A stretch of 43,121 nt of DNA from a virus, in the IMG/VR virus record IMGVR_UViG_3300009183_000147, positions 1-43,121 of that record. One strand, written 5' to 3'. A model generated the notes under the pieces. That model saw nothing but the letters and a program-made list of their open reading frames with translations. It was not told where the DNA came from and searched no databases. Shown here in pieces: positions 1-43,121 of this stretch. The stretch's first letter is position 1; each line of letters starts with the position of its first letter. The translations under genes and the position numbers were made by a program.

Positions 1-1391
1 AAGTGTCGTTTGGCAAATTTACATGTGCTGGTTATGTCCCAGATCTCTACATGATCTTTGTCTTCCGCTTTTCTAATGCCGCGCCCAATTGACTGTATAA
101 CACGGACAAAGCTCTTTCCGGGTTCAAGAAGAACCAAATTAAAAATCCTTGGAATATTAATACCCACAGCGGCCACACCGTAAGTCGCCACAATAATCTT
201 GCCAGTGCTGGTGGCCACTTCGTCGTATTCATCTTGTCTTGCTCCTGCTTTGGTTGCACCTGATACAAACACTGCTCGATCGCCCAGGCGTTCAATCAAA
301 GCATGACCGGCTGCTACACGGTCTACTAATACTAGTGTATTGCCGGTGTCATTGACCTGCGACACCAAGTTGGCAATGGCAGTGAGTCTGTCTGGCTCTT
401 CCAGCAAGAACTTCAACTCACTTTGATAATTTGAAAACTCTGCGTGGTCTACCAACTGCACAATGTTCACATGACACTGTGCCAGCACACCACGATCCTG
501 TAGTTCACTTGCACTGAGTTGGCTAATAACAGGGCCAAGACTGCACTTTAATGCTTGGAACTCAAATGGTTCCTTGGGCACAGTTCCTGTTAGACCCCAC
601 CGAATTGGCACTCTAGCCATGATGCCTGTTAACAAGGATTTAAGTGCATCTGCCTTGGCCATGTGTACTTCATCCACCATTACACATACCACGTCCTCAA
701 TAAAGTCCTGGATAGTGACATCTGCTACGCCGTTCTTTGTGTTTTTCATTAGCACATTTAAACTTTGCCATGTGCAAATGGTATGTGTCCGGCCATGCTC
801 TTTACGGTCACCAAAGTACACACCAACATTCAAGCCCAAGTTCTTGTAGTCTGCTTCTGTTTGCGTTACCAAACTTTTGTTGGGCACAATAACAATTGAA
901 CGTCCATATGGTTCTATACTTAAACTCAATGCCGCTGTCATCAGCGTCTTGCCTGCGCCTGTGGCCACTTCTTGTATGCATTGCGGGTTGCCCAGGAAGT
1001 TGTTGATAATCTCAACCTGGTAGTCACGCAACACCACAGGTTCACCTGCCATTGGGTGTGTCTTGGGCCACACCTTATGTGCAAACGAATCTTCTTTGAT
1101 CTGTGTAAAGTCAAACACAGTAGAATATTCGCGTTGGTCATCTAGTTCAATGTCATAGTTGAACTTTTCTAATATGGGAATAATATCAGGTAGTAAGTTT
1201 ACATAAGTGCTACCACCAAGTTGAAAGTAACTGACCTTGCCATCCCAGCGACCTAACCTGACCGCAGGCAAATAACGTGCGCCCGGAACGTCATATTTAA
1301 ATGTGTTTACTAATGCACGCCTGGCGTCAAGTTCAAGCCCTTCCAGTTTAATGTTTACTTCATCTTTAATTTGTATTGTGCATCTTTTCAT
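1..1391 (-). CDS. uvsW: UvsW-like ATP-dependent DNA/RNA helicase, C-terminus cut by window edge
   Basis: The frame is open from an ATG at 1391 to the window edge, giving at least 463 residues with no stop. It carries superfamily 2 helicase motifs: a Walker A ATGAGKT at about residues 142-148, a DEVH box at about 240-243, and a motif VI-like SIGRGIRK near the visible end. T4 UvsW is about 500 residues, so only a short C-terminal piece is missing. UvsW unwinds R-loops and drives branch migration in recombination-dependent replication; that role is taken from the family. The N-terminal 120 residues before the helicase core fit the UvsW N-terminal domain. A consensus promoter ends only 6 bases before the ATG and no Shine-Dalgarno site is visible, so the message may be leaderless. 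T4 keeps uvsW next to uvsY; here they are about 11 kb apart. Confidence 0.9.
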   Translation of the reverse strand, partial: MKRCTIQIKDEVNIKLEGLELDARRALVNTFKYDVPGARYLPAVRLGRWDGKVSYFQLGGSTYVNLLPDIIPILEKFNYDIELDDQREYSTVFDFTQIKEDSFAHKVWPKTHPMAGEPVVLRDYQVEIINNFLGNPQCIQEVATGAGKTLMTAALSLSIEPYGRSIVIVPNKSLVTQTEADYKNLGLNVGVYFGDRKEHGRTHTICTWQSLNVLMKNTKNGVADVTIQDFIEDVVCVMVDEVHMAKADALKSLLTGIMARVPIRWGLTGTVPKEPFEFQALKCSLGPVISQLSASELQDRGVLAQCHVNIVQLVDHAEFSNYQSELKFLLEEPDRLTAIANLVSQVNDTGNTLVLVDRVAAGHALIERLGDRAVFVSGATKAGARQDEYDEVATSTGKIIVATYGVAAVGINIPRIFNLVLLEPGKSFVRVIQSIGRGIRKAEDKDHVEIWDITSTCKFAKRH

Positions 1392-1397
1392 ATTAAC

Positions 1398-1426
1398 ATT
1401 ATATACTTATTATCTCAAGAAGTCAA
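1398..1426 (-). promoter_or_regulatory. Early sigma70-type promoter of uvsW
   Basis: Minus strand TTGACT (1426-1421), a 17-base spacer, then TATAAT (1403-1398). The uvsW ATG begins at 1391, six bases after the -10, so transcription would start at or beside the start codon. The -35 lies in the T-rich tail of the terminator hairpin at 1432-1456. Confidence 0.75.
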
Positions 1427-1431
1427 AAAGA

Positions 1432-1456
1432 CAGACACCTTTTTTAAGGGTGTCTG
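1432..1456 (-). terminator. Intrinsic terminator upstream of uvsW
   Basis: An 8-bp perfect stem (CAGACACC and GGTGTCTG) is followed on the minus strand by TCTTTTTGACTT. It would end transcription of the small genes to its right before the uvsW promoter starts again. Confidence 0.6.
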
Positions 1457-1465
1457 CCATAAAAG

Positions 1466-1493
1466 CCCGGGACGGAGCCAACCTACTCCCGGG
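1466..1493 (-). terminator. GC-rich hairpin, possible second terminator
   Basis: A 7-bp stem (CCCGGGA and TCCCGGG) with a 14-base loop is followed on the minus strand by CTTTTATGG. The T run is short, so this is a weaker terminator or an mRNA 3' stabilising structure. It lies directly after the 33-residue ORF and before the stronger hairpin at 1432-1456. Confidence 0.45.
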
Positions 1494-1512
1494 AAAAAGG
1501 AGAAAAAATGAA

Positions 1513-1614
1513 CTAACCAACTACCACGCGAAAACCTTGATCACGCTGTTCGTCTGCTTCATACTGGGTATCCACAGCAAACAAAAACAACTCACCATCA
1601 TAAATCTTGTACAT
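1513..1614 (-). CDS. Small 33-residue protein of unknown function
   Basis: An ATG at 1614-1612 opens 33 codons ending in TAG. AGGAG stands 8 bases before the ATG, a strong ribosome binding site that supports translation. The product begins MYKIYDGELFLFAV and is acidic in the middle (about 8 acidic residues). It lies 12 bases after the 57-residue gene upstream and just before two hairpins, so it is probably the last gene of a short early transcript. I do not recognise a family. The small size leaves room for doubt, but the site and the tight spacing argue for a real gene. Confidence 0.55.
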   Translation of the reverse strand: MYKIYDGELFLFAVDTQYEADEQRDQGFRVVVG

Positions 1615-1626
1615 TTGGCACTCCTG

Positions 1627-1800
1627 TCAATAAACTTCTTTTACTACATCGTACTTCTCTGCAGGCCATTTTGCCCGGAACTCTTCTGATTTGACATAGT
1701 CGTTGTATGCCTTGGCATCAAAAAATGTTTTACGGAACACTGACGTAAACTGGCCTTTGGGTGTTACTGTTAAGTAAACAGACTTGGCTTTTCCTGACAT
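1627..1800 (-). CDS. Small 57-residue phage protein of unknown function
   Basis: The start chosen is ATG at 1800 (MSGKAKSVYLTV) because TGGAG lies 7 bases before it; the frame also runs 4 codons further upstream to a TTG. The protein is basic in its first half and reads like a compact single-domain fold with alternating aromatic and charged residues (FRKTFFDAKAYNDYV). It sits in the early region between the AAA ATPase gene and the 33-residue ORF, all on the minus strand. No enzyme motif is visible and I do not recognise the family. T4-like genomes carry many such small early proteins that act on host functions, but no role can be given here. Confidence 0.6.
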   Translation of the reverse strand: MSGKAKSVYLTVTPKGQFTSVFRKTFFDAKAYNDYVKSEEFRAKWPAEKYDVVKEVY

Positions 1801-1850
1801 ATCAATCTCCAAACATTAAAATTATAAAAGCATAAAGCAAAGACCACCCA

Positions 1851-1883
1851 AGGTGTCCCAACATTAGCAACATTAGGACACCT
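1851..1883 (-). repeat. 8-bp inverted repeat between early genes
   Basis: AGGTGTCC (1851-1858) pairs with GGACACCT (1876-1883) across a 17-base loop that itself repeats the unit ACATTA. It lies just after the AAA ATPase gene on the minus strand. No T run follows, so it is either an imperfect terminator or an mRNA-end hairpin. Confidence 0.4.
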
Positions 1884-1895
1884 ATCCAGGCCATA

Positions 1896-2927
1896 TTAGG
1901 CACTCTTCATGCAAGTGGTCTCTGACATGCGTTTCCAGTTGCCAGGAAAGCTCTTGCGCAAGTCTGCAATCTTAAGCGCCATACGCAAAGATACCTCACG
2001 CAAACGATCTTTGTTCACATGCATAAAGTCAATGATATCATCTGATGCATACTCGTCAAAATCGTAGTCTGCAAACAACACGCCATCTTTGGCAATCTGT
2101 TTGATACGCAACAACTTGTCACGCATGGTGTCCAAGGTCAAGTCCAGGTAGTGGCAACGACTTTGCAGTGCATCCAAGTGGTCCCGCAACTTCTGGCTCT
2201 TCATCTTGTCAAACTTTAAGTTAGTGATAAAGATAACACTGCCTTTGAATTCAAAACGTTCTGGAATGCCTTCTCTGCGCAAAGCACTGCTTTCTGATAA
2301 CCAGGAGATCACACGCTTCTTGCCCGAATCCAAGGCACCTTTGAGCAGGTTAAGTGCAACGTCATCTAACAAGATGCTGTCACAGTCGTCAAAAACAATC
2401 ACACTGTTGGCGTCAGAATACTTGTACAAGGTTTGGTACAGGCCAATTGGAGTGGCACTGCCTTTGACTACCTCTGCACGGAGTCGCTTGCCTGCAAGTT
2501 TATCAAACAAGCAGGCCTTGTCAATTTCTTGTTCTACACCAAAGCTCTTGCCCACACCCGGAGGGCCGCTAACGATCATAGCACGGATGTCGCCTGTCAC
2601 AGTGGCCTTTGTCATCTCGTGCAGGATGTCAAAACGCTCACGGATACGATCCATAGCTTCATCATCGGTCTCGTTAACTACTGGGACGGGGTTTTCAATC
2701 TCGGCTGTAGGTGTGGTACTCACGGAATCTCCATTTACATATTCAAAGTCTCGGATGGAATTTACCCGGATACGGATGGTATCGGGGCAATCGGGAAAGG
2801 CACCGTTGTTTTTTACGGTTACATAATTGCCCTTGGCGCCAGATGTAAAACCTGACACAAGAGTAAAGGCAGTGTTACGGACAGGGTTCTTGCGATACTC
2901 GCCGTTAACAATACGAATGGCACTCAT
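1896..2927 (-). CDS. AAA-type ATPase
   Basis: 343 residues with a textbook P-loop GPPGVGKS at 121-128 and a Walker B segment VIVFDDCD ending near 183. Sensor-like text (FITNL) follows around residue 240. The roughly 120-residue N-terminal part before the ATPase core has no motif I can name; it may bind DNA or a partner. The ATG at 2927 is preceded by AAAAAGGAG, and a strong early promoter lies 30 bases upstream, so this is an early gene. The order of motifs fits AAA+ proteins that remodel a protein or nucleic acid, as seen in marine T4-like phages. It is not the T4 clamp loader (gp44), which has different surroundings and motifs. The substrate is unknown. Confidence 0.8.
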   Translation of the reverse strand: MSAIRIVNGEYRKNPVRNTAFTLVSGFTSGAKGNYVTVKNNGAFPDCPDTIRIRVNSIRDFEYVNGDSVSTTPTAEIENPVPVVNETDDEAMDRIRERFDILHEMTKATVTGDIRAMIVSGPPGVGKSFGVEQEIDKACLFDKLAGKRLRAEVVKGSATPIGLYQTLYKYSDANSVIVFDDCDSILLDDVALNLLKGALDSGKKRVISWLSESSALRREGIPERFEFKGSVIFITNLKFDKMKSQKLRDHLDALQSRCHYLDLTLDTMRDKLLRIKQIAKDGVLFADYDFDEYASDDIIDFMHVNKDRLREVSLRMALKIADLRKSFPGNWKRMSETTCMKSA

Positions 2928-2957
2928 AGTTGGCTCCTTTTTGTGCGTTAAAATTGT

Positions 2958-2986
2958 ATTATAGCAGATGTAGAATTAAACGTCAA
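2958..2986 (-). promoter_or_regulatory. Early extended -10 promoter of the AAA ATPase gene
   Basis: Minus strand TTGACG (2986-2981), 17 bases, TGC then TATAAT (2963-2958). The leader carries AAAAAGGAG before the ATG at 2927. The stop codon of the upstream 59-residue gene lies inside the spacer. Confidence 0.8.
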
Positions 2987-3155
2987 CCGGGGCAAACATC
3001 TTGGCACCCGATTCCATCACTGCACGATATGCTTCCATTGTTTTTTGTGTCTGTGCAAGTGGACTCTTTTGGATAAACTGCATCATTTCCAAAAATCCCA
3101 TACCTAAAAATTCTGCATCTTTTTGTATAACTTTGATTGCTGTGGCTGTCTGCAT
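2976..3155 (-). CDS. Small 59-residue early protein of unknown function
   Basis: ATG at 3155, preceded by AAAAAGGAACC, opens 59 codons ending in TAA at 2978-2976. The product starts MQTATAIKVIQKDAEF and has a run rich in methionine and phenylalanine (FLGMGFLEMMQF), suggesting a short amphipathic helix. It has its own early promoter at 3185-3213, and its stop codon lies inside the promoter of the next gene, so the two are separate transcription starts in a run. I do not recognise the family. The promoter, ribosome site and tight packing make it a convincing gene despite its size. Confidence 0.65.
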   Translation of the reverse strand: MQTATAIKVIQKDAEFLGMGFLEMMQFIQKSPLAQTQKTMEAYRAVMESGAKMFAPVDV

Positions 3156-3184
3156 TTTGGTTCCTTTTTGTTAATCTATGCTAT

Positions 3185-3213
3185 ATTATAGCAAATTGAG
3201 AATATTCGGTCAA
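3185..3213 (-). promoter_or_regulatory. Early extended -10 promoter of the 59-residue gene
   Basis: Minus strand TTGACC (3213-3208), 17-base spacer ending in TTTGC, TATAAT (3190-3185). The spacer shares CAATTTGC with the promoter at 3490-3518. The leader ends in AAAAAGGAACC before the ATG. Confidence 0.8.
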
Positions 3214-3249
3214 CCACTTGAATTGTGGCTTTTTTACAACAAAATCTGC

Positions 3250-3459
3250 TTATTTTTTAAGCAATTCGTACAGTCTGTTGTTGATTATATCCATCTCTGC
3301 CTGTTCTACGTAAAAATCTGTAGTGGGATCGTAGTAGGCGCCTTGTTTGTTGTCATAATACAACACTTGTCCAGAGAAGTTAAACGGCCCTTCTAGGCCA
3401 GGACGAGGACCGTATTTTTGACGCATTTGGTCTGTGGTGTCAACTACCATGTAACCCAT
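3250..3459 (-). CDS. Small 69-residue early protein of unknown function
   Basis: ATG at 3459 with AAAAAGGAACACAAG directly before it, and a near-consensus promoter 30 bases further up. The protein begins MGYMVVDTTDQMRQKYGPRP and is rich in tyrosine and aspartate in the middle (YYDNKQGAYYDPTTDFYV). It has no membrane segment and no catalytic motif that I can see. It belongs to the run of three short early genes (59, 69 residues and the AAA ATPase), each with its own promoter of the same design and the same leader layout. The family is not recognised. Confidence 0.65.
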   Translation of the reverse strand: MGYMVVDTTDQMRQKYGPRPGLEGPFNFSGQVLYYDNKQGAYYDPTTDFYVEQAEMDIINNRLYELLKK

Positions 3460-3489
3460 CTTGTGTTCCTTTTTACTTAGTATGCCACT

Positions 3490-3518
3490 ATTATAGCAAA
3501 TTGGGAATTTTCAGTCAA
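3490..3518 (-). promoter_or_regulatory. Early extended -10 promoter of the 69-residue gene
   Basis: Minus strand TTGACT (3518-3513), 17-base spacer ending in TTTGC, TATAAT (3495-3490). Nearly the same as the promoter at 3185-3213. It starts just after the terminator at 3526-3550. Confidence 0.8.
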
Positions 3519-3525
3519 CCATAAA

Positions 3526-3550
3526 AAAACCCTACATAATGCAGGGTTTT
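3526..3550 (-). terminator. Bidirectional intrinsic terminator
   Basis: AAAACCCT and AGGGTTTT form a stem around a 9-base loop, with a run of T on the 3' side on both strands (seven on the minus strand). It separates the late gene at 3573-4127 from the early promoter just downstream. Confidence 0.8.
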
Positions 3551-3572
3551 TATTGTGAAAATACGTTATAAA

Positions 3573-4127
3573 TTACACAGGTGCTGGCGGGTTAACACTT
3601 GAAAACACAATTGTTGTGAATGTAAGCACTGATGCGGCGGCCATATAGATATATAAGTGTCCGTCTGTTTCTGGAAGCAGAACTCCATTTATTACTTCTG
3701 TTGTTCGGTTATCGTCACACAGCTCTGGTGTCAACCCATATGCAAATGTAGTTTCGTCATGAATATACCAGCCGCCTTTGGCTGCTACGTCTGCTTTTAT
3801 TTGGGCCGGAGCCGACGATATAGTGCCCGAAGTAACATATGCAAGTTCTTCTGGGGTTAATGCAGGATTAATAATTTTTGCATAATTGTATTTGAACATG
3901 CCAACATGTGCCACTCCAGAAGCACATGTTACCACCACTGGCAATTGAGTATCTGTACCAGCTGAGTCGTCAAATGTATATGCAAATTCGCACAAAAAAC
4001 CATCGGGCTCGCCAATGGCACCCTCGCTAAATGTTCCGTTGAATACTTCAGTACCATTTACTGTTACTGTCCCTGTTGCCGGTAGAACGCTAAGGTTGCC
4101 TTTTAATTTGAATAATCTCTGAGTCAT
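3573..4127 (-). CDS. Probable virion protein of unknown function, beta-rich
   Basis: 184 residues. The sequence is rich in Thr, Val, Gly and Ala with alternating beta-type segments (LPATGTVTVNGTEVFNGTF), like phage decoration or fibre proteins, and has no enzyme motif. The start at 4127 has AGGAG 12 bases upstream and a late-type box GATAAATA at 4157-4150, which points to late expression and a virion role. A strong terminator follows the gene. Late control and composition support a structural part, but I do not recognise the family and cannot say whether it is in the head, tail or fibre. Confidence 0.6.
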   Translation of the reverse strand: MTQRLFKLKGNLSVLPATGTVTVNGTEVFNGTFSEGAIGEPDGFLCEFAYTFDDSAGTDTQLPVVVTCASGVAHVGMFKYNYAKIINPALTPEELAYVTSGTISSAPAQIKADVAAKGGWYIHDETTFAYGLTPELCDDNRTTEVINGVLLPETDGHLYIYMAAASVLTFTTIVFSSVNPPAPV

Positions 4128-4149
4128 TTGATATCTCTCCTGTTAGTGT

Positions 4150-4157
4150 TATTTATC
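4150..4157 (-). promoter_or_regulatory. T4-type late promoter box for the gene at 3573-4127
   Basis: GATAAATA on the minus strand, overlapping the stop codon of the upstream glycosyltransferase gene. An AGGAG site lies between the box and the ATG at 4127, so this late gene has a normal leader. Confidence 0.6.
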
Positions 4158-4878
4158 ATTGCCAATGATCTATTACCGCCGGGTCTGTGATTTCGTGTGG
4201 TTTTGGACTGCCGTGAAACACCAAAATACTGGTATTGTCATCTACTACAGTTCCAGTGTTGGGAGCCAAGTACTTGCGTTTTGAAAAATTAAACCCGCCA
4301 TCCAAACACTGCCAACGCCAACTTTTAACCCAGTCCGTGTTAAAAAATCTACGATTTCCAACTGGTATTATTGCTGAGATCAAGTCTTGATCACCTCGAT
4401 ATTTGCTGGTAAATTGCCTAATATCTTGGCTAACCACTTCTTTCCAAACATGCTGATAGTGTTCAGTGTTCCACCACATCACACTGGTGTTCGATACTGT
4501 GCAAGTATTTTTCCACAGATATCTAAAATCTCTCACTGCCCAGAAATGTCGCTGTGGTAATTGCCAAATCCAATCAATGTTTTTTGTAATTACGGTGTCT
4601 AGATCAAAGTACAGTAAAGGACCCGAATGATGTTCTGTATTAAACAACTGTAGCTTATACCACCAGGATTTTTTAGGACCTGCAAAGCCCCAATCAATCA
4701 AAGCATGTTTGATCATATGGTCTGGAACTATTCTGTTTGCTTCTGTATAAACATGCAGTCTTACTGGGCGACTTAGATTCCTACACAACATACTGTGCAG
4801 TCGTTCTACATAATCCCAGGTATATCCGTCGCCGTGTATCACACAGGCACAGTCTAGTGGGTTGCTATCGGGCATCAT
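4156..4878 (-). CDS. Glycosyltransferase, GT-A type
   Basis: 240 residues from the ATG at 4878. The frame runs further upstream to 4968, but that would overlap the divergent gene, and a late-type box GGTAAATA ends 4 bases before 4878. A DxD-like motif FDLD at about 91-94 (LLYFDLDTVIT) is the metal and sugar-nucleotide binding signature of GT-A enzymes. The segment SWWYKLQLF before it and the histidine-containing end (LVFHGSPKPHE) fit a retaining GT8-like layout. Donor and acceptor are unknown. It opens the sugar island and is transcribed away from the nucleotidyltransferase gene. The start choice is my inference. Confidence 0.75.
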   Translation of the reverse strand: MMPDSNPLDCACVIHGDGYTWDYVERLHSMLCRNLSRPVRLHVYTEANRIVPDHMIKHALIDWGFAGPKKSWWYKLQLFNTEHHSGPLLYFDLDTVITKNIDWIWQLPQRHFWAVRDFRYLWKNTCTVSNTSVMWWNTEHYQHVWKEVVSQDIRQFTSKYRGDQDLISAIIPVGNRRFFNTDWVKSWRWQCLDGGFNFSKRKYLAPNTGTVVDDNTSILVFHGSPKPHEITDPAVIDHWQ

Positions 4879-4882
4879 TTGA

Positions 4883-4890
4883 TATTTACC
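4883..4890 (-). promoter_or_regulatory. Late-type box directly before the glycosyltransferase start
   Basis: GGTAAATA on the minus strand, then TCAA, then ATGATG at 4878. With T4 late spacing, transcription would start at the start codon. No ribosome binding site is visible. Confidence 0.45.
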
Positions 4891-4902
4891 GTTATATACA
4901 CA

Positions 4903-4910
4903 CATAAATA
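4903..4910 (+). promoter_or_regulatory. Late-type box directly before the nucleotidyltransferase-cupin gene
   Basis: CATAAATA, then TCTTT, then ATG at 4916. In T4 the box spans about -13 to -6, so +1 would fall on the A of the ATG. No ribosome binding site is visible. Confidence 0.55.
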
Positions 4911-4915
4911 TCTTT

Positions 4916-5671
4916 ATGAAAATAGTTATAGTAACCGGCGGGTTTGACCCTATACACTCTGGACACATATCCTATCTCAATCATGCTAATCATTTAGGTG
5001 ATCATGTGGTTGTGGGATTAAACTCAGATTTGTGGCTCACACGCAAAAAAGGTCGCCCGTTTATGCCTTGGCATGAACGTATGACAGTGTTAGATAATCT
5101 GCACATGGTGGACGACGTCATTGAGTTTGATGACTCAGATGGCACAGCATGTGATGCTATTCGCCTGGTCCAAGAAAAATACCCCAACGATGAAATCATT
5201 TTTGCCAATGGCGGAGACCGCACACCGGATAACATTCCAGAACAGGTGTTTGACGATGTGGAGTTTGTGTTCGGGGTGGGCGGAGACAACAAGGCCAATT
5301 CAAGTTCGTGGATACTAGAGGAGTGGAAAACTCCCCGGACCTCACGTGCCTGGGGTTACTATCGTGTGTTACACGAAGTTGGTGCAACCACCAAACTCAA
5401 AGAACTAACTGTGGCACCCAAGACATGTCTAAGCATGCAACGCCATGATCAACGTGCTGAGTTTTGGTTTGTTGCCGAAGGAGAAGCCGCGGTGTATACC
5501 TTGGATAATTCCAGCGATCACGATCTTGTTGGACACTTTGCTGTGCATGATTACGTCTGGATTAAAAAAAATCAGTGGCACATGTTGTGCAACGAAACTG
5601 ATCAACCGCTTCGACTAATCGAAATTCAATACGGTGAAGACTGTGTGGAAGAGGATATTGAACGACGATGA
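4916..5671 (+). CDS. Nucleotidyltransferase (RfaE/TagD type) fused to a phosphomannose-isomerase-like cupin
   Basis: 251 residues, two domains. Residues 1 to about 140 are a cytidylyltransferase-type Rossmann fold: GGFDPIHSGH at 8-17 is the HxGH nucleotide-binding motif, followed by VVVGLNSD and RPFMPWHERM, as in the adenylyltransferase half of HldE/RfaE and glycerol-3-phosphate cytidylyltransferases. Residues from about 160 to the end look like the type II phosphomannose isomerase cupin (EFWFVAEGEAAVY, WHMLCNETDQPLRLIEIQYGED). The enzyme probably activates a sugar phosphate with a nucleotide and may also isomerise or bind a sugar. ManC-type enzymes join a different nucleotidyltransferase fold to the same kind of cupin. 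The next gene starts at the stop codon (ATGA overlap), so this leads a four-gene plus-strand operon. Confidence 0.8.
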   Translation: MKIVIVTGGFDPIHSGHISYLNHANHLGDHVVVGLNSDLWLTRKKGRPFMPWHERMTVLDNLHMVDDVIEFDDSDGTACDAIRLVQEKYPNDEIIFANGGDRTPDNIPEQVFDDVEFVFGVGGDNKANSSSWILEEWKTPRTSRAWGYYRVLHEVGATTKLKELTVAPKTCLSMQRHDQRAEFWFVAEGEAAVYTLDNSSDHDLVGHFAVHDYVWIKKNQWHMLCNETDQPLRLIEIQYGEDCVEEDIERR

Positions 5672-6354
5672 AAGCAATACCAGTGTACGTTGGGTACGAT
5701 CCAAGAGAAGCCATTGCTTTTCACACCTGTGCCAACTCAATCATACGGCATGCATCAAAGCCTGTGGCTATTATTCCAGTGGCCTTAAACTTGTTTCGAG
5801 ACTACGAAGAAACGCACACAGATGGCAGTAATCACTTTATCTACACACGATTTCTTGTGCCTCACCTGCAAGAATACACAGGATGGGCAATCTTTATTGA
5901 TGGTGACATGATTGTACGCGGTGATATTACTGAACTGTGGGAGTTACGAAATCCTTATAATGATGTTATGGTGGTCAAACACGATTACAAAACACGCATG
6001 CCTGTAAAATACTTAGGAGCACGAAATGAAGACTACCCACGTAAGAATTGGAGCAGTGTAATCTTATGGAACTGTAATAGTTTTCCTAATCGTAAGCTCA
6101 CGCCAGAATTTATACAAAAATCCACAGGCAGTGAGCTCCACCGCTTCTCGTGGATAGATGATGAACGTATTGGAGAATTACCCCCTGAATGGAACTGGTT
6201 ACCTGATGAATATGGCGTGAACAAAGATGCTAAACTGCTACACTACACGCTAGGCACGCCTTGTTTCCAAGAGTTTGCTGACACCCCTCAAGGTGATGAG
6301 TGGCACAGAGAACGCATACTTACTGAATATTGCCAGCAAAGGTTGGTAGAATGA
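5668..6354 (+). CDS. Glycosyltransferase, GT8-like
   Basis: 228 residues. IPVYVGYDPREAIAF at the N-terminus, FIDGD at 76-80 with the DxD motif, and HYTLGTP near 190 resemble GT8 enzymes, where a late histidine-glycine motif helps bind metal and UDP. It probably transfers a hexose from a nucleotide sugar; the real donor cannot be told. Its ATG overlaps the stop codon of the nucleotidyltransferase-cupin gene by 4 bases, so the two are likely translated together, with a GAGG-type site 16 bases upstream. The following capsule-like gene overlaps it by 4 bases as well. Confidence 0.8.
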   Translation: MKAIPVYVGYDPREAIAFHTCANSIIRHASKPVAIIPVALNLFRDYEETHTDGSNHFIYTRFLVPHLQEYTGWAIFIDGDMIVRGDITELWELRNPYNDVMVVKHDYKTRMPVKYLGARNEDYPRKNWSSVILWNCNSFPNRKLTPEFIQKSTGSELHRFSWIDDERIGELPPEWNWLPDEYGVNKDAKLLHYTLGTPCFQEFADTPQGDEWHRERILTEYCQQRLVE

Positions 6355-7427
6355 GTGCTGTTGGTAAAGGATCAACACCAAGACCTAAAAGTGTTGATGC
6401 AAATACATTTGCAAGCAATTGGGAATTGGCGTTTGGAAAGAAACAAAAACCAGATGTTAACCCACCTCCTCCTCCTTTAGCAATACACGAGTTGGATATG
6501 GTCACTGGCCCTATCAAAAGTATTTTTAGAGATATACTAAAATGGAGGGTAGATCCTGATGGGCATTACTATGGCGCCAGCATTGATTCTATTGTGGATC
6601 GGATCAAATTACTAAACACCGGAAATGTAGCAGCCATATCGAGTGATAGCAAGGATTTTGAACTCATGTACGAGAAAAAGGGAAAACGGTACGATCCAAT
6701 TTTGCAAAGTTTTATACAAGGCTCCGGCGGCAGATTAAGCACCTGGGCTCGAGAAGAAACTACATCAACACCGGTGGTGATACGTGGGATTGCTCAAGGG
6801 AAACAAATGGAGGCCTGTCAGGCTGCGGGGAGAGATTTCTATTACATTGACACAGGATATTTTGGCAACGTTAAGAAAAAATTGTATCATCGCATTACCA
6901 AAAATGATGTACAATGGTTTGGTGACATTGTAGAACGACCCGGAGACAGATTTGAAAAAACTGGTGTTAGCATTGCAAAAATGCGAAGAGGAACAAATAT
7001 CCTGATTGCTCCTCCTAGTCAAAAGCTATTGAACAACTATGATATCATATTAGAAGATTGGTTAGAACAAACACAAGCAGAAATAAAACAACATACGGAT
7101 CGTCCCATTATAGTGCGTACCAAGCCAGGTCGTACAGCCAGGCTTGTTGATGATACCCTGGAGTTGGCCCTAGATCGTGATGTGCATTGTCTAGTGACAT
7201 TCTCTAGCATTGCAGCCGGTGAAGCATTGCTATTGGGCAAACCTGCCATCACACTAGGACCAAATGCGGCCGCGCCACTGTGTAGCAATAGTGTTAGCGA
7301 AATAGAATCTTTAAAAATACCAACTTTAGATGAAGTTTACGCATGGGCAAGACATATTGCATATTGTCAGTTTACTGAAGCTGAGATGCGGGATGGCACG
7401 GCATGGCAGATCTTAAATGACCTTTGA
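6351..7427 (+). CDS. Capsule-synthesis-like protein, copy 1 of 3
   Basis: 358 residues from the ATG at 6351, which overlaps the previous stop by 4 bases; an ATG at 6330 is possible but deeper in the upstream gene. The C-terminal half carries HTDRPIIVRTKPG and CLVTFSSIAAGEALLLGKPAI, a pattern of capsule polysaccharide synthesis proteins (KpsC/KpsS-like, Pfam Capsule_synth), where the conserved Arg-His-Pro stretch and the SSxxAGEALLLG loop bind the sugar nucleotide. Here the usual RPHP is RTKP, so the histidine is missing. N-terminal proline-rich stretch (NPPPPPLAIH) is likely flexible. Two more copies follow at 7417 and 10985. Activity is inferred from pattern only. Confidence 0.65.
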   Translation: MSAVGKGSTPRPKSVDANTFASNWELAFGKKQKPDVNPPPPPLAIHELDMVTGPIKSIFRDILKWRVDPDGHYYGASIDSIVDRIKLLNTGNVAAISSDSKDFELMYEKKGKRYDPILQSFIQGSGGRLSTWAREETTSTPVVIRGIAQGKQMEACQAAGRDFYYIDTGYFGNVKKKLYHRITKNDVQWFGDIVERPGDRFEKTGVSIAKMRRGTNILIAPPSQKLLNNYDIILEDWLEQTQAEIKQHTDRPIIVRTKPGRTARLVDDTLELALDRDVHCLVTFSSIAAGEALLLGKPAITLGPNAAAPLCSNSVSEIESLKIPTLDEVYAWARHIAYCQFTEAEMRDGTAWQILNDL

Positions 7428-8346
7428 TGTAGTTGTATACGTCAGTAGCGTGGCAAATCCTCGGAAGTATTCTAGGAAAATTGCATGCTTAGAAAGCTTT
7501 GCCGCGGGAGTCACTAAAACAGGGCATCGTGTTCATGTTGAATGGGATTTCAAATACCAACCTGCACGATTAGCAGTGATACTAGGATGGACAACAGCAA
7601 GCACTGGTGGACCAAACATTGCGTTACGAAAACAAATTATTACCGAGCAACAACGCCACAAATTCAAGACCATGTGCATTGATGCCAGTTGTTGGAAATA
7701 TCTTGATGACTCCAGCACTTACTTAAGATACAGCCTAGGTGGACCGTTTTATGATTGTGCCGAGTATGCAAATAAAAATAGCGGCTCTGAGAAATGGCAA
7801 GAGATCAGCCAACGATTATCTTTACAACTGGCCACGCCACAGGTCAACAACGGACATGTATTGATATGTATGCAACGTGATGGAGGATTTTCAATGAAGT
7901 CGTTAGATCCCAATCAATGGCTTGATGCAAAAATCAAAGAGATAAGGCTGTACACCACAAGAGCAATTGTTGTGCGCCCACATCCAGGTTCTTATGCAAT
8001 GCAGAACTTTGACCAATTTACATCACCAAAATACAAAGCAAAATGGAATGTATCTGTTATAGATCCCAAGCATAGTAAACTAACCGACAACCTGGTAGAC
8101 GCACACTCTGTGGTGCTGTTTAATAGTTCAGCCAGTGTGGCAGCAGTGTGTGCTGGCATACCTGTGTTTGCCGATGATTCAAGTTGTGTGAGTTGGGCGG
8201 TGGCAAATAAAAATGTGTCCGGCATTGAATCACCCGTAATATTTGATCGTCAGCAATGGGTGCAAGACTTGGCCGCTGCTCACTGGAGTGATGAAGAAGC
8301 CCGGTCAGGCAAAATATATCAAAAGTTTTTGCCTTACTTGACCTGA
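7417..8346 (+). CDS. Capsule-synthesis-like protein, copy 2 of 3
   Basis: 309 residues. It has the paired signatures of the group: TTRAIVVRPHPGSY in the middle and VVLFNSSASVAAVCAGIPVF about 50 residues later. The RPHPG motif is intact, unlike in the gene before it. The gene starts 11 bases inside the upstream gene, so it is probably translated by coupling, and no good ribosome site is seen. Its 3' end overlaps the convergent methyltransferase gene by 13 bases. The family adds or extends sugars on surface polysaccharides in bacteria; in a phage it could act on host lipopolysaccharide or on virion glycans. Confidence 0.65.
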   Translation: MTFDVVVYVSSVANPRKYSRKIACLESFAAGVTKTGHRVHVEWDFKYQPARLAVILGWTTASTGGPNIALRKQIITEQQRHKFKTMCIDASCWKYLDDSSTYLRYSLGGPFYDCAEYANKNSGSEKWQEISQRLSLQLATPQVNNGHVLICMQRDGGFSMKSLDPNQWLDAKIKEIRLYTTRAIVVRPHPGSYAMQNFDQFTSPKYKAKWNVSVIDPKHSKLTDNLVDAHSVVLFNSSASVAAVCAGIPVFADDSSCVSWAVANKNVSGIESPVIFDRQQWVQDLAAAHWSDEEARSGKIYQKFLPYLT

Positions 8347-8903
8347 CGTTTTACAACAACAACATCGTAGTTATGGCCTTTGACATTGGGCCATTTTGAT
8401 GTTTTATCTACCACTTGTATATTTTCCCACACAATATCAACATCCATAATACTTTGTATTTTGTTGCGCCACCACTCTGGTGATTCAACTATGAGATGAG
8501 CATTGCGCCCATCAGGCAGGTGTTTTTTTGCTGGATAACAGGCAATTCTAAAAAAGCCACAACGTTGCATTTTTTCATCGATGGTGCGTAATGTAGCATC
8601 AAGGTAATCAGGCTCAATGTGTTCTATAGCATCTGTACTGACTACAGTATCCATTGGGCGTTTTGGTAAATATTGGAAGAGCGGATTGCCAGGATCGTAT
8701 CCGGCAACCTCAATGGTGGGATGTAGTTCTTTGATTGCGGCAATTAGTCCTCCTTGCCCGCACCCAAAGTCCAACACACCGGTAGGCTGATATTTTTCAA
8801 TAAAGTCTTTGACAATTGGATAGGCTGTATGTCCGTTATTAAACTTGCCTGCTTGATGCAAGTATGCCAGTTGGTCTTTGTAATCTTTATCTATTAGTGT
8901 CAT
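8334..8903 (-). CDS. SAM-dependent methyltransferase
   Basis: 189 residues. The class I methyltransferase motif I is VLDFGCGQGGL at about 43-53, followed by an acidic residue after VAGYDPG and a motif IV-like STDAIEHI. The C-terminal part (HNYDVVVVKR) is a typical last strand. The substrate is unknown; from its position in a sugar island, O-methylation of a glycan or methylation of a small molecule is likely but unproven. The start at 8903 overlaps the upstream methyltransferase by 17 bases, so it is part of a minus-strand operon of four genes (10943 down to 8334). Confidence 0.8.
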   Translation of the reverse strand: MTLIDKDYKDQLAYLHQAGKFNNGHTAYPIVKDFIEKYQPTGVLDFGCGQGGLIAAIKELHPTIEVAGYDPGNPLFQYLPKRPMDTVVSTDAIEHIEPDYLDATLRTIDEKMQRCGFFRIACYPAKKHLPDGRNAHLIVESPEWWRNKIQSIMDVDIVWENIQVVDKTSKWPNVKGHNYDVVVVKRQVK

Positions 8904-9474
8904 TGTTCATCCAATTAGGGTTATACGGTTTATCTCGAAACCACCAGTGCAAGTCTGAACCTTGCCAGTTTCTAAAAAATTCTCTGTACCAATCTTGACT
9001 GCGATCAACAGAAAAGTATTGTTTGTTATATATTTGTTTTTTGGCCTTAGGCTGTTGAACATGCATGCCTATAAAACAAGCTGTTCCGGCCAAGTTCATT
9101 AATCTTTGTTTGACCCATTCTAAATCATCATCGGGTATGTAAGTTAACACTTGATTGCAGATAACTAAATCATATTTTTGGTCGGGAGGTTCGCTGGAAA
9201 ATTCTGTAACACACGGGTCGTATTGAACCACACTATCAACATTAAGATAGTTAATAAACGTCATAGGCGTAGTGTCAGGCCAAAATGCTGTAGTTTCTGC
9301 CCACTGATGTCCTTTTCCGCATCCGTAATCAAGTACAGTCTTACATTTATAACGTTGTGCCACATCTCGTATCTGTCGATGGTATGAAAATGTATCTTTG
9401 CCGTCCCAGCTTTTGTTTTCTTGTTGAAACACTGCACCTAGTTTGACTGATTCTTTGTAGTAAGAACTTACCAT
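8887..9474 (-). CDS. SAM-dependent methyltransferase
   Basis: 195 residues from the ATG at 9474, which overlaps the stop of the FkbM gene by 7 bases. The frame is open up to 9612, but that lies deep in the neighbouring gene and the extra residues look like a shadow translation. Motif I is VLDYGCGKGHQW at about 46-57, and the later DLVICNQVLTYIP is a motif IV/V block. The C-terminus is rich in tryptophan and asparagine (DLHWWFRDKPYNPNW), which could shape an acceptor site. It is translationally coupled to its neighbours on both sides. The substrate is unknown. Confidence 0.78.
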   Translation of the reverse strand: MVSSYYKESVKLGAVFQQENKSWDGKDTFSYHRQIRDVAQRYKCKTVLDYGCGKGHQWAETTAFWPDTTPMTFINYLNVDSVVQYDPCVTEFSSEPPDQKYDLVICNQVLTYIPDDDLEWVKQRLMNLAGTACFIGMHVQQPKAKKQIYNKQYFSVDRSQDWYREFFRNWQGSDLHWWFRDKPYNPNWMNNDTNR

Positions 9475-10115
9475 CCCATGATCCAATCGTCTTTGACTTG
9501 GGCTAGCTTGTGCATGCCAAATGATTCCAACAGGCCAATGGCCGCAAATTGTCCATACTGCTTTGAATACATGTCGTGTGGCTTCTGTTCCACAACCACA
9601 ACAGGACGCCATTGTCGAATCGTCTGCTCTGCGCCTTGTATAACACGATACTCAAATCCTTCACAGTCCATTTTAATATAGTCTACATTATCAATGTGTA
9701 AGTTGTCCAGTTTGACCACAGCGGTATCACCCGACCCAATACTGGCGGGATCTATGTGAGTGTGTCCAGTATTGCCTTCAGTTATGGTCATTTGTGCAGT
9801 GGTGTCTTGATCACCCAAGGCCACAGGCATAATAACAAAGTTCTTGCCTGCAACATTCCGTTGTAAACATTCTCTAAACAACGGCACTGGCTCAAACGCA
9901 ATCACACGCTCAAACTTTGTCACAAGTGATCGACTCCATAGGCCTACATTGGCACCAATATCTATACCAGTTCTGAACTGAGTAACATAGGTCAAACTCT
10001 TGTTGCGCACTTGATACTGATATTCAGCAGGGCCGCCTTTGCTGATACTCTTGTTGAGCATTTGTGGGAAGTGTGTTTCCGTATCCGGGAACCACCATCC
10101 GTGGCTTTCATACAT
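9468..10115 (-). CDS. FkbM-family methyltransferase
   Basis: 215 residues. Motifs of the FkbM family are clear: DIGANVGLWS at about 52-61, VIAFEPVP about 15 residues later, and VDYIKMDCEGFEY around 145-157. FkbM enzymes O-methylate sugar hydroxyls in polysaccharides and natural products, which fits the surrounding glycosyltransferases. ATG at 10115 has AAGGAG 9 bases upstream. It lies second in the minus-strand run that starts with the glycosyltransferase at 10943 and is followed by two more methyltransferases. The exact acceptor is unknown. Confidence 0.85.
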   Translation of the reverse strand: MYESHGWWFPDTETHFPQMLNKSISKGGPAEYQYQVRNKSLTYVTQFRTGIDIGANVGLWSRSLVTKFERVIAFEPVPLFRECLQRNVAGKNFVIMPVALGDQDTTAQMTITEGNTGHTHIDPASIGSGDTAVVKLDNLHIDNVDYIKMDCEGFEYRVIQGAEQTIRQWRPVVVVEQKPHDMYSKQYGQFAAIGLLESFGMHKLAQVKDDWIMGW

Positions 10116-10136
10116 TGCGAGTCTCCTTGAATATTT

Positions 10137-10943
10137 TCATTGCCAATACGCCTCGGTTCTTTTTACTACCAAGTCGGTGTTTCTGCTACGCCCTTGATCT
10201 TTTCTGCTGCCTTTAAGGTGATCCAGGTATGCTCCCCAGTCAGAATTTATAAGTGGATGACCTTCTCCTGAAATCAAATGGCTACTCCAATCGTGTTGTG
10301 CCAATGCCATTGAGTTACGCACAACATCAAACACAAAGCTGTCGTGCCATTCTTTCATGGTGAATATTCCGTTCTCTGCATCGTCATACACACGCTGAAA
10401 CTCTTTGAGAAAGTCTACTGTACCGGGAGAACACAGATTCATAGCATACAATCCACATTCGGTATACTTGCCTCTACGACCTAAGAAACAAATATCAGCT
10501 GTGGCGGGACATAGATTGTGCAATTGCGACAGTGTAATGGGACTGTGGCACACAGTGTCGGCATCCATCCACAACAGCCAATCAGTTGCGGCCTGGGCAG
10601 CGGCAAATATGGCATATACTTTGTGAGCAAAGCGTACAGCATTCCATTTGAATCCTTTGGCAGCGTCTTTGCGATTACTTCTTGTTGGATCAGCAGACAC
10701 ATCACCATTGGCCTTGGGAACACTGCGCCATTTTGTTTTGAATGCCACTAGTTCAGGACTGTCACTGTGCAGATCTAACACACGCAAGTTGGGTGCAGAT
10801 TCAGTAATGATGCAATCTTCGGTATACACTATCAAGTCAACTTCTGCTGGCCAGGTTTTTAGGAATGTTTCGATCATTCTTTTGCCGTATTTTTTGTAGC
10901 CCGATGCGTTGAATGTAGTGACCACAGAGAATTTACGACTCAT
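10137..10943 (-). CDS. Glycosyltransferase, GT-A type
   Basis: 268 residues. WLLWMDADTV with the DxD motif at 127-129 is the clearest GT-A signature. The N-terminus FSVVTTFNASGYKKYGKRMIETF is the usual first strand and helix. The segment KEWHDSFVFDVV resembles an acceptor-side loop. ATG at 10943 has AAGGAAAA upstream and a late-type box GTTAAATA 23 bases before it. It leads the minus-strand run with three methyltransferases, suggesting a sugar that is added and then methylated. The donor sugar is unknown. Confidence 0.75.
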   Translation of the reverse strand: MSRKFSVVTTFNASGYKKYGKRMIETFLKTWPAEVDLIVYTEDCIITESAPNLRVLDLHSDSPELVAFKTKWRSVPKANGDVSADPTRSNRKDAAKGFKWNAVRFAHKVYAIFAAAQAATDWLLWMDADTVCHSPITLSQLHNLCPATADICFLGRRGKYTECGLYAMNLCSPGTVDFLKEFQRVYDDAENGIFTMKEWHDSFVFDVVRNSMALAQHDWSSHLISGEGHPLINSDWGAYLDHLKGSRKDQGRSRNTDLVVKRTEAYWQ

Positions 10944-10966
10944 TGTTTTCCTTATAACTAAGTGTA

Positions 10967-10974
10967 TATTTAAC
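10967..10974 (-). promoter_or_regulatory. Late-type box for the glycosyltransferase-methyltransferase run
   Basis: GTTAAATA on the minus strand, 23 bases upstream of the ATG at 10943, with AAGGAAAA between. It lies in the 41-base divergent gap. Confidence 0.5.
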
Positions 10975-10984
10975 CGGGTATATT

Positions 10985-11818
10985 ATGAGAGTAAGTATTT
11001 TTGATCAATACGGTGCGCTTAACAGCCCACCGGTGTTTGCGGCTGTACGTGCAGGACTTGACAGCATAGGTATCGAACACAACAGCATGGATAGTTCAGC
11101 AGATGTTGCTGTTATCTGGAGTCAGTTGTGGCACGGTCGTATGAAGCACAATCAAGGCGTATGGCAAACATTCCGCAACAGTAATCGCCCTGTTGTTGTG
11201 GTTGAGGTGGGCATGCTACGTCGTGGCAGTACTTGGAAGTTAGGTGTCAACGGAACCGGTAACAATGCATACTATGGAAAAAAGTTAATTCCAGGACGTG
11301 CGGCACAGTTGAGACTGGAAGCTAGGCCTTGGACCAATGCTGGTTACAACATTGTGATTGCCGCACAACGATCTGATTCTGAGCAATGGACAGGACAGCC
11401 GCCCACAGTGGCTTGGTTAACCGAAACTGCCAATGCTGTTAGAAAACACACAGACAGACCTATTGTTATAAGGCCGCACCCAAGACAGCGTATCAGTGAT
11501 ATTCCTGGCTGTGTTATCGAGATGCCTCGGCCCATACAAGGAACATATGACAGTTTTGATTATGATCGGTGCTTGTCAACAGCATGGGCCGTGATCAATC
11601 ATAACAGTGGACCTGGCGCACAGGCTGTGTTAAATGGAGTGCCGGCGTTTGTACATGCTAGTAGTTTGGCTGCACCTGTTGGCAATACAGATTTGTCCAC
11701 AATCAACAATCCGGCAAAACCAGACCGAACTGCGTGGCTAGAGAGTCTAGCACACACAGAATGGTACACAGAAGAAATTGCCTCAGGATTGCCACTTCGA
11801 CGTTTATTGTTGACCTAG
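10985..11818 (+). CDS. Capsule-synthesis-like protein, copy 3 of 3
   Basis: 277 residues. HTDRPIVIRPHPRQR in the middle and NHNSGPGAQAVLNGVPAF about 50 residues on match the two signatures seen in the copies at 6351 and 7417. Copies 1 and 3 share KQHTDRPII or RKHTDRPIV. The gene stands alone on the plus strand between divergent and convergent neighbours, and its 3' end overlaps the next methyltransferase by 15 bases. No ribosome site or late box is clear before the ATG at 10985. It may be a duplicate of the same family with a changed acceptor; the function is inferred from pattern only. Confidence 0.62.
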   Translation: MRVSIFDQYGALNSPPVFAAVRAGLDSIGIEHNSMDSSADVAVIWSQLWHGRMKHNQGVWQTFRNSNRPVVVVEVGMLRRGSTWKLGVNGTGNNAYYGKKLIPGRAAQLRLEARPWTNAGYNIVIAAQRSDSEQWTGQPPTVAWLTETANAVRKHTDRPIVIRPHPRQRISDIPGCVIEMPRPIQGTYDSFDYDRCLSTAWAVINHNSGPGAQAVLNGVPAFVHASSLAAPVGNTDLSTINNPAKPDRTAWLESLAHTEWYTEEIASGLPLRRLLLT

Positions 11819-12562
11819 CCAAGACAAACTCTTGTCAATCCAGGACAGTACAAGATCTTGTTGTCTTACATGCCCGTAGCGATTTACACTTGCTACCGCA
11901 GATTCTGGTAATAAGTTTTTATCTGCCAACTCATACCAAGTAGTAGTCTTTGGATCCATTGGGGCATGTTCACTCTTATAAGCAATTACATGTATGAATT
12001 CGTCGTCTGGTTGTTTTAAAAAGAATCCCGAATTACAGTCCCAACCATTGACAGCCAGCATGTGCATTAAACTCACAACAGTGTGATGATAATAACATCC
12101 ATTTGGTTGCACAAATGCCAGTTGACGTATATCCATGTTGGTGGTTTGCGGAACTGCCATAATCAACATGCCGCCCGGTTCAGCAATAGCGTTCCACTTG
12201 GCCAATGTTGCCAGTGGGTTGATACAGTGTTGAAATGCATTGTGGCACCACAACACATCAAACTTTGACTTGCCAGGCAGATTTTCTGTATTTTCAAAAT
12301 CTATTTTTTGATACACAATGTTAGAATGCTTTTTAACCACAGCAGGTGTGGAACCTGTGTCTATGCCTGTGCAACGAATATTCAGGGGTATCGGGGCATC
12401 GTCTCGAGTTGTTCTAGTTGCCCACCATTCTAGATCAGCGCCTGACCCACACCCTAGGTCAACCAGTGTGCCAATGCTTTCCATAAAGTCATCGTACTCA
12501 AACAAGGTATTGAGTGTTTGTAAACTGTGTGCATGACTTTCGTCATCGTTTCTGAATGTCAT
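11804..12562 (-). CDS. SAM-dependent methyltransferase
   Basis: 252 residues. Motif I VDLGCGSGADLEWW at about 33-46, then IRCTGIDTG and DVLWCHNAFQHC, are class I methyltransferase motifs in the expected order; the latter fits the UbiE/type 11 layout. The last 60 residues, after HVIAYKSEHAP, are not typical of the core and may bind the substrate. The gene overlaps the uvsY-like gene upstream by 4 bases (ATGA), so it is expressed with recombination genes, and it overlaps the convergent plus-strand gene by 15 bases. The substrate is unknown. Confidence 0.8.
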   Translation of the reverse strand: MTFRNDDESHAHSLQTLNTLFEYDDFMESIGTLVDLGCGSGADLEWWATRTTRDDAPIPLNIRCTGIDTGSTPAVVKKHSNIVYQKIDFENTENLPGKSKFDVLWCHNAFQHCINPLATLAKWNAIAEPGGMLIMAVPQTTNMDIRQLAFVQPNGCYYHHTVVSLMHMLAVNGWDCNSGFFLKQPDDEFIHVIAYKSEHAPMDPKTTTWYELADKNLLPESAVASVNRYGHVRQQDLVLSWIDKSLSWLGQQ

Positions 12563-13011
12563 AACTGTATATCTTCCATACCGGCTGCTCGCAGTCTAAC
12601 CACATGTCCCAACATGAAGTTTTTACTTTCCATTGCTTTCATAATGCCCAAAAATCGATTTCGTAAATATGCCACTTCGTTAATAATGGTTTCGTAGTCA
12701 ATTACTTCATCCTCGCCATCCACATATTTTTCAGCATCCCTACTAGTTAATGCTCTTGCATATCCTTCCAAATATTTCTGAAAGTGTTTGCGACGAATCT
12801 TGCGCAGTTGAATGTTGAGAAAATTAAGCACTGCCTCAATTTCTTGCAACTGATTAAACCTATGCTCTGTGATGCCCGGCAATGCGGTGATGTTTTTTTC
12901 TACTATACCACCAATTTTGCAATCTCGCTTGGCCAGATCTAACTCATTCTCATAGTGTTGTATAAAGTCTGGTATGAGTCCAAGATTGGCTGTAACTTTA
13001 CTGTACCACAT
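12559..13011 (-). CDS. uvsY: UvsY-like recombination mediator
   Basis: 150 residues, close to T4 UvsY (137). The central block with charged helices (NIQLRKIRRKHFQKYLEGYARALTSRD and YVDGEDEVIDYETI) resembles cyanophage-type UvsY, and the small helical, basic character fits. UvsY helps load the UvsX recombinase onto single-stranded DNA covered with gp32. In this window uvsX and gp32 lie upstream on the same strand, which supports the call. It is followed with a 4-base overlap by a methyltransferase. The match is by recall of family pattern, not by a search. Confidence 0.7.
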   Translation of the reverse strand: MWYSKVTANLGLIPDFIQHYENELDLAKRDCKIGGIVEKNITALPGITEHRFNQLQEIEAVLNFLNIQLRKIRRKHFQKYLEGYARALTSRDAEKYVDGEDEVIDYETIINEVAYLRNRFLGIMKAMESKNFMLGHVVRLRAAGMEDIQL

Positions 13012-13014
13012 GTG

Positions 13015-14250
13015 TTATCCTATTGTTAACCAGGAAAAAATGTCTTTCCATTTGGTCTTTCTTCTGTAATCGTTGGTGTCAAGATATTGCAACAGACCTT
13101 GTTGTCTTATAAGGTCTGTTTTACATTTGTTTTTTAGTTTAGATACAATGCCATCAAAACTTTCAAGAGTGGTTTTGTCATCCCAAGTTTCCTTAGGTAA
13201 TAAATTATACACAGATTCTAAGCTAGAGGCAAATACAGAGTAATCAAACATAGTGGGATCAAACACACTTTTGTTATTAGGTAGAACCAAATGCATGTAC
13301 CAAAATATTTTTTGTTTTGTACACCATTGATTGTATTTTTGTGCTAACTCGGGCATGCTGGGAATCGACAGTGAAGTTATAGTTGACAATAGGCCGATTC
13401 GAAATTCAGACATTTCGATTAACAACTCCATGTTACGATCAAAAATATCTAACATAAATCCATGCCGTGTGTATTCTTGTGCGGATCCCCAGCAATCGAC
13501 ACTGACTTGGATATCAATTCGTTTCAGCTTATTTTGTTGTTTTAGATCTCTTAGTTTTTTCAATATAGGTTCTATAACCTTGATTGGCAACATAAGGTTG
13601 GTAACCAAATTAAACTCTAGGTCTGGGTGCGGATGTTGTTCAAAATATTCAATCAGCTTCAACACATCAGGTTGTAAGAAGGGCTCACCACCTAAAATTT
13701 GTAATCGTTGTAAGGATAGGCTATGTGTTTCAAGCCATGCCCAAAATTTTGGAACAAGCTCGCGATATTTGTTATCAGTGTATTCAAAGTTTAATTCAGG
13801 AAGTATTGCACCTCCAAACTTTTTATTTTCGGCTTGAATTGATGAACTATGTTTTGCATCACAATAAATGCATGATAGATTACAGGTGTTAGAAAAAAAT
13901 ACTTCTAACACCGCAGGATTAACTACAGTTAACGTATTGTCTTGATCAAGTTCTTTAGGGTATACATTTGGAATTTGATTTTGAAACATACGATCACTAA
14001 TACCTCCGCTGTGTTCAATATCTTGACAATATTCACACCCGTTGCCGGGCCATTGAGATTGTAACATAACACTCCTATCCTGTATTTTAATAGGAGTGTT
14101 ATGAAAGTCTTCAAAATTTTCTGGTATACTAGAAACACTAGCCCTATGACACGATGCGGTAGCACCTTTATTTAAATATAATGTACTCCACGACCATTTT
14201 GACCTACAACTGGTTTGTGAGTTAATCGGGAAGTATTTTTTTAAAGACAT
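13015..14250 (-). CDS. Radical SAM enzyme, copy 1 of 3
   Basis: 411 residues. CNLSCIYC at about 117-124 is the CX3CX2C iron-sulfur motif, and GGEPF about 75 residues on is the SAM-binding motif. The N-terminal 100 residues hold extra cysteines (SCRSKW, SCHRAS, GCEYCQD), possibly a second cluster site. Such enzymes often modify peptides or sugars by radical chemistry; the substrate here is unknown. Start and stop share one base with the acidic gene upstream (TAATG). A perfect 14-bp inverted repeat lies inside the first part of the coding region (see the separate entry). It sits between the uvsX and uvsY genes. Confidence 0.8.
   Translation of the reverse strand: MSLKKYFPINSQTSCRSKWSWSTLYLNKGATASCHRASVSSIPENFEDFHNTPIKIQDRSVMLQSQWPGNGCEYCQDIEHSGGISDRMFQNQIPNVYPKELDQDNTLTVVNPAVLEVFFSNTCNLSCIYCDAKHSSSIQAENKKFGGAILPELNFEYTDNKYRELVPKFWAWLETHSLSLQRLQILGGEPFLQPDVLKLIEYFEQHPHPDLEFNLVTNLMLPIKVIEPILKKLRDLKQQNKLKRIDIQVSVDCWGSAQEYTRHGFMLDIFDRNMELLIEMSEFRIGLLSTITSLSIPSMPELAQKYNQWCTKQKIFWYMHLVLPNNKSVFDPTMFDYSVFASSLESVYNLLPKETWDDKTTLESFDGIVSKLKNKCKTDLIRQQGLLQYLDTNDYRRKTKWKDIFSWLTIG
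14065..14103 (-). repeat. Perfect 14-bp inverted repeat inside the radical SAM gene
   Basis: CATAACACTCCTAT (14065-14078) pairs exactly with ATAGGAGTGTTATG (14090-14103) over an 11-base loop, encoding about residues 49-62. No T run follows on either strand, so it is not an obvious terminator. Confidence 0.75.
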
Positions 14251-14519
14251 TAATCTTCCCAGTCTTTGTCATCAAAGTCATCAAAGTCTTCGTCTTCTTC
14301 GGCATCTTCTTCGTCTACATAATCTTTATCGTTGTCAAGATATGCGGTTAGCGCACGTTTGATATCCGAATCGCCCTTGAAGGCTGCACGGATATCTTCT
14401 ACGTCTGCATCATTGTCCATCAAGATCTGTACCACAGTTTCTGCAGCTTCTGCACGATCTACTGTGTTAACATACCGTTTGAGTTCATTCCAAATTTCGC
14501 TTGCTAAATCTACTGCCAT
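14250..14519 (-). CDS. Small acidic protein of unknown function
   Basis: 89 residues. The first 60 are helical in pattern (SEIWNELKRYV, AAETVVQILMDN); the last 30 are almost all Asp and Glu, ending DFDDKDWED. An acidic tail like this resembles the tails that let single-strand binding proteins recruit partners. The gene sits directly between uvsX and the radical SAM gene, with 1-2 bases to each neighbour. Its position suggests a link to the recombination and replication genes, but this is inference and the family is not recognised by me. Confidence 0.65.
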   Translation of the reverse strand: MAVDLASEIWNELKRYVNTVDRAEAAETVVQILMDNDADVEDIRAAFKGDSDIKRALTAYLDNDKDYVDEEDAEEDEDFDDFDDKDWED

Positions 14520-14520
14520 G

Positions 14521-15582
14521 TTATTCCTCCACTGTGGTGTCGTCTATTGCTGTTTTTTCTTCTTTCTGGTTGGCAAAATCTGCCATAAGTTTATCTAAAC
14601 AGCCATTTTCATTTGCTTCCCATTTTTTGCGGAACTGTTTGATCACTTCACCATCGCTTGTGACAAACACCAAACTGTTGCCTTCTTTCTTGAGAATGTT
14701 TTTCTTTTCTGCCAAGTCAACCAGACCAGAATGCGGACTCATACCAGTTGAGTAAGGAATCTTAACTTGCATGCCTTCAAAAGGTTTAGCATAGCGTGTT
14801 TTCATTACTTTACAGCCAGCACGGATGCCGTTGACTTCACTTACCTTGTTGCCATCTTCGTCTTCTTTTAACTTCATCTTCTTCATGGCAACCACAATAC
14901 TTGATGCATAGATGAAACCTTGGCCACCACTAATCTTGTCATCTGGGTCAAACATGTCTTGGCTTGCGTATGTATGATTGGTGGCAACTAGTCCTACATT
15001 ATAACTGCCAAACATATTGACAGAATTACGAACAAGCGAAGTAAGTGCTTTGGGTTTACGACCCATATCACCTTTCATGTCACCTGCTTCAAACTGGTTA
15101 ACGTCTGTGGGAGTCAACAACATGCCTAGCGAGTCAATGACCCAGAGAACTTTCATACGTTCTTCTTCGGGCAGGGCTTTGTAGTCAATCATAAACGTTG
15201 AAATTGCTTTAGCAACGTCATCAATCATGCTCATATTAAGTTTAAGCAACTTTGCCGGACCGGTGTCTACACCTAATGCATGTAGCCATGATTCATCAAG
15301 TGCGTTTTCTGTGTCCACAAGAATAACAAAGATGCCTTGTTCTTGTGCGTTCTTTACAATATTGCCGGAGCAGATATAACTTTTACCTGCGCCCGATTCA
15401 CCGGCAAACACAGTTACTTTACCTAAGGGAATACCTTTGTTGAAGTCTCCAGAGATAAGATAGTTCAATGCATAGTTGCCTGTGCCAATCCAGTCTGTTG
15501 GATCGTTAAATCCGATACTCAGGCCTTGGATACTTTTGGTAATGTCCTTGCGGAACTTTGATATGTCAAATGGTTTTGCCAT
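14521..15582 (-). CDS. uvsX: UvsX RecA-like recombinase
   Basis: 353 residues, near T4 UvsX (391). Walker A GESGAGKS at 61-68, a Walker B segment VLWVIDSLGML near 145-155, and the L2-like region with VATNHTYASQDMFDPDDKISGGQGF are all in RecA/UvsX order. It forms filaments on single-stranded DNA and drives strand exchange for recombination-dependent replication. AAAGGA lies 9 bases before the ATG. The SGNH gene upstream overlaps its start by 17 bases, so the two share a transcript with gp32 further up. Confidence 0.93.
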   Translation of the reverse strand: MAKPFDISKFRKDITKSIQGLSIGFNDPTDWIGTGNYALNYLISGDFNKGIPLGKVTVFAGESGAGKSYICSGNIVKNAQEQGIFVILVDTENALDESWLHALGVDTGPAKLLKLNMSMIDDVAKAISTFMIDYKALPEEERMKVLWVIDSLGMLLTPTDVNQFEAGDMKGDMGRKPKALTSLVRNSVNMFGSYNVGLVATNHTYASQDMFDPDDKISGGQGFIYASSIVVAMKKMKLKEDEDGNKVSEVNGIRAGCKVMKTRYAKPFEGMQVKIPYSTGMSPHSGLVDLAEKKNILKKEGNSLVFVTSDGEVIKQFRKKWEANENGCLDKLMADFANQKEEKTAIDDTTVEE

Positions 15583-16291
15583 TGTATTTTTCCTTTAAAA
15601 ATTCTAAAACTACATTAGCAATTTTAGAGTGCCCATCTTCGACAGGATGTGATTCAACTAGATTACAATCTTTAATTAGTGCTTGATATGGTGACTTGGA
15701 TATAAACATACTGCGATCAATTGCGGCTGTTAATAATTTTACTGTGTTGAACTTATCTTCAACTCGACAGTTATCCATATTATCATACAATACCGGGTTA
15801 AATTTTAAAATTTGTTTAAATTTATCCAATGTGATATCAAACAATAGGTTGTTTTCAAACGTGTCCAAAAAATAACAGTTAGTATCCTGAGATTTAGCTA
15901 TAGTCTGCAGAGAAATAATCATTCTTAGCATGTCTGTGTAATTTTTGTATCCGTTAAAAAACTGTTTAAAAACATATTCTGTTTCTTTTGTTTTTTGGCC
16001 AGGAACATGTTGGTAGATACGCCCAGGCTTTTCGCCATATCCGGATCCAGTTTCCATTCTTGTCCATGAGGTAAGAAAAACCAAAACTAAGTTGTTGCTA
16101 GAATCTAGTAGGCCATCAAATGCTTTTCTATAAATTCTATAATTGCTTGACCCGGCCCTGGATTTATCAATTAATCTGTAATTTAGGTTCAATGCTACAA
16201 GATTAGGCCACCCATTGTCTCGATGACCTAATCTTTCCTCTAACGGCCAACAGCTTGTCCAACTATCGCCGCTGACTAACATTGTTGACAT
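15566..16291 (-). CDS. SGNH-like hydrolase family protein, copy 1 of 3
   Basis: 241 residues. MLVSGDSWT near the N-terminus is block I (GDS) and SHPVEDGHSKIAN near the C-terminus is block V (DxxH-like, here DGH). Between them VLVFLTSWTRMETG fits the block III region. SGNH enzymes are esterases and deacetylases that often act on sugars or lipids; the substrate here is unknown. It is inserted between gp32 and uvsX, 3 bases from the first and overlapping the second, so it is co-transcribed with replication genes. Start at 16291 (MSTMLV); 16282 is possible. Confidence 0.65.
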   Translation of the reverse strand: MSTMLVSGDSWTSCWPLEERLGHRDNGWPNLVALNLNYRLIDKSRAGSSNYRIYRKAFDGLLDSSNNLVLVFLTSWTRMETGSGYGEKPGRIYQHVPGQKTKETEYVFKQFFNGYKNYTDMLRMIISLQTIAKSQDTNCYFLDTFENNLLFDITLDKFKQILKFNPVLYDNMDNCRVEDKFNTVKLLTAAIDRSMFISKSPYQALIKDCNLVESHPVEDGHSKIANVVLEFLKEKYNGKTI

Positions 16292-16294
16292 CGA

Positions 16295-17275
16295 TTACTT
16301 CTGTTGACGTGCTCGGATCATGGCCAAAATGTCTTCGGCTTTCTGAGTAGGTGCGGCAGCGGCAGGCGCTGTGACTGGTGCTGTGGCCACAGGTGGCTCG
16401 TCATCTTCAAAGTCTGACACAGCCGCAGGCACTGCCTTTGGAGCAGGCGCACTGGCTGGTGCAGACTCAGAACTGCCTGCTGGTGCAGATACACCTGCTG
16501 GACGGAAGTAAGCACCCCAACGTTCTGTGTCATATGCTTGACCATCTACACTTGCTTCAAACATTTCTTTCATGACTTTCACAGCCGCTTCGTCTGGCTT
16601 CTTGGGCAAGAATGTGCTGAGATCAAACAAGCCGTGTGCATCCACTGCTGCCTGTTCCACTTCTGACAGTGCAGACTCTTTACGTGCCCACTTTGAAGTG
16701 TTGTAGTCAGCAAATCCGCCTTTTTGCGTTTTTGTGATACGGAAGTCCAAGCCACGCAAGGTGTCTGTTGGAGTTTCTTCCAGTTCGGGATCCATCAGTG
16801 CACCTTTGATGATGGTGAACAACTGAGGACCAATGATGAATCTACGGATGGGATTGTCAGGAGTCTTGTCATCTGCCAGGGGATTCTCACGCACAAAGCC
16901 TTGGAAAATGTAACTGCGTTTTTTCCAGTACTTACGACCCATGTCTTCCAGACTCTTGTCTTTGAACCATGTGCGTACTTCTGTAAGAATTGGACAAGTC
17001 TCTTGCCACATTTCCATACAAGGAACTTGTACGTAAACCTGTTTTGATTCCATCTCTCCTTTGACGCCATTAAATGGCAAACGAATCATTGCTCGTTCTT
17101 GCCAAAAGAATGTGTTTTTTGTGTTGCCGTCTGGGAGGAATCGTAGGGTAGTGGATGCGCCTTCTTCCATGTTCCAGTGTGCGTAAATTGCGTTATCGCC
17201 ACCAGTGGACTGTCCACCTTTGTTGTTGCCTTCTGAGGCTGCGAGACGTGCTCGGATGTCTGCTAATGATGCCAT
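16295..17275 (-). CDS. gp32: Single-stranded DNA-binding protein gp32
   Basis: 326 residues, near T4 gp32 (301). The core holds VQVPCMEMWQETCPIL, a cysteine pair in the zinc-site region, and an aromatic-rich DNA-binding part (KYWKKRSYIFQGFV). The C-terminal third is Ala and Pro rich with an acidic patch (SDFEDDEPPV), as expected for the partner-binding tail. It coats single-stranded DNA in replication, recombination and repair, working with UvsX and UvsY, both encoded just downstream. AAGG precedes the ATG at 17275. A repeated leader element (see the entry at 17278-17320) may be used for autoregulation, as known for T4 gp32. Confidence 0.92.
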   Translation of the reverse strand: MASLADIRARLAASEGNNKGGQSTGGDNAIYAHWNMEEGASTTLRFLPDGNTKNTFFWQERAMIRLPFNGVKGEMESKQVYVQVPCMEMWQETCPILTEVRTWFKDKSLEDMGRKYWKKRSYIFQGFVRENPLADDKTPDNPIRRFIIGPQLFTIIKGALMDPELEETPTDTLRGLDFRITKTQKGGFADYNTSKWARKESALSEVEQAAVDAHGLFDLSTFLPKKPDEAAVKVMKEMFEASVDGQAYDTERWGAYFRPAGVSAPAGSSESAPASAPAPKAVPAAVSDFEDDEPPVATAPVTAPAAAAPTQKAEDILAMIRARQQK

Positions 17276-17277
17276 TT

Positions 17278-17320
17278 TAAGTTGCCTTTCTAGTGTTATA
17301 AAATGTTTTCTAAGTTGCCT
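17278..17320 (-). repeat. Direct repeat in the gp32 leader
   Basis: AGGCAACTTA occurs at 17287-17278 and again at 17320-17311 on the minus strand, 33 bases apart. The nearer copy contains the ribosome binding site of gp32. T4 gp32 represses its own translation by binding its leader, so this is a candidate operator. Confidence 0.45.
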
Positions 17321-17334
17321 GTGATGCTAATGAA

Positions 17335-17368
17335 AAAAGCGTGTCACTGTTGTAGTGTACACGCTTTT
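17335..17368 (-). terminator. Intrinsic terminator upstream of gp32
   Basis: AAAAGCGTGT pairs with ACACGCTTTT, with extra CACT/AGTG pairing inside and T runs on both strands (six on the minus strand). It ends the gp17-side late transcript before gp32. Confidence 0.85.
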
Positions 17369-17375
17369 GTTGTCA

Positions 17376-17397
17376 GCGTCAATGATATTTATGACGC
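17376..17397. repeat. 6-bp inverted repeat with a late-box-like loop
   Basis: GCGTCA (17376-17381) pairs with TGACGC (17392-17397). The loop region reads CATAAATA on the minus strand (17393-17386), a late-promoter look-alike that points at the terminator 20 bases on. It may be a second stem of the termination region. Confidence 0.35.
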
Positions 17398-17416
17398 ATT
17401 TGTTCTAATGACTATT

Positions 17417-19447
17417 TTATGATCTAATCATCCCGGACAGTTCTCGCAATCGGTGTAGCACATCTTCTTCCACGTCATCAAACGTTTGAAGTTTGCCAGA
17501 GTGACCATATTGGCCTTGTAACGTTGTGGTTTCTCCCAGAGGTGGGTTGCCGGTTGTCACTGCAACTTCTTCTGCCATATTGCCTAACATTTGTTCGATC
17601 TGCTTGATCCATCCACTTACGTCACTAGATCCAATTTCTTCTACATCACCTACAAAGTCTGCAACTTCGTCAATGGCGGCTGTTACTTTTTCTGGACCGT
17701 ACTTGCTCAACAAATCCGAACGTTGCAGTAAAATTCTACGTGTGATAGCACTGGCCACTGGACTGTCTTCCTGGCCTTCTGCCATTTCAGGCTTGGAATT
17801 ATTCATTCCTGATAGTTCTTGCAAACGAGCTATTGTATCCTGCTCGCCTTCGTACATACTGCCGCATTCCATTAGGCCGTGTTCTGGGCAGTGTTCGCCT
17901 TCAGCAGTGTAGTTGCATGATCCATCTGTTTCTTCTTCGCCAAATGCATCTTGTGCGGCGCTGCCTAGTTTGGCACCAGTCATTGCACCACCTGGACTTT
18001 TTGTCAGTGCGGCACCACCAATGCCACCTACTATTGCTCCAAGCATGCCATCTTGTAACAACTCGTTGTTCATTCCGCCATCAACTGAATATTCTTCATC
18101 ATCTTGTTCAGCTACAGGAGGGGGCGGAACTTCGGCTGGTGCTTCTGCCGGCACAGCAGGTGCTTTGGGCGCAACTGTTGGCGGGGCCAACTGTTCTGAT
18201 TTGAGTGCATCTAACACTATATCAAAATCATCAAATCCTTTACTGGCCATATCAGTGATACGTGCAATAACCAAACTACGGCAGTCAGCATCGGGATCTT
18301 GTTCGGCTAAATCTTGCAGTTGATCAAACAATATGTCATCACCAACCAAACTGTACAACTGTTCAGTTGCATTGGTTGCATCTGCACCAACCGGCAATTC
18401 TTGTGACAATAGAGCAATGAGTTCTTGCTGTTCTTCCGGTGTGTCAGGTGTTGCCCATGTGCCTTCTAATAGGTTGTTAGCCCAGGTTTCAAATATGTTT
18501 GCTTCTTTCATTGCATTTCCTTGTTGTTGTATACGGGCCAAGATAGGTAAGGCCTGTTCAATTCGCGAATCAATTGTTTCTTGAACAAATAGTGTTTTGA
18601 TGTCTTCTATGATCAAATCTTGCTCTGTTATGTCAGCTGGATTCCAATTTTCAAAGTACGTGTTGTAGCCACGTGCGGAGGCCAGTCCTTTAAGAGTTCG
18701 GCTCATTGTGGCATGATATTCGTTTGTTTGAGTTACCAAATTGGCAGTATCGCCTTCAAACACTCGACCTTGACTAGCTCTGCGGAAACGACTCAGCACA
18801 TTGAGTTCTTCAACCATGTTGGCAATATGCTGTCCGCGCATGTCGTATGGTCTGCCGCCATGACGCACATGTTCCACCATAGCCCGGCCACCTGCCAAGT
18901 TACGGAATGGTAACTTGTAACGTTCACCTTCTGCTGTTTCTAAAAACAAACTTTCCACTTGACGGAAACGTGCTTCGTTCACACCCATTGGACGTTTGTG
19001 GCGTATCATTAAGCGTACCGAATCTGGTCCACCATTCCAACTGATGTTCTTTGTGCCGTTCCAACTTTCGTATAGGCCTTCTTTGAGTGCAGCCTGTCCT
19101 TGCATACTGTATTTGAGTCTGTTGATATTTTGACTGCCAAATGTCATGAAATTCTTTGTGGCAAAGTTCTTAAGCTGATGTTGGAACTCGTACCATTCTG
19201 TTTTATCTTCGCTGTCCATGCCGCGGCCAACATTGTCACCACTGAACAATTCCAGTTGCTTATCATCTCCCAGCATCACAACCACTGTGCCGTGATTTGT
19301 GCCGTTTGCAGTGATGAATTCAAAACTGTAAATTTCAGCATCTTCAGCTGTGGGTGCGGCTTTGCCAGAGCTGTCTAGTATTTCTGGGTCAAAGCCACGA
19401 GTGACCAGTAGGTCAAAAAGTTGTTGTCCGGGAGTATTCTGTGCCAT
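17417..19447 (-). CDS. Large late protein of unknown function, probable virion component
   Basis: 676 residues. The first 400 are mostly helical and mixed charge; the middle is Pro/Ala rich (VAPKAPAVPAEAPAEVPPPP), then a Gly/Ala segment (LGAIVGGIGGAALTKSPGG) that looks membrane-interacting or flexible. A cysteine/histidine patch follows (CNYTAEGEHCPEHGLMEC), a possible zinc site. The motif LQELSGM/LRELSGM occurs twice in the C-terminal part, the second at the end. A late box GATAAATA lies 7 bases before the ATG at 19447. Its place right after the large terminase suggests a virion or packaging role, but I cannot name it. Confidence 0.65.
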   Translation of the reverse strand: MAQNTPGQQLFDLLVTRGFDPEILDSSGKAAPTAEDAEIYSFEFITANGTNHGTVVVMLGDDKQLELFSGDNVGRGMDSEDKTEWYEFQHQLKNFATKNFMTFGSQNINRLKYSMQGQAALKEGLYESWNGTKNISWNGGPDSVRLMIRHKRPMGVNEARFRQVESLFLETAEGERYKLPFRNLAGGRAMVEHVRHGGRPYDMRGQHIANMVEELNVLSRFRRASQGRVFEGDTANLVTQTNEYHATMSRTLKGLASARGYNTYFENWNPADITEQDLIIEDIKTLFVQETIDSRIEQALPILARIQQQGNAMKEANIFETWANNLLEGTWATPDTPEEQQELIALLSQELPVGADATNATEQLYSLVGDDILFDQLQDLAEQDPDADCRSLVIARITDMASKGFDDFDIVLDALKSEQLAPPTVAPKAPAVPAEAPAEVPPPPVAEQDDEEYSVDGGMNNELLQDGMLGAIVGGIGGAALTKSPGGAMTGAKLGSAAQDAFGEEETDGSCNYTAEGEHCPEHGLMECGSMYEGEQDTIARLQELSGMNNSKPEMAEGQEDSPVASAITRRILLQRSDLLSKYGPEKVTAAIDEVADFVGDVEEIGSSDVSGWIKQIEQMLGNMAEEVAVTTGNPPLGETTTLQGQYGHSGKLQTFDDVEEDVLHRLRELSGMIRS

Positions 19448-19454
19448 AGTGTTC

Positions 19455-19462
19455 TATTTATC
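19455..19462 (-). promoter_or_regulatory. Late-type box before the 676-residue gene
   Basis: GATAAATA on the minus strand, then seven bases, then ATG at 19447. No Shine-Dalgarno site fits in that space. Confidence 0.55.
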
Positions 19463-19472
19463 CAACTTGGCC

Positions 19473-21047
19473 TTAACGCAATGTAGCAAAAAATGGCATG
19501 GGTTCTATCATTGTGTCGCCAAAATCACGCATCTGCGAGTCCATTTCTGTGTGATAGTTCTGCAACAACTGCATCATACGTATAGCCAACAGTGTGCTCA
19601 TCACCAAGTCGTCTGTTTCACCGGGTTTGGCAGCATAACTTGTTCCGTGCGCCACAAACGTTTTGAGTTCTGAGACCAAGGGCGCACTGTTTACGGTCAT
19701 TTTTTTGGATTCTACTAATATCTTTAACTTGCTACAGGCCGATAGTTTGCTTTTATTAGTGGTGTTAAACCCCTTGCGGAGTCTACGGCTGCCGCCAGCT
19801 ACAGAGTTATCACTTAAGAAATAGCCTTCAATGTTTTCTTCGCCAAACTCTGCAATAGAGATCAGTGCGGCTTCTCCAATGGTGTTGTTCTCTACTGAGT
19901 AGTAAATGCTTTTGGGATCTTTTACAGTTTCATTAATGTGTTTACATACGTCAGATAAGATACGTATCTGTGCCGGGATAGTGGTTCGATTATGGCGCCA
20001 TTCAGCCACTTGTATGGTAGTATTGGCTTCAAACACCTGTATGGCAGCAGGATCGCCGCCTGTGCCCAAACTTGGATCTAAGGCTACAACATACAGTTTA
20101 CCAGCCTCGGGACGTTTATACCAACGCACTTGTCCTGTTCTATACAATGGTTCCTGCTGACCTGCCAGCTCAACCAAGATAGCCGGTGCAATCAGTGTTT
20201 CATCGTTGATAATGAACTCACAGCCAATCTCTCGGCGGAATCGATCTGTTCCCAACTGTGCTTCCATGCTGGCGCCCCAAGCGTCATCACGGTCCGGATG
20301 CTCTTGCCAGAAACTACGGAATGCTCGAAATCCGTTAATGCCTAGCGGTGTTGGGTTGCCGTATTCATCTTCACACTTGTTGGCGCTTTTCCACAACAGA
20401 GCAAATTGATCTTCGTCTGAATTTGGGGTTGACGTAATAATGGCCTTACCACCAGTTGCCAGTGTGGGACTAATACTGGTCCAAAACTCTTCGGCAATGG
20501 TGGGTCGAACAAACGCAAACTCGTCTGCGTACAGCAGTGAGATACTCATACCACGTCCAGTTGTTTCTGTAGTTGTTGCCGATATAATACGACTGCCGTT
20601 TTCAAAGTCTATTGAGCCTTTATTGTAGCTGGTGACGCCTGCTCTGATATGGTCTGGGCACAGCTCATAAGCAAATCTTATACGTTGCATGATCTCTTGT
20701 GCACCTGTGTATTTGTGTGCCGCAATAAGGATTGTTGAATCTGGTACAAACATTGCATACCATAATAGATACCCAGCCGCTGACGTAGACTTACCTGTTT
20801 GTCGAGGCATCATCGAAATACTAAATCGATAGTTATGATACACATTGATCAATCGTGCCTGATACTCAAACGGATGATACAGCATCTTGCCTTGTGTGGG
20901 ATGTTGTATGTAAAAGAAATGATCCAGGAAGTATGCAGGTCCTGTCACAGGGTCTGCACAGTCCATAAATTCTGTTATTTCTGACTCTGAGAAAGATTGG
21001 CGGCGGTGCGGTGCTTTGATCAGTACGCCTTCTAAACTTTTAGCCAT
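19473..21047 (-). CDS. gp17: Terminase large subunit gp17
   Basis: 524 residues, near the T4 size (610). Walker A is PRQTGKST at 81-88 and Walker B LLYADEF at 171-177. The C-terminal nuclease has the expected acidic residues in VVALDPSLGTGGD, SVENNTIGEA and ETDDLV. It powers DNA translocation into the prohead and cuts the concatemer. The start at 21047 overlaps the SGNH gene upstream by 8 bases and no strong ribosome site is visible, so translational coupling is likely. The small subunit gp16 lies about 7 kb upstream at 27574-28077, separated by late genes, unlike the adjacent arrangement in T4. Confidence 0.95.
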   Translation of the reverse strand: MAKSLEGVLIKAPHRRQSFSESEITEFMDCADPVTGPAYFLDHFFYIQHPTQGKMLYHPFEYQARLINVYHNYRFSISMMPRQTGKSTSAAGYLLWYAMFVPDSTILIAAHKYTGAQEIMQRIRFAYELCPDHIRAGVTSYNKGSIDFENGSRIISATTTETTGRGMSISLLYADEFAFVRPTIAEEFWTSISPTLATGGKAIITSTPNSDEDQFALLWKSANKCEDEYGNPTPLGINGFRAFRSFWQEHPDRDDAWGASMEAQLGTDRFRREIGCEFIINDETLIAPAILVELAGQQEPLYRTGQVRWYKRPEAGKLYVVALDPSLGTGGDPAAIQVFEANTTIQVAEWRHNRTTIPAQIRILSDVCKHINETVKDPKSIYYSVENNTIGEAALISIAEFGEENIEGYFLSDNSVAGGSRRLRKGFNTTNKSKLSACSKLKILVESKKMTVNSAPLVSELKTFVAHGTSYAAKPGETDDLVMSTLLAIRMMQLLQNYHTEMDSQMRDFGDTMIEPMPFFATLR

Positions 21048-21777
21048 GTTGGTAACTTTTCAAGTGGTCAATTATTTGCGCATGTACTCGATGATGACTA
21101 GGAGGACCTGGGTGAGTTAAATCTCTCGATAACCCCAACACAGGATTTCTAAAATCTTCAACGTCAATCACCAGGACAGGAATATCAAGCTGGTGACACA
21201 CTTGTTGTATGGCCAGTTCATTGCGTTGTTTGTCAGCAATGCTGTTGGCGTCAGTGAACCACCAATCGCGAAAAACTTCTTGCACTGTGGCTGTTTGAGG
21301 AAAGGCTGGCGACATCACAGTGCTGATATTGTGTTGATTTATTATTTCAAATCGTTCTCTAAAAGTTGTTTGTAAAATTACAAATCTCGGTTTGATTATG
21401 GGCAGCCAATAGTGAGCCAATCTAAATGCAAGTCCATTGGATGCACCAAACACACCAAAATTATCAACTGGAAGTGAGAGCTCTTTTGAAATTCTCTCAT
21501 GGTACAGCTCATCCACTGGAAGTCCGAGACCTTGAGTAAAACTACACCCAAACACAGCAAATCCGGGCTGAGTCAGATCAATTTCTCTGGACCTGAATCC
21601 TTGAGCATTGTATTGGTATTCTATCTTGTGATCAATCCAGCCGTTCTGAGACAACAACTCACGCTGCAGAGTATTTTTTAAATTTTTATTGTATTCTTGT
21701 TCACTGTCAATACTGCACCACAGCAGTGTTTTGCCGGCATGCTGTTGCTGTACATGACAAGGTGCATTCTCAAACAT
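21040..21777 (-). CDS. SGNH-like hydrolase family protein, copy 2 of 3
   Basis: 245 residues from the ATG at 21777; the frame opens at 21813, but 21777 gives an 8-base overlap with the upstream radical SAM stop. FAVFGCSFTQGLGLP is block I (G-x-S), and DLTHPGPPSHHR near the C-terminus is block V with Asp and His. Between them NFGVFGASNGLAFR fits block II (glycine) and a block III asparagine. The substrate is unknown. The overlap with the radical SAM gene suggests that the two proteins work together. The 3' end overlaps gp17 by 8 bases. Confidence 0.72.
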   Translation of the reverse strand: MFENAPCHVQQQHAGKTLLWCSIDSEQEYNKNLKNTLQRELLSQNGWIDHKIEYQYNAQGFRSREIDLTQPGFAVFGCSFTQGLGLPVDELYHERISKELSLPVDNFGVFGASNGLAFRLAHYWLPIIKPRFVILQTTFRERFEIINQHNISTVMSPAFPQTATVQEVFRDWWFTDANSIADKQRNELAIQQVCHQLDIPVLVIDVEDFRNPVLGLSRDLTHPGPPSHHRVHAQIIDHLKSYQHG

Positions 21778-22906
21778 TGGTGAACTCCGGCCATAACTGC
21801 TGGAACTGTCCATGTTTATCTGTGTGATACTTGGTTTCGTTTAGAAAAATATGATCACGGAATTGTTGTTCAATTCCAGGGCGGGCTTGTGTGACCTTGT
21901 GATACATGTCTAGTGCATTGTCAAAGAACATTTTTTCAGCAGTGGTAGCAATGCCCATTGCATAGAAACGTTCAATCTCGGCAATGGCTTCGGCCGCAAC
22001 TACTGGACCATGCAAGAACGGATCTAGGTATTCAGGCTGAAATAGGTTCTGCCACAGCACTGTAGTTCCAGTGTCTTCTGCAAACTGTCGCAGTTCACAA
22101 ATACGTGTGGCATTGTAGATGTTGTACACAGCATGTATGCCTCCCCACTGGCCCTGTGCGGTCATTAATCCTTTGATCAACCCAAGATTGTGTTTGATCT
22201 GCGACCACTCGGCGCCGTGACGCACATATTCCAATCTTTCACCAATGTTGTCAAAGCTCATGCTCCAGCCAACTCGATTTCGTGTTGCTAACTTTTGAAA
22301 TATTTTGTTGTTTTCAAGTTCGCCACTGAGATTTGTAATCAGTGTAACAATTGCATCTTTTGGTATTACATCTAGCAGTCGATTATTCTCTGGCAGTAAC
22401 AGTGGCTCGCCGCCAACCAATGCCACTTCGTGTATGTGTTCATAGTGTTGTTCAATAAAATCACACACTGCATCATAGTAAGGTCTTGTGCCTGACTTGA
22501 CTGGAATACCTTTTAGGCCAGCCCACTTTGAACTGCAGGCTTCGCCGCAATAGTTACAACTTAAATTACATGTTGTATTCCACCGTACATCTACAATAAC
22601 AGGATAATGATATTCACTGCCAGCAGTGGCATAATCAAACCCAGGATTTACATTGTTGTGCCAGGCCCGCTCAGAGTCTGCACCAAAGCGTTCTGCTTTT
22701 ACACAATTTGAACAATACTCATGAGGAATACCCTGGGACAAACTTGACCGTATTTCAGACATAAGATCACTATTGAGTATTTCAACAATGTTTTGAGTGT
22801 TTAAGTTTCCCAGCATGTTGGGATTACCTGCACAACAGGTTTTAACATCACCACGTGGGTTTATATGTAGGCCACGCCAGGGTGCGGCACAGTAGAAATT
22901 GGACAT
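21770..22906 (-). CDS. Radical SAM enzyme with N-terminal twitch-like domain, copy 2 of 3
   Basis: 378 residues. An N-terminal block CAAPWRGLHINPRGDVKTCCAG with several cysteines looks like a twitch/SPASM-type auxiliary cluster domain placed first. CNLSCNYC at about 113-120 is the SAM iron-sulfur motif, and LVGGEPLLLP is the next motif. Such enzymes modify peptides or carbohydrates. A late-type box TGTAAATA ends 4 bases before the ATG at 22906, and an inverted repeat spans the start. Its 3' end overlaps the SGNH gene by 8 bases. The radical SAM motif is certain; the substrate is unknown. Confidence 0.82.
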   Translation of the reverse strand: MSNFYCAAPWRGLHINPRGDVKTCCAGNPNMLGNLNTQNIVEILNSDLMSEIRSSLSQGIPHEYCSNCVKAERFGADSERAWHNNVNPGFDYATAGSEYHYPVIVDVRWNTTCNLSCNYCGEACSSKWAGLKGIPVKSGTRPYYDAVCDFIEQHYEHIHEVALVGGEPLLLPENNRLLDVIPKDAIVTLITNLSGELENNKIFQKLATRNRVGWSMSFDNIGERLEYVRHGAEWSQIKHNLGLIKGLMTAQGQWGGIHAVYNIYNATRICELRQFAEDTGTTVLWQNLFQPEYLDPFLHGPVVAAEAIAEIERFYAMGIATTAEKMFFDNALDMYHKVTQARPGIEQQFRDHIFLNETKYHTDKHGQFQQLWPEFTNV

Positions 22907-22923
22907 GCAGTATTTACATGTCC
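22901..22923 (-). promoter_or_regulatory. Late-type box inside an inverted repeat spanning the radical SAM start codon
   Basis: GGACATG (22901-22907) pairs with CATGTCC (22917-22923) around a 9-base loop. The box TGTAAATA is at 22918-22911 on the minus strand, then CTGC, then ATG at 22906. An operator or a start-codon hairpin is possible. Confidence 0.5.
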
Positions 22924-22938
22924 ACGGCTAGAGATAGA

Positions 22939-23754
22939 TTATTCTGCGTTCTTGCCGCAGCGGGCACGTTTAGCATTAGTTAATGCACCGTAATCAACAG
23001 GCCATTCTGCGCCTGGACTTACTTCACGTGCTTTAGGTGGGTAACTAAACTTAACGCCTGCTCGGCTTTCAATGCTGGAAATCATCATACGGAATTTAGT
23101 TAGATCGTTGCCTAAGTTAACATAAGGTTTAGTGTGCGGAAATGCCCATCCGGCAATTTCACCAGTGGCATCATTGATTACAATTTTATAATAGCCGTGC
23201 GGTACAATAACACCGTTACCGATAAACTCATCACCAGCGCCATAAAATGCGCCAACGTATATGGTAAAAGCCTGGTTTCGCTGTACTGCCCATCCTCTGA
23301 TGGACGTCTCTAATAACTTCCATATTCCCCGATTTAAAGAGCCGTGTTGAGGATACATGTTTGTCATTAAAAAACTTTCGTATTCCACAATCTCACTCCA
23401 ACTTAAATCACCATCTGGTGCCGCATGTCCTTTGTCATAGCCTGTGCCAGCATAGTCATCTGGCTTGGCGCCACCAACAATACTTCTGTCTGCTACAAAA
23501 GCATTTGTACGTGGCCAGCAACCTATTGCGTTTTGTGGTAGTAATGTGTATGCAACATACGCAGGAATCTTAACAGTAGCGTCGTATCCTACCAGGTATG
23601 CTTCGCGGCAAATTGGCTGTGCTGGACGTTGCGTTTGTGCAAATCCATATGGGCTGTGTGCCACGCAGGCCTGTGGCGGCAGTGGGGCTCTTTGTTCCCA
23701 CGCATATGATAAGTTAGTGGCTGCGATCAACAGCGCAAATAATAGTTGTTTCAT
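22939..23754 (-). CDS. Exported non-specific DNA/RNA endonuclease
   Basis: 271 residues. Residues 1-18 form a classic signal peptide (MKQLLFALLIAATNLSYA) with a basic start, a hydrophobic core and an AxA-like end. The nuclease fold is of the Serratia/NUC1 type: DKGH at 107-110 corresponds to the DRGH motif, with histidine as general base, and N141 in the SLNRGIW stretch is the expected metal-binding asparagine. Such enzymes cut DNA and RNA without sequence preference. Secretion would take it to the periplasm or outside the cell. A late-type box AATAAATA lies 5 bases before the ATG, so it is expressed late, at or before lysis. Possible roles are degrading extracellular DNA or excluding incoming phage DNA; neither is shown. 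Confidence 0.85.
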   Translation of the reverse strand: MKQLLFALLIAATNLSYAWEQRAPLPPQACVAHSPYGFAQTQRPAQPICREAYLVGYDATVKIPAYVAYTLLPQNAIGCWPRTNAFVADRSIVGGAKPDDYAGTGYDKGHAAPDGDLSWSEIVEYESFLMTNMYPQHGSLNRGIWKLLETSIRGWAVQRNQAFTIYVGAFYGAGDEFIGNGVIVPHGYYKIVINDATGEIAGWAFPHTKPYVNLGNDLTKFRMMISSIESRAGVKFSYPPKAREVSPGAEWPVDYGALTNAKRARCGKNAE

Positions 23755-23759
23755 GTAGA

Positions 23760-23767
23760 TATTTATT
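23760..23767 (-). promoter_or_regulatory. Late-type box directly before the exported nuclease
   Basis: AATAAATA on the minus strand, then TCTAC, then ATG at 23754, the spacing at which T4 late transcription would begin on the start codon. The box overlaps the stop codon of the upstream gene. Confidence 0.6.
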
Positions 23768-24044
23768 AGGTGTAATATACAATTTCGCCAGTGGTGGGAT
23801 TGTAGGCCAATTGCAAAAATCCTGCAGGAAGTCCTGCACTACCACCGTTGGTAATTCCAGCGGCAATCTGTGTTAACGCACCCGAGCTGTTGCCGATAAA
23901 CACTTGATCAGTGCTTTGGTCAACTACCAGTTCGCCAGGTCTGGCATTGCCGTTATAGTTTTCTATTGTTACTTGTGCGTTGTCTTTCATCACAGCACGG
24001 CTGATGCCTGTGATGTCGTCGTATGGTGGTGGTGGATTGGCCAT
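23766..24044 (-). CDS. Small probable virion decoration or fibre-related protein
   Basis: 92 residues. The motif RPGELVVDQSTDQVFIGNSSG is typical of phage tail fibre and head decoration proteins, where such short beta segments recur. No enzyme motif is visible. It begins one base after the stop of the upstream 128-residue gene, in the late minus-strand run. The Pro-rich first residues (MANPPPPYDD) are likely flexible. Assignment to fibre or head cannot be made from sequence alone. Confidence 0.6.
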   Translation of the reverse strand: MANPPPPYDDITGISRAVMKDNAQVTIENYNGNARPGELVVDQSTDQVFIGNSSGALTQIAAGITNGGSAGLPAGFLQLAYNPTTGEIVYYT

Positions 24045-24431
24045 TTATCGTGGATATCCTTTGAAGCCTTTAACAGGGCTAGTATTATTTACTAGACTGG
24101 GTTCTAGACTGTTTGGTGTGCTTATTTGAATTTTTGCAACAGGTAAACCGGACATTTTTAATGCTTGGTCAATAACTGGCCCAACACTGCCATTGAATCC
24201 AGCAACCACTGCATCTTCGCCAAATGCTGCTTTGGCACTCCAAGCAGGTAGGTTGTTGGTAATGTCATCTGTTCCAGCATCACTACGTGCCCGAGCTAGT
24301 GCTACACCAAATCGATATATTTGATACGGATCCGAGGACTGTACGCCCGGCAACACAAACACATGATTCATAGGATCTGCTTGCTCGGGTGGCAGTGTTG
24401 CTTCTTCTCGAAGAAATTCACGGGCTCTCAT
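24045..24431 (-). CDS. Putative capsid-targeted internal protein A
   Basis: 128 residues starting MRAREFLREEA. This matches the pattern of T4 capsid-targeting sequences (a charged first stretch, then EF[LI]xE), where the prohead protease gp21 cuts after the glutamate of an L-x-E motif. Here LRE would be the cut. The C-terminus ends SPVKGFKGYPR, almost identical to that of the next gene upstream (SPVKGFRGYPR). The two genes overlap by 4 bases. The middle has a helical segment with YRFGVALARARS. A role in the capsid or in delivery into the host is inferred, not shown. Confidence 0.6.
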   Translation of the reverse strand: MRAREFLREEATLPPEQADPMNHVFVLPGVQSSDPYQIYRFGVALARARSDAGTDDITNNLPAWSAKAAFGEDAVVAGFNGSVGPVIDQALKMSGLPVAKIQISTPNSLEPSLVNNTSPVKGFKGYPR

Positions 24432-24799
24432 CTTGGATACCCTCGGAATCCTTTTACAGGACTTTGTTTGTTGGTAGACTCTAATTCTTGGCTACGCAGG
24501 TCACCGTGGTTGAGGTCTTGATGGTCTGAACCCACTGCTTGGAATGCTTTTTCTATCATGTCTTGTTCAACCTCAGTGTAGGGCATGGCCACATTGTAAC
24601 GGCCGGCCCAGGACTCGTGATCTATCTTTGGAACAAATGTGCCATCTGTACAGGCGGCAGCCATCATGACTCGATTGAGTTCGTAAACTCTATCGGCTAG
24701 ATCTTTGTCTCTAAACTTATTAAGTCCAACAGTGGCTCGACTTCTTCGTTGACCAATCTTGCCGGTATGTTTCTCAATGAGAAACTCGTGGGCTCGCAT
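24428..24799 (-). CDS. Putative capsid-targeted internal protein B
   Basis: 123 residues starting MRAHEFLIEKH, with the L-x-E site at LIE, and ending SPVKGFRGYPR. The middle (VYELNRVMMAAACTDGTF, ESWAGRYNVAMPYTEVEQDMI) differs from gene A, so the two proteins share only their ends, as if two distinct domains carry the same address tags. Its start is 2 bases after the 97-residue gene upstream. No late box is seen here, so it rides on an upstream late transcript. Function unknown. Confidence 0.6.
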   Translation of the reverse strand: MRAHEFLIEKHTGKIGQRRSRATVGLNKFRDKDLADRVYELNRVMMAAACTDGTFVPKIDHESWAGRYNVAMPYTEVEQDMIEKAFQAVGSDHQDLNHGDLRSQELESTNKQSPVKGFRGYPR

Positions 24800-24801
24800 G
24801 T

Positions 24802-25095
24802 TTATGCACCGGCAGCGTTGTAAACACTTGACTGTGCAGAACTTGCTGTGCCCAGGGCTGTGGCAGTCACAGTGGTTCCGGCAAGAATGAGTCGGTTGCC
24901 TGCACCAACATAGACTTCTTGTACAGTTCCGTTTGGAACAGTGACCACGTTGGCATACAAGTTACCAACAGGAGAGGCTGACCCTAATGCTGTGGCATAT
25001 ATTTGGTATGTGACATCTGCACTGTTGGCAGCAATAGATGCTTTGTCTGTGGTCCACACAATGTTGCCTGCGGCGTTGATTACTTGAATAGCCAT
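24802..25095 (-). CDS. Small probable virion protein, beta-rich
   Basis: 97 residues, low in charge and rich in Ala, Val, Thr and Gly with repeated beta-type strands (NLYANVVTVPNGTVQEVYVGAGNRLILAGTTVTATA). This composition is common in phage head decoration or tail proteins. GGAAAG lies 8 bases before the ATG. It sits between the AT-hook protein and internal protein B in the late minus-strand run. I do not recognise the family and can only say that it looks structural. Confidence 0.55.
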   Translation of the reverse strand: MAIQVINAAGNIVWTTDKASIAANSADVTYQIYATALGSASPVGNLYANVVTVPNGTVQEVYVGAGNRLILAGTTVTATALGTASSAQSSVYNAAGA

Positions 25096-25098
25096 AGT

Positions 25099-26940
25099 TT
25101 ACTTTCCAAATGTTCGGTATAAGTTCAACAAGTTCTGTTCAACTTTTGCACTTTCTTCCATACTGACTTGTCTACGCAGTTGACTTGCCAGCACCGGAGT
25201 AGTAGATTGGCCTGTGGATTTGGGACCATTCAATCCACCCGAGTATTGCAGTGCGTTGTCACTGGTTTCAGTGTTACTGGGCCAGTTAGGATCGTTTTCG
25301 TCAACCATATTGCAACCGCATGGTGATGAGCCGCATGAACTGCATGATCCAGATTGCTGACTTAGGCCGGCCATCTGTAACAATTCTGCCAAGCGTTCTG
25401 CATCTTCGCCATCAGCATTTACTGTGATGCTTTTGTTGCCAGGATGGCCGTCATCTGAGTTTTGACTCATGTTCACAGTGACACTCATGCCTTCTGTGAT
25501 CAGAGTTTCTAGCTGTGCATCCAGTGTTTCGTAAACACTGCCACCAAACTTGAACTTGCTATTGGACTTTTTAGGCTCGTCTTCTTTGACTTCGTCTTTC
25601 TTGTCATCATACTCAATGTCTTTGGCTACTTTTTTACCGGCTTTTTCGGCCTTATCATCTTCAGCACCACGCTTCTTGCCGTGGATACCATCTTTTTTCT
25701 TTTCATCATACTCGATATCTTTGGCAACCTTCTTACCGGCACGTTCTGCATGGCTATCTTTTTTAGCAGTAGACTCTGCTTCTCTAACTTGTGCGTCGCC
25801 CGACTGTTGATTTTTAATCATTGTCATTGCCGCATACAGCACAGATTCTAAGCGACTGGCATACCCTTGTGGGAATTCACCACCGCGCTGTGCTTGCTTT
25901 GCTATTGCTCGAATGTCAGCAAGGTCGTTATAAATTTGTTGTGCTTGTCCTTGGTCATGGCCTTCTTCCATGTCGCCTTCTTTGACTTTGCGACCGCCTT
26001 TGTGCTTGTATGCTTTGGCAGTTGTACGCTCTGGTCCTTTTTCTGGACCCTTTGGACGACCGCGGCCGCGCTTGTCAATGGTATTACCTTCTGCGTCTGT
26101 TTCTGATCCAACTGAGTTGCCTTGCGCATCAACTCTACGAGTGACAACTCGACCAGTGGCCGTGTGCTTGGTATCGTGTTTGGCACCATGTGTAACATCA
26201 CCAACTCGTGGAGTGTCTCGACGTGGATTTTTGTAGTTTGTAAACGGATTGAGATCTTCCTCTTCGTCCACACTGCTGGTGTCTGTGAATTCTTTACCAC
26301 CTATTTTGAACTTGCCGCCCTTTGGCGTCTTGGCCAAAGCACCAGTAAACGCATTGCCTTCGTCGGCAACTTGTTGTCTGCCACCCAGTGCATTACGCAT
26401 GGCTTCGGCAGCAACGTCGCCCAGCATTTCGTCAACTTCTTTCTTGGCGCCGGCAATTTTGTCAGCAAAAGTAATTTTGTCTACAGGTGGTGCCAGTGCG
26501 GCAAATGATTTTTGCTTGGCAGGTGACAGTTTTTCTTTAACTTGTTTTGGATTAGATTCAGCACCAGGCTTCATACCAGTTTGTGGCATATCCATTTTGC
26601 GTTGCAGGTCACGAATCATGTCTACGTCGCTGCCGTGGCCAACTTTGTTCAGTACAGCGTTGCCGGCTTTCTTGGCCATGCCGCCAACTTTCTTCACCAC
26701 ATCGCCTAGGCCTTCGTCCATGTCTTGCTCTTCTAGTTTGCCGGCCTTGGCCAACTTGGCACGAACAGCACCTGCCACTCGCTCGCCTGCTTCTTTTGAG
26801 CCGTAACGTTCTGCGGCACTTTTGGCAATCTTCTCAAAGTTCTTGCCTGGCTTGCCTTCGTCACGCTCGTTTAACGGTGCGGCTTCTGGTCGGGCAGCAA
26901 TGCCGTCTAGTGTTTTGTTTAGGTTGTGGAAAAAACTCAT
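25099..26940 (-). CDS. Large AT-hook, repeat-containing protein, probable internal virion protein
   Basis: 613 residues, highly charged and largely disordered, rich in Lys, Glu and Gly. The stretch KRGRGRPKGP near residue 290 is an AT-hook, which binds the minor groove of A/T-rich DNA. Two nearly identical segments, AGKKVAKDIEYD[ED]KK, occur 33 residues apart. The C-terminal part carries a cysteine patch (CSSCGSSPCGCN) and the motif EDAERLAELLQMAGL. AAGGAT precedes the ATG. Its surroundings (gp16, capsid-targeted proteins) and its composition suggest a DNA-binding protein packaged with the genome or a head-core protein; this is inference and no function is established. Confidence 0.6.
   Translation of the reverse strand: MSFFHNLNKTLDGIAARPEAAPLNERDEGKPGKNFEKIAKSAAERYGSKEAGERVAGAVRAKLAKAGKLEEQDMDEGLGDVVKKVGGMAKKAGNAVLNKVGHGSDVDMIRDLQRKMDMPQTGMKPGAESNPKQVKEKLSPAKQKSFAALAPPVDKITFADKIAGAKKEVDEMLGDVAAEAMRNALGGRQQVADEGNAFTGALAKTPKGGKFKIGGKEFTDTSSVDEEEDLNPFTNYKNPRRDTPRVGDVTHGAKHDTKHTATGRVVTRRVDAQGNSVGSETDAEGNTIDKRGRGRPKGPEKGPERTTAKAYKHKGGRKVKEGDMEEGHDQGQAQQIYNDLADIRAIAKQAQRGGEFPQGYASRLESVLYAAMTMIKNQQSGDAQVREAESTAKKDSHAERAGKKVAKDIEYDEKKKDGIHGKKRGAEDDKAEKAGKKVAKDIEYDDKKDEVKEDEPKKSNSKFKFGGSVYETLDAQLETLITEGMSVTVNMSQNSDDGHPGNKSITVNADGEDAERLAELLQMAGLSQQSGSCSSCGSSPCGCNMVDENDPNWPSNTETSDNALQYSGGLNGPKSTGQSTTPVLASQLRRQVSMEESAKVEQNLLNLYRTFGK
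25601..25754 (-). repeat. Direct repeat in the AT-hook gene
   Basis: About 54 bases are repeated with changes, near 25601-25655 and 25700-25754, encoding AEKAGKKVAKDIEYDDKK and AERAGKKVAKDIEYDEKK. The spacing is 99 bases, or 33 codons, so the reading frame is kept. Confidence 0.7.
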
Positions 26941-26944
26941 TTTA

Positions 26945-27553
26945 TTATCCTTTAGGGTTGTAGCCTGTTGCTGGCCGGGGTGGACGCTTGATGTTGGTCA
27001 TTGGGCTCTTGTTGTTCATGGGTAAACTGTTTGTGGTCACTGCTGGAGGTGTCCGACCGCCGGCCACTGTGAAGTCACTGCGATAGGTATTTTTCAGCAC
27101 TGCATGGTCTTCTGGAGCAGCCGAATAGTCCTTGTATAAGGCTTTCTGTTCTGCATCCGGTGCCGGATAGTCCGTGTTGGTCAACAGATCTTTATTTTGT
27201 TTTTCAACATCTGCGGCCTCTTTGTCATAGTTGTTTTCGTATGGCACAGTCAACATGCACACACGATTTGGATCAATGCCCAACAGTTGTGCAATCTGAC
27301 GAATCTGTGGTTCAATTGCTGGATACCGGAATTCAACATCCATGTGTGTACAGCTTTCGTTTTCAATGGCCGGAAAGTCTGCTAACCGGACCTGAACAGG
27401 TGACGTTTTTGGGGCAGACATTTTGACCACGTCAAATTGACGAAGTTTTTCTCCCAGTGCCCGAACTAGATCTTTGGGAGTATCACCTGCAATTTTGATG
27501 CGGTAATTGTATACTCTTTCGTTCTCTGCCAGATATTCTTTAAAATGTTTCAT
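26945..27553 (-). CDS. Putative capsid-targeted internal protein C
   Basis: 202 residues. It opens MKHFKEYLAEN, close to the T4 internal protein signal with its EF[IL]AE core and a possible prohead-protease cut after LAE. The C-terminus NNKSPMTNIKRPPRPATGYNPKG shares NNxSP and GY with the ends of proteins A and B. A late box CATAAATA is 17 bases before the ATG at 27553 and AGGGAT stands between. The middle holds DVEFRYPAIEPQIRQIAQLLG. The start signals support late expression; the role in the capsid is inferred. Confidence 0.62.
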   Translation of the reverse strand: MKHFKEYLAENERVYNYRIKIAGDTPKDLVRALGEKLRQFDVVKMSAPKTSPVQVRLADFPAIENESCTHMDVEFRYPAIEPQIRQIAQLLGIDPNRVCMLTVPYENNYDKEAADVEKQNKDLLTNTDYPAPDAEQKALYKDYSAAPEDHAVLKNTYRSDFTVAGGRTPPAVTTNSLPMNNKSPMTNIKRPPRPATGYNPKG

Positions 27554-27570
27554 AATCGATCCCTATATGA

Positions 27571-27578
27571 TATTTATG
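27571..27578 (-). promoter_or_regulatory. Late-type box for putative internal protein C
   Basis: CATAAATA on the minus strand, overlapping the stop codon of gp16. A normal leader with AGGGAT separates it from the ATG at 27553. Confidence 0.6.
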
Positions 27579-28077
27579 CTTGTTTATTCTTTTGGTCTCT
27601 TGTGCCAATAAGTCGATCCAACAAATCATTGCGACTCAGCACTTGACCTTCGGCAGTTTCTGTAGATTCTTGATAGTCGTCATCTGTGCGTTTTTCTCGG
27701 TCAAGATCCAGTTTGGCTTTTTGTAACTGCAACTGAATCATTTTGAGTTTCTTGTTCATCTTGGCTGTTTTGGCAGTGAGTGCATGGCCCAGCATGGCAC
27801 CTGCCACTGCAAAGATTTCACTGGCATAACGACTGTCGATTTGCATGCCAAGGTCCATTAGATCATCAAATGTTTCTGTGGCTTTTTGTGCTAGTTCGTC
27901 CATGTCACCATCACTGGCTTCTAGATCGCGCACACCGGGTAAGGCAGCATCAATCTTGTCAATGGCATTGTCAATTTCAGTTATGGCATATTGTGTGGTG
28001 GCAATATCCGGCACAGTTTCGTCTGTGTCGGCGGTGCTAGACGGTAAGTCGAAGAGGTCTTCTAATTTTTTAGTCAT
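27574..28077 (-). CDS. gp16: Terminase small subunit gp16
   Basis: 167 residues, near T4 gp16 (164). The long coiled-coil-like central helix (VAGAMLGHALTAKTAKMNKKLKMIQLQLQKAKLDLD) is the typical DNA-recognition and oligomerisation part. The N-terminus is acidic and the C-terminus polar. gp16 forms rings that control gp17 activity and initiate packaging. The gene's ATG lies 4 bases after the late box GGTAAATA, with no ribosome site between. It is followed by a 20-base gap and then putative internal protein C. Confidence 0.85.
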   Translation of the reverse strand: MTKKLEDLFDLPSSTADTDETVPDIATTQYAITEIDNAIDKIDAALPGVRDLEASDGDMDELAQKATETFDDLMDLGMQIDSRYASEIFAVAGAMLGHALTAKTAKMNKKLKMIQLQLQKAKLDLDREKRTDDDYQESTETAEGQVLSRNDLLDRLIGTRDQKNKQA

Positions 28078-28081
28078 ACCA

Positions 28082-28099
28082 TATTTACCGCTTTTGCGG
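28082..28099 (-). promoter_or_regulatory. Late-type box with adjoining hairpin before gp16
   Basis: GGTAAATA at 28089-28082 on the minus strand, then TGGT, then ATG at 28077. The box's GG is the end of a stem, CCGC and GCGG over a TTTT loop, at 28088-28099. Confidence 0.5.
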
Positions 28100-28110
28100 C
28101 ATAGTGAGGC

Positions 28111-28542
28111 TTATTTTCCGCCGTTGCGGAACATGTCTTCTTCTGTGATTACTCTGAATTTTAAGCCGTTGCGGTTGCACCACTTGGTTGCAGATGCCCA
28201 TTTGGCGTAGTTGATGGCCACAACCATACGGTCTCTGTTGTTCATTTTACTTTCAATGATGCTTTGTTTTTTGGGTTTGATTTCGATCACTTCTGCAATC
28301 AAGGTGTTCTGACGTGTTCTGTATGTGATCAAAAAATCCGGTATGTAGATGCTTTGTTTTCCTGTGACAGGATTGCGATAAGGGATCTGTATGCTTTCAC
28401 TGGCCCACTGCATCACATTGTCGTTGTTGTCCAGAAATATCATGAACGATAATTCCCATCCTGATCTATAACGTGGGGTACCCTTGCCCACATACTTGGC
28501 AGGGTTTTTTACAGTGTAGGGTCCTTGTGCAAACTTGCTCAT
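28111..28542 (-). CDS. gp4: Head completion protein gp4-like
   Basis: 143 residues, near T4 gp4 (150). The pattern RYRSGWELSFMIFLDNNDNVMQWASE, then IQIPYRNPVTGKQSIYIPDF and IEIKPKKQ, is the gp4 family with its nuclease-like core: Asp in PDF and the E-x-K in EIKPK. The C-terminal GLKFRVITEEDM matches the T4 end. gp4 joins the DNA-filled head with the neck. The start overlaps the 120-residue gene upstream by 4 bases. The function follows from the family. Confidence 0.85.
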   Translation of the reverse strand: MSKFAQGPYTVKNPAKYVGKGTPRYRSGWELSFMIFLDNNDNVMQWASESIQIPYRNPVTGKQSIYIPDFLITYRTRQNTLIAEVIEIKPKKQSIIESKMNNRDRMVVAINYAKWASATKWCNRNGLKFRVITEEDMFRNGGK

Positions 28543-28901
28543 GCCCGGGCATTTCGTGCCGCATAGTAGTTTGGCTGCACAGGTTGTGATACGCCAAGCA
28601 AGGTGGCATTACTACGCTGGTCATTGAGATAATATGCCAGAGTCAAGTTCAGTTCTGCAGTATTAGAAGTTGTTTGCATCTGCTGTAACAATGACAGCAC
28701 CGGTATACTTTGTTCATTGGCAACTCTGAACAGAGCCGTGGCAAAGTTGGCCGCTGCTACCGCAGTGGTGCATGTTGTCTTGAAGTAACTGAGCACCACA
28801 TCATATTCATTGCTGTCAACAAACTGCTCGTATCCGTAAAAACTGTCAAACACTCTCACAGTGAGATCTAGATTGTAGTTGGTGTTGTTAATTGAGCTCA
28901 T
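28539..28901 (-). CDS. Conserved phage virion-cluster protein of unknown function
   Basis: 120 residues. The pattern VRVFDSFYGYEQFVDSNEYDVVLSYFK and LNLTLAYYLNDQRSNATLLGV resembles a protein that I associate with marine T4-like phages in the tail-tube neighbourhood. It is mostly helical and low in charge. It overlaps gp4 by 4 bases on its 3' side and the tail-tube-like gene by 4 bases on its 5' side, so the three are a coupled block of late genes. No motif reveals an activity. Confidence 0.65.
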   Translation of the reverse strand: MSSINNTNYNLDLTVRVFDSFYGYEQFVDSNEYDVVLSYFKTTCTTAVAAANFATALFRVANEQSIPVLSLLQQMQTTSNTAELNLTLAYYLNDQRSNATLLGVSQPVQPNYYAARNARA

Positions 28902-30037
28902 GGTCTAGGAGGCGGTGCTTTAGGAAATATCATACTGTTGGCAGAGTTGGCTGCGTTGCGCATTGCGCCCGGTAAGCTGTTGCGCAACACATCTTGTTTG
29001 ACAGCGTTTGCATCATTGCGTATGATGTTTGAGAGCGGTGTTCGCTTCAGTGTTTGATTTACATTCAGTGCTTTTTGTACACCACCAATCACATTGGCAA
29101 GACTACCACGACCAGACATCAGCGCAGTCAAGTCTTCGTAAATGCCCACACCAGCATCCAGCAATCCGCCTTGTCCCAGCACAGTTGACTGACTGCCAGG
29201 ACGAGAAATTGAACTACGGATCTGATCGTAATGGTTAGGATCAGCAAACCCAACCACATTGGTATCGGGACGCACAGCACCAATGGCACCGGAATAGTAT
29301 TTTACAGTTTCATATTTTATTGTCACAGTGTGTGTCATAATACCGTTGCCTTGACTGTAGTCATAGGTATCGTGTTTCCAATCAGTGATCATTGGATTCA
29401 CCAACACATAGGCAGCAAACTTGTGCTGATTAAGTCCGTAAATTTTGATGTCACGAAAAAAAGGCGGCTTACCTTCTGGAGCAAATGTTCCATCGGTATA
29501 ACTTTCACCCACATAACCCCAGTCGTTTACAAATCTATCGTTGCTGTAGGTGTCACGTGTGTTGTAACCAAATCCGGTTGGTGTTGTTTGTAAACTGCCA
29601 CTAGTTCCGTTGGTGTTTGGCACACCTTCGTACTGTTGCACTGGATCTTTATAGTAGTAACTGAAGTAGTTGTACCATAAATTACGAATTAGATCGCCGC
29701 CATCGTCGTTGAATGTTATGGTAACAGGTTGATATTCAATTTTACTCTGTACCAATCGCTTACGATTGTACTGATTCATTGTGTCAACTGATATTTGATA
29801 GCTGGGCAAGTCAACAGTTTTAACCGACAAGCCAATACTGGCAGCATCGCCATTGCCAACCATGGCCTGCAAGAATGGTATTGCTCCAGAATTTAAATTA
29901 AAGAATGTGTGGAAGTTGAACTTGAAGCGTGGCGCAAGTTCGTATCCGTTTGTGCGAAAGGTTTTATTGGCGTGGGTGTAATCTCTTAACCCGTTGTCGC
30001 CAATAAAACCTTTTAAAAAGTTTTGTCCAAAGCTCAT
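28898..30037 (-). CDS. Tail-tube-related virion protein
   Basis: 379 residues. The N-terminus (APRFKFNFHTFFNL) and the strand order (KTVDLPSYQISVDTMNQYN, KIEYQPVTITFNDD) resemble the tail-tube fold of gp19 and its relatives gp48 and gp54, with a long insertion in the middle (residues about 130-190). It stands directly after gp19. It may be an alternative tube subunit, a tube-initiation protein (gp54-like) or a terminator of the tube. The C-terminal 100 residues are helical and polar. The ATG at 30037 follows the gp19 stop by 8 bases. Confidence 0.6.
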   Translation of the reverse strand: MSFGQNFLKGFIGDNGLRDYTHANKTFRTNGYELAPRFKFNFHTFFNLNSGAIPFLQAMVGNGDAASIGLSVKTVDLPSYQISVDTMNQYNRKRLVQSKIEYQPVTITFNDDGGDLIRNLWYNYFSYYYKDPVQQYEGVPNTNGTSGSLQTTPTGFGYNTRDTYSNDRFVNDWGYVGESYTDGTFAPEGKPPFFRDIKIYGLNQHKFAAYVLVNPMITDWKHDTYDYSQGNGIMTHTVTIKYETVKYYSGAIGAVRPDTNVVGFADPNHYDQIRSSISRPGSQSTVLGQGGLLDAGVGIYEDLTALMSGRGSLANVIGGVQKALNVNQTLKRTPLSNIIRNDANAVKQDVLRNSLPGAMRNAANSANSMIFPKAPPPRP

Positions 30038-30045
30038 TCAGTTAC

Positions 30046-30690
30046 TTAGGCGCCTTGGGTGCCACCTAAGCCGGTTACTGTGCCTAACGTAGTACCAAGG
30101 ATAGTGCCTGTTTCGCCAACACCGCCGCCAACCACTTGGTTAGCATTGTCGTATGTGATGCTCAGTGCAATGGTCATTGCTTCACTGGTTGCGTAGTTGG
30201 CATCACCATAGTTTACTTCTTTCAAGTAGCAGCCATACAGTTCCCATGACTCTAACACTGTTGGAGCAACAGCACCGTTGCCACCGTCCAGTACTTCAAA
30301 CTTGGTTGTGAACTTGTAATCTGCACCTGCGGCCGCAGATGCCATTTCAAAGAAGTCCAGTTGTTTCTGTAGTTGGGATCCAACCAGTTGTTGTACATTA
30401 GCGCCGGCATCGTCACGCAAGTTACAACTTACGTCGCCCCATGAGTGCTTGCCAGCCATTTTAAGAGTGGAGTTGTAAATTGGTAAATCAATATTTTCAA
30501 ATGTCACTGTTGGACGTGTAAAGTCAATGACCTGTTTGGTCATTTCGGTAACTGGACCACCTTGCACACCAAAATTTTCAAATATCACTCGAAAGCGGTA
30601 TTTGAGTTTTGGCATTAATATGCCTGTACTGCCTTGGCTAGCGTCACTTGCCAAGGGTACTGTCATTTTGTTTAACGATGCTGAAGCCAT
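30046..30690 (-). CDS. gp19: Tail tube protein gp19
   Basis: 214 residues (T4: 163). The line LKYRFRVIFENFG, then VTFENIDLPIYNST and KMAGKHSWGDVSCNLRDD, fits the gp19 tail-tube fold. The C-terminus is extended by a Gly/Thr-rich stretch (GETGTILGTTLGTVTGLGG), which may be surface-exposed. It forms the rigid inner tube through which DNA passes. AGAGGAT lies before the ATG and a late box CATAAATA is at 30720-30713. It stands between gp18, ended by a strong terminator, and the tube-related gene. Confidence 0.9.
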   Translation of the reverse strand: MASASLNKMTVPLASDASQGSTGILMPKLKYRFRVIFENFGVQGGPVTEMTKQVIDFTRPTVTFENIDLPIYNSTLKMAGKHSWGDVSCNLRDDAGANVQQLVGSQLQKQLDFFEMASAAAGADYKFTTKFEVLDGGNGAVAPTVLESWELYGCYLKEVNYGDANYATSEAMTIALSITYDNANQVVGGGVGETGTILGTTLGTVTGLGGTQGA

Positions 30691-30712
30691 AATTTTTATC
30701 CTCTGTTACTGT

Positions 30713-30720
30713 TATTTATG
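30713..30720 (-). promoter_or_regulatory. Late promoter box of gp19
   Basis: CATAAATA on the minus strand, 22 bases upstream of the ATG, with AGAGGAT in the leader. It lies between the gp18 terminator and gp19. Confidence 0.75.
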
Positions 30721-30737
30721 TTATCTATGCGTGACTA

Positions 30738-30762
30738 AAAATAGGGACCAGGTCCCTATTTT
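30738..30762 (-). terminator. Intrinsic terminator between gp18 and gp19
   Basis: AAAATAGGGACC and GGTCCCTATTTT form a 12-bp stem with almost no loop on paper, and T runs follow on both strands. It sits 2 bases after the gp18 stop codon. Confidence 0.9.
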
Positions 30763-30763
30763 A

Positions 30764-33700
30764 TTAGCCGCCGGCAGCAATTTCCCCAGTGTTCTTGATA
30801 CGCACTGGAATGTAGATAAACTCAACTGCCTTGACTGGCTCAATAGCAATATCAACATACAATTCGTTACGATCTATACGTGCAGGAGTATTGTTTGACG
30901 CATCACACACCACTAGATAGTCATAGAGACCACGTTTAGCAACCAGGTCAATCATTAGACCGTCAATTGCGTTCTTGATCTGATTGCGTGTGATCTGATC
31001 ATTTGGTTCAAACAAGAACTGCTTGCCAATGATGTCCAGGCGTCCACGAATAAATGCTACCAAACGTGCCACATTGATGCGGTCCAGTGCTGTGGTGTTA
31101 CTTGTGGTTGTTTTGTTACCAAAGTTAGTTATACCAATGCCAGGAATAAACGTAATTGGGTTGATTGCATTTTCATACAGCACATCACGCAGGCCTTGAC
31201 GTACTCCTAGCGGTTGGAATTCACCTGTGGTAGAGTTGACATAGCCAAGCTGTACAGCGTTGTCAATCACACCACGACGTGTTCCGGCTGGAGCAAACCA
31301 AGGAAATGATACTTCGTCACTGCGAATAATTGTACGTATCATCATGTGACTTGGTGCTGTTACTACTGGGCTGCCACTCAGGTCAGTTGTTTGGCAACTT
31401 GGATAGAATACACCCATGTACTGATTGCCCACTGTTAGACCGTCACCTGTGTCTAGTCCTAGACCGTTGTTGTTACTGGCCCACAACAAGATATCTTGTG
31501 GATCCAAACGTAGTGGTGTGTCACCAATCACAAAGCCTGTGTTGTTGCGCTCGTTGTTGAGTGCAATCATGTTTGGCATCAATTCTGGATAGGCCGGAGT
31601 TGCCATCAAGTTGAATTGACGCTGTTCTTCACGCACGTCTGTGTTTACATCAATACCCGACTTCAATGCAGCCACAATCATAGCACGTTGTGCTTGACGT
31701 CCCATGTACGGAGAACCATTGGCTTTTAGACCACTGGCTGTTACCCAAGCATTGGTCACTGCGGGCAGTGTATCATCTGGATAGGTGTCTGCGTTAAAGT
31801 AGTCAACCTGGAAACTCTTGACATTAAATCCTGAACGGCGTGAGTTGAACAACAACATGCCTTGTGGATACAGTGATGGATTTGGTGCATCCAGGTCCAG
31901 GTAATCACTGACCAACAAACTGGTGATAGTTGGGAACGGTGCTGTGATAGGATCTGTGTCACCGTTTGGTGCCCAACGTGCATCAGCAAACAACACACCA
32001 TTTTCTGTGGTTTGATCAGTGTTGTCGATGGCCACCCATTGATCGACACCATTCACTGGCTGCCAGCGATATAGTTTGGGATAGTTTTCCAAATCACTTG
32101 TGTCCACCCATAAGTCACCGTACACCAATGGTGATTCTGCTGTGTTGGTTTGTGTGGTAGGCGCAGTGGCACTGATAATTGGTCCGGCAGCGTTTGTGTT
32201 GCTCAAATCGTAACCACGGATGTCGTTTGTTACATTCTGATAACCTTGCCATTCGCCGTTGTCTTGAATCAAGATGTCAACGTCATCAACTGCACTGTAG
32301 TACCATAAACGACCGTCTGCTGGATCTTGATCCGGTGCGGCTGCGCTTGCAGTGTAGGTAAATGTTGGTGTGGTAACCCAGTTACTTAGTCCCAAGCCGG
32401 TGGCTACACCATCGACATAGTTGTTTCTTACTCCAGTTACGCTGGTATTAAATCCAGCTGTGGTGACTGGTGTACCAGTTATATTGGTCAATACTGTCGA
32501 TCCGCCAGCGGAGTGTGTAAACACCACAGCGCCTGCACTGTTAACAGTGGCACTAACATATGGAACATTGGCAGCACTGACTGCGGCAATAAAGTCCTCA
32601 ACTGTGGTTCCTTCTAATGTGGCTGTTGCAGTAGCAACCGTAAGGGTGCCAGGTTGAGTAGCCAGAATTGTAAATGAGTTGCCCGAAACAAACGGTCCAG
32701 GGGTAGTGTCATCACCTGTGATTTCTGTTGCACCAGTGGCATATCTTTCAAATATTGTAAAACTTGATGTGTTATCTTTTAATATGTTTGCATGAGCATA
32801 CGTAGATCCAGCTGGAATATTTTTTCCGCCGCCGCTGGGATCAGTTGCATACAACTCTTCATTTTCAGTCAGATATACTGGACATGCTTGTGCAACAAAT
32901 GCACCAAGAATAGAACTGTATTTTTTAACAACTATCTGAGTACCTTGATTTACATCAGAAATCTTTTGCCATACACTGCCAGTTGGTGCTGGTTGTGTTT
33001 GAGTTGAGCCCCAACGTGGAACTGTATAACTTGGACTTACCTGATAGGTAGGAGCAAAATACTCGTCTGCTGTGATACCCAATGTTGTCAGCGCAGTGCC
33101 AGATATGTTGGCTATTGAAACAACACCAGTGTCAGCTGTGCTGCCATCGTTTGTGGCAGTGGAATCAGCATAGATGTACAGTTTGCCGCCAATGTTGGCT
33201 GCAAAAACACCAGTGATGGCTGCAGTATTGATAGCAGTAGAAATACCATCCACTGTGTTGTTGGGTGATGCAGGAACTGTGATTGTTACATCATTGACAG
33301 AAAAAGTTTGACCAGCTGTCAAGGTGGTTGGCGCTAATGTACCGCTCACTGTGGGCCAAGCAGTTTTCCATTCGTCGCTGCCAATTATTACCCAAGTGTT
33401 GTACAAATCTGACAGTTCAGTAGCACTGGTCTGTGCAGATGTTGGTCCACCACGTTTGTAGTAGCCTGGATTAAATGTGCTGGTTGCAGTGACAGCGTAA
33501 TCACCAATGCTGCCAACTGTTTGTAATGGAACTGTTGTGCCAGTTTCTAACTGTAATGTACTGGTGATCACAATCGGAGTTTGAACAGTGAACACACCGG
33601 TTGTGATATTCCATTGGAAAATACCCCATTCAGTGTTTGCAGTGTCTAACCAGTAGGTATTGTTAGTTGGAGCACCTAGCGGTCGTGATAGCGACGCTGT

Positions 33701-34057
33701 TAGTTCTGTCAGGTCAATGTCAACACGTTGCACATACGCACGATTACTTACACCCAGTGCAGAGTATGCTGCCAACAGGCCGTATTCGTTTAGTTCGTAA
33801 CCGTTGATTGGTGTGCCAGCAGTGGTCTTGTAGAAGAATGGATTGCCAAAAGTAGCGGCCAAATCTCGCTGACTGGTCATTAAATAAACACGGTTAGCAT
33901 TTACTGCCAATGTTCCCGGTGCAACGCCAACTCCAGCGGCACTGACTTTGTTCTGTGCCGTTGCTATTAAAATGTATGGTACTGAATTGGTAGCTGCAGG
34001 GATATATTGACTTTCGTCAATAATCGTTACTTCTACGCCTGGGGATACTAATGCCAT
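30764..34057 (-). CDS. gp18: Tail sheath protein gp18, enlarged
   Basis: 1097 residues against 659 in T4. The N-terminus (VSPGVEVTIIDESQYIPAATNSVP) and the C-terminus (IPGIGITNFGNKTTT, VEFIYIPVRIKNTGE) are sheath signatures, covering the parts that form the contractile core. The excess lies in the middle, about residues 200-650, and is rich in Thr, Val, Ala and Gly. It has repeated beta-type text, such as FSVNDVTITVPASPNNTVDG and SFTILATQPGTLTVATATATLEG, suggesting two or more similar added surface domains. AAAGGA precedes the ATG and a late box GCTAAATA is at 34091-34084. Confidence 0.93.
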   Translation of the reverse strand: MALVSPGVEVTIIDESQYIPAATNSVPYILIATAQNKVSAAGVGVAPGTLAVNANRVYLMTSQRDLAATFGNPFFYKTTAGTPINGYELNEYGLLAAYSALGVSNRAYVQRVDIDLTELTASLSRPLGAPTNNTYWLDTANTEWGIFQWNITTGVFTVQTPIVITSTLQLETGTTVPLQTVGSIGDYAVTATSTFNPGYYKRGGPTSAQTSATELSDLYNTWVIIGSDEWKTAWPTVSGTLAPTTLTAGQTFSVNDVTITVPASPNNTVDGISTAINTAAITGVFAANIGGKLYIYADSTATNDGSTADTGVVSIANISGTALTTLGITADEYFAPTYQVSPSYTVPRWGSTQTQPAPTGSVWQKISDVNQGTQIVVKKYSSILGAFVAQACPVYLTENEELYATDPSGGGKNIPAGSTYAHANILKDNTSSFTIFERYATGATEITGDDTTPGPFVSGNSFTILATQPGTLTVATATATLEGTTVEDFIAAVSAANVPYVSATVNSAGAVVFTHSAGGSTVLTNITGTPVTTAGFNTSVTGVRNNYVDGVATGLGLSNWVTTPTFTYTASAAAPDQDPADGRLWYYSAVDDVDILIQDNGEWQGYQNVTNDIRGYDLSNTNAAGPIISATAPTTQTNTAESPLVYGDLWVDTSDLENYPKLYRWQPVNGVDQWVAIDNTDQTTENGVLFADARWAPNGDTDPITAPFPTITSLLVSDYLDLDAPNPSLYPQGMLLFNSRRSGFNVKSFQVDYFNADTYPDDTLPAVTNAWVTASGLKANGSPYMGRQAQRAMIVAALKSGIDVNTDVREEQRQFNLMATPAYPELMPNMIALNNERNNTGFVIGDTPLRLDPQDILLWASNNNGLGLDTGDGLTVGNQYMGVFYPSCQTTDLSGSPVVTAPSHMMIRTIIRSDEVSFPWFAPAGTRRGVIDNAVQLGYVNSTTGEFQPLGVRQGLRDVLYENAINPITFIPGIGITNFGNKTTTSNTTALDRINVARLVAFIRGRLDIIGKQFLFEPNDQITRNQIKNAIDGLMIDLVAKRGLYDYLVVCDASNNTPARIDRNELYVDIAIEPVKAVEFIYIPVRIKNTGEIAAGG

Positions 34058-34083
34058 GGTTAAATCCTTTTTCTAAGTTTTAA

Positions 34084-34091
34084 TATTTAGC
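34084..34091 (-). promoter_or_regulatory. Late promoter box of gp18
   Basis: GCTAAATA on the minus strand, 26 bases upstream of the ATG at 34057, with AAAAAGGA in the leader. It lies in the 38-base divergent gap to the zinc protein gene. Confidence 0.6.
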
Positions 34092-34095
34092 ACCT

Positions 34096-34503
34096 ATGCA
34101 GAAAAAACGCAATCATTACACCCTTTGCAAAGGTTTTCCCACTAAATACTCCATGCAAAGACCTTCATGCACTGCTTGTAACCAACAGAGATTGTGTGCT
34201 GTTAACTACTATTGTGATGGTGTTCCGCACTATAGAACACGCTGTGATCACTGTATCAAAAAACAACGTCGAGCGAAGCCGCCTGAACCTCGTTGGAAAT
34301 CCGCCGGCTATAAGAAAAAAGCCACATGTGATAGATGTGGCTTTAAATCCAAGTACTCTGCACAAACGTCAGTGTATCACGTGGATGGCAACTTACACAA
34401 TACTGGTGTTAACAATTTGAAAACAGTGTGTTTAAACTGCACAGTTGAGATCAAGAAGTCTGATTTGCCCTGGCGGCCGGGCGACCTGGTGCCCGATTTA
34501 TAA
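34096..34503 (+). CDS. Zinc-binding HNH-like protein
   Basis: 135 residues. Six CxxC-like pairs are spread along the protein: CTACNQQRLC, CDHC, CDRC and CLNC. The last part, YHVDGNLHNTGVNNLKTVCLNC, has the order of an HNH nuclease or treble-clef fold (His-Asp-Gly ... Asn-Asn-Leu ... Cys-x-x-Cys). It could cut DNA or simply bind nucleic acid; a single definite catalytic histidine pair is not seen. It is the only plus-strand gene between 11.8 and 39.7 kb, and its last 53 bases overlap the convergent dNMP kinase gene, which is unusually long for such an overlap. Confidence 0.68.
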   Translation: MQKKRNHYTLCKGFPTKYSMQRPSCTACNQQRLCAVNYYCDGVPHYRTRCDHCIKKQRRAKPPEPRWKSAGYKKKATCDRCGFKSKYSAQTSVYHVDGNLHNTGVNNLKTVCLNCTVEIKKSDLPWRPGDLVPDL

Positions 34504-35107
34504 CAGTTTGTATTTGCTTGTACAGTGAGTCAATATCAGAGTTGTTGTACAACACAAAATCAAAGTCAGTGCCAACCCAGGCTGTTTCGCTGGCATGGAC
34601 ACCTTCCGCCTTTAGCCAGGCCCGTGCTTTGGTATCGCCTTGATTTGCTCTGGCAGCAATGGTGGACCAGTGCGGCTGGACGCCGCGCTCGATGCAGACA
34701 ATGATACCACCGGCAGCTCGCAATGATTTAATTTCGTTAGGAAACCGGCAATCAGATATTACAATGTTATCTTGGCTAGTTCTCAGTTTGTTTTCTAAAC
34801 TGGCAATCCAAATATCATCATGGAATCCAGCACGACACACTTCTGTGCCCCATAACTGAAGCATTAACCTTGGAGTTAGTTCTGGCATGTTTAAACGTTC
34901 GCTCCACCACGGATCCACTTGTTCACGCCAATCACGAGCTTGTTTTGTACGACCTTCCAGCATGGTTCGATCCCACCCAAACACCTGTGCCACTGCATCT
35001 TTTAAACTATTAGCAAAACTTTCACGCCTGTACTCGTGAAAATTTACCAAGTAATCTGCAACAGTGTCTTTACCAGAACCAATGAAACCACACACACCAA
35101 TGATCAT
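34451..35107 (-). CDS. gp1: Deoxynucleoside monophosphate kinase, gp1-like
   Basis: 218 residues, near T4 gp1 (241). GFIGSGKDT at 7-15 is the P-loop, followed by VADYLVNFHEYRRESFANSLK. The block ISDCRFPNEIKSLRAAGG is typical of phage dNMP kinases and their relatives. The enzyme phosphorylates dNMPs to dNDPs to supply replication. The last 15 residues (NRAPGRPAARANQTS) are encoded in the stretch that overlaps the plus-strand zinc gene. It follows the SGNH gene by 14 bases. Confidence 0.85.
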   Translation of the reverse strand: MIIGVCGFIGSGKDTVADYLVNFHEYRRESFANSLKDAVAQVFGWDRTMLEGRTKQARDWREQVDPWWSERLNMPELTPRLMLQLWGTEVCRAGFHDDIWIASLENKLRTSQDNIVISDCRFPNEIKSLRAAGGIIVCIERGVQPHWSTIAARANQGDTKARAWLKAEGVHASETAWVGTDFDFVLYNNSDIDSLYKQIQTVINRAPGRPAARANQTS

Positions 35108-35121
35108 AAATTTACTTTATT

Positions 35122-35820
35122 TTAAATATCCCAATATAACTCAGGATTAGCCACTTGTTCGTATACAAAATCGTCCAGGCCCACTGAAAAGACTGCGTTA
35201 TGCAATAGTTTATCAACAATTCCAGCAAGAATCATATTATTTGCCGCACTCAGATGATTAAATCGTGTATTTTTTTCGCCGAGCCATTGACGATTTGTTC
35301 CAAATTGTGTAGCTAATTCTGTCATCGTTACATCTATTAATGAACACCGAAATACTGATTGGCAAGGAATGTTTATATCAAATGCTGGAATCAGTATGAG
35401 TTTTTTTCCGCGATCTGTACATAGTTTGCTAATCTCTTTTAAAATTTGATTATGAACAAATACATCAAACTCATCATTGGCCAAGTTTAAATAGTACTGC
35501 TCAGCCGCTTTAAATACAGCTAGGTCATCTATCGACGGATTTGATTTGATTGCCTGTTGTGCGGTGAACACACTAGAGATATAATGCAGTTTACGGGCTG
35601 TGTTGGGCCAGTACAGACGCCCTGGGCTGGTTGCAACAAATATTATAGTATCAAAATTATCAATATTTTTTATTAGCTGTTGGTACGACCAGAACAAACT
35701 GGTAGCCGAGGCACCAAAATTCTGTATGTTGTATTGATATTGTGTTCGCAGACAGCAACTCCATCCATTAGGATGCCATTCTTCCGATGCAAAACTATCG
35801 CCAAATATGCCAATGATCAT
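35122..35820 (-). CDS. SGNH-like hydrolase family protein, copy 3 of 3
   Basis: 232 residues. IIGIFGDSFASEEW near the N-terminus is block I, the GDS nucleophile region. IIFVATSPGRLYW is the next strand, with a block II/III-like loop. Near the C-terminus NHLSAANNMILAG holds a histidine where block V is expected, but the paired Asp is replaced by Asn, so catalysis is uncertain. Its ATG overlaps the stop of the exonuclease by 4 bases, so it is translated with it. The substrate is unknown. It is the third such gene in this window. Confidence 0.6.
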   Translation of the reverse strand: MIIGIFGDSFASEEWHPNGWSCCLRTQYQYNIQNFGASATSLFWSYQQLIKNIDNFDTIIFVATSPGRLYWPNTARKLHYISSVFTAQQAIKSNPSIDDLAVFKAAEQYYLNLANDEFDVFVHNQILKEISKLCTDRGKKLILIPAFDINIPCQSVFRCSLIDVTMTELATQFGTNRQWLGEKNTRFNHLSAANNMILAGIVDKLLHNAVFSVGLDDFVYEQVANPELYWDI

Positions 35821-36341
35821 TTCAACTCTGTAACATTAAGATGCTTTAGTGTGCGTTGTAACATACCAATTTGTCTACGGCAGTCTTCTAATGCATGGTG
35901 ACTAGTAGGCGGAATAGGCTGGCCAGGCCATAACGAAAACACAGTTCGGCTATCCCGTACCATGTAGTACTGCCAAGGCAAGGGTTTGTTATAGCTCTTG
36001 TAGGCATGCTCCAGGATGTTCATGTCATACGTGGGTCCTTGGGCCCAAACACGATTAGAATGCCAAATCAGTTTACCTAACTCATCCAGTGCTTGGTCCA
36101 ACGGGATTCGATCTTGTTCATTAAATGCTTCATCCCGAACCACAGTAGGTTGAGTTGCCCACCAGTCAATTGTGCCTTGTTGGATGCTACGAGTTTCTTG
36201 GCTTTCCAGTGTTACTCTAGTATAGTAAGACTTGTCGTGATGACCTGTGCCAAACGGGTCAAAACTCTGGGCCGCAATAGTTAGTATTGTAGTGTCGGGG
36301 CCAGTGCCCAACCCTTCTAAGTCAATCATTAAATCTGCCAT
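35817..36341 (-). CDS. DnaQ-like 3'-5' exonuclease
   Basis: 174 residues. DLEGLG at 7-12 is the DxE motif I. WAQGPTYDMNILEHAYK holds motif II with Asp, and HHALEDCRRQIGML is motif III with HxxxD. This fits the small DEDDh family (Pfam Rv2179c-like/DexA type) that trims single-stranded ends or degrades RNA or DNA. It is shorter than T4 DexA (227). It has its own early promoter, and the ATG is only 5 bases after the TATAAT, so the message may be leaderless. A perfect palindrome covers this start region. Confidence 0.8.
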   Translation of the reverse strand: MADLMIDLEGLGTGPDTTILTIAAQSFDPFGTGHHDKSYYTRVTLESQETRSIQQGTIDWWATQPTVVRDEAFNEQDRIPLDQALDELGKLIWHSNRVWAQGPTYDMNILEHAYKSYNKPLPWQYYMVRDSRTVFSLWPGQPIPPTSHHALEDCRRQIGMLQRTLKHLNVTELK

Positions 36342-36357
36342 GTGTTATTATAACACA
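36341..36357 (-). repeat. Perfect palindrome over the -10 and start codon of the exonuclease gene
   Basis: TGTGTTA (36341-36347) pairs with TAACACA (36351-36357) across TTA. It overlaps the -10 box and the first base of the ATG. It would suit a repressor operator, or a hairpin in the message. Confidence 0.5.
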
Positions 36358-36375
36358 CAACAGTGTAATGCGCAA
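36347..36375 (-). promoter_or_regulatory. Early extended -10 promoter of the exonuclease gene
   Basis: Minus strand TTGCGC (36375-36370), 17 bases, TGT then TATAAT (36352-36347). The -35 is weaker than in the other early promoters, but the extended -10 is intact. The ATG at 36341 is 5 bases downstream. Confidence 0.65.
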
Positions 36376-36383
36376 CAGGCAGG

Positions 36384-37157
36384 TTAACCGATTACCCAGC
36401 TCAACGGTTGCGAGCCATCCACATAGTTTTTAAGATCTAACAGCAGTGCTTCCATCTGCGCTGTGGCTTCGCTTTTCATTGCGGCACCGTTTAAGGTTCC
36501 GCCGCCTTGTGGACCAGCAATGGTGCCAAATTTCTCACGTGCTTCACCAATGATCATTTTGCAGTTGGCCACCATGTAGTCACGAATCCATTGTGAGATT
36601 TGAAAGTCACTCAGCAAGTTAAACTCGGGTTTTAAATTGTAGGTCCAAAGTAGCACATTCTCGCCAGTGCCTTTTGGGTCACGGATAATCTGTAATTTCT
36701 TGGTAACTGGATTCCAGGTAAAGTTCATGTAGCCGCCAAACATACGTGCGGCCAGTTCAACATATTGGCTGTAGAAGTCGTAAGTGGCCAGGCCGCCTGC
36801 CACGTTGAAGTTCATTAGATAAACGTTGACACTGGCTTGTGAGAACGGATCAAAATTTGACGAAAACGGACCAGCCGAATCGCCAAACGTTCTACGGAAA
36901 ATCTGTCGAACCTGTATGGTTTCTTGGGGCAAGGTGTAGATGTTCACATCTTTGACCAACTCCATAAAGGTATAGCTTTCTTCATACGCACCCTGAGCAC
37001 GTTGGCGATACACACCTATTGTTTTTTGGTATGCAGCTTCGTAATGCTCTGCATCCAGTTCAAGGTCAATGATCTGTGAAGCCAGTTGTAACTGCACATA
37101 TTCAATGAGATTTTGTTTCAGTGTGTCAAGACTTGATTGTTCTTCAATTGCCATCAT
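36384..37157 (-). CDS. gp13: Neck protein gp13-like
   Basis: 257 residues (T4 gp13: 309). The pattern DLELDAEHYEAAYQKTIGVYRQRAQGAYEESYTF, then PFSSNFDPFSQASVNVYLMNFN and FYSQYVELAARMFGGYMNFTW, agrees with cyanophage-type gp13. gp13 joins the portal vertex to the tail. Late box CATAAATA is at 37180-37173, inside the end of the radical SAM gene upstream, with CGGAG before the ATG. It overlaps that gene by 14 bases. The partner gp14 lies 2.6 kb away on the other strand, unlike in T4. Confidence 0.8.
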   Translation of the reverse strand: MMAIEEQSSLDTLKQNLIEYVQLQLASQIIDLELDAEHYEAAYQKTIGVYRQRAQGAYEESYTFMELVKDVNIYTLPQETIQVRQIFRRTFGDSAGPFSSNFDPFSQASVNVYLMNFNVAGGLATYDFYSQYVELAARMFGGYMNFTWNPVTKKLQIIRDPKGTGENVLLWTYNLKPEFNLLSDFQISQWIRDYMVANCKMIIGEAREKFGTIAGPQGGGTLNGAAMKSEATAQMEALLLDLKNYVDGSQPLSWVIG

Positions 37158-38166
37158 AAACTCCGTTGTTTATATTTATGGTCTTAATCGAATCTGCTTT
37201 AATGTTAAATGTACTAGTTGAATTCTTTGCTTTGTTAAACGACACTATGGTATATGCATCTACATTTTCTGGACAAAACTTGCACTGTTCAACGGGATCA
37301 TCAATTCTATCAATGAATTGTTGACCCCGGGTGTCAAACTCCTCAATTGTAAGTGGTTTGTATCTGCGTAATCCACTCAGCAAGAAACGGTCGTGCTCGG
37401 ACAGATCAAGAGGATATTGCTTATCAAATTCTGGCAACAGTCCGGCAGGACCACATTTGTATAACTTGGCCCAGATAAAATGATAACTTTGAAACTTTTG
37501 AAAACCACAGTTTTCGTGTGCCACAATGGGGTCACTTTGATGCAGTGTGAGCTGTCCTTGATCATTGGTCACTATGGCTGATTTACTAAACTCGGTATAC
37601 ACCCAAACATGTACATGCACACCGTTGCTGTCAACAAACGCATAGTCTGCACCCCAGGTTGCTCTGGTGCCATCGGACTTGAGTGCCTCTTTGCCTTCAT
37701 AATATGTTATGTCGCCTCTGAGAAACTTGCGTATCTCTTCAAAGTACTGTGGTAAATCATTGATGTTATGCACACTGACACCTATCCAGTTACCATCTTC
37801 TTCTCGGTAGTTTAACAGTGCTTCGTACAGGCCAGGCACATGGTTCAGGCGAGTTCCGTTGGTTAGTACATTTACTTTTTTACCCCACAAGCGATTGAGT
37901 CCAATGATCCAGTCGCATATGGTTGGATTTAACAGTGGCTCACCACCTAATATGGTTACTCGTTGCAGTCGGACTTTTGTGGCCCATTCAGTGTACTGAG
38001 ATTCATAGTCACTCCAGCGTTGCCAACCTTTGAAGTCGTAGTCATTGAATCTATTGCATTGTGGACAAGTTAAATTGCAAACATTGGTTATGTAAAACTC
38101 AATGTTTGGAATGTATATTCTTGGATCATCTGGGTGCTCGTCTGGAAAACGTGTAGGATATCGCAT
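37144..38166 (-). CDS. Radical SAM enzyme, copy 3 of 3
   Basis: 340 residues. CNLTCPQC at about 30-37 is the CX3CX2C motif, and ILGGEPLLNP follows about 45 residues later. Cysteines in the second half (ENCGFQKF, KLYKCGPAG, VEQCKFCPENV) could hold an auxiliary cluster, as in SPASM or twitch domains. The substrate is unknown. It starts 7 bases after the 378-residue gene and its 3' end overlaps gp13, so it lies between a late neck gene and two probably early unknowns. The reading frame contains the late promoter of gp13 near its end. Confidence 0.8.
   Translation of the reverse strand: MRYPTRFPDEHPDDPRIYIPNIEFYITNVCNLTCPQCNRFNDYDFKGWQRWSDYESQYTEWATKVRLQRVTILGGEPLLNPTICDWIIGLNRLWGKKVNVLTNGTRLNHVPGLYEALLNYREEDGNWIGVSVHNINDLPQYFEEIRKFLRGDITYYEGKEALKSDGTRATWGADYAFVDSNGVHVHVWVYTEFSKSAIVTNDQGQLTLHQSDPIVAHENCGFQKFQSYHFIWAKLYKCGPAGLLPEFDKQYPLDLSEHDRFLLSGLRRYKPLTIEEFDTRGQQFIDRIDDPVEQCKFCPENVDAYTIVSFNKAKNSTSTFNIKADSIKTININNGVYDGN
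37173..37180 (-). promoter_or_regulatory. Late promoter box of gp13 inside the radical SAM gene
   Basis: CATAAATA on the minus strand, 15 bases before the ATG at 37157, with CGGAG in the leader. Confidence 0.6.
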
Positions 38167-38173
38167 CCATTAC

Positions 38174-39310
38174 TTACCAGCTCTTGAGTATGATCAAGTT
38201 CTCTGTGCCACGTCCGTTAAACGCAGTTTCTGTAGTGGTCAAGTCCTTGTAGATCTTCCTGGCAGCGGGCTTGCCTGCGGCTCCCAGGGCCTTAAGAACA
38301 TCTGCAGGCTTGCGCACAGTCTTTTGCAGGCTTTCTACTGTGCTGAATCCAATCACGGAGTTTGACTTCACAGTGAATGCCTGTGTATAGCTGTCTGCCA
38401 CAAGATGGATCAGCTTGCGTTTCTTAGTGTCATACAACCAGGCTTCTGCTTTGTCTACTAGACTTGCGGCAGGTAAACCCTTGAGTTTGAGTTCGGCAAA
38501 TTCCATCACATGCTTGAACTTTGCCGCACGTTTCTCAGGTGGCACTGCTCGAACTTTGCGTGGCTTGCGTTCAACCTTTTTAATCTGCACGTAGGCACCA
38601 CAGTCCGAAATTACCAGCTCACAGAACTTTACGCAATTCCGTAACTGCACCTTGCTCAAGAAACTGTAGCCCTGCACCAGGTCCGCATCCTTGCCTGCCA
38701 CTGCGGCATCAAATTCCTCTAACTTGCGTGTCCAAATTTGTTTAATGTCATTGACCATTTGTGGAGCAACATTCATTGAACGCATCAGCACCACAGGTTT
38801 GTAGTCTGCTGTGAGTTTGGCGCCTTCTTCGATAAAGTCGTCAAACAATCCGTCCAATTCACCTGCACACTCTGACACCTTCTCTCGCAGTCGGTCCTGG
38901 ATTGTAATTCGTGGCACAGAATCATCCACTGTGGCTTCTTCTGCCACAGCATCTTGACTGGATTCTAAGATATCTTTTAGCAAGTTATCCAGTTTGATCT
39001 GCTCATGCTCGGTAAGCTCTAGTCCTACCTGGCTCATGCGACACAGCCAGCCTGTGGTGAGTCTGATTGAACTGTCCGGAATGCGTTTAAGAGTACGTAC
39101 ATCGTTTTTACGGCCATGTGTTTCCAGATAGTTCACAATCATTTCACGTGCGTCTTTTTTGCCGTAAAAGTAATTGTACCAACTGAATGCATGACTAAGA
39201 GCACTGATGCGACCTTCGGTGGGCTGTGTTTTCCAAGTTGGCTCCATGCCCATGGCATTGGTATCTGCACTGCGTGGGTTTAAGGGTTTAACGGGTTTAG
39301 TTGCGATCAT
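38174..39310 (-). CDS. Conserved phage protein of unknown function
   Basis: 378 residues, mostly helical and rich in Lys, Glu and Ala. The N-terminus is polar, then come clear helical segments (ISALSHAFSWYNYFYG). A central acidic block (DSVPRITIQDRL) and a strongly basic segment (KKVERKPRKVRAVPPEKRAAKFK) could bind nucleic acid. No catalytic motif is visible. AAGGAA is close to the ATG. It follows the 95-residue gene by 8 bases, so both are probably driven by the early promoter at 39635-39663. Family not recognised. Confidence 0.6.
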   Translation of the reverse strand: MIATKPVKPLNPRSADTNAMGMEPTWKTQPTEGRISALSHAFSWYNYFYGKKDAREMIVNYLETHGRKNDVRTLKRIPDSSIRLTTGWLCRMSQVGLELTEHEQIKLDNLLKDILESSQDAVAEEATVDDSVPRITIQDRLREKVSECAGELDGLFDDFIEEGAKLTADYKPVVLMRSMNVAPQMVNDIKQIWTRKLEEFDAAVAGKDADLVQGYSFLSKVQLRNCVKFCELVISDCGAYVQIKKVERKPRKVRAVPPEKRAAKFKHVMEFAELKLKGLPAASLVDKAEAWLYDTKKRKLIHLVADSYTQAFTVKSNSVIGFSTVESLQKTVRKPADVLKALGAAGKPAARKIYKDLTTTETAFNGRGTENLIILKSW

Positions 39311-39318
39311 AATATTCC

Positions 39319-39606
39319 TTACTTAGTTCTGGGCAAGTGTTTTACAGCGTCAAAAAGTTTAGCGGCACGAGCAACGTCAAAATTCTTGTGCTTGTACATC
39401 CAGGCTTTTTTACGTTCTGCTGTTTCCAGTGCCTCTACCAGTTTCCATTTAGTGTCAAAGTCCACTGTCATTATTATACGGCTCATGTCCACAATGTCCA
39501 ATGCGTACTCTACCCATTTTTCCGTAGCTTTTACTTTGTAATAGGAAGAATAAAAAGGTTTGCCTTTTGGGCCTGTGTACTTTGCTAAAAAGTTAACAGC
39601 TTTCAT
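39319..39606 (-). CDS. Small 95-residue early protein of unknown function
   Basis: 95 residues, basic and aromatic (YTGPKGKPFYSSYYKVK, KKAWMYKHKN). AGGAG stands 10 bases before the ATG at 39606 and a near-perfect early promoter lies 29 bases upstream of it. It leads the early minus-strand transcript into the 378-residue gene. Net charge suggests contact with nucleic acid, but I do not recognise the family. Confidence 0.65.
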   Translation of the reverse strand: MKAVNFLAKYTGPKGKPFYSSYYKVKATEKWVEYALDIVDMSRIIMTVDFDTKWKLVEALETAERKKAWMYKHKNFDVARAAKLFDAVKHLPRTK

Positions 39607-39634
39607 AACATACTCCTGGAGTGGTTAAGTGTGT

Positions 39635-39663
39635 ATTATAGCAAAGATACATTTAAGTGTCAA
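39635..39663 (-). promoter_or_regulatory. Early extended -10 promoter of the 95-residue gene
   Basis: Minus strand TTGACA (39663-39658), 17-base spacer ending in TTTGC, TATAAT (39640-39635). This is the best match to consensus in the window and reads away from gp14. Confidence 0.85.
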
Positions 39664-39721
39664 TCTTTTCTAAAGTGTTGTTTTTAGAACACAGTGTTGC
39701 AGATTGGGATAGTTCAGCCAC

Positions 39722-39729
39722 CATAAATA
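39722..39729 (+). promoter_or_regulatory. Late-type box directly before gp14
   Basis: CATAAATA, then ACGT, then ATG at 39734. No ribosome site fits, so the gp14 message would be leaderless or nearly so. Confidence 0.6.
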
Positions 39730-39733
39730 ACGT

Positions 39734-41038
39734 ATGCCAAGATTGTCACTCTATCGCCCTAATCGCACCTCTGACTACAAGTTTCTGGATAGAACCATTG
39801 CAGAAATGTACACTGTTGGCGGATTGGACATTTATATCCACAAGTACATGGGTCCGTCAACCGGAGACCCCGGTGACGCAGATGCTACCTTACCTGTTTA
39901 CGACACTTCAAATCCGTTATTCATTGAAGATTTGTTGTTGCTGGAAAACCGTGATCGACAGTACGATCCCGACGTGTATATACAACGTGGTGTGTACCGT
40001 GTGGCCGACGTTGACTTTGATCTTACCCAATTTGGTCTGTTCTTAAACAACGACACCCTGTTTATTACGTTCCATTACAATGACATGATTGACACCATTG
40101 GGCGTAAACTCATGTCAGGTGATGTGATAGAAATTCCCAACCTAAAAGATTATCATCCCTTGGACAAGAGCCTAGCCAAAGCATTGCCTCGCTGGTATGT
40201 GATTCAAGATGCATCTTTTGCTTCAGAAGGATTTAGTCAAACTTGGTTGCCACACCTGTGGCGGGTCAAAGCCACCCCAATGGTCAATGCTCAAGAATAC
40301 AACAGCATCACCAAACAGGCATTTGAACCCAACAACATCTGGGATCCAGGCAACTATTATCCAGCCGGTACTGTTGTGAACAACGGCGACAAGTACTACA
40401 CTGCTGTTGGCAATGTTCCGCCAGGCACAGACATAACCAATACCACTTACTGGGCAGAAAAGACTCCAGACACCATTGCAGAAAAAACGTCTACTCGCAC
40501 AAAAGATCTAGAGTTGAACGATGCAATTTTAGTACAAGCCGATGTTGAAGTTCCACTGACCGGATACGACACTGTGAAGTTTTATATTTTACCCACTACT
40601 GTGGATGGACAGCCTGCACAGAGTGGCCTAACTGCAGATGAAACACCACCCACTGTGGATGGTACCCAAGGCGGCGAAGGCACTACTCCTCGATCAGACG
40701 GCTACACAATTGGCTACTTGACCGGAGATGGCATTGCTCCAAACGGATTGCCTGTGACTGCAGGTGTTAGTTTTCCAGCAACGCCAGCAGTTGGCAACTA
40801 TGCACTACGACTGGATTACTTTCCAAATCGCTTGTTCCGTTACGATGGTGCAAGGTGGATCAAGATTGAAGACAGTGTGCGTATTAAACCGGTGTTTGAG
40901 TCTGAAGGGCCGGCAGCGTCACAGCGAGCCAGTTTTGTCAACAACAGAAACACAGTGCAGACCACTGACCGTGGCGCTATCCCAAGTCGTCAGAGTCTCA
41001 GTGAGATACTCAAGCCCAATGCAGACAACGGTGGTTAA
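39734..41038 (+). CDS. gp14: Neck protein gp14-like
   Basis: 434 residues (T4 gp14: 256). The first 200 residues (PNRTSDYKFLDRTIAEMYTVGG, PLFIEDLLLLENRDRQYDPDVY, FGLFLNNDTLFITFHYNDMIDTIGRKLM) match cyanophage-type gp14. The C-terminal half adds Thr/Pro/Gly-rich text (DNTIAEKTSTRT, TVDGTQGGEGTTPRSDG), probably a surface extension. gp14 works with gp13 at the neck to seal the head and receive the tail. It leads the plus-strand run gp14-gp15-Nudix, with 6 bases to gp15. Confidence 0.8.
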   Translation: MPRLSLYRPNRTSDYKFLDRTIAEMYTVGGLDIYIHKYMGPSTGDPGDADATLPVYDTSNPLFIEDLLLLENRDRQYDPDVYIQRGVYRVADVDFDLTQFGLFLNNDTLFITFHYNDMIDTIGRKLMSGDVIEIPNLKDYHPLDKSLAKALPRWYVIQDASFASEGFSQTWLPHLWRVKATPMVNAQEYNSITKQAFEPNNIWDPGNYYPAGTVVNNGDKYYTAVGNVPPGTDITNTTYWAEKTPDTIAEKTSTRTKDLELNDAILVQADVEVPLTGYDTVKFYILPTTVDGQPAQSGLTADETPPTVDGTQGGEGTTPRSDGYTIGYLTGDGIAPNGLPVTAGVSFPATPAVGNYALRLDYFPNRLFRYDGARWIKIEDSVRIKPVFESEGPAASQRASFVNNRNTVQTTDRGAIPSRQSLSEILKPNADNGG

Positions 41039-41044
41039 ACAACA

Positions 41045-42457
41045 ATGACAACAGTAAACTCAGCCGCAAACCCAATGTTTTTTTACGACGAACAAATCCG
41101 TCGTTTCCTGCTACAGTTCACAAGAATCTTTTCAAACTTTCAAGTAGAATACGGACGCAACGAAGAAGGTACAGCACACACACTGGTACGTGTGCCCATC
41201 CGTTACGGAGATTCTAGCAGACAAGTACAAACCATCATGCAGAACAACTCTGCCAGTTTTATGACTTCTGTTCCAATGATGAGTTTTTATATTTCAGGAT
41301 TTGATTATGATCGTCCACGTATGCAAGAGCCATACTATGTGAGCAACATTGCTGTGCGTCAACGCACCTACGATGATGTCACTGACACTTACGAAACCAC
41401 ACAGGGTAATGCGTTTACTATCGAACGATTGATGCCGGTGCCATACAAACTAACACTAAAACTAGACCTGTGGACCAGCAACACCAATCAAAAAATGCAG
41501 TTGTTAGAACAGATTGTGGTGTTGTTTAATCCTGCTTTGGAAATTCAAAGCACAGACAACTATCTTGACTGGACCAGTTTAAGCATTGTGGAACTGGAAT
41601 CAACACAATGGACTAGTCGAAGTGTTCCAGTTGGCACAGAAGATCCCATTGACATTTGTACAATGACATTTACCCTGCCAATTTGGATCAGTAGCCCAGC
41701 CAAGGTCAAGAAACTGGGTGTGGTTGAGCGTATTATTGCCAACATATTTGACGCCAATGGTGATGCGTCAAACGCTGTGTTGGACAACGACCTGCTGTTA
41801 GGCACACGTAGAATAATCACACCATGGGATTATCAGGCCCTGTTGATTGGCAACAAGTTGCAGGCTCTGCGTTACAATGCTGTGATTGACGAGCCTAATA
41901 CCAGTTTGACTCCGCCAGATTCACCACCTAGCAACTTGTTATGGCCAGCCTTGGTCGGTGCTTACGGAGTGATACGGCCAGGAATCAGTCAGATCTTTTT
42001 AGAGCAACCTGATGGCACCGAAGTTGCCGGAACAGTGTCGTATGACCCCTCAGATGACCGGTTTATGTTGTATAATATAGATGAGGACACAGTTCCGCAA
42101 AACACACTATCTCCGGTACGTTCTGTGATTGATCCGTTGCGCAGTGGACCAAACGAAGGCTTGCCGGCACCTGCAGATGGTCAGCGTTATTTGTTAACTG
42201 AAGACACTGGCAGCGACAATGGCTACGCTGTGGCCTGGCAGGGCGTGTTGGGACAACCGTTGATTGCCCGACGAAACGATATTATTGAATACTTTGATCA
42301 ACGTTGGCAAGTGGTGTTTGAAAATACGTCCAGTCCTGACAATTTACAATACGTAACTAACATAACAACTGGAATTCAATACAAATGGACAGGCACAACA
42401 TGGGTCAAGAGCTACCAAGGACTATACCCCGGAGGACAATGGAGAATAGTACTGTAA
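41045..42457 (+). CDS. gp15: Tail completion and sheath stabiliser protein gp15
   Basis: 470 residues against 272 in T4. The N-terminus FFYDEQIRRFLLQFTRIFSNFQVEYGR, then RVPIRYGDSSRQV, matches the gp15 start. The middle (RLMPVPYKLTLKLDLWTSNTNQKMQLLEQIVVLFNPAL) is the conserved core, as is the strand EPIDICTMTFTLPIWI. The C-terminal 200 residues are an addition with strand-rich, acidic text not seen in T4. gp15 caps the tail and links to gp13/gp14 at the neck. The Nudix gene starts 19 bases before its end. Confidence 0.85.
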   Translation: MTTVNSAANPMFFYDEQIRRFLLQFTRIFSNFQVEYGRNEEGTAHTLVRVPIRYGDSSRQVQTIMQNNSASFMTSVPMMSFYISGFDYDRPRMQEPYYVSNIAVRQRTYDDVTDTYETTQGNAFTIERLMPVPYKLTLKLDLWTSNTNQKMQLLEQIVVLFNPALEIQSTDNYLDWTSLSIVELESTQWTSRSVPVGTEDPIDICTMTFTLPIWISSPAKVKKLGVVERIIANIFDANGDASNAVLDNDLLLGTRRIITPWDYQALLIGNKLQALRYNAVIDEPNTSLTPPDSPPSNLLWPALVGAYGVIRPGISQIFLEQPDGTEVAGTVSYDPSDDRFMLYNIDEDTVPQNTLSPVRSVIDPLRSGPNEGLPAPADGQRYLLTEDTGSDNGYAVAWQGVLGQPLIARRNDIIEYFDQRWQVVFENTSSPDNLQYVTNITTGIQYKWTGTTWVKSYQGLYPGGQWRIVL

Positions 42458-42879
42458 CAGCCGTGGGCGTTTGGTTCTACAGTGTGAGCACACAACGATA
42501 TCTGTATCTGTTGCGCAACGACTCACGTCATCCAGACTCCTGGGGACTGCCTGGTGGTAAATTTGAAGCCAATGAGACACTGATTGAAGCAATGACACGC
42601 GAGTGTACAGAAGAACTGGGCCATATGCCCGAGTACCTACGCTTGGTTCCTATAGAAAAGTTCACCAGTGCCGACGGCGGATTTGCTTATCACACATTTT
42701 TTTGCAGTGTTGCTCGGGAGTTTGTGCCGGTGCTGAATGATGAACACATTGGCTGGGCCTGGATTGCATCCGGAACATGGCCAAGACCCATGCACCCTGG
42801 ACTATGGTCAACTGTGAACTTTGATGCTGTGCGTGACAAAATGGCCACTGTGGAACACAGTGTTCAGATATCGCAGTGA
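42439..42879 (+). CDS. Nudix hydrolase
   Basis: 147 residues from the ATG at 42439, which is preceded by GGAGG at the ideal distance; the frame is open from 42385. The Nudix box is complete: G40, E46, R54, E55, E58, E59 and G61, with sequence GKFEANETLIEAMTRECTEEL. Nudix enzymes hydrolyse nucleoside diphosphates linked to another group, such as oxidised nucleotides or capped RNA ends. It overlaps gp15 by 19 bases and the convergent gene by 16. Other T4-like phages also carry Nudix genes. The real substrate is unknown. Confidence 0.85.
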   Translation: MENSTVTAVGVWFYSVSTQRYLYLLRNDSRHPDSWGLPGGKFEANETLIEAMTRECTEELGHMPEYLRLVPIEKFTSADGGFAYHTFFCSVAREFVPVLNDEHIGWAWIASGTWPRPMHPGLWSTVNFDAVRDKMATVEHSVQISQ

Positions 42880-43121
42880 CTTATAAATGGACGAACGTCC
42901 ATGCAGGCGACATTGGCGTTCATACGCCACTCTTTGGGCACATTAGACTCTTCACCAACAAATGTAAACCGAGTTGATGGATATGCTGTTAGCACTCCGT
43001 TCACATGCGCAGACCATTCACTCACAGTGCCAACTGTGTCATTGCTGTACCCCAGTGCATAAATTTCTTTGTGGCCGTCAAATGCTGCCATCCATAACAC
43101 CAGAGCTTCTAAGGCCATGAG
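42864..43121 (-). CDS. C-terminal part of a protein of unknown function, cut by window edge
   Basis: The frame is open from the window edge to a stop at 42864-42866, giving 86 residues. An internal ATG at 43118 is the first one seen, but no ribosome site can be judged and the frame runs off the end, so the true start probably lies outside. The text LWMAAFDGHKEIYALGYSNDTVG and FTFVGEESNVPKEWRMNANV looks like the end of an enzyme with a Rossmann-type core. It may be a phage glycan-related protein. Only the C-terminus is visible, so no name is given. Confidence 0.55.
   Translation of the reverse strand, partial: LMALEALVLWMAAFDGHKEIYALGYSNDTVGTVSEWSAHVNGVLTAYPSTRFTFVGEESNVPKEWRMNANVACMDVRPFISHCDI

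Follow-up and report, generated by a model that had tools for sequence, protein, structure and literature searches.

The closest described counterparts of the proteins considered here are the internal proteins of phage T4, which carry one tag on many bodies and occur with a T4-type protease. In IPII and IPIII the tag spans about 10 N-terminal residues and places an aromatic residue, an aliphatic residue, any residue and Glu in that order. According to the available text of one account (PMC9026906), IPIII needs its first 10 residues to be incorporated; residues 4 and 7 are important for its targeting, and residues 8 and 10 for its processing. T4 Alt, in the same text, is cut at both termini. 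The T4 internal proteins are described as basic and not highly conserved. For phiKZ-type phages, the available text of one paper reports head proteases that cut after S/A/G-X-E (PMC5694885), and another, as far as its accessible part goes, deals with a phiKZ head protein (PMC9123017).

The window analyzed here is a 43,121-nucleotide viral record from IMG/VR, and its source appears to be a T4-like jumbo phage that encodes three proteins, termed A, B and C, between gp16-like and gp17-like genes. The block lies on the minus strand and starts with the gp16-like (small terminase) gene at 27,574-28,077, whose top match is phrog_16202 (unknown function, E 1.4e-13) and which matches phrog_445, terminase small subunit, at E 0.0011. 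Immediately after it comes protein C (26,945-27,553, 202 aa), a family of its own, followed by a 613-aa protein (25,099-26,940), a 97-aa protein (24,802-25,095) and the tandem paralogs B (24,428-24,799, 123 aa) and, downstream, A (24,045-24,431, 128 aa), which overlap by 4 nt (24,428-24,431). The block ends with a gp17-like large terminase (19,473-21,047), 51% identical to that of phage PA5oct. A first-pass annotation had reported the three reading frames, and we found all of them in place on the minus strand with the ends it had quoted. Among 78 loci, which include several cases of one contig retrieved by two queries, the A/B cluster and the C cluster each occur in 75, the 613-aa cluster in 77 and the 97-aa cluster in 74. 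The 613-aa cluster has no tag-like start in these loci; its member here occupies the gene-order position of PA5oct EST35_0203 (annotated ESI-MS/MS), which lies next to EST35_0202, a homologue of C, and a search for sequence similarity between the 613-aa protein and EST35_0203 detected none.

All three proteins start with a proposed capsid-targeting sequence ending in L/I-x-E: MRAREFLRE in A (24,405-24,431, predicted cut after Glu9), MRAHEFLIE in B (24,773-24,799) and MKHFKEYLAE in C (27,524-27,553), the last in register with both IPII and IPIII (MKTYQEFIAE). The likeness to T4 tags proposed in the first-pass annotation holds, with the L-x-E site widened to [ILV]-x-E, and exceeds chance. In a 347-kb near-twin contig, MR[AS].EF[ILV].E starts 6 of 1594 ORFs (mean 0.0 over 200 shuffles), and a looser pattern that includes the start of C is found in 7 ORFs (shuffle mean 0.16, maximum 2). 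Across IMG/VR, MRA-x-EF-[ILV]-x-E starts A, B and ORFs of other clusters; among the matches listed, 121 tagged ORFs fell into 31 clusters, with 9 of 130 matches left out as short or distant from the upstream stop. With Glu at position 9, the motif occurs in at least 120 stretches, and with Asp there in 31 in all, a ratio that is a lower bound as the Glu matches are a sample of IMG/VR. The Asp version picks up mostly chance matches; Phe at position 7, which the search pattern allowed, is seen in 0 of 127 Glu matches among those listed and in 7 of 20 Asp matches. An alignment of 130 A/B family sequences (A1) has E5 in 130, F6 in 128, I/V/L/M7 in 130 and E9 in 127, with Val at position 7 in 32, broader than the T4 rule L/I-X-E. 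Members of the C family mostly start MK-x-F-xx-Y-[LI]-x-E, and Y[LI]xE is kept in all 20 variants listed (56 sequences); the tag Glu is missing from the starts of the C relatives in PA5oct (MKSFRDYYDAS) and Phosso (MKNFYEYLSSV). The identification of these starts as T4-type capsid-targeting sequences is well supported.

The window contains neither a protease nor a capsid gene, and both are known from the near-twin contig, which encodes a T4-type head protease (E 1.5e-25); PF03420 is found in 5 of 8 related records, the near-twin included, so that the phage group has a T4-type prohead protease through these relatives. The capsid protein gp23 of the near-twin reads YLKE-NASAGSTAAGNIATL, and a 66-aa tagged protein (62030) reads MRAQEFIKE-NASVGATSSGSVATV, its sequence after the tag resembling that of the capsid protein after LKE. 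The N-tags and the gp23 LKE site both look like [ILV]-x-E, close to the T4 rule, and this lineage, like T4, combines one tag on many bodies with a T4-type protease.

The C-termini had also been claimed to agree. For A and B this stands: the tails, from S-L-E to SPVKGFKGYPR in A (24,048-24,110) and from S-Q-E to SPVKGFRGYPR in B (24,431-24,493), end in stretches that differ by K/R alone and are conserved in relatives, with S108, E110 and S118 present in 130 of 130 sequences. For C (NNKSPM...GYNPKG, 26,948-27,016) the agreement comes down to N-x-K-S-P-M; GYNP reads G-A-N-P in many relatives, and the equation of GY-x-P with the A/B end was dropped as it is not conserved in the C family. The complete tail, SPV-xx-F-x-GYPR, is restricted to the A/B family: none of the 60 other tagged proteins (56 complete) among the IMG/VR matches listed has it. 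A third family, D, carries both tags in two loci and matches the middle of B (73%) and not that of A (0.7%).

What A/B and C have in common is an S-P-hydrophobic core. Counted on ORFs of 60 aa or more, chosen greedily without overlap, rather than on annotated genes, S-P-[VLMIF] lies near the end of 137 of 149 A/B proteins (some of whose ends are truncated by contig ends), 56 of 56 C proteins, 5 of 5 proteins from the interval between portal and protease, and 26 of 1785 others; with flanking context added, the counts are 103, 54, 5 and 3. The motif was defined after inspection of the families, and A and B are not independent of each other. In the near-twin contig alone, 5 of 446 genes carry a looser end motif; shuffles average 1.5 and reach 5 at most. 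In PA5oct, from pieces covering up to 284,600 of 286,783 bases, a looser pattern ends 4 of 516 ORFs, one being the portal-protease interval protein and the other three short and probably not genes. The S-P motif is absent from the ends of T4 gp68, gp22 and gp21, and of the PA5oct and Phosso relatives of C. The short agreement between A/B and C is, in these sequences, specific to a few families, and the suggestion that the C-terminal motif is new survives in this altered form: the available text of the open-licence literature holds no description of it.

The interval protein is an acidic, 255-aa product encoded between portal and protease, with S-P-hydrophobic near its C-terminus. In T4, core genes 67 and 68 lie between portal and protease. 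The 255-aa protein has no BLASTP similarity to T4 gp67 and no PHROG match, and "core protein" is therefore a positional label only; one relative matches phrog_15696 (virion structural, E 1.2e-4). Its PA5oct counterpart in position, EST35_0151, has S-P-L near its end and is annotated ESI-MS/MS.

The tags, their conservation, the protease, the gene order, the paralogy and the specificity of the C-terminal motif can be read directly from sequence, and from them we infer packaging, cleavage and docking. We consider it likely that A, B and C belong to the head of a T4-like jumbo phage and are tagged into the prohead core. The N-terminal capsid-targeting sequence would bring them there, a gp21-type protease would remove the tag after Glu, and the C-terminal tail (S-x-E ... 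N-x-x-S-P-V-xx-F-x-GYPR in A/B, N/G/D-x-K/T-S-P-M in C) would probably act as a second docking element, its most likely role because the same S-P-hydrophobic core ends the acidic portal-protease interval protein. Ejection of A, B and C into the host is the least certain step.

The best-surviving alternative differs from this reading in the fate of the proteins only: A, B and C would be built into the prohead core or the mature head as structural parts and remain there instead of being injected. We regard this as an evenly balanced proposition, and its odds overlap with those of the tagged-cargo reading. It agrees with the conservation and synteny of A/B and C (some contigs being counted twice) and with the motif that they have in common with the protein encoded where T4 has its core genes. 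It also agrees with the charge of A/B, whose predicted mature pI is 5.18 for A (family median 5.3) and 8.78 for B (median 6.9); C has 7.88, compared with 9.02-9.65 for the T4 internal proteins, the IPI value resting on what we take to be its cut site. Whereas the T4 proteins are basic and little conserved, A/B are conserved, syntenic and mostly acidic to neutral, and the small basic body of IPI-IPIII is not a trait of the A, B, C set. Unlike the T4 proteins, moreover, A/B sit between gp16 and gp17, A/B and C carry a conserved C-terminal motif, and the bodies of all three have no family match to known proteins. A and B match no family in Pfam or PHROGs, tblastn found no convincing relative in an isolated-phage collection and none in PA5oct, and the predicted structure of A (pLDDT 80.4, pTM 0.53) reached Z 2 against none of 5 PDB chains, its top viral structural match being an uncharacterized phage protein (E 4.2e-3). 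C has no Pfam family and in PHROGs only phrog_14802 (virion structural, E 0.19). Its PA5oct homologue, EST35_0202, is annotated as a structural protein by ESI-MS/MS, the only relative of A, B or C so recorded. Against the packaging reading, EST35_0202 lacks both L-x-E and the S-P end, and of the 4 PA5oct proteins that begin in a tag-like way only 2 carry the ESI-MS/MS annotation. MIJ3 proteomics, in the available text, named four proteins, the homologue of C not among them (PMC6892783).

Against a purely structural role, the same type of N-tag is found on enzyme folds without obvious structural use. A tagged protein that directly follows B in 9 of 22 loci, though not in the window, belongs by predicted fold to the ADP-ribosyltransferase superfamily (model pLDDT 78.8; KptA Z 10.6, DarT Z 8.3-9.1; best Foldseek E 5.5e-3, none at or below 0.001), its activity being a prediction only. 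T4 Alt is a packaged ADP-ribosyltransferase; among the solved folds to which the tagged protein was compared, a set without Alt, KptA and DarT come closest. A GH19-domain protein in one locus (L171) bears the N-tag counted from its second Met. If injected effectors are sought, such variable tagged neighbors are more likely candidates than A/B, which are conserved.

It is less probable, and on balance unlikely, that common ancestry alone explains why A and B share their ends, with no C-terminal tag function. The middles had been said to differ, and by identity they do (15.2%, against 72.7% in the N-tag and 70.3% in the last 11 columns); by ancestry they do not, as profiles of the middles alone match (probability 97.6%, E 3.9e-12, single comparison). 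The first proposal, shared tags on different cargo, is rejected for A and B, which are tandem paralogs with homologous middles, and the restriction of the full C-tag to their family likewise favors ancestry. However, ends that are 70-73% identical around middles at 15% speak against ancestry alone, as does the S-P-hydrophobic core in the C and core-position families. Gene conversion was rejected as the main cause of the similar ends: over 66 unique pairs, tags from one genome are barely closer in DNA sequence than tags from different genomes (0.726 v 0.711 and 0.682 v 0.667), and the slight difference reaches nominal significance (p 0.013 and 0.044).

We find it improbable that the tail is itself a propeptide, removed by a second cleavage after the invariant S-x-E; S108 and E110, the phiKZ-type specificity (PMC5694885) and the cutting of Alt at both ends (PMC9026906), the latter two as given in the available texts, would fit, but the lineage's own sites (gp23 LKE, the N-tags) resemble [ILV]-x-E, not S-x-E. 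That the N-terminal motif signals something else, such as localization in the infected cell, is similarly improbable given the T4 register of C, the match of Glu and the aliphatic preference to the head protease, and the capsid-like sequence of 62030 after its tag.

Extending the tagged-cargo reading, we tentatively suggest, at somewhat less than even chances, that T4-like jumbo phages address their cargo at both ends, combining a removable N-tag with a C-terminal N-x-K/T-S-P-hydrophobic docking motif common to cargo and a prohead core protein; cargo would be bound at both ends during head formation, the tail perhaps being removed at S-x-E. As far as the available T4-type literature goes, the packaging signal described is the N-terminal one only, and if the C-terminal motif docks proteins in the prohead, it would constitute a second packaging signal for T4-type head assembly. 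The N-tag, being readable from sequence, could be used to list candidate packaged proteins, enzyme-like ones included, in uncultured T4-like jumbo phages.

The window is a complete IMG/VR virus record of 43,121 bases from a T4-like phage, whose large terminase has its nearest isolated-phage relatives among jumbo phages of Pseudomonas, PA5oct for example (51%). Genes resembling gp16 and gp17 flank all three ORFs, A, B and C (at 24045, 24428 and 26945, minus strand). A near-twin contig, G001 (346,856 bases), encodes A and B proteins identical to those of the window and supplied the head genes, which the window lacks. Between the terminase genes, 22939-23754 encodes a DNA/RNA non-specific endonuclease (PF01223, E 6.1e-35) with a start that by eye is signal-peptide-like; in 33 of 78 loci a thermonuclease-like protein, named by eye, replaces or accompanies it in this interval. 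Cysteine motifs, judged by eye, mark three proteins as radical-SAM-like (21770-22906, 37144-38166 and 13015-14250); one of the three lies within the gp16-gp17 interval. A 676-aa protein (17417-19447) comes after the terminase; in PA5oct the corresponding interval holds EST35_0206, which is annotated ESI-MS/MS.

A and B start with MRAREFLRE and MRAHEFLIE, and C with MKHFKEYLAE, like the MKTYQEFIAE of T4 IPIII and IPII. As described for T4, residues 4 and 7 of the tag serve targeting, residues 8 and 10 serve processing (PMC9026906), and gp21 cuts after L/I-X-E (PMC9026906, section 2.5). Across 130 aligned proteins of A, B and D, a third family with both tags seen in two loci, Glu5 (130/130), Phe6 (128/130), I/V/L/M7 (130/130) and Glu9 (127/130) are conserved. 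Tag-like starts open 7 of 1594 ORFs in G001 (shuffle mean 0.16), and the stricter MR[AS].EF[ILV].E opens 6 of the 1594 (shuffle mean 0.0). Judged by its sequence, the N-terminal tag is likely to direct these proteins to the head.

We scanned IMG/VR for a DNA pattern encoding MRA-x-EF-[NTN]-x-Glu, which occurred in at least 120 stretches, and with Asp for the last Glu in 31. Among the Glu matches listed, 127 of 130 stay open for 50 aa or more; of these 127, 113 begin no more than 40 codons after an upstream stop, as against 20 and 8 of the 31 Asp matches. Phe occupied position 7 in 0 of the 127 Glu matches listed versus 7 of 20 with Asp. After 9 matches were left out, the 121 tagged ORFs among the Glu matches listed formed 31 clusters (blastp, tag removed), in which single members may hide remote homologues; 61 of the 121 belong to the A/B family.

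Of 108 A loci, 97 have B immediately upstream of A, and the middles of the two proteins alone match with 97.6% probability; on this sequence evidence A and B are paralogs. The D middle matches that of B (73%) and gave no match to that of A. Identity between A and B is 72.7% in the N-terminal tag, 15.2% in the middle and 70.3% over the last 11 columns. Gene conversion as the main cause of these similar ends was ruled out, since the tag DNA of A and B is almost as similar when the two come from different genomes as when they share one.

The full tail, SPV-xx-F-x-GYPR, closes 43 of the 61 tagged A/B members among the matches listed and 0 of the 60 other tagged proteins there (56 complete). Fourteen of the 18 A/B members without it are complete; S-P is kept in 13 and is S-S in one, followed by a changed end, often KKNKYGV. 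In a survey of 1995 unique proteins, S-P-[VLMIF] stood near the end in 137/149 A/B proteins, 56/56 C proteins, 5/5 acidic proteins encoded between portal and protease and 26/1785 others; with flanking context the counts were 103/149, 54/56, 5/5 and 3/1785. These figures describe specificity and are not a blind test, because the pattern was picked after the families were seen. A looser end motif, present in 5 of the 446 G001 genes against a shuffle mean of 1.5 (maximum 5), is weak taken alone. The S-P-[VLMIF] end is absent from T4 gp68, gp22 and gp21. Beside the N-terminal tag, a docking role for the C-terminal motif is plausible; our searches of the open-licence literature showed no description of one. 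One tagged family, with tags such as MKSF-x-DYL-x-E, is variable and has a common C-terminal end like ARHNCDNPGPRTKARYWSCRAW (L026, L034, L056, L061, L064, L065, L081, L101, L102, L114, L116 and L117); this end also closes a tagged protein of different build in L120.

G001 yielded matches to Peptidase_S77 (E 1.5e-25), the PHROG head maturation protease (E 1.8e-56) and gp23 (E 8.1e-98). Over residues 39-100 its gp23 aligns with the mature T4 chain (residues 9-69), which would put the cut we infer after LKE-42 some 12 residues inside the mature start of T4. In 62030, a tagged G001 protein of 66 aa, IKE is followed by NASVGATSSGSVATV, compared with NASAGSTAAGNIATL after LKE in G001 gp23. We built a pattern from these stretches; among the ORFs of the loci scanned it found only gp23 of five relatives, including G001, and 62030, and within PA5oct only gp23 and EST35_0203. 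EST35_0203 (L154 42322-43818; annotated ESI-MS/MS) carries an internal ETASAGASSAGGIASVAKP resembling the post-LVE sequence of PA5oct gp23. Immediately following 62030, the protein resembling the capsid protein after LKE, is a ferritin-like protein (L126 5220-5660, G001 62220-62660; PF00210, E 4.6e-20).

PA5oct EST35_0202 is homologous to C (tblastn E 1e-4; profile E 2.4e-18 when 8 sequences were compared) and, like EST35_0203 and EST35_0151, is noted in the PA5oct record as 'structural protein, ESI-MS/MS'. Unlike C, it lacks the Glu of the tag. In T4, Asp at position 10 stops processing and leaves targeting unaffected (PMC9026906); by analogy, EST35_0202 could be a packaged but uncut homologue of C. 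Two of four PA5oct proteins with tag-like starts carry an MS note (EST35_0150 and EST35_0238); EST35_0271 and EST35_0422 carry none.

B is followed at 9 of 22 loci by a gene whose product, about 300 aa long, begins MRAKEL[IL]NE. The tag-like start directly precedes the domain in 12 of 14 aligned members; the other two have an inserted domain, one starting MRASEFITE and one without the Glu. The structure model for this gene product resembles KptA (Z 10.6) and DarT (Z 8.3-9.1). An L171 ORF whose tag begins at its second Met contains a GH19 domain (E 3e-13). Both recall T4 Alt, which is described as packaged and then ejected (PMC9026906). For A, B and C themselves, which the first-pass annotation suggested may be injected with the DNA, ejection is one possible fate; conservation and charge rather favour a role in the head or core.
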